Shown here one piece after another: positions 1-64,000 of a stretch of 64,000 bases of DNA. Within the stretch, counting starts at the first letter, position 1. Each line of letters begins with the position of its first letter. The DNA lies in assembly GCF_034343125.1 (NCBI RefSeq), contig NZ_CP139957.1, forward strand, positions 519,001-583,000, written 5' to 3'. The DNA comes from Caldicellulosiruptor danielii (lineage in GTDB: Bacteria > Bacillota > Thermoanaerobacteria > Caldicellulosiruptorales > Caldicellulosiruptoraceae). A model generated the notes under the pieces. The model searched no databases. It saw only the letters and a program-made list of their open reading frames with translations, and was not told the DNA's origin. The position numbers and the translations under genes are program-made.

Positions 1-446
1 ATATTTTCCCCTGCTGCAGAAAATTTGAGGCCAAAACTTTCCATCATCTTAAACGGTGAGCCATAAGTTGGAGAATAGTGTGAAAAATAGTTTTTGTTTG
101 CCATATCCTGGGATTTGTATTTGGCGACGCGTGAAAGCTGCCAATTTGGCTTCAATCCTGCAAGCCCTGCTTTTGCGCGCTCCTGGTTTGTGAGCCTGAT
201 TACTTCATCTTCAAAGGATTTAAAATCGGACTGATTGGGGATATTTATCTTTTGTCCAGGGAAAATTAAGTTTGGATTTTTAATCTGTGGGTTTGCTGCT
301 AAAAGTTGGCTTATACCAACCTGATTTTTAATAGCTATGCTCCACAGAGTGTCTCCGCTCTGGATGGTATAAATCTTTGTTTGTGCAAAGGTACTTGAAA
401 AGTTCAAAAAAAGTAATATACTCAAAAATGCAATTATTTTTTTCAT
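1..446 (-). CDS. Secreted LysM + CAP-domain (YkwD/SafA-like) protein, C-terminus off the window
   Basis: The N-terminus is a signal peptide (MKKIIAFLSILLFLNF, cleavage near STFA-QT). A LysM domain follows (YTIQSGDTLWSIA ... NPNLIFPGQKINIP), then the start of a CAP/SCP-like domain (EVIRLTNQERAKAGL, and NYFSHYSPTYGSPF, which holds the conserved FSH and SPF elements). LysM binds peptidoglycan or spore cortex, and CAP domains of this type occur in Bacillus YkwD and SafA-like envelope proteins, so a cell-wall or spore-coat role is likely but not proven. The ATG at 446 is preceded by a strong AAGGAGGTG ribosome site. The gene runs off the left edge, so about 148 codons are visible and the end of the CAP domain is missing. 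Confidence 0.85.
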   Translation of the reverse strand, partial: MKKIIAFLSILLFLNFSSTFAQTKIYTIQSGDTLWSIAIKNQVGISQLLAANPQIKNPNLIFPGQKINIPNQSDFKSFEDEVIRLTNQERAKAGLAGLKPNWQLSRVAKYKSQDMANKNYFSHYSPTYGSPFKMMESFGLKFSAAGEN

Positions 447-603
447 CTTTGAGCTTTCACCTCCTTATATCTTATTTTTCTTAAAAATCTTTTGCTTAAT
501 TCTTTCCTTTTAAAAACCTAATTAAAAATCTATTTTAAAAACCACAAAATCGTGGTATTATTATAGAAGTAAATTTAATTTCAAAAAGGGAGGCTAAGAT
601 AAA

Positions 604-777
604 ATGGCATATTACATCACAGATGATTGTATTTCGTGCGGCGCGTGCGAGAGTGAATGCCCTGTTCAGTGCATATCTGCTGGCGATGGAAAGTATGTAA
701 TCAACGAAGAAGAATGTATCTCATGCGGTGCATGCGCAAATGTATGCCCAGTTGATGCTCCAAAGCCAAGAGATTAG
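604..777 (+). CDS. 2[4Fe-4S] bacterial-type ferredoxin
   Basis: A 57-residue protein, the usual length of clostridial ferredoxins. It has two classical cluster motifs, CISCGACESECP and CISCGACANVCP, each CxxCxxCxxxCP, arranged as a pseudo-twofold repeat. It carries low-potential electrons in the cytoplasm, for example between pyruvate:ferredoxin oxidoreductase, hydrogenase and nitrogenase; which partner it serves here cannot be told. An AGGGAGG ribosome site lies about 9 bases before the ATG. It is monocistronic: a hairpin terminator follows 27 bases after the stop. Confidence 0.95.
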   Translation: MAYYITDDCISCGACESECPVQCISAGDGKYVINEEECISCGACANVCPVDAPKPRD

Positions 778-803
778 CTCTAAAAAGTTGCAAAATAGCT
801 CAG

Positions 804-836
804 GACCGGGTAGAAGACTAAGTGCCCGGTCTTTAA
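804..836 (+). terminator. Terminator hairpin after ferredoxin
   Basis: A seven-base perfect stem GACCGGG / CCCGGTC with a 14-base loop, followed by a short T stretch. The T tract is weak, so termination may be partial. Confidence 0.6.
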
Positions 837-896
837 ATTATAAATTGGAACAAAATTTAAAAAATCTGCGTAGTTGAAAAGAGGGGAGAAAAGCAA

Positions 897-1454
897 TTGA
901 ACAGAATTTATGTTCCAATTCAAGATGCTGAGGAGATACAAAAGCTAAAATGTGGTCAAGAAGTTTTAGTGTGTGGCAAACTTTTTGTTGCAAGGGACGC
1001 TGCTCACAGAAGGCTTTTTGAAATGATTCTAAAAGGTAGTGAAATTCCAATAGATTTTAAAAACGGTGCGATATATTATATGGGTCCCTGCCCAGAAAAG
1101 CCAGGTGAAGTAATAGGACCATGTGGCCCAACAACAGCAGGCAGAATGGATGTATTTACTCCAATGATGCTTGAGCTTGGAATAAAGGTTTTAATTGGAA
1201 AGGGTAAAAGAAGGGAGGCTGTAAAAGAGGCTATTAAAAAACACGGTAGCATTTATCTTGCCACATTTGGTGGCGCTGCGGTTTTGATTCAAAGCTGTGT
1301 CAAATCTCAAAGGATAATTATGTTTGAAGACCTTGGTGCAGAGGCAGTTCGTGAGATTGAGGTGGAAGATTTGCCCTGTATTGTTGCAATAGATAGTCAA
1401 GGGGAAGATATATATGAAGTTGGACCAAGAAAGTATGCAAAAGATTTTAGATAA
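897..1454 (+). CDS. Fe-S hydro-lyase, tartrate/fumarate type, beta subunit (fumarase class I beta-like)
   Basis: A 185-residue protein matching the beta (FumA C-terminal / TtdB) domain. It shows YYMGPCPEKPGEVIGPCGPTT and RMDVFTPMMLELGI early, and an IYLATFGGAAVLI segment followed by EDLGAEAVREIEVEDLPCIVAID. With an alpha subunit the enzyme interconverts fumarate and malate (or dehydrates tartrate) using a 4Fe-4S cluster held by alpha. The alpha gene is normally adjacent but is absent on either side here, so it must lie elsewhere. Start is TTG with GAGGGGAG about 8 bases upstream. The 3' end overlaps the next gene by 41 bases in another frame. Confidence 0.85.
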   Translation: MNRIYVPIQDAEEIQKLKCGQEVLVCGKLFVARDAAHRRLFEMILKGSEIPIDFKNGAIYYMGPCPEKPGEVIGPCGPTTAGRMDVFTPMMLELGIKVLIGKGKRREAVKEAIKKHGSIYLATFGGAAVLIQSCVKSQRIIMFEDLGAEAVREIEVEDLPCIVAIDSQGEDIYEVGPRKYAKDFR

Positions 1455-2808
1455 CCTTAAGATTTTAAATAGCCTGAAGAGTTACAACTTTTTGCGCCTT
1501 CACATGCCAGGTCACAAAGGTAAAGAAGAGATTTTCCCAGATGCTATCAGAAATATATTTCCCAGCTTTGATATCACAGAAACCTTATATACAGACAACT
1601 TATTGGACCCGAAAGGTTATATAAAGGAATTTTTAGATGGAATAAATGAGTTTTTTGGTTCAAATTATAGTTTTTTGTCTCTTCAGGGTTCAACACACCT
1701 TCTGCAAGCCTCAATTGCTGCATTTTCAAATCCGTGTGATAGTATACTTATAAACAGAGATGCTCACAGAAGCATATATAATATTGCAAAAATTCTAAAA
1801 CTTGACATTGAATATATATATCCACAATACGATGATTCTTTAGGAATATTTACATATATCGACGAAAAGCACTTTGAAAGTGTCCTTCAAACTACAAAAT
1901 CTCAAATTGTTATAATAACATCACCATCATATTATGGCATTGAGCAAAATGTAAAGGTGCTATCTGAGATTACAAAAAAATATCAAAAAAAGCTTATAGT
2001 TGACCAAGCTCACGGCGGTTATTATAAATTTGTAGGAAAAAAAACAGCCTTGGATAGCGGAGCTGACATATGTATTTTAAGTCTTCACAAAACATTGCCA
2101 TGCCCAAACCAGTCTGCACTGCTTTTGTCAAATTTAGCCGAGAAGGATACCAGAAAACTTTCTGACAATTTAAGTTATCTTCATACAACAAGTCCGTCAT
2201 ATGTGCTGCTTGCTTGGAGTGAGTATGGTATAGAGTTTTCAAAAATGTTTGGCAGAGAGCTTTTTAAAGAGCTCGAAAGAAAACTTGATAAGATATGTAA
2301 GTCAGTCTTGGAGTACACAAACTATGTCTACAGAGATGTAGACGTTTTAAAACTTCTTTTGAACTTTGGCAAAGCAGGGAAAAATCAAGGTTTTGTAAAA
2401 AGTCTTTTGGAGAGGTATTCTATTGTTCCAGAGCTTCTTGACCAAAATAGGATTCTGTTTTATTTTTCTCTGGTGGATGCTCTTTCTAATTTTGAAATCT
2501 TGGAAAGCTTTTTTTATGATATAATAAAAGAAAAAGGAAAAGGAGAACCTGAGAAAAAGTTTTTATCACCGCCAAGACCGAAAAAGGTTTTAAAAATATA
2601 CGAAGTTGACAACGTGAAAAAAAGAAGGGTAAAGATTTGTGAGGCAGAAGGCTTTGTATGTGCGCAGGCAATAATTCCTTACCCGCCGGGATTTCCGGTT
2701 GTTGTTGAGGGTGAGGTTATAGAAAAGGATACTATAGAATATTTACAAGAGATTTTGGGTAATGAATTTCTCAAAAAAAATGAGGTTGATGTGGTTGAGG
2801 AAGGGTAA
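1414..2808 (+). CDS. Orn/Lys/Arg decarboxylase family PLP enzyme (YaaO-like)
   Basis: A 464-residue fold-type I PLP enzyme of the Orn/Lys/Arg decarboxylase family. Visible marks are LHMPGHKG near residue 30, SLQGSTHLLQAS around 88-100, VDQAHGGYY (cofactor aspartate) and ILSLHKTLPCPNQSA with the Schiff-base lysine near residue 226. A C-terminal domain carries the IPYPPGFPVVVEGE motif. Substrate cannot be read from sequence; family members make cadaverine, agmatine or putrescine. The ATG at 1414 has AAGGGGAA at a good distance although it lies inside the previous gene. Its position just before tmk-yaaQ-yaaR-holB-yaaT copies the Bacillus yaaO neighbourhood. Confidence 0.88.
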   Translation: MKLDQESMQKILDNLKILNSLKSYNFLRLHMPGHKGKEEIFPDAIRNIFPSFDITETLYTDNLLDPKGYIKEFLDGINEFFGSNYSFLSLQGSTHLLQASIAAFSNPCDSILINRDAHRSIYNIAKILKLDIEYIYPQYDDSLGIFTYIDEKHFESVLQTTKSQIVIITSPSYYGIEQNVKVLSEITKKYQKKLIVDQAHGGYYKFVGKKTALDSGADICILSLHKTLPCPNQSALLLSNLAEKDTRKLSDNLSYLHTTSPSYVLLAWSEYGIEFSKMFGRELFKELERKLDKICKSVLEYTNYVYRDVDVLKLLLNFGKAGKNQGFVKSLLERYSIVPELLDQNRILFYFSLVDALSNFEILESFFYDIIKEKGKGEPEKKFLSPPRPKKVLKIYEVDNVKKRRVKICEAEGFVCAQAIIPYPPGFPVVVEGEVIEKDTIEYLQEILGNEFLKKNEVDVVEEG

Positions 2809-3427
2809 ACTCATAGTATTTGAAGGAAACGATGGGTCAGGTAAAACTACCCAGCTTGTAAAAGTTGAAAAATATCTTAAGGAGAAGGGATACAAAGTTC
2901 TCACAACAAGAGAGCCAGGTGGGACAGAGGTAGGCTACAGAATCCGAAAGCTTCTTTTAGACCCTCAATATAAGATGGATGGGCTTACTGAAGCTCTGCT
3001 TTTAGCTGCAGACAGGAATGAACATGTCAAAAATGTACTCATTCCTGCCCTTGATGAAGGGTATATTGTGCTTTGTGACAGATACATCTTAAGCAGTGTA
3101 GTTTATCAGGGGATTGTAAGAGGAGTTGGTGTTGAAAATATTCTAAGATTAAATTCAATCTTTGAAGATATAATAAAACCCGATCTTTACATTGTTCTTA
3201 CCTTAGAGCCTGAAATAGCTCTGCAAAGGATTAAAATGGCTGGCAAAAACGACAGGCTTGACTTAGAAGATTTGGAGTTTCACAGGCGTGTGTATAGTGG
3301 CTTTAAAGAGGTATCAAAGTGGTTTGAAAGATGTGTGAACATTGAGGCGCTGGGTTCAGAAAAAGAGGTTTTTGAAAAGGTGTGTAGTGAGATAGAAAGG
3401 CTATTTGAAAGCAAAGAGAAGTGGTAG
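2795..3427 (+). CDS. tmk: Thymidylate kinase
   Basis: Converts dTMP to dTDP with ATP. It has the P-loop FEGNDGSGKTTQ at the N-terminus, the TREPGGTEVG dTMP-binding stretch, the DRYILSSVVYQG segment and a LID region near GKNDRLDLED. Length about 210 residues is normal. The start is uncertain: the frame is open from ATG 2762, but tmk proteins begin only a few residues before GKLIVFEG. TTG 2795, with GAGG at 2782-2785, fits that best; ATG 2762 and 2789 are alternatives. It overlaps the end of the decarboxylase gene by 14 bases or more, so the two are translationally coupled. Confidence 0.93.
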   Translation: MRKGKLIVFEGNDGSGKTTQLVKVEKYLKEKGYKVLTTREPGGTEVGYRIRKLLLDPQYKMDGLTEALLLAADRNEHVKNVLIPALDEGYIVLCDRYILSSVVYQGIVRGVGVENILRLNSIFEDIIKPDLYIVLTLEPEIALQRIKMAGKNDRLDLEDLEFHRRVYSGFKEVSKWFERCVNIEALGSEKEVFEKVCSEIERLFESKEKW

Positions 3428-3484
3428 AATATAGAGGAATGCTAAGTCGGCAAAGCTTTTCAAAGAGAGGAGAGAAGAGGAAAG

Positions 3485-3814
3485 ATGAAGCTTATTGTAG
3501 CAGTTGTGCAGAATGAAGACATTGGCAGACTCATGGATGCTCTTCAAAAAGAAGGCATAATGGCAACAAAGCTTTCAACGTCGGGCGGATTTTTGCGTTC
3601 TGGCAATACCACTTTGCTCATAGGCATTGATGATGACAGAGTTCCTGAGGTGATTGACATTATATCTCAAAAGTGCAAGACACGCAAACAAATTGTTTCA
3701 TCGCCTGTGACAAACAATCCGTCATCAGGTGTGTACCTGCCATATCCTGTTGAAATAACAATTGGTGGTGCTACAATATTTGTCCTCAATGTTGAGAGGT
3801 TTGAGAAGGTTTAA
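3485..3814 (+). CDS. darA: Cyclic-di-AMP receptor, PII-like DarA/YaaQ
   Basis: A 109-residue protein with the YaaQ signature: MKLIVAVVQNEDIGRLMDALQKEG, then ATKLSTSGGFLRSGNTTLLIGI, and EITIGGATIFVL near the end. Proteins of this family (B. subtilis DarA, S. aureus PstA) are trimeric PII-like receptors that bind c-di-AMP; their output is still poorly known. The gene sits between tmk and yaaR as in Bacillus. An AGAGAGGAGAGAAGAGG purine tract precedes the ATG. Confidence 0.93.
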   Translation: MKLIVAVVQNEDIGRLMDALQKEGIMATKLSTSGGFLRSGNTTLLIGIDDDRVPEVIDIISQKCKTRKQIVSSPVTNNPSSGVYLPYPVEITIGGATIFVLNVERFEKV

Positions 3815-3840
3815 AAAAATTCAAAAAGTGGGAAAGTAAA

Positions 3841-4287
3841 ATGAGAATAGAAGATGTTAGAAGGAACAATATAAATAATGTAACATTTTTTCAAGACCAA
3901 CGAAGGGTTGAAAGACCAAAAGATTCTTTTTCAAACTATGTAAAGCAGCTTGAGAAAGATGAAATTATCAATAGAATAAAAGAGCTTATTAACAAAATAG
4001 ACTCTCTTGGCAAGAGCCTTGCAGAAAGAATGGACCTTTCAACACTCAAAGAGTATAAAAAGACCATAAAAGAGCTTTTAGGATACACAGTGTATTCTTC
4101 CCACGAATATTTTAATGAAAGCCTTTTTGGCAGAAAAGGCAGACACAAGGTGTTTAGTATCGTCAAGAAAATTGATGAAAAGATGGATATGCTGACCCAG
4201 GAGATTTTAAAGAAAGAAGCAGACAATCTCAAGGTTTTATCATATGTAGGAGAAATAAAAGGGTTGCTTGTTGACCTATTTATTTAG
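3841..4287 (+). CDS. YaaR family protein (DUF327)
   Basis: A 148-residue, strongly charged, largely helical protein: residues 35-148 are rich in K, E, L and I with no membrane segment. It matches DUF327/YaaR in size, in the NRIKELINKIDSLGKSLAERMDL and TVYSSHEYFNES segments, and in position between yaaQ and holB. No biochemical role is established for the family. It starts 26 bases after darA and is probably in the same transcript. Confidence 0.85.
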   Translation: MRIEDVRRNNINNVTFFQDQRRVERPKDSFSNYVKQLEKDEIINRIKELINKIDSLGKSLAERMDLSTLKEYKKTIKELLGYTVYSSHEYFNESLFGRKGRHKVFSIVKKIDEKMDMLTQEILKKEADNLKVLSYVGEIKGLLVDLFI

Positions 4288-4306
4288 AATTTTTACAGGG
4301 TGAGAG

Positions 4307-5275
4307 ATGAATATGAATTTGGATACTTTCATAGGTCAAAATGGACTTGTTGCTACACTCAAAAGGGCACTTATTCGGCCTTTTCACGCATACATTTTTG
4401 AAGGTGAAAAAGGACTTGGCAAAAAACTTTTGGCAATGACCTTTTCAAAGCAAGTTTTGTGTGAAAAAAAGCTTGCGTGCGGCGTTTGCAAAAGTTGCAG
4501 GCTCTTTGACGCACTCACGCACCCGGATTTTAAAATAATAAAGAGAGATGAAGATAAAAAAGAAATATCTGTTGACGCTATTAGAGATATTATAAAAGAC
4601 ATTTCACGAGGACCTGTTTTTGCAAGTAAAAAGGTGTATATAATACAAGAAGCAGAGGAGATGTCGACAAGTGCTCAAAATGCACTTTTAAAGACCTTAG
4701 AAGAGCCTCCAGAGTATGCTCTTTTTATTCTCACATGCAACAATTTAGAAAGGCTTTTACCGACAGTGATTTCAAGGTCTTTAGTGCTATCATTCAAAAG
4801 GTACAGCTCAAGCGAAATCTCTGAGATTTTAAAAAATCATGGGCTTGAACCCAAAGACTATGTTTTAAAACTTTGCAGAGGGAATCCTAAAATTGCTCTT
4901 GATTTTTATGATAAAGAGGTTCAAAATAAAAGAGACTATATTTTTGACAAACTTATTTCGTACGACGGGGCAAGTTTTAGTTTGATAAAAGAATTTGAAA
5001 GTGATTTTGAAAAGTTTAAAGACAACTTTGCATTTTTATTTGAAACAGTTATATACTTTTTACGAGATGCGCTTATGTTCAAAAAAACAAACCTTGTTGA
5101 GCTTATTACAAACACAGACAAGTTAGAAAAGATAGTTGAGTTTGCAAACAAGCATACAATCTCTCATATATACAGACTACTGCAAGATTTCATGATGTTA
5201 GAAAAGTACCCAGATGCAAATGTAATCTCAGACAATGTGCTTGACATGATTTTTTTAAAACTATCAGGGGGCTAA
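4307..5275 (+). CDS. holB: DNA polymerase III delta-prime subunit
   Basis: A clamp-loader AAA+ subunit. It shows AYIFEGEKGLGKKLLA (a degenerate P-loop), a four-cysteine zinc module CxxxxLACGVCKSC, a HPDFKII segment and the NALLKTLEEPPEYALFILTC sensor-1 region followed by TVISRSLVLSF, which corresponds to the SRC motif with Cys replaced by Ser. Delta-prime opens the beta clamp with delta and tau/gamma. At 322 residues it has normal length. Two ATGs (4307, 4313) follow a GGGTGAG site; 4313 has the better spacing, so the first two residues are uncertain. Confidence 0.93.
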   Translation: MNMNLDTFIGQNGLVATLKRALIRPFHAYIFEGEKGLGKKLLAMTFSKQVLCEKKLACGVCKSCRLFDALTHPDFKIIKRDEDKKEISVDAIRDIIKDISRGPVFASKKVYIIQEAEEMSTSAQNALLKTLEEPPEYALFILTCNNLERLLPTVISRSLVLSFKRYSSSEISEILKNHGLEPKDYVLKLCRGNPKIALDFYDKEVQNKRDYIFDKLISYDGASFSLIKEFESDFEKFKDNFAFLFETVIYFLRDALMFKKTNLVELITNTDKLEKIVEFANKHTISHIYRLLQDFMMLEKYPDANVISDNVLDMIFLKLSGG

Positions 5276-5282
5276 AAGAAAG

Positions 5283-6170
5283 ATGGCAGAGGTTGTTGGA
5301 GTTAGATTCAAAAAAGCAGGGAAGATATACTGGTTTGATCCGAATAACATAGATTTGAAAGCTGGGGATGACGTCATTGTTGAGACAGTCCGCGGAATCG
5401 AGATGGGAAAAGTCATGATAGAAAAAAGAGAGGTGCCGGACGAAGAGATAGTCCAGCCTCTCAAAAAGGTTGTAAGAAAGGCAACAGAAGAGGATTACAA
5501 AAAAGCACAAGAAAATATGGAAAAGGCAGCAAGAGCGCTTGAGATTTGCAAGGAAAAAGTACAAAAGCATGGGCTTCCTATGAAGCTTTTGCATGCCGAG
5601 TACACATTTGACAATAACAAGCTTCTTTTCTATTTCACAGCAGAAGGAAGGGTTGATTTCAGAGAACTTGTAAAAGACCTTGCAGCAGTTTTCAGAACAA
5701 GGATTGAGCTAAGACAAATAGGTGTCAGAGACGACACAAAGTTTAGAGGTGGTTTGGGTCCGTGTGGACGCGAGGTTTGCTGTGCGGTGCATCTTTGTGA
5801 GTTTGTACCAATCTCAATAAAGATGGCAAAACAACAGGGGCTTGTTTTAAACCCTGCAAAGATATCCGGCCTTTGTGGAAGGCTCATGTGCTGCTTGACA
5901 TACGAGCAAAAATTCTATGAAGAGGCAATGCTTCATCTTCCAGGGATAGGTGCAATTGTAAAAACAGCCGATGGTGTAGGTGAAGTTGTTGAGGTAAATG
6001 TCTTAAAAGAAAAGATAAAGGTCAGATTTGAAGATGAGATGCAAAATGTGGAGCTAAAAGAATACTCTGTTGGTGAGTTTGAGATTCTAAAAGACACCAA
6101 AAAGATTCAACAACCGGTTGTTGCACTTGATGACGACGAGTTGAAAGAGCTTCTGGATTTAGAAGAATAG
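5283..6170 (+). CDS. ricT: PSP1-domain protein RicT (YaaT)
   Basis: A 295-residue PSP1-domain protein. After an N-terminal beta domain (VVGVRFKKAGKIYWFDP), the conserved cysteine-rich core appears as LGPCGREVCCAVHL and ISGLCGRLMCCLTYEQ. In B. subtilis RicT forms the Y-complex with RicA and RicF, carries Fe-S clusters, and stimulates RNase Y processing, sporulation and competence. RicA and RicF are not in this window. It starts 8 bases after holB, and the run of genes from 1414 looks like one operon that ends at the terminator at 6196. Confidence 0.92.
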   Translation: MAEVVGVRFKKAGKIYWFDPNNIDLKAGDDVIVETVRGIEMGKVMIEKREVPDEEIVQPLKKVVRKATEEDYKKAQENMEKAARALEICKEKVQKHGLPMKLLHAEYTFDNNKLLFYFTAEGRVDFRELVKDLAAVFRTRIELRQIGVRDDTKFRGGLGPCGREVCCAVHLCEFVPISIKMAKQQGLVLNPAKISGLCGRLMCCLTYEQKFYEEAMLHLPGIGAIVKTADGVGEVVEVNVLKEKIKVRFEDEMQNVELKEYSVGEFEILKDTKKIQQPVVALDDDELKELLDLEE

Positions 6171-6195
6171 AAAAGACTAAGCATTAAAGGTAAAA

Positions 6196-6236
6196 GGGCT
6201 GCTAAAAAGTTAGCATGAAAGCAGCCCGTTTTTTAA
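6196..6236 (+). terminator. Intrinsic terminator after ricT
   Basis: Perfect seven-base stem GGGCTGC / GCAGCCC with an 18-base loop followed by six Ts. It closes the decarboxylase-to-ricT operon. Confidence 0.9.
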
Positions 6237-6277
6237 ATTTTAAGATTATTTTTCTTTAAAAACAGAGGTGATAAAGA

Positions 6278-7507
6278 TTGGAAGCAGTTTTGCTGATTGT
6301 TGCTATTGTTCTTGTCATATCAAACTTGTTACTGCTCATGAGACTTAAAAATAATATGGGTTCTTCCTTAGATACTCAAAATAAACTTTTGGAGATTGAA
6401 AAGGAACTTGAACAAATTCAAAATTTCATATCACAACAATTTTCTCAGAATAAAAATGAAACGCAAAGCATGATAAGCTCGTTTGGCAGCATTTTGATGA
6501 CAAGATTTTCAGACATATCAAACCACATAATAAATTTTACATCATCAAATCAGGAGAAGCTTGACAGTATCCGAAAAGAGATAGATAGCAAGCTTGAGAA
6601 AATACGAGAGACTGTTGACAGCCAGCTACAGAGTACATTAGAGACAAAACTTTCGCAGTCTTTCAAGCTTGTATCAGAGCGTCTGGAGCTTGTCCACAGA
6701 GGACTTGGTGAGATGCAGGCCTTGGCAGGAAGTGTTGGAGACCTTAAAAAGATTTTGAGCAATGTAAAGGTTAGAGGCATCCTTGGTGAGATTCAGCTTG
6801 GCAATATCATAGACCAGATTTTAGATTCTTCACAGTACGAAAGAAATGTCAGGATAAAACCGCACACGCAAGAGCAAGTTGAGTTTGCTATAAAAATTCC
6901 TTCTAAAAATTCAAAGGATAATGAATTTATATACCTTCCAATAGACTCTAAATTCCCCATAGAAAGTTATCAGCGGCTTATTGAAGCGCAGGAAAAAGCA
7001 AACACAGATGAAGTTGCAAGATTTTCAAAGGAACTTGAAAATAGTATAAGGCAGAATGCAAAGACTATAAAGGAGAAGTACATAGACCCGCCAAAAACAA
7101 CAGATTTTGCTATTATGTTTTTACCCTCTGAGGGGCTTTATGCAGAGGTTTTGAGGATACCCGGGCTGTTCGAGTCTGTGCAAAGAGAATACAAGGTAAT
7201 CGTTGCGGGACCCACAACAATTGTTGCAATGCTCAACACTATTTCGCTTGGATTTAAAACTCTTGCTATTGAAAAGAGAACAAGCGAGGTTTGGGAACTT
7301 TTGTCAGCAGTCAAGACTGAGTTTTCAAGGTTTGGTGAGATTCTTGAAAAGGTTAAAAAGAAGCTTTCTGAGGCACAGGATACAATTGAAACTGCAACAA
7401 GAAAGACAAGAACCATAGAAAGAAAGCTCAAAAGTGTTGAGGTCCTCTCTTCCGAAAAAGACCCTGAAAAGATTCTTTATGATGAGGAAGCTATTGAAGA
7501 GGCTTGA
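6278..7507 (+). CDS. rmuC: DNA recombination protein RmuC
   Basis: A 409-residue protein with one N-terminal membrane segment (VLLIVAIVLVISNLLLL), a long coiled coil (about residues 30-150) and the RmuC nuclease-like domain: VRGILGEIQLGNIIDQIL, YLPIDSKFPIESYQRL, KTTDFAIMFLPSEGLYAEV and VIVAGPTTIVAMLNTI. RmuC is linked to limiting recombination between inverted repeats and is thought to cleave DNA near structured junctions. Start is TTG with AGAGGTGAT upstream. The gene stands alone between terminator 6196 and promoter 7612. Confidence 0.93.
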   Translation: MEAVLLIVAIVLVISNLLLLMRLKNNMGSSLDTQNKLLEIEKELEQIQNFISQQFSQNKNETQSMISSFGSILMTRFSDISNHIINFTSSNQEKLDSIRKEIDSKLEKIRETVDSQLQSTLETKLSQSFKLVSERLELVHRGLGEMQALAGSVGDLKKILSNVKVRGILGEIQLGNIIDQILDSSQYERNVRIKPHTQEQVEFAIKIPSKNSKDNEFIYLPIDSKFPIESYQRLIEAQEKANTDEVARFSKELENSIRQNAKTIKEKYIDPPKTTDFAIMFLPSEGLYAEVLRIPGLFESVQREYKVIVAGPTTIVAMLNTISLGFKTLAIEKRTSEVWELLSAVKTEFSRFGEILEKVKKKLSEAQDTIETATRKTRTIERKLKSVEVLSSEKDPEKILYDEEAIEEA

Positions 7508-7611
7508 AGAAATTATTCACATTTATGAAGATTTTAAATTTCTATCTTGCAAAATTTTAGTGCATATCTTAAAATATACTTTTGCGCAAAAGAACAATTT
7601 GCAATGTCCTA

Positions 7612-7640
7612 TTGTCAAAAATGCAAAAGTAGAATATAAT
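7612..7640 (+). promoter_or_regulatory. Sigma-A promoter of the citrate synthase gene
   Basis: TTGTCA (7612-7617), a 17-base spacer and a consensus TATAAT (7635-7640). Transcription would start near 7647, giving a leader of about 45 bases that contains the palindrome at 7658-7677. Confidence 0.8.
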
Positions 7641-7657
7641 ATATCTCATAGCACTTG

Positions 7658-7677
7658 ATTGTATACATATATACAAT
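7658..7677. promoter_or_regulatory. Candidate GntR-family operator in the citrate synthase leader
   Basis: ATTGTATA-CATA-TATACAAT, an eight-base perfect inverted repeat placed between the predicted transcription start and the ribosome site. A related sequence overlaps the -35 box of the aconitase operon (25373-25389). Both resemble the B. subtilis gluconate-repressor GntR operator core as I recall it (CTTGTATACAAG). The GntR/FCD regulator at 28500 is the obvious candidate protein. This is inference from motif and context. Confidence 0.6.
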
Positions 7678-7692
7678 GTGGAGGGAAGCTAA

Positions 7693-9090
7693 GTGGCAAG
7701 AGTAGAATTTAATCCCAGGACAAACCTGATTGAGCAGGCAGCGTATAAATATACACTCCAGGATGTTCCAGAGCCGAACCTCTATAGAGAGGTTTTCCCG
7801 TACACAGAGATACCCAAGATAGCCTTCAACCACAGGCATGTCCCTATGTTTGTGCCTGATGAGATATGGATAACAGATACTACATTTAGAGATGGTCAGC
7901 AAGCAAGGTCTCCTTATACAGTTGAACAGATTGTAAGGCTTTATGATTATCTTCACGAGCTTGATAACGACTCTGGTGTTATCCGTCAGACAGAGTTTTT
8001 CCTGTATTCAAAAAAAGATAGAGAAGCTGTTGTAAAGTGTATGGAAAGAGGTTATCGTTATCCAGAGGTTACCTCATGGATAAGAGCAAGAAAAGAGGAT
8101 TTTCAACTTGTGAAAGAAATGGGCATTAAAGAAACTGGAATTTTGGTATCATGCTCTGACTATCATATATTCAAAAAGCTCAACATGACAAGAAAACAGG
8201 CAATGGAAATGTATCTTTCTATAGTTGAAGCAGCACTTGAACATGGAATTATTCCGCGCTGCCATTTTGAGGACATCACAAGAGCAGACTTTTACGGCTT
8301 TGTTGTTCCGTTTGCAAATGAGCTTATGAAACTTGCGCGCCAAGCAAACATGCCGGTTAAAATAAGAGCATGTGATACCCTGGGACTTGGTGTGTCTTAC
8401 CCGGGAGTTGCTCTGCCAAGAAGTGTTCAGGGTATAATCTATGGACTTAGGCACTATGCAGAGGTTCCTTCTGAGTGGCTTGAATGGCACGGTCATAACG
8501 ATTTTTACAAGGCTGTTGTCAACTCTGGCACTGCATGGCTTTACGGTGCATCTGCAGTCAACTGCTCGCTCCTGGGTATTGGTGAGAGGACTGGCAATAC
8601 TCCTTTGGAAGCCATGGTAATTGAATATGCCCAGCTTCGAGGAACAACAAAGAATATGAGGCTTGAAGTAATTACTGAGATTGCAGATTATTTTGAAAAA
8701 GAGCTTGACTATGAGATTCCACCAAGAACACCGTTTGTAGGAAGGGCATTTAATGCAACAAGAGCAGGAATTCATGCTGACGGTATTTTGAAGGATGAGG
8801 AGATCTACAACATCTTTGATACAAAAAAGATTTTAAACAGACCAATTGTCATTGCGGTTGATGCCCACTCAGGACTTGCAGGTATTGCGGCATGGATTAA
8901 CACCTACTTTAGGCTTGAGGGCGACCAGAGGATTGACAAGCGCGACCCACGAGTTGCTAAAATCAAAGAGTGGGTTGATAAAGAGTATGAAAACGGAAGA
9001 ACAACTGTTATTGGCGACGATGAGCTTGAGATGGTTGTTCGAGAAGTCATGCCAGAGCTTTTCAAGATGCATGAAAGCAGAGTAAAATAG
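7693..9090 (+). CDS. DRE-TIM acyltransferase, probable Re-citrate synthase
   Basis: A 465-residue member of the isopropylmalate/homocitrate synthase superfamily. The metal-binding start of the barrel is ITDTTFRDGQQ; other marks are CHFEDITRADFYGF, WHGHNDFY, and the C-terminal catalytic lid motif GIHADGILKDEEIYNIFD. It is distant from LeuA and canonical NifV. Size and sequence style resemble the Re-face citrate synthase described from Clostridium kluyveri, as I recall it. No Si-citrate synthase is in the window, yet aconitase and isocitrate dehydrogenase are, behind a promoter with a similar operator. I therefore infer acetyl-CoA + oxaloacetate to citrate. Start GTG, with TGGAGGGA upstream. 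Homocitrate synthase is the alternative. Confidence 0.75.
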   Translation: MARVEFNPRTNLIEQAAYKYTLQDVPEPNLYREVFPYTEIPKIAFNHRHVPMFVPDEIWITDTTFRDGQQARSPYTVEQIVRLYDYLHELDNDSGVIRQTEFFLYSKKDREAVVKCMERGYRYPEVTSWIRARKEDFQLVKEMGIKETGILVSCSDYHIFKKLNMTRKQAMEMYLSIVEAALEHGIIPRCHFEDITRADFYGFVVPFANELMKLARQANMPVKIRACDTLGLGVSYPGVALPRSVQGIIYGLRHYAEVPSEWLEWHGHNDFYKAVVNSGTAWLYGASAVNCSLLGIGERTGNTPLEAMVIEYAQLRGTTKNMRLEVITEIADYFEKELDYEIPPRTPFVGRAFNATRAGIHADGILKDEEIYNIFDTKKILNRPIVIAVDAHSGLAGIAAWINTYFRLEGDQRIDKRDPRVAKIKEWVDKEYENGRTTVIGDDELEMVVREVMPELFKMHESRVK

Positions 9091-9104
9091 TTTTTCTCAA
9101 CATA

Positions 9105-9140
9105 AAAAGAGCCAGTCCTAAAAAGTTGGGCTGGCTTTTT
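9105..9140. terminator. Bidirectional terminator between citrate synthase and the AbiEii pair
   Basis: Stem GCCAGTCC / GGGCTGGC (one G-T pair) with A-rich sequence on the left and five Ts on the right, so it can serve both converging genes. Confidence 0.8.
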
Positions 9141-9468
9141 ACTTGTGTATTTTTCTTGTCTGTTTCCACTTTTCTACAAACTTCATCTTACTTCTCATAT
9201 TTCTATATTCCCAGTACTCTTTTTCATCAAGAAATATACTTCCCCAAAGATAAATTGTAGGTATAGGGAGTTCTTGGACTGAATAGAAGTCTTTTAAAAA
9301 TACTTCTTTTATTTCGTTGAAACTGTAAATATCAAAAAGCTTTTCAATGTGTTCCCAATAGCCTTTTGCTAATACTGTCTTTATTATTAATTCTTTGTGT
9401 TTTTCTGTATCTAACATTTCAAAGTTATAATTTTTGAATAGAATTTTAAAATCCTCTGGAAGTTTCAC
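9139..9468 (-). CDS. Small conserved protein paired with an AbiEii-like nucleotidyltransferase (DUF6922-like?)
   Basis: A 109-residue soluble protein, MKLPEDFKILFKNYNFEMLD then HKELIIKTVLAKGYWEHIEKLF and an aromatic-rich middle. It resembles small proteins (DUF6922-like, a tentative match from memory) found next to AbiEii nucleotidyltransferases. The two genes overlap by 4 bases, which argues for one functional unit. It would be the candidate cognate partner of the enzyme. No HTH motif is obvious, so a classical AbiEi-type antitoxin is not supported. Confidence 0.6.
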   Translation of the reverse strand: MKLPEDFKILFKNYNFEMLDTEKHKELIIKTVLAKGYWEHIEKLFDIYSFNEIKEVFLKDFYSVQELPIPTIYLWGSIFLDEKEYWEYRNMRSKMKFVEKWKQTRKIHK

Positions 9469-10175
9469 AGAAGAGTCCCTCTTTTCTTTATATACTTTTC
9501 AATTACTGTTTTAGCTTGCTGAGTTAAAAACATTTCTATTTCATCTACTTTTGGTTCTTCACCAATTACAGAGATTAATGCTGTTTCTTTGTCAATTAAA
9601 TCATCTGTGTACATAAGCTGTTCTAAGAATAATTTCTTTGAAAAAACTGGTTCACCCTCTATTACAAATTTCTGGGGTGCTTTCTCTAAGATATATTCTA
9701 AAGTTACAATACCTTTTTTAAGTAGAAAATACAAATCAATATAATCTCTGAATGTTGGTCGTCTGCCAATGGTATACGCTTTCATCAAAGCTATTTCCTT
9801 AGGAGATGCTAAATTGATTCCTTTTAAACGAATGTCTATTTTATCACCTTGGACTAATGGCTCAATCAAAGGGAAAGGATATGCAATGAAACTTACCTTT
9901 ACTCCACATATAGTTGAAGTCATCTGGTCGACTTGCTTTATAATAATATTTACATCTTTTTTTGAGAACAAATTGGTTAAAATATTGTAAATATATTCGA
10001 ATTCTATTTTTTCGCTAACTTCTTTTTGAAAAAAATCCAAATCATATGACTTTCTATGGCGAAGCTGTAATGCCAATGCAGTACCACCTGCAAGGTAGAA
10101 TTTTTTTGCCAAATTGCTTTTAGCGATATTTCTACATATTTCATATCCTTCTGGGTCTAATACTTCCATATCCAT
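9465..10175 (-). CDS. AbiEii/AbiGii-family nucleotidyltransferase
   Basis: The nucleotidyltransferase core is clear: FYLAGGTALALQLRHRKSYDLDFF, where GG-T-A and the DLDFF acidic pair match the AbiEii/MenT family. A second part, IALMKAYTIGRRPTFRDYIDLYFLL, matches the family's conserved KxxAxxxRxxxRDxxDLYFL region. Such enzymes act as toxins in type IV-like phage-exclusion systems, some by adding nucleotides to tRNA ends. The frame is open from ATG 10214, but a TATAAT sits across that ATG and a strong AAGGAG lies 9 bases before ATG 10175, so I choose 10175 (236 residues). It is paired with the gene at 9139. Confidence 0.8.
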   Translation of the reverse strand: MDMEVLDPEGYEICRNIAKSNLAKKFYLAGGTALALQLRHRKSYDLDFFQKEVSEKIEFEYIYNILTNLFSKKDVNIIIKQVDQMTSTICGVKVSFIAYPFPLIEPLVQGDKIDIRLKGINLASPKEIALMKAYTIGRRPTFRDYIDLYFLLKKGIVTLEYILEKAPQKFVIEGEPVFSKKLFLEQLMYTDDLIDKETALISVIGEEPKVDEIEMFLTQQAKTVIEKYIKKRGTLL

Positions 10176-10444
10176 CAAAACTGGCTCCTTTTTTGTTTTT
10201 TCTTCTGTAATCATTATAACATAAACGTATTTGCTTGAATTAAATTTTAATTTAGATCTAAAAAACTTATCTTAGGTTATGTTGTTCGTATTTGTTATCA
10301 GGCAGTAATTGACAAATAGAGTATTGTAAGGTTTAATTAGCGAAACACAAATTATACAAATATAAATTACTTTTTATATACTGTAACCAAAACAATTAAA
10401 AATTACCTCAAAAACTTTATAAAAATTAAAATGCAATTTTGGTA

Positions 10445-10473
10445 TTGACAAATTGCAAAATGAAGAATATAAT
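10445..10473 (+). promoter_or_regulatory. Perfect sigma-A promoter upstream of amtB
   Basis: TTGACA, 17 bases, TATAAT: a full consensus. Transcription should start near 10480 and run almost at once into the hairpin at 10501, then into a leader of about 280 bases before amtB. Confidence 0.85.
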
Positions 10474-10500
10474 GAGAGTTAACAAAGAGAATAAAGAAAG

Positions 10501-10545
10501 AAAGGCAAAGGCGCCTTTCAAAAGGTTGCCTTTGCCTTTTTTATT
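10501..10545 (+). terminator. Intrinsic terminator in the amtB leader (candidate attenuator)
   Basis: A twelve-base stem AAAGGCAAAGGC / GCCTTTGCCTTT with a second small stem (CCTT / AAGG) inside, followed by six Ts. It lies only about 20 bases after the predicted transcription start and over 200 bases before amtB. No gene ends here, so its natural reading is premature termination. A similar hairpin lies in the leader of the gene at 24145. Confidence 0.75.
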
Positions 10546-10711
10546 TACCACCGCAACTTACTCAATACTTCTTTTACCCTATATGGGATAATACTCCACC
10601 CACAACCCCATTTGTAGTGTTTTTTCCTTTACTTTTTTCTTTAAAACAGCTTTTTTATTATACCACATAAGTTTATTTCTGAAAAGAGGGGGCGCAAGGA
10701 GGTGTCAAAAA

Positions 10712-10744
10712 GTGCTTTTCAACTTCAAATCAACTTTCAATTAA
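10712..10744 (+). CDS. Ten-codon leader ORF upstream of amtB
   Basis: A GTG codon follows an unusually good ribosome site (AAGGAGGTG, 7 bases away) and opens a frame encoding about ten residues (MLFNFKSTFN) that stops 16 bases before the amtB ATG. The amtB ribosome site begins right after this stop, so coupling or leader-peptide control is possible. It may also be a chance frame. No codon-repeat typical of an amino-acid attenuator is present. Confidence 0.4.
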   Translation: MLFNFKSTFN

Positions 10745-10760
10745 ATGAGGAGGGTTAAAA

Positions 10761-12098
10761 ATGAATAGAGGTTTTAAAATTCTACTTGGCATCGTATTTT
10801 TGATCTTTATAGTAATATTAGGATTTAGCACAGCAAAAGCTGACCAGATTACACCTGAAAAGGTTGCAACAGCTATTGATAATGTGTGGGTGCTTGTCAC
10901 AGCGTTTTTGGTCTTTTTCATGCAAGCAGGGTTTGCAATGGTTGAAGCAGGTTTTACAAGAGCTAAGAACGCAAGCAACATTGTTATGAAAAACTTAATG
11001 GACTTTGCAATTGGTTCTGTAATTTTCTGGCTGTTTGGGTTTGCATTCATGTTTGGCAAGGACGCTGGTGGTTTCATAGGAACGTCAGGATTTTTCCTGA
11101 GCGATTCATTCAAACATTTAGGGCTTTCAATTCCACTTACATCATTTTTAATATTTCAGACAGTATTTGCAGCAACAGCTGCAACAATTGTATCTGGTGC
11201 TATGGCTGAGCGAACAAAGTTCATTGCTTACTGTATCTACAGCGCAGTTATTTCATTCATAATATATCCTGTTGTTGGTCACTGGGCATGGGGCGGCGGC
11301 TGGCTGAGCAAGCTTGGCTTTATTGACTTTGCAGGTTCTACTGTTGTACATTCTGTTGGTGGCTGGAGTGCATTGATAGGTGCCGCATTGCTTGGACCGA
11401 GAATAGGAAAATACACAAAAGATGGCAAGGTCAATGCTATCCCAGGCCATAGCATAACCTTAGCAGCACTTGGTACATTTATCTTATGGTTTGGCTGGTT
11501 TGGATTTAACCCAGGTTCTACTCTTTCAGGTATGAACGACAAAATCGGCGATATTGCAGTCAATACAAACTTGGCAGCTGCAATGGGTGCAGACTTGGCG
11601 ATGATATATACATGGATAAAGTACAAAAAGCCTGATGTCAGTATGACATTAAACGGTGCTTTGGCAGGACTTGTTGCAATCACAGCAGGATGTGCATCAG
11701 TCAACACATGGGGAGCAGCAATTATTGGTGGTCTTGCAGGAATACTTGTAGTTGTCGCTGTTGAGTTTATTGACAAAAAGCTCAAAATTGACGACCCAGT
11801 TGGTGCAATCTCAGTTCATGGCGTTTGTGGTGCGTTTGGAACATTGATGGTTGGGCTTTTTGCAACAGATGGAGGACTTTTCTATGGCGGTGGAATAAAG
11901 CAATTTTTAGTTCAGCTTGCGGGTGTAGCTTCAACATTTGTATGGACCACAATAACAGCCTTTATCCTCTTTGCAATTATCAAGCTTACAGTTGGCTTGA
12001 GAGTCTCTGAAGAGGAAGAGATAGAAGGTCTGGATGTTGCAGAACATGGTACGGCAGCGTATGGCGACTTTGTAATGAAGTCTCAAGCAGTGAAGTAA
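10761..12098 (+). CDS. amtB: Ammonium transporter AmtB
   Basis: A 445-residue polytopic membrane protein of the Amt/Mep/Rh family, with a cleavable N-terminal segment (ILLGIVFLIFIVILGFSTAKA) and eleven predicted helices. Conserved parts include VLVTAFLVFFMQAGFAMVEA, GWSALIGAALLGPR, LWFGWFGFNPGS and DPVGAISVHGVCGAFGTL with the pore histidine. It brings ammonium into the cell. The PII gene follows after 44 bases, the usual amtB-glnK pair in which PII plugs the channel when nitrogen is plentiful. It is transcribed from the promoter at 10445 through a leader with a hairpin. Confidence 0.96.
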   Translation: MNRGFKILLGIVFLIFIVILGFSTAKADQITPEKVATAIDNVWVLVTAFLVFFMQAGFAMVEAGFTRAKNASNIVMKNLMDFAIGSVIFWLFGFAFMFGKDAGGFIGTSGFFLSDSFKHLGLSIPLTSFLIFQTVFAATAATIVSGAMAERTKFIAYCIYSAVISFIIYPVVGHWAWGGGWLSKLGFIDFAGSTVVHSVGGWSALIGAALLGPRIGKYTKDGKVNAIPGHSITLAALGTFILWFGWFGFNPGSTLSGMNDKIGDIAVNTNLAAAMGADLAMIYTWIKYKKPDVSMTLNGALAGLVAITAGCASVNTWGAAIIGGLAGILVVVAVEFIDKKLKIDDPVGAISVHGVCGAFGTLMVGLFATDGGLFYGGGIKQFLVQLAGVASTFVWTTITAFILFAIIKLTVGLRVSEEEEIEGLDVAEHGTAAYGDFVMKSQAVK

Positions 12099-12124
12099 AA
12101 ATGCGTATGTAAACCAAATTTTAA

Positions 12125-12481
<357 letters not shown>

Positions 12482-12710
12482 AATTTGGGGGGCTTACCTC
12501 TATCTTCGGTCAATAGTTTCCCGCTTACAATTTGGCAACAGCAGGCATCCAAAACACCCCCAAATTGAGAGGACAATAAATCTGCCTTGCCTCTTGCGCC
12601 CCTCTCTTTTGAAAAAGTGAATAATGTGTTTTGTGCCTGCCATTGCCACGTGTTATCAGAAGTTTTGAGAAAACCCAAAAAATTTGGTGTCTGCTGTTGC
12701 CCTTTTTATA
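12482..12710 (+). other. Probable structured RNA leader between glnK and nifH
   Basis: No gene is found here. Segment GGCAACAGCAG (12534-12544) is the exact complement of CTGCTGTTGCC (about 12691-12701), which is followed by a T run. A third segment, GCCTGCCATTGCC (about 12635-12647), can pair with the first one as well. AATTTGGGG at 12483 and CCCCAAATT at 12558 are complementary too, and a local stem GAGAGG / CCTCTC (12567-12606) ends in TTTT. Such competing pairings are typical of attenuators or riboregulators. It is not a riboswitch class I recognise. Confidence 0.5.
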
Positions 12711-12712
12711 GA

Positions 12713-12741
12713 TTTTACCCTTATTTCAAATAAGGATAAAA
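12713..12741. promoter_or_regulatory. 29-bp imperfect palindrome upstream of nifH
   Basis: TTTTAcCCTTATTT-C-AAATAAGGaTAAAA, fourteen-base arms with one mismatch, about 180 bases before nifH. It could be an operator for a nitrogen or redox regulator or an RNA hairpin. No nifA or sigma-54 type -24/-12 element is visible. From 12742 to 12922 I see only the nifH ribosome site (GGGAGGT) and a weak TTGACA (12873) with a poor -10 box. Confidence 0.5.
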
Positions 12742-12793
12742 TTCAGGGGAAGAGCAAATAAGTACTTCCTTCACCCTCCACACAAGCTGGTGA

Positions 12794-13744
<951 letters not shown>

Positions 13745-13788
13745 CATACATCAAAAAAGTAGAAAAATTCAGGGAGGTATTTTGAGTT

Positions 13789-14106
13789 ATGAAGATGATA
13801 AGGGCAATAATAAGGCCGGAGATGCAAGAAAAGGTTGTCCGTGCACTTGACTCAAATGGTTTTGTTTCTATGACAAAGATTGATGTGTTTGGCCGAGGCA
13901 AACAAAAGGGAATCAGGACAGGGAGTATCCTATATGATGAACTTCCAAAAACAATGCTAATGATGGTTGTTGAGGATGAGGATTGCCAAAAAGTTGTGGA
14001 TATCATCCTACAAAATGCATACACAGGAAACTTTGGAGATGGCAAGATTTTCATAAGCCCTGTTGAGCAGGCTTATACAATCAGAACAGGTGAGAAGAAG
14101 CTTTAA
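13789..14106 (+). CDS. nifI1: PII-like nitrogenase regulator NifI1
   Basis: A 105-residue PII family protein (MKMIRAIIRPEMQEKVVRAL, GNFGDGKIFISPVEQAYTIRTGE). Its T-loop is shorter and unlike GlnK and lacks the uridylylated tyrosine context. NifI1 and NifI2 form a complex that inhibits NifDK directly and is relieved by 2-oxoglutarate and ATP, as shown in Methanococcus. The gene lies 44 bases after nifH. Confidence 0.94.
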   Translation: MKMIRAIIRPEMQEKVVRALDSNGFVSMTKIDVFGRGKQKGIRTGSILYDELPKTMLMMVVEDEDCQKVVDIILQNAYTGNFGDGKIFISPVEQAYTIRTGEKKL

Positions 14107-14143
14107 ATTTATTTACAAAACATAAGGTGGTGAATTTCTCAAA

Positions 14144-14518
14144 ATGAAAGAGATAATTGCAATTATCAGAATGAACAAGGTTGGCGTGACAAAGGATGTG
14201 CTTGCGGCAGCAGGATACCCTGCTGCCACATTCCAAAAAGTATTGGGGCGCGGCAGGCAGCGAGGACTGGTTGGCGAGGTAAAAGCTATTGAGGTTGACA
14301 AGGCAACCGAGATGGTCCTTTCATCATCTGCTATGGAGTTTGTTCCAAAACGCATGATTACAATCATTGTTGATGACAAGGATGTAGAAAGAGTTGTCAA
14401 CATTATCATGGCGGTAAACCGCACAGGTCAGGTAGGAGATGGAAAGATATTTGTCCTACCTGTTGAAGATAGCATAAGAATCAGGACCAAGGAAAAAGGC
14501 TTTGAGGCTTTGGTATGA
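14144..14518 (+). CDS. nifI2: PII-like nitrogenase regulator NifI2
   Basis: A 124-residue PII-like protein (MKEIIAIIRMNKVGVTKDVLAAAGYPA) with the longer T-loop typical of NifI2 (GRGRQRGLVGEVKAIEVDKATEM) and the C-terminal RTGQVGDGKIFVLPVEDSIRIRT signature. It acts with NifI1 to switch off nitrogenase after ammonium addition. It sits between nifI1 and nifD. Confidence 0.94.
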   Translation: MKEIIAIIRMNKVGVTKDVLAAAGYPAATFQKVLGRGRQRGLVGEVKAIEVDKATEMVLSSSAMEFVPKRMITIIVDDKDVERVVNIIMAVNRTGQVGDGKIFVLPVEDSIRIRTKEKGFEALV

Positions 14519-14548
14519 AAAATTGTAAAAAAAGGGGGCTGAATAAAA

Positions 14549-15943
14549 ATGCCATTTGTAACTCTTGATTGTGACAAGTGCATTGAAGAAAGAGGAAGAC
14601 ACACATATATCACTGATAAGAAAAATCCTGTGATACCTGTATGCAACGTCAGAACAGTGCCTGGCGACATGACAGAGCGCGGGTGTGCGTTTGCAGGAGC
14701 AAGAGGTGTTGTTGGAGGTCCTGTTAAAGATGTAATTCAGATAGTCCATGGTCCAGTTGGCTGTGCTTACTATACATGGTCGTCACGAAGACATCTTTCA
14801 GACAGTGAGTTTCACAGAAAATACTGCTTTTCAACAGACATGCAAGAAAAGGACATAGTCTTTGGAGGGGAAAAGAAGCTTTACAACGCCATCATCGAAG
14901 CAAACCAGGAATTTCCTGAGGCAAAAGCAGTGTTCATCTACGCGACATGTCCTACTGCCCTGATTGGCGATGACTTGGAAGCAGTTGCTAAAAAAGCTTC
15001 AAAAGCAATTGGAAAGCCGGTTATTGCCTTCAACTCACCAGGATTTTGTGGTGTTAGCCAATCCAAAGGACATCACATAGCAAACCACACAATATTTGAA
15101 AAGATTGTTGGGACAAAAGAACTTGAAGACCCAACACCTTATGATGTTAATATCATAGGCGAGTACAACATTGATGGAGATTACTGGGTGCTTGAGAAGC
15201 TATTTACAAAGATTGGCTTGAGGATTATAACAGCATTTACTGGAAACGCTTCTTATGATAATCTTTGCAAGATGCACCATGCAAAACTCAACATTGTACA
15301 TTGTCAAAGGTCAGCAACATATATAGCAAGGCTGATGAAGGAAAAGTATGGAACACCGTTTATTCGTGTCACACTTTTCGGGATAACAGAGACAATCAAC
15401 TCACTTCGTGAAATTGGCGAATTTTTCGGGATACAAAAGAGGGTTGAAGAGGTCATTGAAGAAGAGCTCGAGTCAATCATGCCAAGGCTTGAGTTTTTCA
15501 GAGAAAAGCTACGAGGAAAACGCGCAATGATCTATGTTGGTGCACCGCGTGTTTGGCACTGGATACCGCTTATGCGTGACCTTGGTATAGAAGTTGTAGC
15601 TTGTGCTACCACATTTGGGCATGAGGATGACTATGAAAAGATAAATGCAAGGGCAGACGATGGTGTGCTTGTCATAGACAATCCCAACGAACTTGAGCTT
15701 GAAGAGGTAATCCAAAAATACAAACCTGATATATTCCTCACTGGTCTTAAAGAGAAATACCTTGCGCACAAGCTGGGTGTGCCGTCCCTCAATTCACATT
15801 CGTACGAGAATGGGCCGTATGTGGCCTTTGAAGGACTTGTAAACTTTGCAAGAGACCTTTACAAATCATTGTATGCACCTGTTTGGAATTTTGTAGGAGA
15901 GAGGTGGAGTGCAAAATGGCAACCAAACTGGCTAACCCTTTAA
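14549..15943 (+). CDS. nifD: Nitrogenase molybdenum-iron-type protein alpha chain
   Basis: A 464-residue alpha subunit. P-cluster ligands are Cys46, Cys72 and Cys134 (GCAFAG, GPVGCAYY, ATCPTALIGDD). Cofactor ligands are Cys252 (IVHCQRS) and His417 (NSHSYENGPY). Gln171 and His175 in GVSQSKGHHIAN and Arg80 match A. vinelandii Q191, H195 and R96. The N-terminus (MPxVxLxCDKxIxER) and TGNxSYDxLxxMHxAxLN look like VnfD/AnfD rather than typical NifD. However, no delta-subunit gene (vnfG/anfG) is present and molybdate transport genes follow, so a Mo enzyme of the deep 'uncharacterised' clade is most likely. It overlaps nifK by 28 bases. Confidence 0.95.
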   Translation: MPFVTLDCDKCIEERGRHTYITDKKNPVIPVCNVRTVPGDMTERGCAFAGARGVVGGPVKDVIQIVHGPVGCAYYTWSSRRHLSDSEFHRKYCFSTDMQEKDIVFGGEKKLYNAIIEANQEFPEAKAVFIYATCPTALIGDDLEAVAKKASKAIGKPVIAFNSPGFCGVSQSKGHHIANHTIFEKIVGTKELEDPTPYDVNIIGEYNIDGDYWVLEKLFTKIGLRIITAFTGNASYDNLCKMHHAKLNIVHCQRSATYIARLMKEKYGTPFIRVTLFGITETINSLREIGEFFGIQKRVEEVIEEELESIMPRLEFFREKLRGKRAMIYVGAPRVWHWIPLMRDLGIEVVACATTFGHEDDYEKINARADDGVLVIDNPNELELEEVIQKYKPDIFLTGLKEKYLAHKLGVPSLNSHSYENGPYVAFEGLVNFARDLYKSLYAPVWNFVGERWSAKWQPNWLTL

Positions 15944-17294
15944 TCTCAAAGGCAAACAGGCATGTGACAATAAACCCGCCAAAGATGTGCCAGCCAATTG
16001 GTGCAATGTACGCAACCCTTGGTATAGACAAAGCAGTTCCGCTTGTCCAGGGTTCACAAGGATGCTGCACTTATGTGCGATACCAGTTCAACAGACACTT
16101 TAAAGAGCCAGTGAACATTGCAGTGACATCGTTCCATGAGGATGCGGCGGTCTTTGGCGGGCGCGCAACCTCATAGAAGGTATTAGAAACCTTGTTTTGA
16201 GATACTCGCCAACAGTAATTGGTGTAATTACCACATGTTCGAGCGAGACAATAGGCGATGACATTGAAGCATTTATCAAAGAGGCGTACAAAAAGCTTTC
16301 TGAGGAGCTAAATAGCGAGGCGGCAAAGGGTGTATATATTGTGCCCATTCACACACCAAGTTATGCAGGAACACATGTAAAAGGGTATGACACAGCAACC
16401 ATCTCATATGTAAGGTACTTTGCAAAGAAAAAAGAGGAAAATGGCAAAGCATATATAATCCCTGGCATGATAAACCCCGGCGACATTGAGGAGATAAAAC
16501 ACATCTTAGACCTTATGAAGATTGAGTATTCAGTGCTATTTGACATCTCAAAAACTCTAAACTCGCCACTTATGCCGCCAAAACCACTCTACCCTGAAGG
16601 TGGTACACCTTATTCAGAGCTTGAAGACAGTGCAAACGGCAAGGTAGCAGTTTCACTTTGTCCACATGCCGGAGGCTCTGCTGCCAAGTATTTGGAAAGC
16701 GAGTTTGGTGTAAAGAGCATCTTAGGCCCGTTCCCTGTTGGTGTTGCTAATACTGACAAGTTCATTGAAAATTTCTCACAAGTATATGGGGTTGAAATAC
16801 CCTATGAACTAAAAGTTGAAAGAGGGCTTTTATTAGATGCCATGGCAGATACATGCCAGTACACAATGATGAAGAAGGCTGCTGTGTTTGGCGACCCTGA
16901 CATTGTGATTGGTGTCACAAGATTTTTGTGTGAGCTTGGAATGGATGTCAAGGTGGTTGAGACTGCAACCCCAAGCCCAACATTCACAGATGAGATAAAA
17001 GCTATATTTGATGAGTACAACATAGAAGGTGAGATTCTTGTTGACAGCGACCTTTACGAGTTTGAGTACTTGGCGAAAGAGGCAGGGGTTGATGTTGTGC
17101 TTGGAAATTCAAAAGGTGTTGAAGTTACCAAATCAATAAAATGTCCACTTGTCAGAATAGGTTTTCCTGTATACGACAGAGTAGGGTATTTTAGGTACGG
17201 AATTACAGGGTACAGAGGCAGTATATGGCTTTTGGATTTGATTGTCAATACCATCTTAGATTATTCGTATCCGCATGATAAGCTACATCAGTAA
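15916..17294 (+). pseudogene. nifK: Nitrogenase beta chain, split by a one-base frameshift
   Basis: The first frame (15916-16176) gives a normal NifK start with P-cluster cysteines C25 (KMCQPIGAM) and C50 (GSQGCCTY), RHFKEPV and FHEDAAVFGG, then hits TAG. The rest (RNLIEGIRNL..., VITTCSSETIGDD, HTPSYAGTHVKGYD, and a complete C-terminus) continues in another frame to 17294. Adding one G to the GGG run at 16159-16161 joins the two as VFGGARNLIEG, exactly the family sequence, for about 460 residues. Everything else in the gene looks intact and under selection, so this is either a sequencing indel or a very recent mutation. No canonical slippery heptamer for programmed -1 frameshifting is present. 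Confidence 0.9.
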
Positions 17295-17330
17295 AGTTTT
17301 TGATTTTTGTATATGAAAGCGGTGAGATTT

Positions 17331-18620
17331 ATGAATGTTCAAAATCTTTTGCAGCAAAGAGCACAGCATATAACCAAAGATGGAATTCCTGAGTGTCAAA
17401 GACCTACAATCCCAGGGATTATGTCCCAGCGCGCATGTACCTATTACGGTGCGCGCTGGGTACTTGCCCCAATTAAAAATTCTCTTCATCTTGTTCATGC
17501 ACCAGCTGACTGTGCATTTTACGGTCAGAATGTCAGGAAGAAAAACTACATGATCCTCTCAACAGACCTTATAGAAAAGGACATCATATTTGGTGCATCA
17601 AGGAAATTAGAAGAGAGCATAGTTGAGGTAGACAAAATCTTTGATAGCTACGACCTTATATTTGTTTACGCAACATGCACAGCTTCGCAAATTGGCGAGG
17701 ACATTGAATGGTCAATTAAAAGGGTGAAAGACAGGGTTAACAAAATTCTAATCCCAGTTGTTGTTCCTGGGTTTTCGGGGTATTCACAAGCAGATGGGCA
17801 TCACATCGCACAAAGAGCAATTGCAAACTATATACTCAAAAATTTCAAAAAGACAAAAGAAATTGAGAATTCTGTCAATATCATTGGCGAGTACAATGTA
17901 GCAAGAGAGAGCCAAGTTATAAAAAGGCTTTTAGAAAAAATGGGGATAAATGTAATTTGCACCTACACAGGCGATTGTAGTCTTTCTCTGATGGAAAAAA
18001 GCGTAAATGCAAGGCTAAATCTTTTGGTTTGTAAAAGCTCTGGACTTTTGCTTGCACAGTTTATGAAAGAGAGATTTTCAATACCGTATATGGAGGTCTC
18101 TTTCTATGGTATTGAAAACACCATAGCCTCAATTAAAAAGATAGCAAAATTTTTCGGAAAAGAAAAGGCTGCTGATATTGTTGCAGAAGAAGAGCTTTCA
18201 AAGATAAAACATAAGTTGCAGTTTTTCAAAAACAAATTGCAAGGCAAAAAAGCACTTGTGCTTTTAGGAGGGTCGCGCATAGGTTTTATGACAAATGCTT
18301 TCAAAGAAGCAGGGCTTTCTATCTTGGTGTGCGGAAGCCAGTTTGGATGTTCAAACGACTACCAAACTGCACGCTGCGTGCTTCCTGACAGCATCTTGGT
18401 GGACGATTTTAACTGTGCAGAGGTTGAAGAGATAATATTAAGGTTTTCGCCCGACCTTTTCATTGGTGGAACAAGAGAGTGGTACCTTTCACATAAGTTT
18501 GGCGTGCCGTTTTTGGTTCTGCCTCAAGAGACAAAGCCGTATGCCTGTTTTGAAGGCTTTTTGCATTTGCTTGTTGACATATACAAAGAAGTCTTTGCAC
18601 CTGTTTGGAGGCTGATTTGA
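17331..18620 (+). CDS. nifE: Nitrogenase cofactor scaffold protein NifE
   Basis: A 429-residue NifE: CQRPTIPGIMSQRACTYYGARW, HAPADCAFYG, YATCTASQIGEDIE and GFSGYSQADGHHIAQ. It is a NifD-like protein on which the FeMo-cofactor precursor matures. It normally works as a heterotetramer with NifN, but no nifN is present here or next to it; the next gene is nifB, 1 base away. ATG 17331 follows GCGGTGAG; TTG 17307 and ATG 17313 are in-frame alternatives. Confidence 0.93.
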   Translation: MNVQNLLQQRAQHITKDGIPECQRPTIPGIMSQRACTYYGARWVLAPIKNSLHLVHAPADCAFYGQNVRKKNYMILSTDLIEKDIIFGASRKLEESIVEVDKIFDSYDLIFVYATCTASQIGEDIEWSIKRVKDRVNKILIPVVVPGFSGYSQADGHHIAQRAIANYILKNFKKTKEIENSVNIIGEYNVARESQVIKRLLEKMGINVICTYTGDCSLSLMEKSVNARLNLLVCKSSGLLLAQFMKERFSIPYMEVSFYGIENTIASIKKIAKFFGKEKAADIVAEEELSKIKHKLQFFKNKLQGKKALVLLGGSRIGFMTNAFKEAGLSILVCGSQFGCSNDYQTARCVLPDSILVDDFNCAEVEEIILRFSPDLFIGGTREWYLSHKFGVPFLVLPQETKPYACFEGFLHLLVDIYKEVFAPVWRLI

Positions 18621-18621
18621 G

Positions 18622-19425
18622 ATGGAAAATAGAAACTATGGTCATCCATGCTTTGGAAAAGATGCAGCAAGCAAGATTGGGAGAATACATCTTCCTGTTG
18701 CAAAAGCGTGTAATATAAAATGTAACTATTGTGATAGAAACATCTCATGCATGAACGAAAACCACCCCGGTGCCTGCCTTGAGGTTTTGACACCCGAGCA
18801 GGCGTTAGAAAGATACAAAATGTATGCATCATTCGACAGCAGGCTAAAGATTGTTGGAATCTCAGGGCCTGGCGACCCACTTTTTAACCACCAGACTTTT
18901 AAAACCTTTGAGCTCATAAAAAGCTATGATAAAGACGCTATATTTTGTATCAGCACAAACGGGCTTTTGCTCGAAGACAGAATTGAAGATCTTTTGAAAA
19001 GCAATGTGAGGTTTGTGACCGTGACTGTCAACGCAGTAAACTTTGAGGTGGCAAAAGAGATTTATGAGTTTGCCCTGTACGATGGGGTTTTGTACTTTGG
19101 CGAGGATGCAGCAAAACTTTTGGTTGAAAAACAGCAAAAGGGCATAGAAAAGGCGTGCAAAGCAGGACTTGTTGTAAAGGTAAACACTGTCTTGATTCCT
19201 GACATCAACCAGGACCATATAGAAGAGATTGCAAAGACAGTAAAAGCACTTGGTGCTAAGATTATGAACATCATGCCATTGCGGCCGTATGCCAAGTTTT
19301 CGCATCTAAAAAGGCCGTCTTGCGATACCGTAAATAGAATCAGAAAAAGGTGTGAGAGTATCATCAGCCAGATTAGCCATTGCAACCAGTGCAGGTCTGA
19401 CGCAATTGGTATGCTTATGATTTAA
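18622..19425 (+). CDS. nifB: Radical SAM NifB-co synthase
   Basis: A 267-residue NifB without the C-terminal NifX domain, the compact form known from archaea and some clostridia. The radical SAM motif is CNIKCNYCDR (CxxxCxxC); HPCFGKDA at the start and HCNQCRSDAIG at the end hold the extra cluster ligands, and ISGPGDPLFN is the SAM-binding glycine motif. It joins two 4Fe-4S clusters with a central carbide to give the 8Fe core of the cofactor. It starts 1 base after nifE. Confidence 0.96.
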   Translation: MENRNYGHPCFGKDAASKIGRIHLPVAKACNIKCNYCDRNISCMNENHPGACLEVLTPEQALERYKMYASFDSRLKIVGISGPGDPLFNHQTFKTFELIKSYDKDAIFCISTNGLLLEDRIEDLLKSNVRFVTVTVNAVNFEVAKEIYEFALYDGVLYFGEDAAKLLVEKQQKGIEKACKAGLVVKVNTVLIPDINQDHIEEIAKTVKALGAKIMNIMPLRPYAKFSHLKRPSCDTVNRIRKRCESIISQISHCNQCRSDAIGMLMI

Positions 19426-19451
19426 AAAAATTTTTGGTGGTGGGATAAAAG

Positions 19452-19784
19452 ATGAAAAGAAAAAAGGTTGCAATTGCCACCAGTGATGGAAAGCTTGTGA
19501 ACAGACACTTTGGTAACAGCGAGAATTTTTTGATTGTTGATTTGTTTGACGATGGCAGCTGCGATCTAATCTGTGTTAGAGAGTTTGAAGACCAAGGAAT
19601 TGAGAGTTGCAGCAGCCAGCAGAGGATGGAAAAGAGAGTTGAGATGCTAAAAGACTGTGATGTGATAATAGCAAACAAAATTGGACTTTGTGCCCTGGAA
19701 AAGCTTTCTGACAAGATTGTTTTAGAAAGGCATGGGCTTGTGAAAGATGCTATCAAAGAGGTTTTGGAGCTTTTTATGACTTAA
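19452..19784 (+). CDS. NifX/NafY-family FeMo-cofactor-binding domain protein
   Basis: A 110-residue protein of the dinitrogenase FeMo-cofactor domain family: VAIATSDGKLVNRHFGNSENFLIVD, then CDVIIANKIGLCALEKLSDK. Such proteins bind NifB-co, VK-cluster or FeMo-co during cofactor transfer. Because the upstream nifB lacks its usual fused NifX domain, this free-standing copy may supply that function. It starts 26 bases after nifB. Confidence 0.87.
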   Translation: MKRKKVAIATSDGKLVNRHFGNSENFLIVDLFDDGSCDLICVREFEDQGIESCSSQQRMEKRVEMLKDCDVIIANKIGLCALEKLSDKIVLERHGLVKDAIKEVLELFMT

Positions 19785-19826
19785 AAAAATGGGGATTTAT
19801 TTAAGAAAGAAAAAGGAGAGAAAAGA

Positions 19827-20633
19827 ATGACAAATAGGTCAAAGTGGGTAAAATCAGTTTTAATTTCAATTTTTGTAGTAGCTGTACTTGTGGCAGTTTT
19901 ATTTTGTACCTATTCTCAATTTGCCTTCTCAAAGACTACCAAAACACAAAACTCCAAAAATAATAAGCTTGTTCTTTTTGTTCCGAATACTTTAGAAGCG
20001 GTTGTAGAAAAAATAGCTGACCAGTTTGAAAAAGAGAAAAATTGCAAGATTGAAATGAATGTTGCAGGCACTCATGTACTTGTGACGCAGCTAAAAAGTG
20101 GTGCTTCTTGTGATATATTCTTTTCAGCAGACAAAAGATACATTGATGAAATAAAAGAAAAGAAGTATATAAATAGTTACTTGACATTTGCTAAAACTAC
20201 TCTTGCTATTGTCAGCTCATCAAAAAAGGTGAAAAGATTTGAGGATGTATCCAAAAAAGGTATAAAACTTTGCATAGCAGACCCTGTTTCACCAATTGGT
20301 ATGTGGACACAACAGTTTCTAAACAAAGTAAAAAACAAAGACCCTGCCCTGTACAAAAAGATTTTGCAAAATGTCATCTCACAAGAGTTTCAGATTACGG
20401 ATGTTATCCAAAAAGTCAAGGCTATGCAGGCTGAGGCAGGGGTTGTTTATCTCACAGATGCCAAAAATTCAAAACTGGGTATTGTTCCTATTCCTGATAA
20501 GTACAATGTTCAGGTTTATCATTATGTTGGAGTGCTCAAAACCTCTGAGAAAAATAAGCTTGCAAAGGATTTCATAGAGTTTTTAAGTTCAAAAAAAGTC
20601 AAAGCTATTTTAAAGTCAGCAGGGTATGAATAG
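19827..20633 (+). CDS. modA: Molybdate ABC transporter substrate-binding protein
   Basis: A 268-residue secreted binding protein with an N-terminal membrane/signal segment (VLISIFVVAVLVAVLFC). It has the ModA fold signatures VPNTLEAVVEKIADQFEKE, AGTHVLVTQLKSGASCDIFFSAD, ADPVSPIGMWTQQFL, AEAGVVYLTDA and a C-terminal FIEFLSSKKVKAILKSAGYE. It supplies molybdate for nitrogenase. The location at the end of the nif operon, with modB following, supports the Mo assignment. Confidence 0.9.
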   Translation: MTNRSKWVKSVLISIFVVAVLVAVLFCTYSQFAFSKTTKTQNSKNNKLVLFVPNTLEAVVEKIADQFEKEKNCKIEMNVAGTHVLVTQLKSGASCDIFFSADKRYIDEIKEKKYINSYLTFAKTTLAIVSSSKKVKRFEDVSKKGIKLCIADPVSPIGMWTQQFLNKVKNKDPALYKKILQNVISQEFQITDVIQKVKAMQAEAGVVYLTDAKNSKLGIVPIPDKYNVQVYHYVGVLKTSEKNKLAKDFIEFLSSKKVKAILKSAGYE

Positions 20634-20680
20634 CAAAGAGGAGCAGGTAAGTTTTTCTAAAGAAAGCGTGTGAGCTTATT

Positions 20681-21446
20681 ATGAAAAAGGTATTTATTCT
20701 TTCGATTCCATTTTTAATATTTTTGCTTTTGCCTTTTTTTAAATTTACTTTTTGTTGTACCATACTCAAAACTTTTTAATATGATAACAAAAAAAGAGAC
20801 CGTCACAGCATTTGGACTTTCTTTTTTTACCGCGAGTATCTGCTGTATTTTGGCATTTTTAATAGGCACACCTTTTGCATACCTTCTTGCCAGCACAAAA
20901 AGAAGAATCGCTTTTCTTGAGCTGATAATAGACCTTCCAAACGTTTTGCCACCAATCTTGATGGGAGTGCTCTTGCTTCTTTTGTATGGCAAAGTCGGAT
21001 TTGTGGGGAGAATACTTGACAAAGCTTCTCTTGAGATACCTTTTACCACCTTTGCAGTAATACTTGCTCAGCTTTTTGTTAGTATTGGATACTATTTAAA
21101 AGTAGCATACTCTTCGTTTTTGGCCATAGACAAACAGCTAAAAGAAGAGGGCTTTATCTTAGGACTTGACGAGCTTGGAATTATGTGGCATGTGTACTTG
21201 CCAGTTGCCAGAAAAGGGCTTGTGATTGGCATACTTGGCACATTTTCAAGGGCGCTTGGTGAGTTTGGTGCAACAGTTGTCTTTGCGGGGAATGTCTTTG
21301 GAAAAACTCAAACGATCTCACTTTATTTGTATAAACTATATGTGCAAAATCAGGAGGAAACTTATTCTGTGAGTTTTGTGATGATAATAATTTCATATTT
21401 AATTCTTTACTTAACGAAGAAACTTTTGAACAATGTGGACTATTGA
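20681..21446 (+). pseudogene. modB: Molybdate ABC transporter permease, N-terminus out of frame
   Basis: The frame from 20781 gives a ModB core (SFFTASICCILAFLIGTPFAYLLAS, the EAA-type segment LGIMWHVYLPVARKGLVIG, and SRALGEFGATVVFAGN). The first 20 residues (MKKVFILSIPFLIFLLLPF) lie in another frame starting at ATG 20681. Removing one T from the T7 run 20734-20740 fuses them through PFLNLLFVVPYSKLFN into the usual first helix. The gene is otherwise complete. No modC ATPase gene follows; it must be elsewhere or shared. Translation from ATG 20781 alone would lack helix 1. Confidence 0.85.
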
Positions 21447-21483
21447 AAATCTTGACTATAAAACTATTCAAGGTGTGAGAAAA

Positions 21484-22479
21484 ATGGTAGGTGCAGTAAA
21501 AAAGATTTTTCAAGATTTTGAAAAAGGCGCTCCAAACTACTTTAAAGAAATATTTCCTTATGAGAGTATTCCAAAGGTGATTTTTGATGGAGTTTCAGTT
21601 CCCGTAAATATTCCGTCAAAACTATATGTAACAGATAGCACATTTAGAGAGGGTCAACAGGCTATTTCATATATAGGAAAAGAGAATGTAGCAAAGATTT
21701 TCGAATATCTTCACTACATTGACAATGGTACTGGAACTATAAAGTACTCAGAATTTTTCATTTATACAAACTATCACAAACAGTGCATTCAAGAGTGTTT
21801 GAAAAAAAGCTTCGAATTTCCAAAGGTAGTTGGATGGGTAAGAAGTAAAAAAGAGGAACTAAAACTTGCAAAAGAGTTTGGGCTTGATGAGGTAGGGATT
21901 TTGATGTCATGCTCAGACTATCACATCTACAAAAAGTTTCAAAAAACAAGGTCAGAAATTGCAGCCCAGTACATCGATATGATACAAGAAGCCTTTTCAC
22001 TTGGCATCACTCCACGGGTTCATCTTGAAGACATCACAAGATCAGATATTGAAAATTTTGTCATTCCACTCATTTTGGCAATTGAAGAGATAGCAAAAAA
22101 GTGTGACAAAAAGGTGTACTTTAAACTGTGTGACACTTTGGGCTTTGGTGTGCCATATGAATATGCAAGCTTACCACGAAGCGTTCCTAAACTGATTCAT
22201 ACAATTTCAAAAAGCACCAATATACCACCAGAGAGGCTTGAGTGGCATGGTCACAACGATTTTTACAAAGCTCAGAGCAATGCAGTCTGTGCGTGGTTAT
22301 ACGGTGCTTCAATGGTAAACTGCTCTATCAGAGGAGTGGGTGAGAGAACTGGCATTGCAGCTTTGGAGATTGCAATCTTGGACCTTGTCCAGATAAAAGA
22401 TGAAAATGTACCAAATTTGAATTTTGAAGCTTTAGATGAGCTTTTGGAGTTTACCTCAAGGTTTGAGGCTATGAAGTAA
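21484..22479 (+). CDS. Short DRE-TIM acyltransferase, candidate homocitrate synthase of the nif cluster
   Basis: A 331-residue paralogue of the protein at 7693: it shares VTDSTFREGQQAISY, GILMSCSDYHIYKKF, HLEDITRSDIENFVIP, CDTLGFGVPYEYASLPRSVP, LEWHGHNDFYKAQ and RGVGERTGIAALE. It stops where the barrel ends and lacks the GIHADG lid motif and everything beyond, about 115 residues shorter. No continuation is seen in any frame downstream. As the last gene of nif-mod it probably replaces NifV (acetyl-CoA + 2-oxoglutarate to homocitrate, the organic ligand of FeMo-co). ATG 21484 has AAGGTGTGAG; the frame is open from 21433. Confidence 0.65.
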   Translation: MVGAVKKIFQDFEKGAPNYFKEIFPYESIPKVIFDGVSVPVNIPSKLYVTDSTFREGQQAISYIGKENVAKIFEYLHYIDNGTGTIKYSEFFIYTNYHKQCIQECLKKSFEFPKVVGWVRSKKEELKLAKEFGLDEVGILMSCSDYHIYKKFQKTRSEIAAQYIDMIQEAFSLGITPRVHLEDITRSDIENFVIPLILAIEEIAKKCDKKVYFKLCDTLGFGVPYEYASLPRSVPKLIHTISKSTNIPPERLEWHGHNDFYKAQSNAVCAWLYGASMVNCSIRGVGERTGIAALEIAILDLVQIKDENVPNLNFEALDELLEFTSRFEAMK

Positions 22480-22508
22480 GCTTCATTTTTCTTGTCTAAA
22501 ATAGAATA

Positions 22509-22551
22509 TTGCCATCAAATAGTGGCAAAAATAAAATTTATGTGATATAAT
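22509..22551 (+). promoter_or_regulatory. Promoter with overlapping inverted-repeat operator for the toxin-antitoxin pair
   Basis: TTGCCA (22509-22514) and TGGCAA (22523-22528) form a perfect inverted repeat with an 8-base centre. The right arm is placed exactly as a -35 box, 17 bases from TATAAT (22546-22551). A repressor bound here would block RNA polymerase, as expected for autoregulation by the HTH antitoxin encoded downstream. Confidence 0.65.
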
Positions 22552-22591
22552 AAAAACGCAAAGTGTTTTTCAAGTTGCACGAAAGAAGGCG

Positions 22592-22951
22592 ATTGAGATT
22601 GAAAAGCTAAAAGAAGAGATTATCAAAATTTATCTACTTGAAATTAAAAAACTAATAGTAGCAGGGAAATGGGATTTTATCAGGAGAGAGAAAAACATAA
22701 AATTCCTGAAAGAATGGGGTTTGCTAATAGACGATGTCAAGGACATATTGTTAGACCTTCAGCCAGGAGATTATGTCAAAGGACCAGCGCAAGACCATCT
22801 TGATAATAAAGAAGGTGACATTTGGATTTTCAAAAACAGCAGATACTTGGATGTTTGTATATACATAAAACTAAGGTACAATCCACCAGAAGAAGTGGTG
22901 TGCATTTCTTTTCATGAGGATGAACCTCAAGAAGGGGGTGAAAAAGAATGA
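22592..22951 (+). CDS. MqsR-like toxin, start codon unclear
   Basis: The open frame encodes about 119 residues resembling MqsR-type interferases (RelE-like fold): EIKKLIVAGKWDFIRREKN, LLIDDVKDILLDLQPGDYVKG, GDIWIFKN and VCIYIKLRYNPPEEVVCISFHED. MqsR cleaves mRNA. The stop overlaps the next gene (ATGA). No ATG/GTG/TTG opens the frame at its 5' end: two ATT codons (22592, 22598) follow the GAAGG ribosome site, while TTG 22593 and 22599 lie one frame off. One added A in the AAAA at 22602-22605 would give TTG-Lys-Lys-Leu-Lys. The first safe in-frame start is TTG 22721, which would cut off a third of the domain. Confidence 0.65.
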   Translation: MEIEKLKEEIIKIYLLEIKKLIVAGKWDFIRREKNIKFLKEWGLLIDDVKDILLDLQPGDYVKGPAQDHLDNKEGDIWIFKNSRYLDVCIYIKLRYNPPEEVVCISFHEDEPQEGGEKE

Positions 22952-23973
22952 TGAATAGGGCATATTGTCCACAGTGCAAAAAGCATGTTGAAATTAAAGT
23001 TGTAAAAAATCTAATTAAAGAATATAAAGGTGTACAAGTCAATGTTGAAGAATATGTTCCACATTGCAGTGAGTGCAATACTGAGTTGTTTGTGCCAGAC
23101 ATCGAAAACGAAAATCTAAAAAGGCTCTATCAACGTTATAGAGAGTTGGCAGGCTTGATTACCCCTGAAGAAATCCAGAAGGTAAGAGAAAAATATGGAC
23201 TTTCTCAAAGGGAGCTGGGGCAGATACTTGGTTGGGGCAAGATGACAATAAACAGGTATGAAAGAGGAGCTTTGCCTTCTAAATCACACAGTGATGTTCT
23301 GAAGCTGATTTTAACATCTGAAGAGTTTTTCAAAGAAAAGGTGGAAGAAGCATTTAAATCAGGGAGAATAACTGAAAGAACATATCAAAAAACAAGGGAG
23401 AAAATCAAAGACTCTGTTGCTGAGTTGAAGAAAAGAATCATCTCTGCAGCACTTGAACACCCAGAAGATATCTACAATGGCTTCAGAAGGTTTGACTTTG
23501 AAAAGCTGGAGAACTTGATAAGTTACATTGCTGAAAAAGTTGAAAATCTATATTTGAGCAGTCTTAATAAGTTTTTGTGGTATATTGATTTTATGCACTT
23601 TAAACGTTGTTTACGTTCAATAACTGGCTTAAGATACATCAAATATGCTTATGGGCCAGTGATTGAAAATTTCGCATACAAAGAAATAGCAGCATACCCA
23701 AGTGATAAATACGCTGTTGAAGAATATGAGACTCCTGATGGGGCAATCCAAACAAAGATTAAGAGCAAAGGCAATTACGAGCTATCAGTATTTACCCCAG
23801 AAGAATTGCAGACCATTAATATGGTCATTGATGCATTGAAAGACAAAACATGCAGTGCTATTTCAGAGCTGTCTCACCAGGAAGTTGGATGGAAGCAAAC
23901 CCCGTTGCGTGAACTAATCTCATATGAGTACGCAAAGACAGTGAGTTTAGGCAGCCAAGTAGTGCAGAAATAA
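22948..23973 (+). CDS. MqsA-type zinc-finger/HTH antitoxin fused to a Panacea (DUF4065, SocA-like) domain
   Basis: A 341-residue antitoxin. The N-terminal zinc finger holds CPQC (8-11) and CSEC (about 40-43), as in MqsA/YgiT. An HTH of the Xre type follows (YGLSQRELGQILGWGKMTINRYERG, about residues 87-111). The C-terminal half (LENLISYIAEKVENLYLSSLNKFLWYIDFMHF, then RYIKYAYGPVI) matches the Panacea/DUF4065 domain, described as a promiscuous neutraliser of many toxin types. It would bind the MqsR-like toxin and repress the promoter at 22509. The GGGGGTG ribosome site lies inside the toxin gene, so the two are coupled. Confidence 0.85.
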   Translation: MMNRAYCPQCKKHVEIKVVKNLIKEYKGVQVNVEEYVPHCSECNTELFVPDIENENLKRLYQRYRELAGLITPEEIQKVREKYGLSQRELGQILGWGKMTINRYERGALPSKSHSDVLKLILTSEEFFKEKVEEAFKSGRITERTYQKTREKIKDSVAELKKRIISAALEHPEDIYNGFRRFDFEKLENLISYIAEKVENLYLSSLNKFLWYIDFMHFKRCLRSITGLRYIKYAYGPVIENFAYKEIAAYPSDKYAVEEYETPDGAIQTKIKSKGNYELSVFTPEELQTINMVIDALKDKTCSAISELSHQEVGWKQTPLRELISYEYAKTVSLGSQVVQK

Positions 23974-23997
23974 CGTAATCCCTGACTAAAATCCCTA

Positions 23998-24026
23998 TTG
24001 ACAAATCTTGTCTGTTAAATTAAAAT
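23998..24026 (+). promoter_or_regulatory. Sigma-A promoter of the ABC binding-protein gene
   Basis: TTGACA, 17 bases, TAAAAT. Start near 24033, giving a leader of about 110 bases with the hairpin at 24060. The layout mirrors the amtB leader. Confidence 0.75.
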
Positions 24027-24059
24027 ATTCTCAAGTATGCAGTTTGAATATGCGCAAGA

Positions 24060-24108
24060 GGGCAAAGGTGGCCTTTTGTAGAGGTTTTCCTTTGCCCTTT
24101 TTTGATAC
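24060..24108 (+). terminator. Intrinsic terminator in the leader of the ABC binding-protein gene
   Basis: Stem GGGCAAAGG / CCTTTGCCC with an inner CCT / AGG stem and six Ts, about 30 bases after the predicted start of transcription and 37 bases before the gene. The core GGCAAAGG...CCTTTGCC is the same as in the amtB leader hairpin. Confidence 0.7.
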
Positions 24109-24144
24109 TGCAAAATATATTTTAGGACGGGAGGATGGTCTTTT

Positions 24145-25317
24145 ATGAGAAAACTTATGTTCCAAAAGACTTTAGCCATTGTAGCTGCCCTTAGCTTGAT
24201 TTTGGGTTTATTAGCCTTTGCCTTTGCTTCAAACTCAAAAACAATAAGGCTTGGAGTTGATCTTGAGCTGTCTGGTGCTGTTGCGCAGTACGGACAGAGG
24301 ACTTTAGAAGGGCTTAAGATGGCAGTTGAAGAGATTAATAAAAAGGGTGGAGTTTTGGGCAAGAAGATAGAGCTTGTTGTATTTGATAACAAGTCTGACA
24401 AAACAGAGGCGCTAAATATTGCAACAAGGCTTGCAACAAAAGAGAATGTTTTAGCCCTATTGAGCCCTGTAACATCAGGTGCAACAAAATCTGCTTCAAT
24501 TGCCGCAACAAGATACAGAGTACCGCTTGTGTCAGCTACTGCTACTGATGATTCGGTTACAATTGATGAAAGAACTGGTAAGACAAAGGCGTATGTATTC
24601 AGAATCTGCTTTAATGACTCGTTTCAAGGAAGTGTCATGGCAAACTTTGCACTCAAGACGTTAAAGGTAAAAACAGCAGCAATTCTTTACAATGCAGCGT
24701 CTGATTACAGCAAAGGTCTTTACAAGAACTTTAAAGAGACATTTACAAAAGGTGGCGGTAAAGTTGTAGCAGAAGAAGCGTTCCAGCAGGGTGAACAGGA
24801 TTTTAATGGGATATTGACAAAGATAAGGGACAAAAAGCCAGATGTTATCTTTACACCTGTTTACTATGACGATGCAGGACTTATAATCAAGCAGGCAAGA
24901 GAACTTGGAATGTGGATGCCAATTTTAGGTTCTGACGGGTTTGACGACCCAAAGGTTGTTGAGAAAGCAGGAAGCAAATATGCAACAAATATCTTTTTCT
25001 CAACACATTATTCCTCTCAGGACACAGATAAGAAAGTTCAGGATTTTAGAAAAAGATACCAGCAAAAGTATAAAATTGAACCAAACGCACTTTCAGCACT
25101 GGGTTATGATTTGGGTTACTTCGTAGCAGATGCAATAAAAAGAGCAAACTCTACAACCAACAAAGAAAAACTTCGCAAAGCTCTTGAAAGCACCAAGAAT
25201 TTTGTAGGAGTTACTGGAATTATCTCAATAGATGCAAAACATAATGCAAAGAAGTCTGCGGTAATAATCGAGATTAAAAATGGTGTTCAGAGATTCAAAC
25301 AGAAGCTAAATCCTTAA
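24145..25317 (+). CDS. ABC transporter substrate-binding protein, branched-chain amino acid/amide type
   Basis: A 390-residue periplasmic-binding fold of the LivJ/UrtA class: signal peptide (about residues 1-29, cleavage at AFA-SN), IRLGVDLELSGAVAQYGQRTLEGLKMAVEEIN, LSPVTSGATKSASIAA, and GYDLGYFVADAIKRA. No lipobox cysteine is seen, which is unusual for a Gram-positive binding protein. No permease or ATPase genes follow, so it is an orphan. Ligand could be an amino acid, amide or urea; the shared leader architecture with amtB hints at nitrogen control. Confidence 0.85.
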   Translation: MRKLMFQKTLAIVAALSLILGLLAFAFASNSKTIRLGVDLELSGAVAQYGQRTLEGLKMAVEEINKKGGVLGKKIELVVFDNKSDKTEALNIATRLATKENVLALLSPVTSGATKSASIAATRYRVPLVSATATDDSVTIDERTGKTKAYVFRICFNDSFQGSVMANFALKTLKVKTAAILYNAASDYSKGLYKNFKETFTKGGGKVVAEEAFQQGEQDFNGILTKIRDKKPDVIFTPVYYDDAGLIIKQARELGMWMPILGSDGFDDPKVVEKAGSKYATNIFFSTHYSSQDTDKKVQDFRKRYQQKYKIEPNALSALGYDLGYFVADAIKRANSTTNKEKLRKALESTKNFVGVTGIISIDAKHNAKKSAVIIEIKNGVQRFKQKLNP

Positions 25318-25323
25318 AAATTT

Positions 25324-25364
25324 TGTCCCCTTTCTGGCATAAAGCCGGGAAGGGGATTTTTAAA
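25324..25364 (+). terminator. Intrinsic terminator after the ABC binding protein
   Basis: Stem TCCCCTT...GGC / GCC...AAGGGGA followed by five Ts. Confidence 0.85.
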
Positions 25365-25372
25365 TTCACGCT

Positions 25373-25403
25373 CTTGTATACAGGTATACTTTAATGCTAT
25401 AAT
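25373..25403 (+). promoter_or_regulatory. Promoter of the aconitase operon with an overlapping GntR-type operator
   Basis: TTGTAT (25374-25379), 18 bases, TATAAT (25398-25403). The -35 box is part of CTTGTATACAGGTATAC (25373-25389), close to the GntR operator core of B. subtilis and related to the palindrome in the citrate synthase leader (7658-7677). Binding here would block transcription of acn-idh-gntR, so the regulator at 28500 probably controls itself. Confidence 0.65.
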
Positions 25404-25459
25404 ATAAAAGGTATTTTTAACAATCACAATCAAAGTTTTTTGGGAGGTTTAAAAGCGAA

Positions 25460-27391
25460 ATGGGCTTGACAGTTGCGCAAAAGATTATAAAGCAGCACCT
25501 TGTCAAAGGTGAAATGATACCAGGAAAAGAAATAGCTATCAGGATTGACCAGACCTTAACACAAGACTCAACTGGTACAATGGCATATCTTCAGTTTGAA
25601 GCAATGGGTATTGTCAGAGTAAAGACTAAAAGATCTGTTGCATACATTGACCACAACACTCTTCAGACAGGCCCGGAGAATGCAGATGATCATCTGTACA
25701 TACAGACAGTTGCGAAAAAATATGGGATATACTTTTCCAAACCTGGAAATGGAATCTGTCATCAGGTTCATTTGGAAAGGTTTACAGTTCCAGGACAAAC
25801 ACTTTTGGGCTCAGACAGCCACACACCAACAGCAGGCGGAATAGGTATGCTTGCAATTGGTGCGGGTGGTTTGGATGTTGCAGTTGCAATGGGTGGTGGC
25901 GAATATTACTTAATTATGCCAAAGATTGTGAAAGTAAACCTCAAAGGAAAGCTCCAACCCTGGGTTTCTGCAAAGGATATTATTTTGGAGCTTTTGAGAA
26001 GGCTCACGGTTAAGGGTGGTGTTGGCAAGATTTTTGAATACACTGGTGAAGGTGTAAAAACCTTATCTATACCAGAGAGAGCTACAATTACAAACATGGG
26101 TGCAGAGCTTGGTGCAACAACTTCGATATTTCCGTCTGATGAAGTGACATATGAATTTTTAAAGGCCCAGGGTAGAGAAGCTGACTTTGTTGAGATTTTA
26201 CCAGACCCCGATGCACAGTATGATGAGGAGATTGAAATAGATTTGTCAAGCTTGGTGCCGCTTGCAGCATGCCCGCACAGCCCTGACAATGTTGTGCCTG
26301 TGAGCGAGCTAAAAGGTATAAAGGTTGACCAGGTTGCAATTGGAAGCTGTACAAACTCATCTTATAAAGACCTTATGAAGGTTGCAAAGATTTTAGAAGG
26401 GAAAACCATCGCAGAGCATGTATCACTTGTTATATCTCCAGGTTCAAAACAGGTCTTGAACATGCTAGCTCAAAACGGTGCGCTGGCATCAATGGTTGCA
26501 TCTGGTGCAAGGATTTTAGAGTGTGCGTGTGGTCCTTGTATAGGAATGGGTCAAGCACCAAGAACAGGAGGCATTTCGCTCAGAACATTTAACAGAAACT
26601 TTGAAGGTAGAAGCGGTACACCTTCTGCAAAGGTTTACCTTGTCTCACCTGAGACTGCAGCAGCATCAGCAATCACAGGGTACATCACAGACCCAAGGAC
26701 TCTTGGTGATGAGCCTAAAGTGGAGATGCCAAAAAGATTTTTGATAAATGACAATTTAATAGTGCCACCTGCTGAAAATCCCGATGAAGTTGAAGTGATA
26801 AGAGGACCGAATATAAAACCGTTCCCACAAGGAAAGCCTTTACCGGATGTTGTTGTTGGGAAAGTGCTGATAAAGCTTGGAGACAATATCACAACAGACC
26901 ACATTATGCCGTCTAACGCAAAGCTTTTGCCATACAGGTCAAATATTCCGTATTTATCTGACTATTGCTTGACACCATGTGACCCAGATTTTCCAAGGAA
27001 GGCACGCGAAAATGGTGGCGGGTTTATAGTAGGTGGAGTAAACTATGGGCAGGGTTCGTCGAGAGAGCATGCAGCGCTTGTGCCGCTTTATTTGGGAATA
27101 AAAGGGGTTTTGGCAAAGAGCTTTGCACGAATTCACATGGCAAATTTAATTAACAATGGAATCATTCCAATGGTGTTTGAAAATCCGAGCGATTATGATA
27201 CAATTGAAGAGATGGATGAGCTTAAAATTGAGAATGCAAGGGAGCAGATAGAAAAAAGTGATGTTTTAATAATTGAAAACGTCACAAAAGGATTAAAATA
27301 CAGAATGATTTTAAATCTGACAGACAGACAGCGCCAGATGATTTTGCATGGCGGGCTTTTGAACCTTACAAAGGCTATGGGTATGAAATAA
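25460..27391 (+). CDS. Aconitate hydratase (Aquifex-type aconitase)
   Basis: A 643-residue aconitase with fused large and swivel domains. The 4Fe-4S ligands are in GSCTNSSYKD (near residue 297) and ECACGPCIGMG (near 353-358). The swivel domain carries VGGVNYGQGSSREHAALVPLYLG, which holds the substrate-binding serine and arginine. GSDSHTPTAGGIG is the usual N-terminal signature. It isomerises citrate to isocitrate. First gene of the acn-idh-gntR unit. Homoaconitase activity cannot be excluded from sequence alone. Confidence 0.93.
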   Translation: MGLTVAQKIIKQHLVKGEMIPGKEIAIRIDQTLTQDSTGTMAYLQFEAMGIVRVKTKRSVAYIDHNTLQTGPENADDHLYIQTVAKKYGIYFSKPGNGICHQVHLERFTVPGQTLLGSDSHTPTAGGIGMLAIGAGGLDVAVAMGGGEYYLIMPKIVKVNLKGKLQPWVSAKDIILELLRRLTVKGGVGKIFEYTGEGVKTLSIPERATITNMGAELGATTSIFPSDEVTYEFLKAQGREADFVEILPDPDAQYDEEIEIDLSSLVPLAACPHSPDNVVPVSELKGIKVDQVAIGSCTNSSYKDLMKVAKILEGKTIAEHVSLVISPGSKQVLNMLAQNGALASMVASGARILECACGPCIGMGQAPRTGGISLRTFNRNFEGRSGTPSAKVYLVSPETAAASAITGYITDPRTLGDEPKVEMPKRFLINDNLIVPPAENPDEVEVIRGPNIKPFPQGKPLPDVVVGKVLIKLGDNITTDHIMPSNAKLLPYRSNIPYLSDYCLTPCDPDFPRKARENGGGFIVGGVNYGQGSSREHAALVPLYLGIKGVLAKSFARIHMANLINNGIIPMVFENPSDYDTIEEMDELKIENAREQIEKSDVLIIENVTKGLKYRMILNLTDRQRQMILHGGLLNLTKAMGMK

Positions 27392-27397
27392 ATAATT

Positions 27398-27424
27398 AAG
27401 AGGGGAGGCAAATCCCCTCTTTAT
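27398..27424 (+). terminator. Hairpin between aconitase and isocitrate dehydrogenase
   Basis: Stem AAGAGGGGA / TCCCCTCTT with a 7-base loop and TTTATT. It may trim expression of the downstream genes or mark transcript processing; a separate promoter before idh is not evident. Confidence 0.6.
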
Positions 27425-27462
27425 TGAGGTTATCACAAATCTTAATATGAGGAGGACAAAAA

Positions 27463-28470
27463 ATGGCATATAGAATTACACTTATTCCTGGCGATGGTAT
27501 TGGGCCAGAGGTTACAGAAGCGGCAAGAAGAGTTTTGGATGCATCGGGTGTGAAAATAGAGTGGGAAGTTGTGGAAGCTGGCGAAAAGGTTATGCAAGAG
27601 TATGGGACACCACTTCCTGACCATGTGCTGGAAAGTGTCAAGAGAAATAAAGTTGCACTCAAAGGTCCTATTACAACACCGGTCGGGACAGGGTTTAGAA
27701 GTGTGAACGTTGCGCTCAGACAAGCCCTTAACCTCTATGCAAATGTAAGACCTGTCAAATCTTACGAAGGTGTCCCTTCAAGATACACAAATGTGGATTT
27801 GATCATTGTAAGAGAAAACACAGAAGACCTTTATGCAGGGATTGAATACATGGCTGGAGATGATGCAGCAGTTGGTGTTAAAATAATAACAAGAAAGGCA
27901 AGCGAGAGGATTGTCAGGTACGCATTTGAGCTTGCAAGAAGAGAAAAGAGAAGAAAGGTTACAGCTGTTCATAAAGCAAACATCCAAAAACTCACAGATG
28001 GACTATTTTTAGAATGTGCAAGAAAAGTTGCGCAGGACTATCCAGATATAGAGTTTGAAGATATGATTGTTGATGCAATGAGCATGAAGCTTGTTCAAAG
28101 CCCAGAAAACTACGATATTTTGGTTATGCCAAACATGTATGGTGATATTCTGTCTGATTTGGCAGCAGGACTTGTGGGAGGTTTGGGAATAGCACCAGGT
28201 GCTAACATTGGCGAAGATGGAGCGGTATTTGAGCCAATCCACGGCTCTGCACCAAAAAGAGCAGGACAGAACTTGGCAAACCCAACCGCAACCATACTCT
28301 CTGGGGTCATGATGCTGAGGTACTTGGGCGAGCTTGAAGCAGCTGACAGAGTTGAAAAGGCGGTGGCTAAAGTTATAAAAGAAGGTAAAGAGGTTACATA
28401 CGACCTTGGAGGTTCAACAGGTACAAAAGAGTTTGCAGATGCAGTCATTCGCGAGATGGAAAGGATATAA
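27463..28470 (+). CDS. NAD-type isocitrate dehydrogenase
   Basis: A 335-residue beta-decarboxylating dehydrogenase. The substrate loop [18 protein letters not shown] (S-x-N-x-x-L-R) marks isocitrate rather than isopropylmalate use. Metal and catalytic residues are in [27 protein letters not shown] and [18 protein letters not shown]; the nucleotide site is [18 protein letters not shown], lacking the Lys-Tyr pair typical of NADP enzymes, so NAD is likely. Makes 2-oxoglutarate, the carbon skeleton for glutamate and the signal read by PII/NifI proteins. Confidence 0.9.
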
Positions 28471-28499
28471 AAAAATAAAGAGTTTGAAGGTGGTTTTTG

Positions 28500-29195
28500 A
28501 TGGTATATAATCATTCAGATGATAAAGATGCAAGATATTCTCCTTTGTATGAGAAGATTTTTGAAGTGATAAAAGAAAAGATTTTAATGGGAATTTTAAA
28601 GCCTGGAGACCCTCTTGTTGAGGTAAAACTTGCAGAAGAACTTGGTGTTTCACGAACACCGATAAGAGAGGCTTTAAGGCAGCTTGAACTTGAAGGACTT
28701 GTGTATTCTATTCCTCACAAGGGTGCGTTTGTTGCAGGTGTTACTGCTCAGGACATAGAGGATATATACACAATAAGGATGCTTTTAGATGGGCTTGCTG
28801 CGCGCTGGGCTGCCCAGAAGATTACAAAAGACGAAGAGGATGAGCTCACTGAAATTATAACTCTTATGGAGCTTTACACAAAGAAAAAAGATATTCCAAA
28901 GGTGATGAAAACTGATTCGCAGTTTCACCAGCTCATTTACAAAGCATCAAAAAGCAAACCATTAGAACATGTTTTATCCACCTTTCACAGTTATATAATA
29001 AGGGCAAGGGCAACCTCTTTTGAGACACCTGGCAGGCTTGAGGAGGCTATGGAAGAACACAGGCTCATATATGAAGCATTAGTGAGCAAAGACCCTGACA
29101 AGGCGGAAGAGTACATGAAACTTCATGTCAAAAACGCAGCAAAAAATCTAATTGCTCAGAAGAAGAGCGAAGAAAGGACAGCAGCAGGGAAGTAA
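28500..29195 (+). CDS. GntR-family regulator with FCD ligand domain
   Basis: A 231-residue regulator: winged helix at about residues 15-80 (YEKIFEVIKEKILMGILKPGDPLVEVKLAEELGVSRTPIREALRQLELEGLV) and a helical FCD domain (IRMLLDGLAARWAAQ, DSQFHQLIYKASKSK, EHRLIYEALVSKDPDKAEEYMKLHV) whose Asp/His residues bind a metal and carboxylate ligands. As the last gene of the aconitase operon it probably senses an organic acid such as citrate and represses this operon and the gene at 7693. ATG 28500 fits GAAGGTGG better than TTG 28497. Confidence 0.92.
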   Translation: MVYNHSDDKDARYSPLYEKIFEVIKEKILMGILKPGDPLVEVKLAEELGVSRTPIREALRQLELEGLVYSIPHKGAFVAGVTAQDIEDIYTIRMLLDGLAARWAAQKITKDEEDELTEIITLMELYTKKKDIPKVMKTDSQFHQLIYKASKSKPLEHVLSTFHSYIIRARATSFETPGRLEEAMEEHRLIYEALVSKDPDKAEEYMKLHVKNAAKNLIAQKKSEERTAAGK

Positions 29196-29216
29196 AATTT
29201 TCCCTGCTTATTTTTT
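29181..29216 (+). terminator. Intrinsic terminator overlapping the gntR stop
   Basis: Stem AGCAGGGAA / TTCCCTGCT with an 8-base loop containing the stop codon, then a T-rich tail. Confidence 0.88.
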
Positions 29217-29289
29217 TGCAGGTATTAGTCTTTTTTAAAGGGGGAAGAATACAAAATAAAATGTAAAAAAGGAGAGAAATTTTATTGGG

Positions 29290-31515
29290 ATGAAGATTGA
29301 AAGTATCAAGGTTTACAATAACAGAAATATCTATTCAGACAAAAAGGTTATAGTATTAAAGGTAAAGGGGAAAATTGAAGAGGCAAGAAACTTTGCCATG
29401 CTTTGCATCCATATTCAAAACCTTATAGGATACAACTTGGTTGAATACTGGGAATGCTTGAATTTTGATGATCATATCGAGGTTTTGATTGAACATGATA
29501 ATCAAATGCTTATACAAAAGGTTATAGAATTTGCTTTAGAGTGCATAGAGAAAGGAGCCATCCCTGAACATTTTCCTGACAAGATTTCAAAATTAAAAAA
29601 ACTCACAATAGAAACAGAGCTTTCGCCAAACACCAGACTTTTAAAAAATGCTTGCATGAAAAGAGGTATAAGGTTCACAAGGATTGGATATGCAGATACA
29701 TTCATGCTGGGAGAGGGAAAGTATGCAAAGCTTTTTGCTTCTATTATAAGTGAGCATGACTTTAGTAGAGTTAGTTTATCAAGCGACAGAGAGCTTTCTC
29801 GAAGGTTTTTAAAGCTCAATTCTTTTCCTGTTGTGCCGTTTGATGTGGTCTTTACTTCTGAGCAGCTGATGGACAGTATAAAAAAGTTAGGGTTCCCAAT
29901 TTCAATAAAAGGCTGCAAAAAGGACTCTCCAAACATAGGGAATATCAGAACAAATCAACAGGCATTAGAAGCATTTGATATGGTAAAAAACTTAGATAGC
30001 AGAGTGATTGTTGAAAGATACGTGCCAGGTAAAAGCTACAAGGTTCTGGTTGTAAATGGTAAAGTTGTGGCAGCTGTTGAAAGAGTTTCTCCATACATTG
30101 TAGGCGATGGTAAGAGAAAAATTTCAGAACTTTTAGACCAAGGCGAGAAAAGTAATAGATATATTCAAAGAATTATTTTAAAACAGGGATTTACATTGGA
30201 TGATATTTTGCCCAAGGGAATGAAGGTCTTTTTAAAAGAACCGACCAGTTTTAAAACAGGGTGTATAACCACAGATGTTACAGAAAAGGTAGCGTACGAA
30301 AACCAGCAACTTTTTATTAAGATTGCTGAAAAATTTGGATATGTGTTGACCATCTTAGACTTTGTTACCGAAGATATTTCTCTGCCATATTCGGTTGTAG
30401 GTGGATATGTTGTTGATGTTGAGACAAATTGCGATCTTCGCATATTTTCACAGACATGTAATAGCGATGTTTTCAATGCTATTCTGGATGTCTATTTTGA
30501 AAAGATGCCAAATCCTTCTGTGCCGATAATTGCTGTGTCAGGGACGTATGGAAAAAGCACAATTTTGCAAATAATAAGGTACATTTTTCAAAGATGCGGT
30601 TTGGAAATATCCATTGATAGTGAAATAGAGAATTTCTATTTGAGAAATTTTGGGGATTTGTCAGACATAAAACTTGTTGAATTTAATCCAGAAAAATGTA
30701 TTGAGGAGATAGAAATAGAACCCGAGGTAGGTATTATTACCAATACATTTTCTCAAAATCAGATAGAAAGAAATCTTTTGTTTTCCAGAAGTATTAAGGA
30801 AAATGGATATCTAATTTTAAATGTCAACGATGCTTATAAATACCTGTACAACGCAAAAGCCAGATGTAAGATTGTATTTACATCTATTTCAAATCATCAT
30901 CCAGATTTAAAGGCTCATATAGAGATGAAAAGACCCTGTGTGTATCTTGAGAATGATGTTGTGAAGATTTTTGATGGTAAGCAAGTTTTCTCATTTTGCA
31001 ACATCATGGAGATTCCATATTCATACGATGGCAAGCTTATGTTTGCAGTTGACAATATTCTTCAAACAATTGCAGCACTGTATTTTTATGGTGTTGACAG
31101 TGAGATTATATATAAATTTTTGACCGAGTACAAAAACGATTCACATCAAAATCCAGGAAAATTTAATATATTTGATATAAATGGTATAAAAGTAATTATT
31201 GACAGCCTTCAAAAGAGAGAACATATAAAAATGCTTACATTAAGTCTTAGCTCCATAGGTATCAAGAATCTTTATTTTGTGTGCCAGCAGAAACAAAAAC
31301 AAATTTTAGATTTTGTTGAAGATAAAAATAAAATTATATCCAAACAGATAGAAAAGTTTTCAGATGTGATTGAAATGGTGTCTGATGCCATAAGGAAAGC
31401 AAACAAGGGTGATGGAGTGTTTATTGTCCTGCCAGAGCCTTTAAATAGAGATGTTACGTTTGAGATAAGAGAGCTACTTGCAAAAAGGAAAAAGAATTTT
31501 GTGAACAATGCTTGA
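29290..31515 (+). CDS. Divergent cyanophycin-synthetase-like protein (ATP-grasp + Mur ligase)
   Basis: A 741-residue protein with the CphA domain order. An N-terminal domain (1-150) is followed by an ATP-grasp domain (about 160-390: SSDRELSRRFLKLNSFPVVP, KLGFPISIKGCKKDSP, VIVERYVPGKSYKVLVVNGKVVAAV) and a Mur-ligase-like domain (from 405, P-loop VSGTYGKSTILQ near 416). CphA polymerises Asp-Arg into the nitrogen reserve cyanophycin. It is about 130 residues shorter than typical CphA, the P-loop GTNGKTT reads GTYGKST, and the metal and C-terminal Mur motifs are poorly kept. No cyanophycinase or second cphA is nearby. It may make a different peptide or be non-catalytic. Confidence 0.75.
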   Translation: MKIESIKVYNNRNIYSDKKVIVLKVKGKIEEARNFAMLCIHIQNLIGYNLVEYWECLNFDDHIEVLIEHDNQMLIQKVIEFALECIEKGAIPEHFPDKISKLKKLTIETELSPNTRLLKNACMKRGIRFTRIGYADTFMLGEGKYAKLFASIISEHDFSRVSLSSDRELSRRFLKLNSFPVVPFDVVFTSEQLMDSIKKLGFPISIKGCKKDSPNIGNIRTNQQALEAFDMVKNLDSRVIVERYVPGKSYKVLVVNGKVVAAVERVSPYIVGDGKRKISELLDQGEKSNRYIQRIILKQGFTLDDILPKGMKVFLKEPTSFKTGCITTDVTEKVAYENQQLFIKIAEKFGYVLTILDFVTEDISLPYSVVGGYVVDVETNCDLRIFSQTCNSDVFNAILDVYFEKMPNPSVPIIAVSGTYGKSTILQIIRYIFQRCGLEISIDSEIENFYLRNFGDLSDIKLVEFNPEKCIEEIEIEPEVGIITNTFSQNQIERNLLFSRSIKENGYLILNVNDAYKYLYNAKARCKIVFTSISNHHPDLKAHIEMKRPCVYLENDVVKIFDGKQVFSFCNIMEIPYSYDGKLMFAVDNILQTIAALYFYGVDSEIIYKFLTEYKNDSHQNPGKFNIFDINGIKVIIDSLQKREHIKMLTLSLSSIGIKNLYFVCQQKQKQILDFVEDKNKIISKQIEKFSDVIEMVSDAIRKANKGDGVFIVLPEPLNRDVTFEIRELLAKRKKNFVNNA

Positions 31516-31591
31516 AAAACACAATAAAGTTTAGTATCATATCCACTATGAGAAGTTTTAAAATTTATGGTGATTAGGAGTTGATTTTGCT

Positions 31592-31879
31592 ATGAGCCTA
31601 CCACAGGTGTTCAAATATAGAGGAAGAGAAGTCTACAAAATCAAAAATAATCTCATACACTATGGAAATCCAGACGACAAATTTGTTGCTGTGTTTGTAG
31701 TGCTGGGTACTGAAGAATATAAAGGACACAAGATAGCGTCACCTATTTCAGTTGAACTTCAGATAAACAATCCAAAACTCACTGTCAGAGAAAGAGTAGT
31801 GAAAAAAGCCGAGACAGACAATCTTTACAAGGCACTTGAACTTGCTCATGTGTGGCTTGTTCAGGCAAACGGCAAGTAA
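31592..31879 (+). CDS. Conserved small protein of unknown function
   Basis: A 95-residue soluble protein (MSLPQVFKYRGREVYKIKNNLIHYGNPDDKF) with alternating beta-like segments and a helical C-terminus (DNLYKALELAHVWLVQA). I do not recognise a family. A TAGGAG site lies 11 bases before the ATG. It lies between the CphA-like gene and SRP RNA. Confidence 0.65.
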   Translation: MSLPQVFKYRGREVYKIKNNLIHYGNPDDKFVAVFVVLGTEEYKGHKIASPISVELQINNPKLTVRERVVKKAETDNLYKALELAHVWLVQANGK

Positions 31880-31889
31880 ATTTTGGCAG

Positions 31890-31918
31890 TTGATTTTAGA
31901 AGATTTTAAGAGTATAAT
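31890..31918 (+). promoter_or_regulatory. Promoter of SRP RNA
   Basis: TTGATT, 17 bases, TATAAT; the predicted start (about 31924) coincides with the 5' end of the SRP RNA helix. Confidence 0.8.
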
Positions 31919-31923
31919 AGAAT

Positions 31924-32202
31924 TGGCTGTGCTATGACGGGGAGGTAGCGGTGCCCTGTAACCCGCAATCCGCTGTAGCGGGGTCGAATAGCCAGACTGA
32001 GGTATAACCCTTTTGGCATTGAGGGCAGGCCGGGGTGAGGATGGTTGTGTCCTGCGCAACGCGAGGGCTGTGAACCCCGCCAGGTCCGGAAGGAAGCAAC
32101 GGTAAGCAGTTTTTTGCGTGTGCCGCAGGGGTGCATGACAGGAGCCTGTCAGGTCTGCTATTTCACCAGGAGGGTTATATCGAAGCTGGTCGCACAGCCA
32201 TT
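31924..32202 (+). ncRNA. ffs: Large bacterial signal recognition particle RNA
   Basis: The Alu domain is recognisable from GACGGGGAGGTAGCGGTGCC and CTGTAACCCGCAATCCGC; the S domain holds the Ffh-binding helix 8 with CCAGGTCCGGAAGGAAGCA and ACGGTAAGC. The ends are complementary (TGGCTGTGC at 31924, GCACAGCCA at 32192-32200), forming helix 5. About 279 nucleotides, the size of Bacillus/Clostridium scRNA. It works with Ffh and FtsY in membrane targeting. Confidence 0.95.
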
Positions 32203-32251
32203 TTATTTTTGTGTTTTTCCAGGAATAAAAATCAAAAAGTTAATAATTTTA

Positions 32252-32280
32252 TTGACAGGTACTTAATTATAGAATATAAT
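32252..32280 (+). promoter_or_regulatory. Consensus sigma-A promoter of the 137-residue hypothetical gene
   Basis: TTGACA, 17 bases, TATAAT, about 40 bases upstream of the start codon. Confidence 0.85.
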
Positions 32281-32319
32281 ATACAAAAATATAACAAAGG
32301 ATTACAAAGGGAGGATACA

Positions 32320-32733
32320 ATGAATATGATAATTCTTGAAGGACATGAACTTGTGACCTCCCAAGCACTGACAGTTCTAAAACCCTATGTAGGCGAGGCT
32401 CATCTAATCTCAAGTATTCTTGTTCTTGCGCGTCTTCTTGAGCTTGAGAAGTTTTCTTTTTTTGGTAGTGAAAAGTCTTTCCAGTGGCTCAGAAAGCTTC
32501 TTTTTCCAAACGTTTGCATAGAATTCTGGCAAGAGGATGTGGAAGTTACATTTGTTGATGTTTCAGCTGTAAAGGAGCATTTTATGAATTTGGAATGCTT
32601 CAAAAACTGGGTTAAAATCTTAAACTCTAAAAAGAAGATTTTGCTGTATGAGCTTTTCACCGAAGGAAGTTCATTGTTTGAACTTAGCAAGTTTATTCTA
32701 CTGTCCGATGACCTTTTTGAAACCGAAAAATAA
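32320..32733 (+). CDS. Hypothetical protein, 137 residues
   Basis: Soluble, mixed alpha/beta protein (MNMIILEGHELVTSQALTVLKPYVGEAHLISSILVLARLLELEKFSFFG...). No known motif is visible. The ATG follows AGGGAGG and a consensus promoter, so it is expressed as its own unit ending at the terminator 32751. The frame extends upstream into SRP RNA, but those codons cannot be coding. Confidence 0.75.
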   Translation: MNMIILEGHELVTSQALTVLKPYVGEAHLISSILVLARLLELEKFSFFGSEKSFQWLRKLLFPNVCIEFWQEDVEVTFVDVSAVKEHFMNLECFKNWVKILNSKKKILLYELFTEGSSLFELSKFILLSDDLFETEK

Positions 32734-32750
32734 AAGGATGTCTTGAAAAT

Positions 32751-32790
32751 AAAGGGAGATTATTCAAAAATCTCCCTTTTAAATTTTTTG
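32751..32790 (+). terminator. Intrinsic terminator
   Basis: Eleven-base stem AAAGGGAGATT / AATCTCCCTTT with a 7-base loop, then a T-rich tail. Confidence 0.88.
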
Positions 32791-32890
32791 TAAAGTAGAG
32801 TATAATAAAAATCAATCCAGCTTCTTTTGGGAATATATTAATTAAAGACTGTATGTGAAATTAAAAAAACTAAAACAAAGGAATGAGAAA

Positions 32891-34644
32891 ATGAACAAGA
32901 AAACAGGGAGCATTTTGATAATTCTTATAGTAGGTGCTATTTTTACTTTTGCATCACAGAGAGCTATTGATTCTAATGTGGAATTTTATTTGTATAAACT
33001 TTTTGAAATGATTGGAGTTGTTGCAATAAGTGGAATATTCATTATATCAGTTTATCTAGGTGAAGAGTTAAAAAATACGCTAATTTATAGTTTTGGGAAA
33101 ATATTTCTTGCCCTTGTGGCTTTCAAATTCCTATATATTCTAAATTTAGAAAAGGATGTAGTAAATGGTTTAAAAGGTTTGCAGCCACTTGTATTTTTGA
33201 ACATCTTCTCAAAGCTTTTGATAATATATTCTTTAATATTTTCTGTTGTAGGCAAAAAGAAGCTAAAAAACATTTTCTCAAAAGCGTGGATGTGGATAAA
33301 CATAATTTTAATTATGGTAAGTTTATTAATATTTGTAAAAGTAAAGAACGCCCAAAGTCCAGTGTTTTTATTGTCTCAAACCTCCTCAACAAGTTTGTAT
33401 ACTTTCAGTGAATTTCTTATAATTATGGGTATTGCAATCTTGCTTTATATGAGCTATAAAAACTTTTACTTTAAGCATACAAAAAGCTTTCAAGTATTTA
33501 TTCTGCTTTTTGCCGGTGGAGAGGCCATTTTGCTACTCTTTAAAAGAAAAGGGGTACTCTTTTCAGAAGCTTTGCAGAACGCTGCTATGCTGTATCTTTT
33601 CATTGCAATTTTTTAGCAATTGCACTACAAAGATTCAGGTTTTTGCATAATTTATCAAGATTCAGTAGTGAAGTATTAAAAGAAAAGTTTGATGTTCAGA
33701 GAAGTTTTGAGCTTCTTGTGGATTTTATATATGAAATATACTCTAAGACATTTCCGAGAATCTGTTTTTATTACCAACAAGAGGATGGAAATTACAAACT
33801 TGTTATAGCCAAAGATGAGAGCGAAAGTATAAAGTCTTTTGAAGAAGTTGAAGTGAGTATTCAACGAGATGCAAAAATTAAGGATATAAATCACATTTCT
33901 ATATTTGGCGTCCAGGAACTTGAGAAAATGCTTGAATGCAAACAACTAAAAAGTATGCTGTCAGACATCTACCGTAGTGTAGTGTTTGTTCCTATTCGCA
34001 GGTATAATAAACTTGTAGGTTTTCTGCTTTGTTACTCACGGATGAAGGATTTTAAAATGACTGATGAGGAGAAAGAAGGACTTATAGTTTTTGTGAATTT
34101 TTCTCAAGCTCTTCTTTCTCAGATTGAGAGAATTGAAAAGATAAGAAATTTATCCACAGAGGACGAGCTTACAGGTCTTTACAACAGAAGATACTTCATG
34201 AAAGAATTAATTTTAGAGTCAATAACTGCAGACAGATACAAAAACAAATTTTGTGTAGCCTTTTTTGATATGGATAATCTAAAACTTTTGAACGACTTTT
34301 ACGGACATAATGTGGGAGACAAAGCTATAAGGATGATTGGTAGAATTATAAGAGACAATATCCGAAAAACAGATATTCCAGCAAGGCTTGGAGGAGATGA
34401 ATTTGCAGTTATATTCAAAAATTGCAACAAAGATGCTATAGAAGATAGAATTAAAAATATAAAACAATTGATTGAAAAAGAGTCAGAGCTTCAGCTTCCA
34501 AAAAAGATAAAAGTAAGCTGTGGGGTTGCTGTGTATCCCGACGATACAACCAGCCTTGATGAACTTCTTAAGATTGCAGATATGAGAATGTACGACGAAA
34601 AGTTAAAAAGCAAAGGGGGCGATTTTGATGCAGAAAGGCAGTAA
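32891..34644 (+). pseudogene. Membrane-bound GGDEF diguanylate cyclase, split by a one-base frameshift
   Basis: The first frame (32891-33616) encodes about seven membrane helices (residues 5-240). It stops at MLYLFIAIF-TAG inside a T6 run (33609-33614). With one extra T the frame continues as FLAIALQRFRFLHNLSRF into a GAF-like sensor (about 33680-34110) and a full GGDEF domain: EDELTGLYNRRYF, FFDMDNLKLLND, and RKTDIPARLGGDEF, where RxxD is the c-di-GMP inhibitory site. It would make c-di-GMP. All catalytic residues remain, so the break is recent or a sequencing indel. If real, a separate soluble GAF-GGDEF protein from ATG 33643 could still be made. Confidence 0.85.
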
Positions 34645-36292
34645 CACTGTCAGGGTATTTTTTGAAGATGCAAATGTATTTGAAGATGTAGAGGTTGGGA
34701 CAAATCTTTTGAGCTTTATTCCAAGGTTTGAAGGTTATTTTAAATCTCCTATTGTTGCTGCAAAGGTTGACAATGAGATAAAAGAGTTAAAATATGTAAT
34801 CTCAAGAGATTGCAAAGTAAAGTTTATTGACATGACACAGGAAGATGGTATGAGGATTTACAGAAGAAGCCTCATTTTTGTTTTGATTGTTGCAACAAGG
34901 ATGCTTTTCAAAGAAGCTGTGAATGTTCAGCACTCTCTTTCAAAAGGGCTTTACTGTGAGGTTGAAAACAGAAAGCTAAGTTTGTACGACATAGAGCTTA
35001 TAAAACAAAAGATGAAATGGATAATTGAGCAGGACTTTCAGTTCAGAAGAGAGAAGGTTTCAAAAGAGGAGGCCGTTAGACTTTTTGAAGAAAAGGGATT
35101 TTATGATAAGGCAAGAACAATAAAATTTTCAGAAAATGACCATGTGTATATTTACTACTGTGGAGATTATGTTGATTACTTTTATGGGCACCTGGTACCT
35201 TCCACAGGATATCTTAAAATTTTTGACTTGATTCAATACCACGATGGCATGGTACTTTTGTATCCTGATAAGTCAGACCCGTTTAAGCTTCAGGAGTTTG
35301 TGGAGAACAAGAAGCTGTTTGCGGTCTACCATGAGTACAAAAACTGGGGTAGAATACTTGGGGTAAATGATGTTGGTGAGCTCAATGAAGTTATAGCAAG
35401 CGGAAAGATAAGAGAATTTATAAGGGTATCAGAAGCTCTGCACGAAAAAAAGATTGCGTACCTTGCTGACCAGATTTCGCAAAATCCTCAGATAAAAGTT
35501 GTTTTGATATCCGGACCTTCATCATCCGGAAAGACAACCTTTGCACAAAGGCTTTCTATTCAACTCAAAGTAAATGGAAAAAAACCTGTTTATATAGGTC
35601 TTGACGACTATTTTTTTGAAGATAAAGTTCCATTTGACGAAAATGGTAAGCCTGACTATGAATCGATTGAAGCTATTGATGTTGAGCTTTTCAATAAACA
35701 GTTGAAAGATTTGATAGAAGGCAAGGAAGTTGTGCTCCCACGGTTTAATTTCATAGAGCGAAAGAGGACGTTTGAAAGACGAGTCAAACTTGAAAAGAAC
35801 GACATAATAATAATTGAAGGCATACATGGTCTAAACAGCAGACTTACTCCGATGATACCAGACGAAAACAAGTTCAAAATATATGTGAGTGCTCTGACAC
35901 ACCTGAACCTTGACAAGCACAACAGAATCCAAACTACAGACTACAGGATATTAAGACGAATTGTAAGAGATGCCAGAACAAGAGGCGCATCTGCTAAGAG
36001 AACAATTTCTATGTGGCCGTCTGTCAGAAACGGCGAAGAGAAAAACATTTTTCCATACCAAGAGATGGCAGATGCCATGTTCAATTCTGCGCTAATTTAT
36101 GAGCTTGCGGTTTTGAAAAAATATGCTGTGCCGCTACTTAGGACAATCACGAAAGAAGATGAGGAATATAGCGAGGCACAGAGGCTTTTGCATTTCTTGA
36201 GCTTTATCCTCACAATTGAAGACGAAAGGGAAATCCCACCACAGTCTATCATAAGAGAGTTCATTGGAGGGTCTTGCTTTTATGACTTCTAA
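34628..36292 (+). CDS. Nucleoside (uridine) kinase with TGS/ThrRS-like N-terminal domain
   Basis: A 555-residue protein of the clostridial 'nucleoside kinase' family. Residues 1-220 resemble the TGS and second additional domain of threonyl-tRNA synthetase (the editing-type region, here without a full HxxxH motif). Residues 290-500 are a uridine-kinase/phosphoribulokinase domain with P-loop ISGPSSSGKTT, the LDDYF motif and IIIEGIHGLN. The substrate is probably uridine/cytidine, unproven. It overlaps the GGDEF gene by 17 bases; ATG 34628 follows AAAGGGGGC. Confidence 0.88.
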   Translation: MQKGSNTVRVFFEDANVFEDVEVGTNLLSFIPRFEGYFKSPIVAAKVDNEIKELKYVISRDCKVKFIDMTQEDGMRIYRRSLIFVLIVATRMLFKEAVNVQHSLSKGLYCEVENRKLSLYDIELIKQKMKWIIEQDFQFRREKVSKEEAVRLFEEKGFYDKARTIKFSENDHVYIYYCGDYVDYFYGHLVPSTGYLKIFDLIQYHDGMVLLYPDKSDPFKLQEFVENKKLFAVYHEYKNWGRILGVNDVGELNEVIASGKIREFIRVSEALHEKKIAYLADQISQNPQIKVVLISGPSSSGKTTFAQRLSIQLKVNGKKPVYIGLDDYFFEDKVPFDENGKPDYESIEAIDVELFNKQLKDLIEGKEVVLPRFNFIERKRTFERRVKLEKNDIIIIEGIHGLNSRLTPMIPDENKFKIYVSALTHLNLDKHNRIQTTDYRILRRIVRDARTRGASAKRTISMWPSVRNGEEKNIFPYQEMADAMFNSALIYELAVLKKYAVPLLRTITKEDEEYSEAQRLLHFLSFILTIEDEREIPPQSIIREFIGGSCFYDF

Positions 36293-36300
36293 AAAGAAAA

Positions 36301-36334
36301 GGGGCTTTTTGGGATATTTTCCTTCAAGCCCCTT
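36301..36334. terminator. Bidirectional terminator between nucleoside kinase and the DUF2680-like gene
   Basis: Stem GGGGCTT / AAGCCCC with A-rich left and T-rich right flanks between two converging genes. Confidence 0.85.
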
Positions 36335-36340
36335 ATGTTT

Positions 36341-37225
36341 TTAGAATGTCACATTTGTTGAAGAGCTATTTGTATTTTGATTTGTTCTCTGATTTGGCCA
36401 AAAGCCTCTCATCTTAAATCCAAATCCGCCTTTAGTACTATCCATTCCTGCAGCGCCTTTAAATTTTCTGCCAAATCCTCGTGTAGCAAATCCCTTTGAA
36501 AGGTCCCAGTTTGAAATTTTTGTTTTGACAGCTTCTTTCATTTTGTCTGCCTGGTCTTTTGTTATTTTACCTTCCTGCAGAAGCTTATCAATCTTTGCTG
36601 TTTGCATTGAGATTAATTTGTTTTTGAAGTCCGACTCAAGGATATTCTTAGACTTGATTAAGTCTGCAATGGTCTTTCCATTTTTCAACTCATTCAAAAG
36701 GTTATCTTTTGTCATGCCGAGGATTGTAGCAATATCACTGAACATATCGAGGTTATAAATATCTTTTGAAAATGCTTTGACTTTAAAACCAAAGAAGGGA
36801 AGGTTTCCGTTCCAGCTATCTATCTTTTGTTTTAAACTTTGCTTTAGCTGTGATGCTTTGTCGCTTGTTATTTTATTGTTTTTAACAGCTTCATCAATCT
36901 TTGCATAAAGGCTTTCTAAAAGCTTTGATTTGAACTGGTCGAATGTCAGACCTTTGGCCTTTAAGATGTCTGTGAAAGACTTTCCGCTTTGAATCTCTTT
37001 TTGAATATCTTCTTTTTTCATGCCAAGGATGTTTTCAATTGTGCCAGAAATATCAAGATTTATCCCTGTAGCATCTTTTCCGAATTTTCCAAAACAAAGT
37101 TTTGCAAAATTGCCCTTAAAAGCTGCTGGAAGATTTACCTTTGAAGACCCTGCAAATGCAAGGCTTACGCTTAAAATCAGGATTGCAATAAGTCCTATAC
37201 CAATTATTGTCTTTATCCTTTTCAC
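36341..37225 (-). CDS. Secreted protein with two DUF2680-like repeats
   Basis: A 294-residue exported protein: signal peptide (IIGIGLIAILILSVSLAFA-GS), then two helical repeats of about 75 residues (ILGMKKEDIQKEIQSGKSFTDILKAKGL... and ILGMTKDNLLNELKNGKTIADLIKSKNI...), each with LGM, a GKS/T-x-xD-I/L step and a K/Q-rich second helix (NNKITSDKASQLKQ, EGKITKDQADKMKE). The tail is Gly/Phe/Asn rich. The repeats resemble DUF2680; function unknown. GTG 37225 follows AGAGGTGA; ATG 37246 has no ribosome site. Confidence 0.8.
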   Translation of the reverse strand: MKRIKTIIGIGLIAILILSVSLAFAGSSKVNLPAAFKGNFAKLCFGKFGKDATGINLDISGTIENILGMKKEDIQKEIQSGKSFTDILKAKGLTFDQFKSKLLESLYAKIDEAVKNNKITSDKASQLKQSLKQKIDSWNGNLPFFGFKVKAFSKDIYNLDMFSDIATILGMTKDNLLNELKNGKTIADLIKSKNILESDFKNKLISMQTAKIDKLLQEGKITKDQADKMKEAVKTKISNWDLSKGFATRGFGRKFKGAAGMDSTKGGFGFKMRGFWPNQRTNQNTNSSSTNVTF

Positions 37226-37414
37226 TGAAAAATCACCTCTTTTCATTTTGAATTTTTATTTCAATTATATTATCCCACACAAAATCGGATTTTGTGTTTC
37301 GCAATTGTAAAAATATTTTTAAGGAAAATATTTACATAAAGATGGGTTTTTAAATCGATAGCAAAAGGGTATATTAGAATCGAAGAAATTTTAAAAGGAG
37401 GGTGAAGATAAAAA

Positions 37415-39103
37415 ATGAAGTATATGGTGATTGGTGCTGTTGCTGGTGGAATGACAGCAGCGATGAAAATAAGACGAAATGATGACAAAGCAGAAATTAT
37501 TGTATATGACAAAGATGCTGATATATCATATTCTGGTTGTTCTCTTGCATACTATATTTCGGGTGTGATAGATAACAGGAAAAGCATTGTTCCAAGAGAT
37601 AGCCAATATTTTAAAAAATTCAATGTTGATGTGAAAACAGCTCATGAAGTTTTAAAGGTCGACATACAAAACAAGAAGGTGATTGTCAAGGATTTAAATG
37701 CTGGTAATACCTTTGAAGATAGTTTCGACAAGTTAATTATTGCAACAGGAGCATATCCTGTGATACCCCAGATTGATGGCATAGAACTTGAGGGCATATT
37801 TGTCCTTCGAAATGTCAAGGATGCTGATAGAATAAAAAAGTTTATAAACGGCTATTTTCCCAAGAGAGCTTTAATAGTTGGTGGTGGGTACATTGGACTT
37901 GAAATGGCAGAAGCTTTGAAGGTTTTAGGGATGGATGCGTGCATTGTGGAAAAACAGGAAAATATTCTCCCCAACTTGGATAGTGACATGGCAAGGCTTG
38001 TTGAGAGCTATCTTGAAAAAAAAGGTGTTATAATAAAAAAGAGCACCACCGTTTTGAGTTTTGAAGGAGACAAGAGAGTAAAAAGAGCCATTTTGAGCGA
38101 CGGTAGCAAAGTAGAGGCAGACTTTGTCTTGCTTGCAGTAGGAGTAAGACCTTCTACCCAGTTTTTAGAAGGAAGCGGTATACACCTTTTGCCAAATGGA
38201 GCTATCAAGGTTGACGAGTATATGAGAACAAACATTGAAGGAATCTTTGCAGCAGGTGACTGTGCTGCTGTGTATTTCAAGCTAAATGGCAAAACTATGT
38301 ACGTGCCACTAGGATCTACTGCAAACAAGATGGGAAGAATAGCAGGTGAAAATGCAACAGGTGGAAATATAAAGTTCAGTGGTATTTTGGCAACCTCAAT
38401 TTTCAAAGTATTTGATCTCACAGTTGCGCAAACAGGTTACACAGAAAAGATGGCACAGCAAGATGGAATTGAGTATGAAGTTGGCCATGTCACAAAACCG
38501 CATATAACAACAGCATATCCTGGTGCTGAGAATATGACTATAAAAGCGATTGCAGAACTAAATTCACGAAAAATTATTGGTGCTCAAATTGTTGGCACAA
38601 AAGGAGTTGACAAAAGGATTGATGTCTTAGCAACAGCAATCTTTGCAGGACTTACAACAGATGACCTTTTCCAGCTTGATTTAGCCTATGCACCGCCATT
38701 TTCATCTGCAAAAGACCCTGTTCATTATGTTGGCATGGTTATGTCAAACTTTCTTGACAAGAGAAAATTTAATTGTACCCAGGAAAAGCTTCTGGAAAAG
38801 ATACAAAAAGGAGAAGATTTGGTTGTTCTGGATGTTAGGACACCTGAGCAGTATAGAGTCGAGCACATAAAGGGTGCTGTAAATATTCCTCTTGAGATGT
38901 TGCAAAATAAAATGAATTTGCTTCCAAAAGACAAGCAGATAATTGTATACTGTAACAGCGGGGTAAGTTCAAATATTGCCCAAAATATCCTTCAGCAAAA
39001 TGGGTTTAGAAAGGTTTATAACCTTTCAGGCGGTATTTCGAACGTGACTTTAGAGCAGCTGCTCGAAGAAAGTACTTCAGATTCTTTTCCTTCTTCTCCA
39101 TAG
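37415..39103 (+). CDS. CoA-disulfide reductase/NADH oxidase family protein fused to a rhodanese domain
   Basis: A 562-residue flavoprotein. An FAD-binding start (YMVIGAVAGGMTAAMKIRR) is followed by the single redox cysteine in SYSGCSLAYYISG, an NAD motif (RALIVGGGYIGLEMAEAL), the second FAD motif (TNIEGIFAAGDCA), a dimerisation domain, and a C-terminal rhodanese domain (VVLDVRTPEQYRVEHIKGAVNIP) with active Cys in IVYCNSGVSS near residue 512. Known CoADR-rhodanese fusions reduce CoA or polysulfide disulfides with NAD(P)H. A role in sulfur or oxygen detoxification is inferred. Its 3' end overlaps dedA by 27 bases. Confidence 0.92.
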   Translation: MKYMVIGAVAGGMTAAMKIRRNDDKAEIIVYDKDADISYSGCSLAYYISGVIDNRKSIVPRDSQYFKKFNVDVKTAHEVLKVDIQNKKVIVKDLNAGNTFEDSFDKLIIATGAYPVIPQIDGIELEGIFVLRNVKDADRIKKFINGYFPKRALIVGGGYIGLEMAEALKVLGMDACIVEKQENILPNLDSDMARLVESYLEKKGVIIKKSTTVLSFEGDKRVKRAILSDGSKVEADFVLLAVGVRPSTQFLEGSGIHLLPNGAIKVDEYMRTNIEGIFAAGDCAAVYFKLNGKTMYVPLGSTANKMGRIAGENATGGNIKFSGILATSIFKVFDLTVAQTGYTEKMAQQDGIEYEVGHVTKPHITTAYPGAENMTIKAIAELNSRKIIGAQIVGTKGVDKRIDVLATAIFAGLTTDDLFQLDLAYAPPFSSAKDPVHYVGMVMSNFLDKRKFNCTQEKLLEKIQKGEDLVVLDVRTPEQYRVEHIKGAVNIPLEMLQNKMNLLPKDKQIIVYCNSGVSSNIAQNILQQNGFRKVYNLSGGISNVTLEQLLEESTSDSFPSSP

Positions 39104-39682
39104 CTTTAAAAATATAGTCCACGCTAATATTACAATAAAAACCAACACGAAGATGGCAAGCCAGAAAAGATGTATGTCTTTTTTGTAAAGGAATTTGAAA
39201 AAGCTAAACCCATACCAATAAAAATACACATAAAATGTCGCCCAGATAGCATTTCCAATAAATGAAGATATCACATATTCATAGAAATTCATTTTACTAA
39301 TTCCTGCCAAGAAAATAACTGGGGTGCGCGGAACTCCTATTATTCTTGCTATCGGTACTGCAAATATTCCATACTTTACAAAAAAGCTGTTGACGCTTTC
39401 AAGCGTCTCTTTTTTTATTCTCAAAAGCCCTTGGAAAATGCTGATTATTTTCTTTCTTCCACTTCTGAGAAAAAGGTTTACAACAACATTTCCACAAAGA
39501 TTCCCCAGAGATATCACCATTATTAATGTAAAAGGAGAAAATTTGCGAGAGTTTAAAAGCGCAACTGTACCAAGGTAAGCAATCTGAGTTGGAAATGGAA
39601 TTCCAAGCCCTTCCACAGCTAATATCAAGAATATTCCCCAAAGTCCAAAACTATCAACCATGTATTTCAAAAATTCAATCAT
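39077..39682 (-). CDS. DedA family (SNARE-associated) membrane protein
   Basis: A 201-residue membrane protein with the DedA signatures: EGLGIPFPTQIAYLGTVALL, GNLCGNVVVNLFLRSGRK, the FGxFxxRxxPxxR-type motif as YGIFAVPIARIIGVPRTPVIFLAGISKMNF, and IGNAIWATFYVYFYWYG. Related DedA proteins are lipid (undecaprenyl-phosphate or phosphatidylethanolamine) flippases. The gene converges with and overlaps the CoADR gene. Confidence 0.9.
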   Translation of the reverse strand: MIEFLKYMVDSFGLWGIFLILAVEGLGIPFPTQIAYLGTVALLNSRKFSPFTLIMVISLGNLCGNVVVNLFLRSGRKKIISIFQGLLRIKKETLESVNSFFVKYGIFAVPIARIIGVPRTPVIFLAGISKMNFYEYVISSFIGNAIWATFYVYFYWYGFSFFKFLYKKDIHLFWLAIFVLVFIVILAWTIFLKLWRRRKRI

Positions 39683-39932
39683 ATTTCCATCATCTCTTAA
39701 AACAAGTTTTTACACTATCTATTTTACTCTTTTTTTCATAGAATAAACAGAAAGATAAACTTTGGATTTGCTAATGTGACTTTTCAAAATTTTGTTAGAT
39801 ACAAAAAAGAGTATTCAAACCAATGAAATACTCTCAAGGTAGATAAATGGCATAAAAATTAGTTTAAAGTTGATAAAATTTTTGTATAGAATATGGGCAA
39901 AAGGTATAAAATTCATATATGAAAGGTGTAGC

Positions 39933-39955
39933 AAGTCAAGAAAATTTCTTGACTT
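39933..39955. promoter_or_regulatory. 23-bp perfect palindrome upstream of the G5/3D gene
   Basis: AAGTCAAGAAA-A-TTTCTTGACTT, eleven-base arms with a one-base centre, ten bases upstream of the -35 box at 39966. Too tight a loop for a good terminator, so an operator is more likely. The rest of 39683-40041 is A/T-rich with no gene. Confidence 0.55.
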
Positions 39956-39965
39956 TTAAGGTGAT

Positions 39966-39994
39966 TTGACAAAAAATTTTTTTTAAATTAAAAT
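39966..39994 (+). promoter_or_regulatory. Promoter of the G5/3D-domain gene
   Basis: TTGACA, 17 bases, TAAAAT, about 45 bases before the start codon. Confidence 0.8.
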
Positions 39995-40041
39995 AACAAA
40001 GAAGTTTTTGCTAAACAAATCCATTTTGTAGGAGGTTGATT

Positions 40042-41070
40042 ATGGATAAACTAAGGTGCCTTGTGGCAAAGCCAAGGGATATGAAGAAGCTTATCCTGGC
40101 TTTTGTCATTGTATTTGTTTTGTCAGTCCTGCTTGGCGCTATGACTGCACAGGCACTGGTAAAAGAAGTTAGCATAACAATTGACGGCAAGACATTTTAT
40201 TATAAAACAATCAAATCCACAGTAAGAGAGGTTTTAGAAGAAAATCAAATTTACTTGACAAAAGATGACTATATATCGCCTTCTTTGGATTCGAAAATAA
40301 ATGAGAATACCCAGATAATAATAAAGAGAGCTTTTGAAGTGAAAATACTTGTTGGCGACGAGGAAAAGGTTGTATATATTCCAAGTGGTACTGTTCAAGA
40401 TGCTCTCAAAAAAGCAGGGGTTGTTCTTGGAAAGTTGGACAAGGTAAATCTTCCCCTTTCTCAGCTTCTTGACAAGCCTACTGTCATTAAAATTACTAAG
40501 GTAACAGAAAAGCTGGTCGTGGAAAAACAAAAGATACCTTTCAGTACCATTACAAAGATGAACTACAATATGGACTATGGAAAGCAAAGGGTTGTCCAGC
40601 AAGGCCAGGATGGTATCAAAGAAAAAAGATATAAGCTAATATTGGAAGATGGTAAAGAAGTTGAAAGAAAATTGCTTGGTGAGAAAATTGTCAAGCTTCC
40701 GAAGCCAAGGATTGTTGAAGTTGGAGCAATAAGGTGGTTTAAGACGTCAAGAGGAGAAGTGGTCAGATACAGAAAAGTTTATACAATGATAGCAACTGCA
40801 TATTCATTGACTCCAAGCGATACAGGAAAAAGTCCATCTCACCCTGACTATGGCAGGACTGCAACAGGTCACAGAGTTCGACGCGGTGTTGTTGCAGTTG
40901 ACCCGCGTGTGATTCCGCTTGGAACAAGGCTCTATGTAGAAGGGTATGGTTTTGCAACAGCCCTTGACACAGGTTCAGCTATCAAAGGGAACAGAATAGA
41001 TGTGTTTGTCGAAAAGGATGCATATAAATTTGGTGTGCGGCGTGTAAAAGTTTATGTGCTCGCAAACTAA
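40042..41070 (+). CDS. DUF348/G5/3D-domain secreted protein (YabE-like)
   Basis: A 342-residue exported protein: N-terminal signal-anchor (LILAFVIVFVLSVLLGAMTAQA), two DUF348 repeats (VREVLEENQIYLTKDDYISPSLDSKI and VQDALKKAGVVLGKLDKVNLPLSQLL), a G5 domain (EKLVVEKQKIPFSTITKMNYNMDYGK) and a C-terminal 3D domain (TGHRVRRGVVAVDPRVIPLGTRLYVEGYG, ALDTGSAIKGNRIDVF) with the three conserved aspartates of MltA-type lytic transglycosylases. It probably cleaves peptidoglycan during growth or spore germination. ATG 40042 follows GGAGGT. Confidence 0.92.
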   Translation: MDKLRCLVAKPRDMKKLILAFVIVFVLSVLLGAMTAQALVKEVSITIDGKTFYYKTIKSTVREVLEENQIYLTKDDYISPSLDSKINENTQIIIKRAFEVKILVGDEEKVVYIPSGTVQDALKKAGVVLGKLDKVNLPLSQLLDKPTVIKITKVTEKLVVEKQKIPFSTITKMNYNMDYGKQRVVQQGQDGIKEKRYKLILEDGKEVERKLLGEKIVKLPKPRIVEVGAIRWFKTSRGEVVRYRKVYTMIATAYSLTPSDTGKSPSHPDYGRTATGHRVRRGVVAVDPRVIPLGTRLYVEGYGFATALDTGSAIKGNRIDVFVEKDAYKFGVRRVKVYVLAN

Positions 41071-41091
41071 AAAATTGGAGAAAAAAATAAG

Positions 41092-41120
41092 GCCTCCTTG
41101 ACAAAAAGGAGGCTTTTTTG
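41092..41120 (+). terminator. Intrinsic terminator after the 3D-domain gene
   Basis: Eight-base stem GCCTCCTT / AAGGAGGC and six Ts. Confidence 0.92.
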
Positions 41121-41242
41121 TTGTGAAAATATAACATATCATTTTCCAAAATTTAAGGAAAGAAAATTGCAGGTTATTTTTTCAATTGAGATTTTCAAAA
41201 GTTAAATTAAAATTATATGTTGAAGTTTCATAAGAAAATCAT

Positions 41243-42172
41243 GTGGCCAAAAAACAAAAGGGGGCGCAAGATACTTTTATGTTTAAACTTCAAAGGGTGA
41301 CAGACAAGCCAGTTTTGAAGCCAAAACAGGAAAATGAATGGGAAAGAAGTGCAGTTTTCAACGCTGCAGCCATATATCACAGGGGGCTTTTTCATTTGAT
41401 TTACAGAGCAACAAACATCCCACCTCACAAGGATTATGGTGAGTATGTATCTACCATAGGATACGCTGTGTCCACAGATGGTATTAACTTTTACAGACTT
41501 GACAAACCTATAATGGTTGCAGAAAATGACCAGGAAAGAAGAGGAATAGAAGACCCACGTATAGTCGAAATTGATGGGACGTTTTACATGACATACACAG
41601 GTTTTGGCGGAAGATATGATGGTGACTTTAGAATAATGATAGCAAAATCAAAGAACCTCATAAAATGGGAGAGAATGGGTGTTGCGCTTGACGAACCAAA
41701 CAAAGATGCGGCACTTTTTCCGGAGAAGATAAATGGCAGATATGTCATGTTTCACAGAAGATATCCTAACATGTGGCTTGCATTTTCTGATGACATGATA
41801 AACTGGACAGATCATGTTGAGATAATGACTGTAAGAGAAAATTCATGGGAGAGTAGCCGCATAGGTATTGCAGGCCCACCAATAAAGGTCAAGTTTGGCT
41901 GGCTTGTGATATATCACGCAGCAGACTATAAGAATGTGTACAGACTCGGAGCAGTACTTTTGGATGCAAAAGACCCAACAAAGATTCTCTCACGCTTTTC
42001 AGAACCAATTTTAGAACCCGAGCTTTCATGGGAGATTGATGGTTATATACCTAATGTTGTTTTCAGTTGTGGACATGCAGAGGTTGGCGATGAGGTGTGG
42101 GTATACTATGGCGGTGCTGACACTGTAATTGGAGTTGCAAAATTTAATAAAGAGAAAATAAAATTTGATTGA
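41243..42172 (+). CDS. Glycoside hydrolase family 130 phosphorylase (beta-mannoside type)
   Basis: A 309-residue five-bladed propeller protein of GH130: FNAAAIYHRGLFHLIYRA, RRGIEDPRIVEIDGTFYMTYTGF with the proposed acid aspartate, KDAALFPEKINGRYVMFHRR, and IGIAGPPIKVKFGWLVIYH. GH130 enzymes phosphorolyse beta-1,4-mannosyl-glucose or mannooligosaccharides and use phosphate-binding Arg/Lys/His. The exact substrate is not decidable here. The frame starts at GTG 41243; ATG 41279 (MFKLQRVTDKP) is also possible and matches typical family starts. A probable promoter, TTGAGA (41186)-16-TAAAAT (41208), lies upstream. Confidence 0.9.
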   Translation: MAKKQKGAQDTFMFKLQRVTDKPVLKPKQENEWERSAVFNAAAIYHRGLFHLIYRATNIPPHKDYGEYVSTIGYAVSTDGINFYRLDKPIMVAENDQERRGIEDPRIVEIDGTFYMTYTGFGGRYDGDFRIMIAKSKNLIKWERMGVALDEPNKDAALFPEKINGRYVMFHRRYPNMWLAFSDDMINWTDHVEIMTVRENSWESSRIGIAGPPIKVKFGWLVIYHAADYKNVYRLGAVLLDAKDPTKILSRFSEPILEPELSWEIDGYIPNVVFSCGHAEVGDEVWVYYGGADTVIGVAKFNKEKIKFD

Positions 42173-42247
42173 AGTAGCTATAAGGTTAGTGATAAACTTT
42201 ATAATAAAAAATCAAAAAACTTCAGCAGAGAGGGTTTAAAAAAGACA

Positions 42248-43225
42248 ATGAAAGCAGCCATATTTTATGGTAAAAGAAACTTAAAAGTAGAAGATGTTGA
42301 CTTGCCCACAATAAAAGAGGGAGAGATTTTAGTCAAGGTTGAGGCATGTGGCATTTGCGGTACAGATGTTCATATATTCAATGGAGAAGAAGGGTCTGCA
42401 AAGGTTACACCGCCAATAGTGCTGGGGCATGAGTTTTGTGGCACTGTAGTTGAGACAAGATCTGAGTTTTTCAATGTAGGAGACAAGGTGAGCATTGACC
42501 CTAACATCTACTGTGGAGTGTGCAGGTTTTGCAGAAGCGGAAGGCTTCAGCTTTGCGAAAACTTGACAGCGCTTGGCGTGAACATAAACGGTGGGTTCGC
42601 CCAGTATGCTGTCGTGCCGGAGAAACAGGCGATAAAATTTGAAAACATAGATTTTGCTGAGGCAGCACTGGCAGAACCTCTTGCTTGCTGTCTTCATGGT
42701 CTTGATAGAATAAAGATTTTTCCCACCGATAAAGTTTTAATAATAGGCTTTGGTCCGATTGGCCTTATAATGCTTGAGCTTGTTAAGATGTATGGGGCTG
42801 ACAATATCTTTGGCTATGAAGTAGATGATTTTAGAAAAAATGTTGCTAAAGAATATGGAGTTAAAGCTATTGTTGATGAATATCGCAGTGAAGAAAACTT
42901 TGATGTTGTAATAGAATGTGCAGGGGCAAAAGAGAGCATCGAAATGGCATTTAAAAAGATAGGGAAAGGTGGCAGAGTTTTGGTATTTTCTGTACCATCA
43001 CCAAATGTAACTACTGAAATTTGTCCATTTGAGATGTTTAGAAAGGAAGCACAGATTTTTTGGTCGTTTGTGAACCCATTTACACAAAAGCTTGCAATTG
43101 ATCTTTTACAGCAGGGGAAAATAAATTTAAAGCATATAATAACCCACAAAATTTCACTTGATAAGCTTTCTGAAGCACTTTCAAAAAAGTTTGAGAATCA
43201 ACTAAAAGTGATTGTCCAACCTTGA
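42248..43225 (+). CDS. Zinc-dependent medium-chain dehydrogenase (sorbitol/threonine dehydrogenase-like)
   Basis: A 325-residue MDR enzyme. Catalytic zinc ligands are in ACGICGTDVHIF and LGHEFCG; the structural zinc loop CGVCRFCRSGRLQLC is complete; the NAD site is IIGFGPIGLIMLELV. It oxidises a polyol or secondary alcohol. Its place directly behind GH130 suggests sugar-alcohol use but proves nothing. The ATG is preceded by AGAGAGGG. Confidence 0.9.
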   Translation: MKAAIFYGKRNLKVEDVDLPTIKEGEILVKVEACGICGTDVHIFNGEEGSAKVTPPIVLGHEFCGTVVETRSEFFNVGDKVSIDPNIYCGVCRFCRSGRLQLCENLTALGVNINGGFAQYAVVPEKQAIKFENIDFAEAALAEPLACCLHGLDRIKIFPTDKVLIIGFGPIGLIMLELVKMYGADNIFGYEVDDFRKNVAKEYGVKAIVDEYRSEENFDVVIECAGAKESIEMAFKKIGKGGRVLVFSVPSPNVTTEICPFEMFRKEAQIFWSFVNPFTQKLAIDLLQQGKINLKHIITHKISLDKLSEALSKKFENQLKVIVQP

Positions 43226-43250
43226 CAAGCTCAAAAGCTTTGGGTATAAT
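43222..43250 (+). promoter_or_regulatory. Promoter of tRNA-Ser
   Basis: TTGACA, 17 bases, TATAAT. The -35 box overlaps the stop codon of the preceding dehydrogenase gene. Confidence 0.85.
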
Positions 43251-43275
43251 AAATAATGTGTCATTTGAAGTATGC

Positions 43276-43367
43276 GGAGAAGTACTCAAGTGGTGAAGAG
43301 GCGCCCCTGCTAAGGGCGTAGGTCGGGTAAAACCGGCGCGAGGGTTCGAGTCCCTCCTTCTCCGCCA
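43276..43367 (+). tRNA. tRNA-Ser (anticodon GCU)
   Basis: A 92-base class II tRNA with encoded CCA. Acceptor stem GGAGAAG / CTTCTCC, discriminator G, anticodon loop CTGCTAA in the stem CCC/GGG, a long variable arm, and the TTCGAGTCC T-loop. It reads AGC/AGU serine codons. Confidence 0.96.
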
Positions 43368-43404
43368 TGAAATGAAAGTAAAGCTTAAGTTAAGATAAAA
43401 ATAT

Positions 43405-43446
43405 AACCTCTTCAAGTGAAAAGGTGAAGAGGTTATATTTTTTTTG
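43405..43446. terminator. Bidirectional terminator after tRNA-Ser
   Basis: Ten-base perfect stem AACCTCTTCA / TGAAGAGGTT, then eight Ts on the + strand and an A/T-rich flank on the other. It also serves the converging kinase gene. Confidence 0.88.
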
Positions 43447-44305
43447 GCAATGTGACCATAAAGGTTGTATATCCTTCTTCTATTTTATCGAGAGCTCTGA
43501 ACTCTGAAAAAACATCAATTTTACCTTTATATTTTTCCACTGTTGATTTTACAATAAAAAGACCCAGACCGCTTGAATTTTTTGTGGAGTATCCAAGTTC
43601 AAATATTTTATCCTTTTTGCATTTGTCTATATATGACCCCGAATTTATTACCGTGATTTCAATTTGATTACCTTCATCTTCTATATTGAGTCTGACGTAT
43701 TTTGACAGCGAAGATTTTGCATAGTAAAATGCGTTGTCAATTAGATTGCCACAGATGTTTATAAGGTCCATTGAATCAAACTTGAGATTGCTAAAATCTA
43801 CACTATAATGGAATTCAAAATTTATATCGTACTTCTCAGCTAATGCACTTTTTGCAAATATCAAAGCAGAAAGCTCTGCACACCCAAGTCCGTAAAATTT
43901 TGATGTATTTTTGAGGTTTTCACTGATTTGCTCAATATAACGTACAGCATCATTGTATTTTCCAACACAAATAAGTCCCCATATAATTTGAAGGTGATTA
44001 TTAAACTCATGTCTCTGGGCTCTTAAGATGTTTATAAAATTGTCAAGCGATTTTATATTGTCTTTATAAACTTGTGTTGTTTTTAGTATGCTCAGGGCTG
44101 AGAAAAGGTTTTTGACTGTATATAAATTTAAGATTGCAAGCAGGGTGAAAAAATAAATGACAAGTGTTCTTTGCCACTGAGGTATCTTTTGATGTTTTAT
44201 GAATTCTGTGTTTATAAAGTATATCGAATAGATGAGCAAAAACATAATAAACGCAAGTAAAAAAAGCATTGATATCAAAAGCTTTATATGGTCATTTTTC
44301 TTCAT
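43433..44305 (-). CDS. Membrane GHKL sensor kinase with Spo0B/AgrC-like histidine motif
   Basis: A 290-residue protein with two N-terminal membrane helices. A phosphoacceptor helix follows (NILRAQRHEFNNHLQIIWGLI, H in RHEFNNHLQ as in AgrC/CitA/DcuS), then a GHKL ATPase with N-box NICGNLIDNAFYYA and G-box SGLGLFIVKSTVEKYKG. No response regulator gene is next to it. ATG 44305 follows GAGGTC; the frame is open from 44359. It overlaps the membrane-protein gene upstream by 14 bases. Confidence 0.85.
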   Translation of the reverse strand: MKKNDHIKLLISMLFLLAFIMFLLIYSIYFINTEFIKHQKIPQWQRTLVIYFFTLLAILNLYTVKNLFSALSILKTTQVYKDNIKSLDNFINILRAQRHEFNNHLQIIWGLICVGKYNDAVRYIEQISENLKNTSKFYGLGCAELSALIFAKSALAEKYDINFEFHYSVDFSNLKFDSMDLINICGNLIDNAFYYAKSSLSKYVRLNIEDEGNQIEITVINSGSYIDKCKKDKIFELGYSTKNSSGLGLFIVKSTVEKYKGKIDVFSEFRALDKIEEGYTTFMVTLPKKI

Positions 44306-44798
44306 ACTTGACCTCATTCCCTTTATCAGAATAGTAAGGCAATATTTTACAAATTTCAAATACCAGATAGTTTCTACTCTTTATAACGGCAAGAAGTACA
44401 CTCATGATGGCTATCTCAATCACAAGTGTTGTGATATCACACACAAACACCGATAGTGTGAGCGAGAGATTGTTGGCAATTGTACTTATAATAGAATAAC
44501 CCCCGAACTTTAATGTCAGGCACAAGGATTGCGAAATAAGTCCCAAAATGATACCATATAAGGGTAGAAGCCTGAGATATAAGATATACAAAAGTATCAA
44601 GCAAGTAGTCATAAGTATAAGTCCCAGCATAAGATTTATATGGTTGCCAAATACAATGGTGTCCCAGAAAGCCTGTATAAAACTTACAACAAAAATCTTC
44701 TTGGTGCTGTAACATATGCCAAACAAACTTAAAATAAGGCTTACGAGAAGAAATACTTTGAAGAAGTACAAACAATACAACACTACATATGTAGCCAT
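44292..44798 (-). CDS. Polytopic membrane protein partner of the orphan GHKL kinase
   Basis: A 168-residue protein with about five hydrophobic helices (YVVLYCLYFFKVFLLVSLILSLFGI, LMLGLILMTTCLILLYILYL, and so on) and little else. It does not show the cysteine/histidine pair of AgrB peptidases. The 14-base overlap with the kinase implies a joint role, probably sensing or anchoring. Family not recognised. Confidence 0.7.
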   Translation of the reverse strand: MATYVVLYCLYFFKVFLLVSLILSLFGICYSTKKIFVVSFIQAFWDTIVFGNHINLMLGLILMTTCLILLYILYLRLLPLYGIILGLISQSLCLTLKFGGYSIISTIANNLSLTLSVFVCDITTLVIEIAIMSVLLAVIKSRNYLVFEICKILPYYSDKGNEVKYEEK

Positions 44799-44905
44799 TA
44801 TCTACCATCCTTTATTTTTATGAATTGCAGAAACCTTCTATATGATATTATATATTTTATTTATGTTTTATTCAAAACTTTTGTATCGATATGGGGGTAG
44901 AAAAT

Positions 44906-45802
44906 ATGAAATTTTACAAAATAGACATTTCACACAAAAGCATTTTTGACCAGTATTTTGCCCAATTTGAGCCAGAAATTGCTGACCTGACATTTACAAA
45001 CCTTTTTATGTGGGACCCGTTTTACGATATTCATTTTACCGAAGAAGATGGATTTTTGCTCATCATGGCAAAGCCGTACAACCAGCCACCTTTTTTACAT
45101 GGACCTGTAGGAAGAGACTTAAACAAGTTTCCCGTTGTTATTGAAAAAGCCAGGAAATATTTTGAATCTGAAGGATATAATTTCATGATAAAAAGAGCTT
45201 CTAAGAAGACAGTAGATATGCTTTTTGAGTGTAAGATGGAGTTCAAAAGCATTTTTGAAAGAGACCTTTCTGATTATGTTTACAAAGTTGAAGATTTAGT
45301 AAATTTAAAAGGTAAAAAATATCATGCAAAGAAGAATCACATTAACAAGTTTTTGAGGCTATATTCAGGAAGGTACGAATGGAAAAAAGTAGATGAAGAA
45401 ATTGTAAGACTTTGCTGGGACTTTGAATGTGAATGGTACGAAAAGAGAAATGGGAAGGAGGATATAGGGCTTACATTTGAGAAAATTGCTATAGAAAGGG
45501 CGATAAGAAATTTTGATAAACTTTCCTATGAAGGTATGGTAATTTTTATTGATGGCAGAATAAAAGCCTTCACGTTTGGGGAACCTTTGAACAAAAACAC
45601 GGTGGTCATACATATAGAAAAAGCTGACCCAGATGTTGAAGGGCTTTACGCATTTATTAACCAAAAATTTTTAGCAGAGTTTTGGGAGAATTTTGAGTTT
45701 GTAAACCGTGAAGAAGATTTGGGTAAGGAGGGGATAAGAAAGGCAAAGATGTCTTATCATCCGTTCAAGTTTGCAGAAAAGTTTACCATTCTTTTTGATT
45801 AA
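44906..45802 (+). CDS. DUF2156-type protein (GNAT-like, LPG-synthase C-terminal fold)
   Basis: A 298-residue protein resembling DUF2156/COG4866: ADLTFTNLFMWDPFYDIHF, GKKYHAKKNHINKF, a GLTFEKIAIERAIRNF region and GMVIFIDGRIKAFTFGEPLN, NTVVIHIEKADPDVEGLYAFINQKF. The family shares the tandem GNAT fold of aminoacyl-phospholipid synthases; specific function unknown. ATG 44906 with GGGGG 8 bases upstream is preferred over ATG 44891. Confidence 0.82.
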   Translation: MKFYKIDISHKSIFDQYFAQFEPEIADLTFTNLFMWDPFYDIHFTEEDGFLLIMAKPYNQPPFLHGPVGRDLNKFPVVIEKARKYFESEGYNFMIKRASKKTVDMLFECKMEFKSIFERDLSDYVYKVEDLVNLKGKKYHAKKNHINKFLRLYSGRYEWKKVDEEIVRLCWDFECEWYEKRNGKEDIGLTFEKIAIERAIRNFDKLSYEGMVIFIDGRIKAFTFGEPLNKNTVVIHIEKADPDVEGLYAFINQKFLAEFWENFEFVNREEDLGKEGIRKAKMSYHPFKFAEKFTILFD

Positions 45803-45858
45803 CACTCAATACAGGTTTACCATATAATGAAATTGAGCTTTGAAAAAATTAAATTTTT

Positions 45859-46860
45859 ATGGGAACAGCTGAACTAAAATTGGTTGAAAAGAATTATTCT
45901 ATAAGGATAGAGAGAATAAAACAAATAAAATCCAATGCCTATTTTGTAAAGACAAAAGATGGTAAAAGATATTTTTTGAAGGTCAGTAGAGTTGACAAGG
46001 AACATGTTGATTTTATTATAAAGATTTTTTCACACCTGAAAAATACAAGTTTCAAAAGCCACCTGATTGATTTTCAGAAGACCATTGATGGTGGCTTTTA
46101 TTTTTTAGATGAACACAAAAAAATATATCTTCTATGTAAGTGGATAGATGGCAGAAGTGCAGATTTTAGAAATGTTTTTGACTTGAGAAGAGTAGTCTCA
46201 GTCTTGTATCACCTTCATTTAGCCTCACTTTCTTTTGCTGAAAAAATAGAAAGCAGCTTTCATTCATCTTATCAAGAAGTGTTTCGGAGAAAGTATTCAC
46301 AAGTCATACAGATGAAGAATATTATACATCAAAAAGATGATTTTAGCTGTTTTGATAAGGCTTTTTTGAAGGTTTTAAGAAGATTTGAAGACAGGTTTGT
46401 GGAAAGCATACATATGATAAAAAAAGTAGAAGACTACTTCAAAGAAGAAAACCAGAGAGTTTTAATTCACCATGACCCTGCTCATCATAATTTTATATTC
46501 TCTGAGACAGGGGTGTATCTTATCGATTTCGATTATGCGATGGTAGATTACAGTGTGCATGACTTTGTGAACCTTGGTGTGAGGGTGTTAAAAACAAATG
46601 ATTGGGACACCAATGTATTTCGGATTTATTTAAAATGTCTGGATGATAAAAATATTATAAAAAAATTTTGGCTTCAAACATTTTGGATTTTGATGTATTT
46701 CCCCCAAGAGATTTGGCAGGTAGGACTTCAGTACTATTTCGAAAAACAGCCGTGGACAGAAGATTACTTTCTCAAAAGACTAAAAGGAGCTGAAAGAATA
46801 CAAGCAGGAAAGGAGATGATAATAAAAAAGATTGCAGGGGGGATTTCTAAATGGCATTGA
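45859..46860 (+). CDS. CotS-family spore-coat kinase-like protein (first of three)
   Basis: A 333-residue aminoglycoside-phosphotransferase/CotS fold. Nucleotide-binding part: NAYFVKTKDGKRYFLKVS (the lysine), LLCKWIDGRSADF hinge. Catalytic loop VLIHHDPAHHNFIF (HxDxxxxN) and metal motif LIDFDYAMVDY are intact. C-terminal YFPQEIWQVGLQYYFEKQPWTEDYFLKRL is typical of CotS/YsxE-like proteins. They attach to the spore coat; B. subtilis CotS family kinases or glycan-modifying roles are debated. No clear ribosome site precedes ATG 45859. Confidence 0.85.
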   Translation: MGTAELKLVEKNYSIRIERIKQIKSNAYFVKTKDGKRYFLKVSRVDKEHVDFIIKIFSHLKNTSFKSHLIDFQKTIDGGFYFLDEHKKIYLLCKWIDGRSADFRNVFDLRRVVSVLYHLHLASLSFAEKIESSFHSSYQEVFRRKYSQVIQMKNIIHQKDDFSCFDKAFLKVLRRFEDRFVESIHMIKKVEDYFKEENQRVLIHHDPAHHNFIFSETGVYLIDFDYAMVDYSVHDFVNLGVRVLKTNDWDTNVFRIYLKCLDDKNIIKKFWLQTFWILMYFPQEIWQVGLQYYFEKQPWTEDYFLKRLKGAERIQAGKEMIIKKIAGGISKWH

Positions 46861-47819
46861 AGCAAAAATTTAAGCTTCACTATGGCTTTGACATAAAAGA
46901 GCTCAAGAAGTTCAAGGATGGATATATTTTCAAGACAAGCAAAGCAGAATATCTGTTAAAAAAGACCAAAATGTCGCCTGCAGAAATTGTCTTTATATTT
47001 CACTGTCATCAGCATTTGAAAGACAATAAATTTGTTAATTTTGAAAAGATTGTTCCCACAAAAGATGGCTGTCCTTACCTGATATTTAACAGAAACACAT
47101 ATGTACTCATAGAACATTTTAAAAAAGAACCTATTGAATTTTCTGAAAAACAACTGGCAAGTTTAGTAGAGTTTATAAATGCTTTTCATTCGGCCTCTGC
47201 TAACTTAAAATCGGCTGTGGGTGCACGATACAAGGTTCAATATGGAAAAGATAGAATTACTGCACGAAATATGTATTCAATATTCACCAAGCTAAAAGAA
47301 AATCCTCACCTGATAAAAACTGAAAGGCTTAGGAATATTATATTAAGCACAATTGAGCCAAACATCGAATACGTAAAAAAAGCATTAGAAATTTTAGAAG
47401 ATACCAGATATCTTGAGGTAATATCGCGCAGTATGCAAGAAAATAGATTCATCCATGGCAAACTTATTATTGACAACATTCACAAATGTTACGGTAAATT
47501 GAGACTTGGCAATATGTTTGACTTAGAGCTGAATATCCGTGAAAAGGACATAGCTACGTTTGTGAAAAGCCTGCTCAAAATAGATAAAAGCTTTGATTTT
47601 GAGGATTGCATAAGCAAATTTTATGTTACCTCATTTGATAATTACAAAAAATGGTTAGTCTTAGCTATGATACTTCTACCGTATGAGTATTTTTCACTTC
47701 TCAAAAAAATTGTTAGGTTTAGAGATTTGGACTGGGCATCTGAAGGATTTGAAGAGAAAATTAAAAGGATATGTGAAAAAGACCAGTACAAAGACAAAAT
47801 TTTAGCCTCCCTGCATTAA
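46851..47819 (+). CDS. CotS-family paralogue lacking catalytic residues (pseudokinase)
   Basis: A 322-residue homologue of its neighbours, with the same layout (YIFKTSKAEYLLKKTK, YVLIEHFKKEPIEFSEKQLASLVEFINAFHSAS). Where they have HxD...N and DFD, it reads FIHGKLIIDNI and GNMFDLELN: the catalytic Asp is Lys and the metal aspartates are gone. It should not transfer phosphate. It overlaps the first gene by 10 bases and follows AGGGGGGAT. It may act as a structural or regulatory subunit of the other two. Confidence 0.8.
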   Translation: MALKQKFKLHYGFDIKELKKFKDGYIFKTSKAEYLLKKTKMSPAEIVFIFHCHQHLKDNKFVNFEKIVPTKDGCPYLIFNRNTYVLIEHFKKEPIEFSEKQLASLVEFINAFHSASANLKSAVGARYKVQYGKDRITARNMYSIFTKLKENPHLIKTERLRNIILSTIEPNIEYVKKALEILEDTRYLEVISRSMQENRFIHGKLIIDNIHKCYGKLRLGNMFDLELNIREKDIATFVKSLLKIDKSFDFEDCISKFYVTSFDNYKKWLVLAMILLPYEYFSLLKKIVRFRDLDWASEGFEEKIKRICEKDQYKDKILASLH

Positions 47820-47865
47820 AAAAGGTGTTTTCTCATATAGTTTTTAGTGGGAGGTGTTTTTTGTT

Positions 47866-48858
47866 ATGATTGCTCTGAGAGAGGAGATAACTCAATTTTT
47901 TGATATAGAGGTTTTTTATTTTATGCCTGTCCGTGACATTTTAGTTCTCTCCACCGACAGAGGTCTTAAATGCTTTAAAAAAGTAGACTATTCGGTGGAA
48001 ACACTATTGTTTATTCATGGGGGCAAAGAACACCTTGTTTCAAGAGGATTTATAGACATTGACAGATTTAACTTAAGTAGGGAAGATCTACCATATGTTA
48101 TGTTGGGTGACGAAATCTATGTGTTGACAGACTGGATTGACGCAAGAGAGTGTGAACTTGAAAATCCGATAGAACTGAAAGCTGCGACAGAAAAGCTTGC
48201 TATGATGCATGAAGCATCAATAGGTTATACCAATATTCCCGAGGGTGCAAGGGTTAGAGATGATTTGGGCAGACTTCTTACAAGATTTGAAAAGCGCTGC
48301 AACGAATTTTTGCGTATGAGAAAGATGGCAGAAAAAAGAAAGAGCATGTTTGACTATGAGTATCTATTTACATACTTGTATTATTTTGACCTTGCAAAGG
48401 AAGCGCTTGAAAAACTTAGAAATTCAAATTACTTAAAACTTTGTGAGGAAGCAAAAGAAAAAAGAGGTTTCATTCACAGAGATTACTCTTACCACAATAT
48501 ACTCTACACCCACGATAGTGATGTGTATATAATAGACTTTGATTATCTTACCTATGACCTTCGAATAGTTGACCTCACAAGCTTTATGCAAAAGGTGTTA
48601 AAAAGGATTCACTGGGATATAAAAACAGGTGAGAGTATCTTGAACTGGTATTCAAATGTATCGCCATTGAGCAAAGACGAGCTTGAACTTGTCTATATGA
48701 TCCTGCTTTTTCCTTATAGATATTGGAAGACATGCAACAGGTATTATAATGGCAAAAAGAGCTGGTCTGAAAAAGCATTTACAAACAAGCTTCATGAAGT
48801 TATTGCAGAAAAAGAATTTCACTATGATTTTGTCAGGTGGCTTGAAAAACAGATATAA
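47866..48858 (+). CDS. CotS-family spore-coat kinase-like protein (third of three)
   Basis: A 330-residue protein with intact kinase-fold motifs: ILVLSTDRGLKCFKKVD, YVLTDWIDARECEL, catalytic loop GFIHRDYSYHNILY and VYIIDFDYLTYDLRIVDL. The C-terminus (LLFPYRYWKTCNRYYNGKKSWSEKAFTNKL) is the CotS-type end. ATG 47866 has GGGAGGT ten bases upstream; GTG 47854 lies within that site. Last gene of a three-gene unit ending at the terminator 48864. Confidence 0.87.
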   Translation: MIALREEITQFFDIEVFYFMPVRDILVLSTDRGLKCFKKVDYSVETLLFIHGGKEHLVSRGFIDIDRFNLSREDLPYVMLGDEIYVLTDWIDARECELENPIELKAATEKLAMMHEASIGYTNIPEGARVRDDLGRLLTRFEKRCNEFLRMRKMAEKRKSMFDYEYLFTYLYYFDLAKEALEKLRNSNYLKLCEEAKEKRGFIHRDYSYHNILYTHDSDVYIIDFDYLTYDLRIVDLTSFMQKVLKRIHWDIKTGESILNWYSNVSPLSKDELELVYMILLFPYRYWKTCNRYYNGKKSWSEKAFTNKLHEVIAEKEFHYDFVRWLEKQI

Positions 48859-48863
48859 AAAAA

Positions 48864-48905
48864 GGGGGCAACAAAACCTGCTGTTTTTTAAGGTTTTATT
48901 GCCCC
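48864..48905. terminator. Bidirectional terminator between cotS-like genes and coaX
   Basis: Long stem GGGGCAAcAAAACCT / AGGTTTTATTGCCCC flanked by A-rich and T-rich runs. Confidence 0.88.
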
Positions 48906-48924
48906 ATATTTATTTTAGCATTTT

Positions 48925-49713
48925 TTAAACTGGCATCTGTTTGTTTTTATAGTATATTATCCTGAGGCCTTCTAATGTCAGAGAAGGATTTACAATCTGA
49001 ATTGTCTTTGACTCCTCAGCAATAAGCCTTGCAAGACCACCTGTTGCAATGACCTTTGCCTCTGGTTCATTCATTTCTTCTTTTATCCTGTTTACCATGT
49101 AATCAACAAGACCGACATAACCATAGATGATACCCGACTGCATGGCATGTACTGTGTTTTTGCCAATTATAGTTGGTGGCTTTTGAAGTTCTATTCTGTG
49201 AAGCCTGCTTGCATGGGAAAAAAGAGCCTCTGCCGAGATTTTTATGCCTGGTGCAATTGCACCACCTAAGTATTCTGATTTTCTTGAGAGGGCACAGAAG
49301 GTTGTTGCTGTTCCAAAATCAATGATTACTGCAGGGCCTCCATAAAGTTCGTTTACTGCAACGGCATTGACAATTCTATCTGAGCCAACCTCTTTCGGGT
49401 TTTCAGTTTTGATGTTTAGTCCCGTTTTGATGCCTGGACCCACCACCATAGGGTTTATACCAAAATACTTTTGTATTGCCCTTTCGAACGAATACATTAT
49501 TGGTGGTACAACAGAAGAAATTATAACATCCATTATTTCAGCTGGATTTATACCACTGTAAGAAAGCATCTGTGTCATAAGTATTCCAAACTCATCTGCA
49601 GCCTTTTCTTTATCAGTCTTCATCCTGTAACTTGCCATCAAATCTTTCCCTTTGTAAACACCGAACACAATATTAGTATTGCCGATGTCAACAACTAAAA
49701 GTTTATCTTTCAT
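48925..49713 (-). CDS. coaX: Type III pantothenate kinase
   Basis: A 262-residue ASKHA-fold kinase: [16 protein letters not shown] (phosphate-1), [11 protein letters not shown] and [15 protein letters not shown] (phosphate-2), [11 protein letters not shown], and [11 protein letters not shown] (adenosine motif). It carries out the first step of CoA synthesis and, like the family, would need a monovalent cation. ATG 49713 follows AGGTGAGAG; the GTG at 49725 is part of that site. Confidence 0.95.
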
Positions 49714-49737
49714 TTTTTCTCTCACCTATTAAAGAAT

Positions 49738-50058
49738 TTATTCCACAACAACTGCAGTTCCTGTAACTGAAACCATCAGCATACTTCCATTTGCACCCAA
49801 AACCTCATAGTCTATATCAATTCCAACAACTGCATTTGCACCAAGCATTGCAGCCCTATTTTGAAGTTCTTGCAGAGCTTCTTCTCTTGTACGAATAAGT
49901 TCATTTTCGTATGTTCCAGACCTTCCACCAAATATGTCTGTTATAGAAGCTATAAAGTCTTTTACAAGATTGACTCCTACAATTACTTCACTGCTTACAA
50001 TTCCTTTGTAGTCCACAATTTTTTTGCCCTCAATAGAGGGAGTTGTTGTAACAATCAT
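49738..50058 (-). CDS. YbjQ family (UPF0145, DUF74) protein
   Basis: A 106-residue protein: [30 protein letters not shown], then [14 protein letters not shown] and [32 protein letters not shown], the full YbjQ signature. Forms pentamers in known structures; proposed heavy-metal-binding role is weakly supported. It sits between dapL and coaX and may be co-transcribed with them. Confidence 0.92.
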
Positions 50059-50070
50059 CTAAAAAACCTC

Positions 50071-51306
50071 CTAAAATTCAAATTCCACATCAGAAAGTCT
50101 TCTCTTGAGCTCTTCCATAACTCTAATTTCATCCTCAGGTGTCTTTGCTTCAAATGTGACAGAGAACCTCACAAAGTGTCCTGCGTCGTCCCATGGAACT
50201 GTTGAGATGCACTTTTCTGTAATTAAGTATTCCGAAAACTCTTCAGCTGTCTCAAACCTTCGGCCATTTTTAATTCCCTTTGGAATCTCAACGTACAAAT
50301 AGAAAGAACCCTTTGGCTTTTGAGCATCAAACCCAATCTCTCTTAATGTTTTCACAAGAAGATCATGACGGCGTGAATATTTTTCATTGATTTTCTCAGT
50401 GATTTCAGGGTGTTCCAGTGCATAAATTCCTGCTTTTTGTATAGCCTTGAACTGACCAGAGTCGTTATTGTCCTTGACAGCTGCAAAGGCCTTTACAACA
50501 AGCTCATTTCCTGCAACAAATGCAAGTCGCCAGCCGGTCATGTTGTACGCTTTAGATAAAGAATGAATTTCAACACCAACTTCTTTTGCTCCTTCAACCG
50601 ACAAGAAGGATAATGGCTTGTAACCGTCAAACACTAAAGCTGCATATGCTGCATCATGCACAACTATTATGTTGTTTTCCATTGCGAATTTTACGACCTC
50701 TTCAAAAAACTCTTTAGTTGCAACAGCACCACATGGATTGTTGGGGTAGTTCAAATACATAAGCTTTGCCCTTTTTCTTATGTCAGCCGGGATTGATGAC
50801 AAATCTGGCAGGAAATTATTCTCTTTCAAAAGCGGGACGTTATACACTTCACCGCCAAGCCATTTTGTGATTGTTCCCAAAACTGGGTAGCCTGGCACAG
50901 TCATTATTGTCACATCGCCTGGGTTTATGAATGCATAGGGCAAAAGTGCTAAGGCTGACTTTGAACCAATCGCGTGGTTTACCTCTGTATCAGGGTTAAT
51001 ACCCTTGACGCCATACACTCTTTCTAAGTATTTGGCAGCTGCCACTTTAAATTCATAAATCCCATTGTCGGCATACCCTCTGTTTTCGTCTTTTCCTGCC
51101 TCATAGGCAAGCGTTCCAATTATACCCATGTCAGCTTTCTCATCAGGTTCACCAACACCCATATCAATGAGTTCCATGTCAGGGTGAAGCTCTTTTGCTT
51201 TTGCCTTTGCCCTTTTAATCTTTTCAAACTTATAAAGAATGGTTTCTTTTCCAAATTTGCTTCCACCAATTCTCTCTGCAAACATGTTTTGTATAAAACT
51301 TTCCAC
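50071..51306 (-). CDS. dapL: LL-diaminopimelate aminotransferase-like PLP enzyme
   Basis: A 411-residue class I aminotransferase: MGVGEPDEKAD, RGYADNGIYEFKVAAAKYL, IGSKSALALLPYAFINPGD, MYLNYPNNPCGAVA, and the PLP lysine in IHSLSKAYNMTGWRLAF. Length and motifs fit DapL, which converts tetrahydrodipicolinate to LL-DAP in one step for lysine and peptidoglycan. Related broad-specificity aminotransferases look alike, so the symbol is moderately sure. GTG 51306 follows AAGGAGGG with ideal spacing. Confidence 0.82.
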   Translation of the reverse strand: MESFIQNMFAERIGGSKFGKETILYKFEKIKRAKAKAKELHPDMELIDMGVGEPDEKADMGIIGTLAYEAGKDENRGYADNGIYEFKVAAAKYLERVYGVKGINPDTEVNHAIGSKSALALLPYAFINPGDVTIMTVPGYPVLGTITKWLGGEVYNVPLLKENNFLPDLSSIPADIRKRAKLMYLNYPNNPCGAVATKEFFEEVVKFAMENNIIVVHDAAYAALVFDGYKPLSFLSVEGAKEVGVEIHSLSKAYNMTGWRLAFVAGNELVVKAFAAVKDNNDSGQFKAIQKAGIYALEHPEITEKINEKYSRRHDLLVKTLREIGFDAQKPKGSFYLYVEIPKGIKNGRRFETAEEFSEYLITEKCISTVPWDDAGHFVRFSVTFEAKTPEDEIRVMEELKRRLSDVEFEF

Positions 51307-51550
51307 CCGAAATCCCTCCTTCAAAATTTGGTACAACATTGTCTTATGGTATTCTGATGGTTATTCACAATTTGATTGCTGATACAGATCGATAAAGTCA
51401 AATATATGATTTAGTAGATATTTTAACATAAAACATCTGATTTATGAAAGGGTAATTTAGCTTCGGAATTTACTGCAAAACTAAACCGATTGTGCAATTT
51501 AGAAAATTTATTTTTCACATTTATTAGCAAATTTCATAAATGCTTTCTAA

Positions 51551-51580
51551 TTGACATACAATACCTACCCATGGTATAAA
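51551..51580 (+). promoter_or_regulatory. Promoter upstream of the polyferredoxin gene
   Basis: TTGACA (51551-51556), 18 bases, TATAAA (51575-51580). The rest of 51307-51636 holds only the divergent start region of dapL; no gene seen. Confidence 0.7.
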
Positions 51581-51636
51581 AAATACTTGAATTGCAAACG
51601 ATACAAGAGAAAAGGGCAGAGGGGGGTATATCTGAC

Positions 51637-52314
51637 ATGGAAGTTCTGGAAAGAAAAAAAGTAAAAAGATTAAAGATGAACAAAAGTCATATTGTAAAGT
51701 TATTTTTGACTTTTGTATTTTTTGGAGCTTTAATAGGCGGGCTTTTTTATCCGGAAATAGGTTTGTTCGTATTTGTATGCATGATAGGTAGTGTTTTGCT
51801 AAGTTTGCATAAAGGAAGGTATTGGTGTTACAGGTTTTGTCCAAGAGGAGCGTTTTTAGATGAGTTTGTTGCAAGGGTAAGCTTCAATAAAAATATTCCT
51901 GCATTTTTAAAATCAAGGTTTACGAAAGCATTTATGCTTATATTTTTTGTTGTGATGATGAGTGCAAATGCTATTTTGAGCGGGGGAGATTTAGAGAGAT
52001 TTGGAAAAGGTGTTGTGATGCTTTTATGGGTTACAACTTTGATTGCAATAATTTTGGGAATTTTATTTAGAGCAAGAACATGGTGTGTTATATGTCCGAT
52101 GGGGACAGTTAGCGGAGTTGTAGGGAAAAAAAGAGGAACGCTCAAGATAGATGCTAAAAAATGTATAAGCTGCAAGCTTTGCAACAAAAATTGTCCAATG
52201 GAAGTTGAGGTTTGCAATTTCAAAGAAAATGGAAACATTGAAAGTGTAAACTGTATAAAATGCGAAAGCTGCAAAATAGCATGTCCTAAAGAAGCAATTG
52301 AAATGGCTCTATAA
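51637..52314 (+). CDS. Membrane-bound 4Fe-4S polyferredoxin (NapH/YccM-like)
   Basis: A 225-residue protein with about four membrane helices and two NapH-type cysteine motifs near the membrane (WCYRFCPRG and WCVICPMG, each CxxxCP). It has two C-terminal 4Fe-4S motifs (CISCKLCNKNCP and CIKCESCKIACP). It passes electrons between the membrane and cytoplasmic carriers; partner unknown. Start ATG 51637 after a G-rich site (GGGGGG). Stand-alone gene with its own promoter and terminator. Confidence 0.87.
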   Translation: MEVLERKKVKRLKMNKSHIVKLFLTFVFFGALIGGLFYPEIGLFVFVCMIGSVLLSLHKGRYWCYRFCPRGAFLDEFVARVSFNKNIPAFLKSRFTKAFMLIFFVVMMSANAILSGGDLERFGKGVVMLLWVTTLIAIILGILFRARTWCVICPMGTVSGVVGKKRGTLKIDAKKCISCKLCNKNCPMEVEVCNFKENGNIESVNCIKCESCKIACPKEAIEMAL

Positions 52315-52315
52315 C

Positions 52316-52360
52316 AAGGCAGGCAGCTATTTTTAAATAAGATGCCTGCCTTTTGTTTTT
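52316..52360 (+). terminator. Intrinsic terminator after the polyferredoxin gene
   Basis: Stem AAGGCAGGC / GCCTGCCTT with a T-rich tail. Confidence 0.88.
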
Positions 52361-52382
52361 TAAAAAAATTTTTTGTTCCCCA

Positions 52383-52411
52383 TTGATTTGGGAATGAGGT
52401 TAGAATATAAT
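52383..52411 (+). promoter_or_regulatory. Promoter of nrdD
   Basis: TTGATT, 17 bases, TATAAT. The -10 box lies inside the first NrdR box. Confidence 0.82.
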
Positions 52412-52451
52412 ATATTGTGCTGGATGAAAAACAGTGACACAATATATAGTG
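52405..52451. promoter_or_regulatory. Tandem NrdR boxes controlling nrdD
   Basis: Box 1 ATATAATATATTGTG (52405-52419) and box 2 ACACAATATATAGTG (52437-52451) match the NrdR consensus ACAC-AT-rich-GTG; they are identical at 12 of 15 positions. Their starts are 32 bases apart, three helical turns, the standard spacing for cooperative NrdR binding. Box 1 covers the -10 box, so NrdR with dATP would repress nrdD. Confidence 0.87.
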
Positions 52452-52531
52452 GTTGTTGATTTATTAAAAGGCTTTTTAGTTTTTATAAACATTTAAATTC
52501 TAAAAGAGTAAATGAAGGGAGAAAGATAGCT

Positions 52532-54619
52532 GTGATTACAAAGGTAATGAAAAGGGATGGGACTGTAGTTGACTTTGACCGAAAGAAAATCGAAAATGCT
52601 ATATTTAAAGCTGCAAAGGCTGTGGGTGGTTCTGACTATTCAATTGCTGAAAAGCTCACTGACCAAGTCATAGAAATCTTAGAGCAAAAATTTGGCTATT
52701 CAATTCCGCATGTAGAGGACATTCAGGATATTGTAGAAAAAGTTTTGATTGAAAATGGTCATGCAAAGACTGCCAAAGCTTACATTCTCTACAGAAAACA
52801 GCATCAAGATATGAGAGAGTTTAAAAACCTGTTTTTGGATATTGAAAATACAGTTGACCAGTACATTGGCAAGATGGACTGGAGAGTCAATGAAAACAGT
52901 AACATGAGCTATTCTCTGCAGGGGCTTAATAACCACATCTCAACAGCCGTTATTTCTAAGTATTGGCTGAACAAGATTTATCCAAAAGAGGTTGCAGAGG
53001 CGCATATAAACGGCGATTTCCACCTTCATGATTTAGGAGTTTTGGGCGTATATTGCTGTGGCTGGGACCTAAGAGACCTTCTTTTAAACGGTTTTACAGG
53101 AGTTGAAGGCAAAGTTGCGTCAAGGCCAGCAAAGCACTTTAGAAGTGCTCTTGGTCAGATTGTAAACTTCTTTTACACTCTACAAGGTGAAGCAGCAGGT
53201 GCACAGGCATTTTCAAACTTTGACACATACCTTGCGCCGTTTATATACTATGACAAGTTGACATACTCTGATGTGAAGCAAGCTCTTCAGGAGTTTGTAT
53301 TCAACACAAACGTGCCAACAAGGGTAGGATTCCAAAGCCCATTTACAAATATCACACTGGATTTAGTTCCACCTTCTACTTTGAAAGATGAGCCTGTTAT
53401 CGTTGGCGGGCAGATTATGGACAGGACCTACAAAGAATTTCAGCGCGAGATGGATATGTTCAACATGGCATTTGCAGAGGTCATGATGGAAGGTGATGCA
53501 AAAGGAAGAATTTTCTCATTCCCAATCCCAACATACAACATAACAAAGGATTTTGACTGGGACAGTCCAGTAGTTGACAAAATCATGGAGATGACAGCAA
53601 AGTATGGCTTGCCTTACTTCAGCAACTTTGTAAATTCGGATATGAAACCCGAAGATGCAAGGTCAATGTGCTGCAGACTTAGACTTGACAATCGTGAGCT
53701 CAGAAAACGTGGCGGGGGACTTTTTGGTGCAAATCCGCTAACAGGCTCAATTGGAGTTGTCACAATCAACCTCCCGAGAATAGGGTATTTGTCAAAGTCT
53801 GAAGATGAGTACTTTGAAAGATTAGCAAGACTTATGGACATTGCAAAGACAAGCCTTGAGATAAAAAGAGAGGTATTAGAAGATCTTACCAAAAAAGGCT
53901 TGTATCCATATTCAAGATTTTATCTGCGCGACATCTATGCGCGATTTGGAGAGTATTGGAAGAATCACTTCAATACAATTGGAATTGTTGGAATGCACGA
54001 AAGCCTGCTCAACTTCATGGGTGTTGGGATTGACACAAAAGAGGGAAGAGAGTTTGCAATAAAAGTGCTTGACTTTATGAGAGAAAGAATAAGAAAATAC
54101 CAGGAGGAAACAGGAATACTTTACAACTTAGAAGCAACACCAGCAGAAGGGACATCATACAGGCTTGCAAGAAAAGACAAGCAAATGTTCCCAGACATAA
54201 TTACATCAGGAAAAGACGAGCCATTTTACACAAACTCAACCCAGCTTCCTGTTGACTATACAGATGATATCTTTACAGCTTTGGACCATCAAGAAGAGCT
54301 TCAGATTCGCTACACGGGTGGAACTGTTTTGCATGGGTTTGTTGGTGAAAAGATCGACGACATTCAAGTTTGCAAGGAGATTGTGAAAAAGATTGCATAC
54401 AATTACAGAATTCCATATTATACAATAACACCGACTTTTTCTGTATGCCCAGACCACGGATATGTTGCAGGTGAGCACTTTAGCTGTCCGACATGTGGCA
54501 AGGAATGTGAGGTTTATTCAAGAGTTGTTGGCTACTACAGGCCTGTTCAGTGCTGGAACAAAGGTAAGCAAGAGGAGTTTAAGTTTAGGAAAGAATATAA
54601 GATTGCTGTAAGAAGGTAA
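52532..54619 (+). CDS. nrdD: Anaerobic (class III) ribonucleoside-triphosphate reductase
   Basis: A 695-residue glycyl-radical enzyme. It has an N-terminal ATP-cone (VMKRDGTVVDFDRKKIENAIFKAA), and active-site cysteines around RSMCCRLRLDNREL. A C-terminal zinc site (CPDHG...CPTCGKEC) precedes the glycyl radical motif RVVGYYRPV near residue 668. It reduces NTPs to dNTPs with formate as reductant in anoxic cells. The activase gene nrdG is not adjacent; a terminator follows at 54643. Start GTG with AAGGGAGA upstream, under two NrdR boxes. Confidence 0.95.
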   Translation: MITKVMKRDGTVVDFDRKKIENAIFKAAKAVGGSDYSIAEKLTDQVIEILEQKFGYSIPHVEDIQDIVEKVLIENGHAKTAKAYILYRKQHQDMREFKNLFLDIENTVDQYIGKMDWRVNENSNMSYSLQGLNNHISTAVISKYWLNKIYPKEVAEAHINGDFHLHDLGVLGVYCCGWDLRDLLLNGFTGVEGKVASRPAKHFRSALGQIVNFFYTLQGEAAGAQAFSNFDTYLAPFIYYDKLTYSDVKQALQEFVFNTNVPTRVGFQSPFTNITLDLVPPSTLKDEPVIVGGQIMDRTYKEFQREMDMFNMAFAEVMMEGDAKGRIFSFPIPTYNITKDFDWDSPVVDKIMEMTAKYGLPYFSNFVNSDMKPEDARSMCCRLRLDNRELRKRGGGLFGANPLTGSIGVVTINLPRIGYLSKSEDEYFERLARLMDIAKTSLEIKREVLEDLTKKGLYPYSRFYLRDIYARFGEYWKNHFNTIGIVGMHESLLNFMGVGIDTKEGREFAIKVLDFMRERIRKYQEETGILYNLEATPAEGTSYRLARKDKQMFPDIITSGKDEPFYTNSTQLPVDYTDDIFTALDHQEELQIRYTGGTVLHGFVGEKIDDIQVCKEIVKKIAYNYRIPYYTITPTFSVCPDHGYVAGEHFSCPTCGKECEVYSRVVGYYRPVQCWNKGKQEEFKFRKEYKIAVRR

Positions 54620-54642
54620 AAAAGGTTTATTAAAAAATAGAA

Positions 54643-54675
54643 AACGGGCTGTTGATTTTAGCAGCCCGTTTTTGT
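54643..54675 (+). terminator. Intrinsic terminator after nrdD
   Basis: Nine-base stem AACGGGCTG / CAGCCCGTT with a 10-base loop and T run. Confidence 0.92.
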
Positions 54676-54698
54676 TATGGTGTAAAAACTAATTTATC

Positions 54699-55088
54699 TT
54701 ATATTTTCTGTAATTTTTTCTTTAATTTTCGTTCGGTGATAAAGATTACTGCTGTTAACATAGCTATCATACTTATTATTAGTAAAAGTTCAAGCATTGA
54801 ATTTATAGACGCACTATTAGTAAAAACTGAAATTGTAACAATAAATAAAACAATCAAAGAAAGTTTAGCTATATTCCATATTTTAAGTTTTAAAGGAATA
54901 TGTTGAGAAAAATTTTTGATTGCAATTTCGATAAATAATATTCCACTGACGCCAACAATAAGAAAAATTTCCAATATAAAGGCTGATTTTGAAATTATAA
55001 AGAGATATATACCTAATATTGTTAAGATAATTCCTATCAACCATATAGAAATTCTCAATATTTTGATTGTAAAACTTTTTGCAGACAT
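54699..55088 (-). CDS. Small membrane protein, four helices, unknown
   Basis: A 129-residue protein with four hydrophobic segments (ISIWLIGIILTILGIYLFII, ILEIFLIVGVSGILFIEIAI, LSLIVLFIVTISVF, LLLIISMIAMLTAVIFI) and a basic C-terminus (ERKLKKKLQKI). No known family. It is the last gene of a four-gene unit with the glycine-rich and DUF4176 genes, which suggests an immunity or accessory role; this is inference. Confidence 0.6.
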   Translation of the reverse strand: MSAKSFTIKILRISIWLIGIILTILGIYLFIISKSAFILEIFLIVGVSGILFIEIAIKNFSQHIPLKLKIWNIAKLSLIVLFIVTISVFTNSASINSMLELLLIISMIAMLTAVIFITERKLKKKLQKI

Positions 55089-55124
55089 TTTGTCTCTAAA
55101 ATTCCTTCCTTTCGGTTGAGATTT

Positions 55125-55565
55125 TTATTTTGAAGGTTTTTTATTAAACAAGAGTTTATAAATTATATTATCAAATCTTAATACTAAATAAAATAATAAA
55201 GTACTAATAAGAGCACCCAATATATAGAAAAGGTTTTTCGTTTGGTTTATTTTTAAAAAAGAAATTATTAAAGCAGTTACACAGGATGTTAATAATGCTA
55301 TTTTACTTAATTTCCAGCTTCTGACAAAATCAGGTTTTGCTTTGACACCAAATTGGTTCCAGATCTCTTCAAATCCACATTTTCCTATGTACATAGATAA
55401 TTCTATTAAATATAAATAACCGATTAAAAGGCTTAACGTTAGTATAATGATAACAAATGATTTGTTCATGATGGAAAGAATAGTGCCACCTATAAAAAAA
55501 ATAAGGGCAGGAACTATAGCAAAATATTTAAAAAAGACTAAAAGTAATTTTCCTATTAATTTCAT
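55125..55565 (-). CDS. Small membrane protein, four helices, unknown
   Basis: A 146-residue protein with hydrophobic segments at both ends and a soluble central loop (IGKCGFEEIWNQFGVKAKPDFVRSWKLS). ATG 55565 follows AAAGGGGAGAG. No family recognised. It resembles its downstream neighbour in layout rather than in sequence. Probably co-transcribed with the genes on either side. Confidence 0.6.
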   Translation of the reverse strand: MKLIGKLLLVFFKYFAIVPALIFFIGGTILSIMNKSFVIIILTLSLLIGYLYLIELSMYIGKCGFEEIWNQFGVKAKPDFVRSWKLSKIALLTSCVTALIISFLKINQTKNLFYILGALISTLLFYLVLRFDNIIYKLLFNKKPSK

Positions 55566-55605
55566 CGTCTCTCCCCTTTGCAAAGCCACTCATCAAATAA
55601 CAAAA

Positions 55606-56127
55606 TCACCACTTAATATCTATTAACAGTGAACCACCTATCCAAAGTGTTGCGCCTAACTTAGCACTAATTCCATTCTTCCCAGCTTCTACCTTAAAGC
55701 TCCCACCTATACCAGCATTAACAGAACCACCCACTTCTACATTAATGCCACCAATTTTGAACCCAATTGTGCTTTTCCAATCGAGAAGATATGCTCCAGC
55801 TTCTGCATTGATACCTCCAGAAAGATTTTTTACACTTATTTCTGCTTTACCGCCAATTTCAGCTTTACCTGCTGTAACTGTGTTGTTCCAAGAGACAGAT
55901 CCAACGCCAACTGAAGCTTTTGCTTCAACCACACTTACACCAGTTTTTGCTTCTAAACCAATTTTTTGACTGTTTGCCTGAGCTGATAACTTTGATTCTG
56001 TTTTGATTACATTTCCAGATGCACTATAATTTAGCAGACCAGAGTTTCCACTTGCATTTACACTTAGTGGCAAGTTTATATTATGATTGTTTTTAAGAGT
56101 ACCTGTGTATGAATAAATAGCATACAT
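55606..56127 (-). CDS. Glycine/alanine-rich beta-repeat protein, polymorphic-toxin-like
   Basis: A 173-residue protein made of alternating short strands with Gly, Ala, Ser, Val and Lys/Glu (VVEAKASVGVGSVSWNNTVTAGKAEIGGKAEISVKNLSG is one stretch, shown in part: KAEIGGKAEIS, INVEVGGSVNAGIGGSF, ISAKLGATLWIGGSLLIDI). Such regions occur in tails of Firmicute polymorphic toxins and related exported proteins. No signal peptide, nuclease motif or cysteine is seen. GGAGGAAA precedes the ATG. Neighbour of a DUF4176 gene. Confidence 0.6.
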   Translation of the reverse strand: MYAIYSYTGTLKNNHNINLPLSVNASGNSGLLNYSASGNVIKTESKLSAQANSQKIGLEAKTGVSVVEAKASVGVGSVSWNNTVTAGKAEIGGKAEISVKNLSGGINAEAGAYLLDWKSTIGFKIGGINVEVGGSVNAGIGGSFKVEAGKNGISAKLGATLWIGGSLLIDIKW

Positions 56128-56143
56128 ATTAATTTTCCTCCTC

Positions 56144-56402
56144 TCATTTTAGCATTTTTCTGAATTCAATTTCAACTTCATTTTCAAAACCTTTAAACAA
56201 AACTTTTTCAATGTCTTCATTGTTAAAGAAAAAATTGAAATCAGAGGAAATATTACCTTCAGGCCATAGACAGCCGACATAATCAAAAACTTTTTGAGTT
56301 TTTACATTAATCTGTCTTCTTCCAAAAATCATTAAGGGCTTATTTCCATTTTTGAGTATTACAATGCTTCCTAATGGTAACCACTTATCTATTATTACTC
56401 AT
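56144..56402 (-). CDS. DUF4176 protein with disturbed start
   Basis: The readable frame gives KWLPLGSIVILKNGNKPLMIFGRRQ, then KVFDYVGCLWPEGNI and FNNEDIEKVLFKGFENE, the DUF4176 signature, a family found with type VII (ESX/LXG) effector genes. Only ATG 56332 lies in frame, which would remove the conserved LPLGSIV part. ATG 56402, after GGGTGAG, is one frame off: deleting one A from the AATAATA at about 56388-56393 restores M-S-N-I-D-K-W-L-P. A non-standard start (ATA or ATT) is the alternative. Confidence 0.65.
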
Positions 56403-56606
56403 CTCACCCTTATATGTAATTAGATTACTTGTTTTCATAATATCAAAAAAAAAAAAAACAATTCATAGAATATACAAAAATTTAACTTGAAATTTTAAAG
56501 TCATTGTACAAAATATTTAAAACTGAAAAATAAATGATATTTTACTTAGCTTTTTTTGTTGATATAATAAAATCAAAAATCTTAAAGATTAGAGAGGAGA
56601 GAAAAG

Positions 56607-57557
56607 ATGTATTACATAGGAATTGACCTTGGGGGAACAAACATTGCAGCTGGGATTGTTGATGAAGAAGGGAAAATTATAAAAAAGGGGTCTGTGCCAA
56701 CAGGTGCACACAGGCACTACACAGAAATCATGAAAGACATGGCAGAGCTGAGTTTAAATCTTGTAAAAGAGTGTGGGCTTTCTTTGGATGACATTCACTC
56801 AGTTGGTATTGGGAGCCCTGGCACACCTGACAATGAAAAGGGAATGATTCTTTACAGCAACAACATTGCTTTTTTGAATGTTCCTATGCGCGAAGAAATC
56901 CAAAAATACATTCCAAAGCCTGTTAACATTGAAAACGATGCAAACTGTGCAGCATATGGAGAGTATATAGCAGGCGGTGCAAAAGGCACAAAGATTTCTG
57001 TTACAATCACATTGGGAACTGGCATTGGCGGTGGAATTATAATCGATGGCAAAATATACACCGGGGCACACCATGCAGGTGCTGAGCTTGGGCATATGGT
57101 AATTTGTGTTGATGGCGAGCAGTGTACATGTGGCAGGAAAGGCTGCTGGGAGGCTTATGCATCAGCCACAGCTCTTATTCGCATGACCAAAGAAGCTGCT
57201 GCAAGGGATATAAACGGCACTATTATGAAGCTTGTAGGCGGCGATATTTCTAAGATTGATGCAAAGACCGCCTTTGATGCAAAGCGAATGGGAGACAGCA
57301 CAGGCACAGCAATTGTTGACAGGTATATCAAATACTTAGCTGAAGGGCTTGTTAATGTTTGCAATATATTTGAACCAGAGGTAATTTGTATTGGCGGAGG
57401 AGTTAGCAAAGAGGGTGAATACCTGCTTGGACCGGTAAGAGAATATGTTTACGAAAAATTCTATTGCAAGCAAATAACACCTCCTAAAATAATTCCAGCT
57501 GTCTTAGGAAATGATGCAGGTATAATTGGTGCTGCGCTTTTGGCAAAGCAGATTTAA
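56607..57557 (+). CDS. ROK-family sugar kinase (glucokinase-like)
   Basis: A 316-residue ROK kinase: YIGIDLGGTNIAAGIVDEEG (phosphate-1), IENDANCAAYGEY with the catalytic aspartate, VTLGTGIGGGIIIDGKIY, the HAGAELGHM sugar/zinc histidine, and the zinc-binding CTCGRKGCWEAYAS. Glucokinase is the most likely role, feeding glycolysis and glycogen. RBS AGAGGAGAG. The SGNH gene follows after 28 bases. Confidence 0.93.
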   Translation: MYYIGIDLGGTNIAAGIVDEEGKIIKKGSVPTGAHRHYTEIMKDMAELSLNLVKECGLSLDDIHSVGIGSPGTPDNEKGMILYSNNIAFLNVPMREEIQKYIPKPVNIENDANCAAYGEYIAGGAKGTKISVTITLGTGIGGGIIIDGKIYTGAHHAGAELGHMVICVDGEQCTCGRKGCWEAYASATALIRMTKEAAARDINGTIMKLVGGDISKIDAKTAFDAKRMGDSTGTAIVDRYIKYLAEGLVNVCNIFEPEVICIGGGVSKEGEYLLGPVREYVYEKFYCKQITPPKIIPAVLGNDAGIIGAALLAKQI

Positions 57558-57585
57558 AGAACTTATAAAAGAAGGTGAGTTTGTA

Positions 57586-58230
57586 ATGATCATTGAAAAG
57601 GGTTCAAAGCTTCTTTTTATTGGTGATTCTATCACAGACTGTGGAAGGGCAAGACCAGTTGGTGAGGGCTTGCATTGGAACAATTTGGGAAATGGGTATG
57701 TTTCTCTTGTACAAGCTCAGCTTCTTGCAAAGTATCCAGAAAGCCGAATAAGGGTTATTAATATGGGTGTTAGTGGAGACACAGTAAGGCACCTCAAAGC
57801 GCGCTGGCAGACAGATGTTTTAGATTTAAAGCCAGACTGGCTTTCTATAATGATTGGTGTAAATGATGTTTGGAGACAATTTGACAATCCTTTGATTCCA
57901 GAGTGTCACGTGTATTTAGATGAGTACAAGTCTACCTTGGATGAGCTCATAAACTTGACCAAGCCAAACTTAAAAGGGCTTGTTTTGATGTCACCATTTA
58001 TTATAGAGGACAACAAAGAGGACGCAATGAGAAAGAAAATGGATGAATACAGGTTTGCAATGAAAGAAATAGCGCAAAAACATGGCGCAATCTTTGTTGA
58101 TGTGCAGGAAGCTTTTGATAACTTTTTAAAATATTACCACTCATATGCGCTTGCACTTGACAGGATTCATCCGAATCTCACAGGGCATATGATAATTGCA
58201 AATGAGTTTTTGAAAGCAATTGGATTTTAA
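57586..58230 (+). CDS. SGNH/GDSL-type hydrolase (probable carbohydrate esterase)
   Basis: A 214-residue cytoplasmic esterase with all four blocks: LLFIGDSITD (Ser), GVSGDTV (Gly), IGVNDVWRQF (Asn), and DRIHPNLTGH (Asp, His). Related enzymes remove acetyl groups from sugars or act on lysophospholipids. The pairing with a ROK kinase suggests deacetylation of imported xylo- or gluco-oligosaccharides. ATG 57586 follows GAAGGTGAG. Confidence 0.9.
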   Translation: MIIEKGSKLLFIGDSITDCGRARPVGEGLHWNNLGNGYVSLVQAQLLAKYPESRIRVINMGVSGDTVRHLKARWQTDVLDLKPDWLSIMIGVNDVWRQFDNPLIPECHVYLDEYKSTLDELINLTKPNLKGLVLMSPFIIEDNKEDAMRKKMDEYRFAMKEIAQKHGAIFVDVQEAFDNFLKYYHSYALALDRIHPNLTGHMIIANEFLKAIGF

Positions 58231-58244
58231 ATAATAAAAAGCAA

Positions 58245-58285
58245 GGGCAGGCTCTATTAAATTTCCTACATTTAGCCTGCCTTTA
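58245..58285. terminator. Terminator between SGNH hydrolase and the converging secreted-protein gene
   Basis: Stem GGCAGGCT / AGCCTGCC with a 20-base loop, A-rich left and T-rich right flanks. Confidence 0.8.
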
Positions 58286-58296
58286 AAATTATTTTT

Positions 58297-59002
58297 TTAA
58301 TTTTGATTTGCATTGTTATTGTCAATAAAGTATAAACTCTCTGACGTTATTTTCCACTTGCCATTTTCTTTTATCAAAGTATAGTAATAACGTGTAATAC
58401 CGCTTGCGTCAACAATTTCGGTTTTTTTAGGCAATTTTTTAACTAAATCTTCAATTTCTTTTTTCTTTTTGACCTGTTCTCCCATGTCAGATGATTTATA
58501 TATGTTGATATTATTCAGTTTTTCTGAATCTTCAGAGGAAATTTTTGATTCATCCAAACAACATAGCACAGATTTGCCTACAATGTAAGCATCAGCCACA
58601 ACCTTTGCAGTGTCACCTGTTATATTTATTTCTAAAAATTTTATTTGTTTCAATCTGTATTCAGTTGTTCTAATTTCTCCATATGGATATGCTGCAGCAA
58701 AAACAGCACTTTTATAAGCATTTATTCTGTTTTCTAACCAACCATCTTTACTGCTGAAATATTTATAACATTCACTGGTTACTTCTTGAACCTTTTTATC
58801 TATAACTTCTTGTGGAATAACTATATCTGGTGACTTAGTATATTTAGGCGGAAAAACTATCTTTTCATAAATTTTTATAGCACCAATTACAGTATTTTTT
58901 ATTTCTTCTTCATTTGCAATATACTGATTACTTTTCACATAGATGCCTATAAATACAATACTCAATAAAATAGAAATTAAAGAAGCTATAACTTTTTTTC
59001 AT
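58297..59002 (-). CDS. Membrane-anchored hypothetical protein, signal segment out of frame
   Basis: The long frame gives about 222 residues of an extracellular protein with an NTF2/Tim44-like look (KVVADAYIVGKSVLCC, EIVDASGITRYYYTLIKENGKWKITSESLYFID). It lacks a start with a ribosome site. Upstream, ATG 59002 after AGGAGGAC is followed by seven As (58993-58999). With six As it reads MKKVIASLISILLSIVFIGIYV, a proper signal-anchor that joins the frame. As given, translation from 59002 ends after about two dozen codons. Function unknown; the SNTF2-like fold is only suspected. Confidence 0.72.
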
Positions 59003-59089
59003 TTTTTAGTCCTCCTAACATTTTTATTATTTTGGTCGAATTGCTGTTATGATAGTGGTTTCTTTGTTCTTGTTATAAGGTTTCAAATG

Positions 59090-59624
59090 CTATACTGCAT
59101 GGTAGTAATCAGTGGTATGTTGATTTTGAAGATCACCAATAATATCTGGTCTGTATGCATCACGACCATAATCCACTACAATTGCAGCATGATCATAAGT
59201 GCCGTCTTTATTCCAATCGTAGAATAAAATATCACCTCTTTTTAGGTTGTTGTTTGTATCAGTTTGTTGATCTGGGTTCCATTTGCCTAAAATTGTTCCC
59301 CTTTGTGAATTGGACAAGTATTTGTACAAATCATTAGCTACACTCCAAGCTGTTCCCCAGTTCCACCACCAAAGAACTTTTTCACAGTACCAACCGTTTT
59401 GTTTGTCAAATGGAAGAGTACCGCCTTCATGCATTGCTTGAGACACAAAATTTGTACAATCTGCAGAAAAGCTTGGATAGTTTGGGTTTCTATCTAATGC
59501 CCACGCATTTGCATATGAAACTGCACCCTCTGAATTGTAAGCTGCTGAAGCACTTATATAAGAAAAGCTGTTTAGAATGGGACTAATTATAAGCAGCAAC
59601 AATAAAGTGATATTTTTTTTTCAC
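59090..59624 (-). CDS. Secreted amidase-domain (Amidase_6) protein, signal peptide out of frame
   Basis: About 178 residues. The Amidase_6 domain is clear: AVSYANAWALDRNPNYPSFSADCTNFVSQAMHEGG with the catalytic cysteine, LKRGDILFYDWNKDGTYDHAAIVVDY with the histidine, and HTTDYYH. The start GTG 59624, behind GGAGGGGTG, is followed by nine As (59613-59621). With eight As it reads MKKNITLLLLLIISPILNSF, a good signal peptide. As given the frame is broken, unless slippage on A9 restores it. Probably a papain-like cell-wall or peptide amidase. Confidence 0.8.
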
Positions 59625-59802
59625 TATACACCCCTCCACCCCTTTTATTCTGAGTAAAAATACTAAAAGCTATAAATAGAATTGCTAACCTTAGATATTT
59701 AATTTTAATATATTAAAGTGATAGTGGAATAATATCACCTCTTTGGTAAATAATCTACTTTGAATTATAAAGAAAAAAAAACAAAAAAAGCAATAGACAT
59801 TT

Positions 59803-59838
59803 TCTACAAAAACTTATATTAAATTTTGTAGATTTTAG
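59803..59838. terminator. Hairpin between glgP and the amidase gene
   Basis: Nine-base stem TCTACAAAA / TTTTGTAGA followed by TTTTAG. The rest of 59625-59910 is A/T-rich and shows no gene. Confidence 0.5.
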
Positions 59839-59910
59839 CTTTTGCGATTTTTATATTATTCTGAAAATATTAAAAATACCCAAGCATAATTTGAAAAATT
59901 AACACAAACT

Positions 59911-62377
59911 TCAATCAGGAATTTCTATCCTCTTTATCTTCCAAATCTCATCAGCATACTTCTGAATTGTATTGTCGCTTGAGAATATTCCTGAACTAAG
60001 CGATATTTATTATCATCATCCTGCGCCAGCGATCTTTTTGCCTATAGAACTTGTCAATCTTCATCTGTGCCTCATGGTATGAATCAAAGTCTTTTAAGAC
60101 AAAATACTCATCATTGTATGTTATCAGGTGATGATATATATCCATAAACTCATCCTTTGGCACATCAAAGAAGTTTCCTATAAGCTGGTCAATGATTTTG
60201 CGTATTCTCAAATCTTTCTGGTAAAGCTGAGAACTGCTGTACCCACCGTTTTTGTAGTAGTCTAAAACCTCTTCTGCACGAAGACCAAATATAACAATGT
60301 TCTCATCGCCAACAGCCTCTTTTATCTCGACATTTGCCCCATCTAAGGTTCCCAAGGTAATTGCTCCGTTCATCATAAACTTCATGTTGCCAGTACCGGA
60401 TGCCTCTTTTGAGGCAGTTGAGATTTGTTCTGACACATCTGCTGCAGGTATAATCCTTTCTGCCAGAGACACACAGTAGTTTTCCAGAAATACCACTTTT
60501 ATCTTATCCTTTACATCCGGGTCTTTGTTGACCTTTTCTGCGATAGAATTAATGAGCTTTATAATCTTTTTTGCAAGAATATAACCGGGGGCTGCTTTTG
60601 CAGCAAATATAAATGTGCGTGGATAAATGTCCAAATTGGGATTTTCTTTTAGCATATTGTAAAGGTGCAAAATGTGCAGTGCATTTAAAAGCTGACGCTT
60701 GTAAGCATGAAGCCTCTTTGCCTGAATATCAAAGATTGAGCGTGGGTCTACAACTATGTTGTACTTATCTTTTATATACTTTGCAAGCCTTACTTTGTTG
60801 TTAAATTTAATATTTGCACAGAGCTCTTGTGTGAGTTTGTCGTCTGCAAAGTCTTTGAACTTTAGCATGAGCATTGGCTCTTTTATCCACCTGTCTGTTT
60901 GAAGACACTCAGAGATAAGCCTTGCCAAATCAGGATTTGCTTCAACCAACCATCTTCTGTGTGTAATTCCATTTGTTTTGCTGTTAAATTTTTCTGGATA
61001 TAAAGTGTAAAAACATTTTAAGACTTCATTCTTCAAAATTTCTGTGTGAAGCTTTGAAACGCCGTTTACAGACTTACTTCCAATGACAGCCAAGTGTGCC
61101 ATGTTTATTTGACCATCTTGGATTATAGCGACATTACAAACCTTTTGCCAATCGCCGTTTGTTTTTTCAAGCATTTCGCTACAAAATCTTCTGTTGATTT
61201 CCTCAATAATTGTATATATTCTTGGAAGAAGGGTTCTTACCATGTCAATTGGCCACTTCTCCAGAGCTTCAGCCATTATTGTATGATTTGTATATGCAAC
61301 AGTGTTAGTTGTAATTTCCCACGCCTCTTCCCAGCCCAAACCCTCTTCATCAATCAAGATTCTCATAAGCTCTGGGATGACAAGTGCTGGATGTGTGTCG
61401 TTGATTTGTATCATTACATAGTTTGGAAGCTCATGTATAGGCTTTCCTCTTTTTTTGAATGTCCTGATAATACTCTGAACACCAGCTGATACAAAAAAGT
61501 ATTCCTGTTTTAAACGAAGAATTCTATTTTGTTCATTTGTATCATCAGGATATAAAACCTGGGTTATAGATTGTACCATGTACCTGTACTCAACAGCCTT
61601 TATATAATCACCTCTTGAAAATGAGGCAAAGTCAAATACATTTTCAAACGGCTCAGCACTCCAAAGCCTGAGAGTATTTACAGTGTTACAGCCATATCCA
61701 ATTATAGGAATATCATAGGGTATTGCCCAAACAGGTTCATAGTTTTCGTGGAAGGCTTTCAGCTTTCCATCTACAATTTCAAATCTGACATTTCCACCAA
61801 ATTTGACAACACAAGCTCTATCACTTCGTTTAACTTCCCATACATACTCTTCTGAAAGCCAGTTATCAGGGACTTCCACTTGATAGCCATTTTGAATCTT
61901 TTGTTCAAAAAGACCATAGCGGTATCTAATGCCATTTCCATGACCAGGAAGACCCATTGAGGCCATTGAATCCAAGAAACATGCAGCAAGCCTGCCAAGG
62001 CCTCCATTTCCAAGGCCCGGCTCTCTTTCTGCCTCTTCAATATCTTCAAGTGAAAGTCCAAGTTCGCTCAATGCTTCTTTGCAAACATCGCGAATCCCTA
62101 AGTTGATTAGATTGTTGACAAGGAGTTTGCCAAGTAAAAACTCAATTGAAAAGTAGTAAACTTGCTTAACATCGTTTTGTTTGTAGTATTTGTTTGTTTT
62201 TAGCCACCTTTCAAAAGAATATTCCTTTATAATCTCTCCAAGTGCAAGGTACTGCTGGTATGTTGTTGCTTCTTTTGGATCTATGGCAAAAAGAGAAATT
62301 ATCTTTCGCTGAAAATCATTCTTTATTTTCTCTTTGAGCTCATCTTTGCTGAGTCCTGCAATTCCACCAATCATCAA
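59911..62377 (-). CDS. glgP: Glycogen phosphorylase, C-terminal 28 residues out of frame
   Basis: A glycogen/starch phosphorylase: EAEREPGLGNGGLGRLAACFLDS, IQINDTHPALVIPELMRILIDEE, the PLP site TASKEASGTGNMKFMMNGA, and GLRAEEVLDYYKNGGY. It releases glucose-1-phosphate. The frame stops at TAG 59996 after RRMMIINIA (793 residues). Removing one base (C59996) lets it continue as YSGIFSSDNTIQKYADEIW...IEIPD to TGA at 59911, which matches the usual family end. All catalytic residues lie before the break, so activity may survive. First in a glgP-glgA-glgD order, although transcription runs glgD to glgP. Confidence 0.92.
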
Positions 62378-62403
62378 AATTTTTCCTCCTGTTTTATTAA
62401 GAT

Positions 62404-63837
62404 TTATTTTAACAGCTGTTCATACACTCTATTGTACTCAACTGCTGAAGCATTCCATGAATTGTCTCTTGTCATTGCTTGATAGACAATAGACCTCCAC
62501 TGTGCTTTATCTGAGTAAATAGACAGTGCATACTTTATAATAGCAAAAAGCTCTGCAGGGTCATAATTTGCAAACGAAAATCCCCAGCCTTCCCCTGTGA
62601 ACTGATTGTATGGTTTTACAGTGTCCTTAAGTCCTCCTGTTTCGCGCACGATAGGAACACTACCATAACGCATTGCAATCAGCTGAGAAATTCCACACGG
62701 CTCTACTAAGGACGGCATCAGAAACATATCAGAGCCAGCATAGATCATTCGTGCAAGTTCTTCGCTGTAGCATATGTGGGCCGACACTTTTGATGGAAAT
62801 GCGCTGGCATAGTACTTGAACATCTGCTCATATTCATATTCTCCTGCTCCTAAAATAATAAGCTGAATTGGCAAGCTCAAGAGCTTGTTAATTATTCTTT
62901 GAATAAGTTCTATTCCCTTTTCCTTTGTGAGTCGCGAAACCATTCCAATCACAGCAATCTCGTCTGAAACGGGCAAGTTTAACATCTGCTGAAGTCTAAA
63001 CTTGTTTTCCTTTTTACGGCTCTCAAACGTATTTGCATCATAATTTACAAAGATAAATTTGTCTGTTGCTGGGTTGTAAACTTCATAGTCAATTCCATTA
63101 ACAATGCCTATTAATTTATCTCCAATCCCAGACAAAAGTCCATGTAGTCCTTCACCATGTGAAAGTGTTCTAATTTCATTGGAATACGTTTTACTAACTG
63201 TTACAACTTTGTCTGCAAAGATAATACCGCCTTTTAAAAATGAGATTGCATCATAGAACTTGAGCTTGTTTTCGTCAAAGTATTCATCGGGCAAAGAAAG
63301 AAGGTCATACATGACCTCTCTTGGGAAAATTCCTTGATATCTTAGATTGTGTATTGTGAGCACCGTTTTTATTTTCTGGTGCTTTGGAGAATGACCATAA
63401 TGAGCTTTCAGTAAGACCGGAATTATACTTGTGTGCCAGTCATTTACATGGATTATATCCACATCGAAGTCAAGATGATAAATAGCCTCACAAACTGCTC
63501 TTGAGAAGAAAGAAAATCTTTCACCATCGTCGTAGTACCCATAATAGCCAGGTCTTTTAAAGTAGTATTCATTGTCAATAAAGTAAAAAGGAATACCATC
63601 AAAATTGAGATACTCAATTCCACAGTATTGGTTTCTCCAACCAACAGGAACCGTAAAGTGACAAAGATGTTTCATCTTTGTTGTATAATCAGAGGGAATA
63701 TCACCATACTTTGGCATAATTACTCTTACATCAACACCAAGCTTTCTGAGGGCTTTTGGAAGAGAGTATGCAACGTCTGCAAGACCACCCGATTTTGCAA
63801 ATGGGAATGCTTCTGATACAGCAAAGAGTATATTCAT
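62404..63837 (-). CDS. glgA: Glycogen synthase (ADP-glucose type)
   Basis: A 477-residue GT5 enzyme: EAFPFAKSGGLADVAYSLPKAL (ADP-glucose-binding KxGGL), HVNDWHTSIIPVLLK, KTVLTIHNLRYQG, GIVNGIDYEVYNP, and the C-terminal PSLVEPCGISQLIAMRYGSVPIVRETGGLKDTV with the catalytic glutamates. It elongates glycogen. Its ATG overlaps the glgD stop (ATGA), showing coupled translation. Confidence 0.96.
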   Translation of the reverse strand: MNILFAVSEAFPFAKSGGLADVAYSLPKALRKLGVDVRVIMPKYGDIPSDYTTKMKHLCHFTVPVGWRNQYCGIEYLNFDGIPFYFIDNEYYFKRPGYYGYYDDGERFSFFSRAVCEAIYHLDFDVDIIHVNDWHTSIIPVLLKAHYGHSPKHQKIKTVLTIHNLRYQGIFPREVMYDLLSLPDEYFDENKLKFYDAISFLKGGIIFADKVVTVSKTYSNEIRTLSHGEGLHGLLSGIGDKLIGIVNGIDYEVYNPATDKFIFVNYDANTFESRKKENKFRLQQMLNLPVSDEIAVIGMVSRLTKEKGIELIQRIINKLLSLPIQLIILGAGEYEYEQMFKYYASAFPSKVSAHICYSEELARMIYAGSDMFLMPSLVEPCGISQLIAMRYGSVPIVRETGGLKDTVKPYNQFTGEGWGFSFANYDPAELFAIIKYALSIYSDKAQWRSIVYQAMTRDNSWNASAVEYNRVYEQLLK

Positions 63838-64000
63838 ACTCTTTTCACCTCTTTTAGAACACTTAAATCAACCTCACTATGTTTTTCTATTACGAGAGGA
63901 TTTTTGTTATGTCCGATTAAGGTTACATTTGAATCAATTACAACGTTTTTATCAAGAATTACGTTTTTCAAAACCGCTCCACTTTTGATAATACACTTTG
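63834..64000 (-). CDS. glgD: Glucose-1-phosphate adenylyltransferase subunit GlgD, C-terminus only
   Basis: The last 55 codons of a left-handed beta-helix domain (CIIKSGAVLKNVILDKNVVIDSNVTLIGHNKNPLVIEKHSEV). The form with a G..xNPLVIxK end is more GlgD-like than GlgC-like. GlgD is the regulatory partner of GlgC in making ADP-glucose. The rest lies beyond the right edge. Confidence 0.75.
   Translation of the reverse strand, partial: KCIIKSGAVLKNVILDKNVVIDSNVTLIGHNKNPLVIEKHSEVDLSVLKEVKRV

Follow-up and report, generated by a model that had tools for sequence, protein, structure and literature searches.

The closest described systems are the RNA targets of ANTAR proteins, such as those of EutV at the eut genes of Enterococcus faecalis, NasR at nasF and AmiR at amiE, in which a hairpin with a six-base loop carrying A at position 1 and G at position 4 (an A1/G4 hexaloop) has its 3′ arm in common with an intrinsic terminator (PMC3369931). 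The published definition is a dual-hairpin one: an upstream hairpin, P1, also with an A1/G4 hexaloop, precedes the terminator-overlapping hairpin, P2, by a short linker (Ramesh 2012). P1 is essential for EutV at eutP, and its deletion in E. faecalis abolished induction (PMC3369931). A later proposal from the EutV–RNA structure took one hexaloop as the minimal motif, with the dimer contacting one hexaloop at a time; P1 was held to recruit the protein for antitermination, single-hexaloop sites were proposed where there is no time limit set by transcription, and the role of single hexaloops was left open (PMC8934654). Targets were predicted in 2012 in other bacteria before ammonium transporter, glutamine synthetase and nitrogenase genes (PMC3369931). 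Caldicellulosiruptor fixes nitrogen above 70 °C without NifA, and how it responds to ammonium is unexplained (PMC8209448).

We analysed a 64-kb stretch (the window; G000:519001-583000) of a 2.82-Mb Caldicellulosiruptor chromosome, in which the leader of amtB is probably an ANTAR-type transcription antitermination switch in a single-hexaloop form that has P2 and no P1 (Table 1). This reading is drawn from the DNA itself, namely from the promoter, two mutually exclusive folds, the loop signature, covariation in the stem, recurrence before nitrogen genes and the context of ANTAR genes; binding by an ANTAR protein, the direction of the nitrogen response and the presence of nif in the transcript are what we infer. 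The locus shares the A1/G4 hexaloop, the common 3′ arm and the type of downstream gene with the systems above. It also resembles the RAT antiterminators of BglG and SacY in setting a single alternative hairpin over a terminator, but RAT is an element of 29–30 nt (PMC3369931), whereas here there is a simple hexaloop hairpin of 14–20 nt. Unlike the EutV/eut-type targets, there is no P1, and P2 lies about 4–20 nt from the predicted transcript start.

Table 1. Features of the amtB leader and of the second element in the window (positions in the window).
Feature	Position	Strand	Remarks
Sigma-70 promoter of amtB leader, TTGACA-17-TATAAT	10445..10473	+	Invariant in the genus; predicted start ~10480
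A-rich, unstructured 5′ leader	10480..10499	+	Without P1 hairpin
Antiterminator hairpin P2, GAAAGGC[AAAGGC]GCCUUUC	10500..10519	+	A1/G4 hexaloop; loop 10507-10512
Intrinsic terminator	10498..10542	+	Mutually exclusive with P2; U tract 10537-10542
Leader 3′ of terminator	10543..10760	+	Possible 10-codon ORF immediately 5′ of amtB
Convergent promoter, TTTTCA-17-TATAAT	10657..10685	-	Extended -10 (TGG before TATAAT); aimed at terminator
Predicted antisense RNA from convergent promoter	10497..10650	-	Possibly ending at the same hairpin
amtB, ammonium transporter (PF00909)	10761..12098	+	
glnK, PII protein (PF00543)	12143..12481	+	
nifH	12923..13744	+	Then nifI1 (13789), nifI2 (14144), nifD (14549), further nif genes
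Promoter of livK-type gene, TTGACA-17-TAAAAT	23998..24026	+	
Second element, hairpin AGGGC[AAAGGUG]GCCUU overlapping a terminator	24059..24103	+	7-base loop; G000:543047-543102, E 7.9e-10
livK-type substrate-binding protein gene	24145..25317	+	3′ of second element

The initial annotation had described a perfect promoter followed after some 20 bases by a strong intrinsic hairpin, and both descriptions hold. The promoter agrees with the consensus at 12 of 12 positions; the window contains three such perfect matches, against 0.07 expected from dinucleotide shuffles. The terminator ends in TTTTTT and remains stable at high temperature, with fold energies of −26.9 kcal/mol at 37 °C and −11.9 kcal/mol at 70 °C. 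A simple terminator scan listed this hairpin only as a minus-strand site, the plus-strand terminator probably being missed because of a bulge in its stem. The promoter-to-terminator segment hardly varies among nine Caldicellulosiruptor genomes, and the 110 nt 3′ of the terminator diverge. A strong promoter beyond 10545 had been named in advance as the finding that would speak against attenuation. The promoter scan found none on the plus strand with at least 9 of 12 matches between 10545 and 10760; thus amtB needs read-through, and the rest of the leader would be transcribed only when it occurs. The statement that nothing ends at the hairpin stands for plus-strand genes and calls for qualifying on the minus strand, where a convergent promoter points at the hairpin, which is terminator-like in that direction too. 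An AbiEii-type gene lies upstream of the amtB region on the minus strand. Further downstream, the whole-window scan returned no second ANTAR element before nifH, the 442-nt gap between glnK and nifH (12482-12922) holds no good promoter, and the nif genes are probably included in the amtB-glnK read-through transcript.

P2 is built from the terminator's 5′ arm, and overlaps and excludes the intrinsic terminator as P2 does in ANTAR targets; its six-base loop with A at position 1 and G at position 4 is the ANTAR recognition signature. When the growing transcript is folded at 70 °C, P2 is the minimum up to nucleotide 56 and the terminator from nucleotide 58. RNA polymerase would start constitutively at about 10480, and P2 would fold first as the RNA emerges. 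The terminator would then displace it, stopping transcription after about 63 nt; the independent short RNA of about 65 bases in the initial annotation is possible only as this terminated product. When nitrogen is scarce, an ANTAR protein encoded at G000:600k would bind the hexaloop and hold P2, blocking the terminator so that polymerase continues into amtB-glnK and, probably, nif. Joint control of livK, amtB2-glnK2 and glnA would fall to this protein as well.

The design recurs. Besides the second element in the window, the genome carries elements 5′ of amtB2-glnK2 (UGCC[AAUGGG]GGCA, with a perfect promoter of its own) and of glnA (AGGAC[AAAGGC]GUCCU), and the relative G004 adds others at genes that read, by eye from their translations, as ald and gabT. 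The promoters seen at these elements are near consensus, as expected where control comes after initiation. Among leaders of the class, an A1/G4 hexaloop hairpin sharing its 3′ arm with a terminator precedes amtB at 28 of 30 loci (mononucleotide shuffles 0/150) and glnA at 20 of 30 (dinucleotide shuffles 2/150), counts that come from phylogenetically related leaders and so are not independent events; dinucleotide-shuffle controls for the element lay at 1–3%, and reversed-pattern controls gave zero matches. A loop test free of the signature points the same way: among loops overlapping leader terminators, A1 and G4 occur together in 57 of 78 distinct six-base loops, compared with 3 of 27 five-base, 4 of 32 seven-base and 1 of 62 eight-base loops, and with 4 of 44 six-base loops from the rest of the window; the contrast is less marked for four-base loops (13/42). 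A genome-wide search with the loose pattern GGCAAAGGNGCC, allowing two mismatches, was unspecific (408 matches against 96 for the reversed pattern), and a match at G000:273929 was rejected as an ordinary symmetric terminator lacking a hexaloop.

These comparisons bear on one alternative, in which the hairpin terminates partially and constitutively and does no more than fix the basal level of amtB, with no regulator. It agrees with the in silico strength of the terminator and with protein binding being a prediction. However, the loop (AAAGGC, AAUGGC or close to these) and the GGC/GCC that closes it hardly vary among elements, although their terminator partners do. The stems, moreover, vary with pairing kept (GAAAGGC/GCCUUUC, AGAGC/GCUCU, CAAAAGC/GCUUUUG, AGGAC/GUCCU and UGCC/GGCA), such covarying hairpins recur before nitrogen genes, and the signature is concentrated in six-base loops. 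All this speaks against an unregulated terminator, an explanation that we regard as very improbable.

The published family definition is where the locus departs from its relatives. Within 60 nt upstream, no class amtB or glnA leader has a P1 (a stem of at least 3 bp with an A1/G4 hexaloop), in a scan that misses imperfect stems with mismatches. The scan is able to see P1, since it returned clear P1+P2 pairs in other families of the phylum (G071, G150, G038, G067, G082 and G120), where canonical P1+P2 elements precede amtB. The 20 nt ahead of P2 in the amtB leader are unstructured, and at glnA and amtB2 about 4 nt separate P2 from the predicted start, too short a distance for P1. As the upstream hairpin and linker of the dual-hairpin definition are absent, the amtB leader lies by definition outside the published ANTAR-target family and is filed as a single-hexaloop variant of the ANTAR antiterminator, not as a member. 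The same short upstream segments weigh against a ligand-binding leader, riboswitch or T-box, controlling the terminator. This option, raised in the initial annotation, draws on the attenuation architecture alone; Rfam gives no match to the leader at gathering score, a permissive search brings up matches at chance level only, and we consider this option extremely improbable. The proposed P1-less antiterminator bears on the question left by the structural work: the minimal motif of one hexaloop agrees with that proposal, but the single hexaloops here sit at terminators, and not at sites free of a transcriptional time limit (PMC8934654). The amtB leader design thus offers a natural test of a minimal ANTAR switch and of whether a P1-less hexaloop can antiterminate during transcription; searches with a dual-hairpin model would overlook such elements. 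No link between ANTAR proteins and Caldicellulosiruptor was found in the open-access literature, where matches mostly concerned Antarctic topics, and single loci are possibly listed in the supplementary tables of PMC3369931.

A search for ANTAR proteins, suggested in the initial annotation, found one in the genome, a protein of 209 aa encoded at G000:600281 (72.5 bits). ANTAR genes are present in 29 of 31 relatives and in 0 of 14 controls. Outside the family, 16 ANTAR-bearing genomes of the class were sampled, and in every one the gene lies directly 3′ of glnA on the same strand; the sister genus (G012) has an ANTAR-glnK-small ORF-amtB operon. These neighbourhoods support the ANTAR-type antiterminator that the initial annotation named as one option. 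In the ANTAR copy of the G012 operon, the RNA-binding helix lacks its conserved Met. Across a phylum sample, ANTAR and amtB co-occur (46/50 versus 19/69, P = 5e-13), and the element precedes amtB in 24 of the 40 leaders taken from genomes with ANTAR versus 0 of 6 from genomes without it (P = 0.008; dinucleotide shuffles 7/230), a comparison for which only four ANTAR-negative genomes with amtB were available; the class genomes without ANTAR (G019, G024) are also without amtB and so are unusable as a control.

The protein itself calls for caution. EutV contacts RNA through Arg142, Lys143, Lys147, Lys149, Glu160, Tyr164, Arg168, Met172, Asn173, Arg175 and Arg177 (PMC8934654). The Caldicellulosiruptor protein keeps the equivalents of Arg142, Lys143, Lys149, Glu160 and Met172, has Arg for Lys147 and Asp for Asn173, and differs at Tyr164, which stacks on G4 (Met), at Arg168 and Arg175 (both Gln) and at Arg177 (Pro). 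In its receiver, Glu replaces the phospho-acceptor Asp (VIMEYGF) and the acidic pair is missing, both of which mark a phosphorylated REC-ANTAR response regulator; Glu occupies this site in all Caldicellulosiruptor and in G012a, and the majority of the class's other families keep Asp. Further points against the ANTAR reading are the missing P1, the separation of the ANTAR gene from any target in Caldicellulosiruptor, the seven-base livK loop and the G at position 1 of the ald loop of G004, although our caution stems mainly from the degenerate receiver and the changed contacts, the G4-stacking aromatic included. The P2/terminator switch might accordingly be run by another RNA-binding protein, or by factors linked to PII or glutamine; the degenerate receiver, the lost contacts and the absence of P1 would all suit this. 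We think it unlikely, given that it leaves aside the A1/G4 signature, the co-occurrence of ANTAR with amtB, the pairing of ANTAR genes with glnA and amtB, and the canonical P1+P2 elements at amtB leaders elsewhere in the phylum. The ANTAR reading offers Caldicellulosiruptor a testable regulator and regulon, comprising amtB-glnK-nif, livK, amtB2-glnK2 and glnA.

The convergent promoter is a recurrent feature as well. A minus-strand promoter with TATAAT and an extended -10 faces the terminator from 77–116 nt beyond it in 14 of the 18 non-livK leaders examined, among them those of amtB, ald and gabT (P ≤ 0.03 for each, from shuffles). These are eight amtB leaders, the leaders of G028 and G030 (the latter before a livK-like substrate-binding-protein gene) and four of G004, at ald, gabT and two further genes. 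It is absent from the seven Caldicellulosiruptor livK leaders examined, from three amtB leaders belonging to a different family and from the disrupted leader of G003. In G003, terminator and amtB are separated by an insertion that has transposase-like sequence; the gene itself is kept and may be cut off from its switch. The hairpin could in principle serve chiefly as a bidirectional terminator that parts the short plus-strand RNA from a convergent antisense RNA, and both the frequency of the convergent promoter and the lack of conservation between it and the terminator are in keeping with this. Yet all seven livK leaders lack the promoter, the three other-family amtB leaders keep P2 and terminator without it, and the hexaloop is left unexplained, so that we give this explanation very little weight. 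Possible roles of the convergent promoter are a cis-antisense RNA or transcriptional interference. A role of the minus-strand RNA as an ANTAR decoy was rejected, since almost no element has a closed hexaloop in the hairpin of that strand: the closed loop is on the sense strand in 12 of 13 elements and on the antisense strand in 1–2. A broader model, which we put forward only tentatively, is that P1-less antiterminators are class-wide: one hexaloop near the very 5′ end might suffice, read by an ANTAR protein whose pseudo-receiver would sense nitrogen with no need of phosphorylation; several operons would in addition couple the switch to a convergent antisense RNA using the same terminator.

The alternative hairpin, the absence of P1, the further members in the window and genome and the convergent promoter all go beyond the initial annotation. 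Just 5′ of amtB there is also a short plus-strand ORF (10712-10750) of about 10 codons, with a GTG/ATG start and AAGGAGG ahead of it. It is present in several relatives with a varying peptide sequence, and is possibly a leader peptide or a product of chance.
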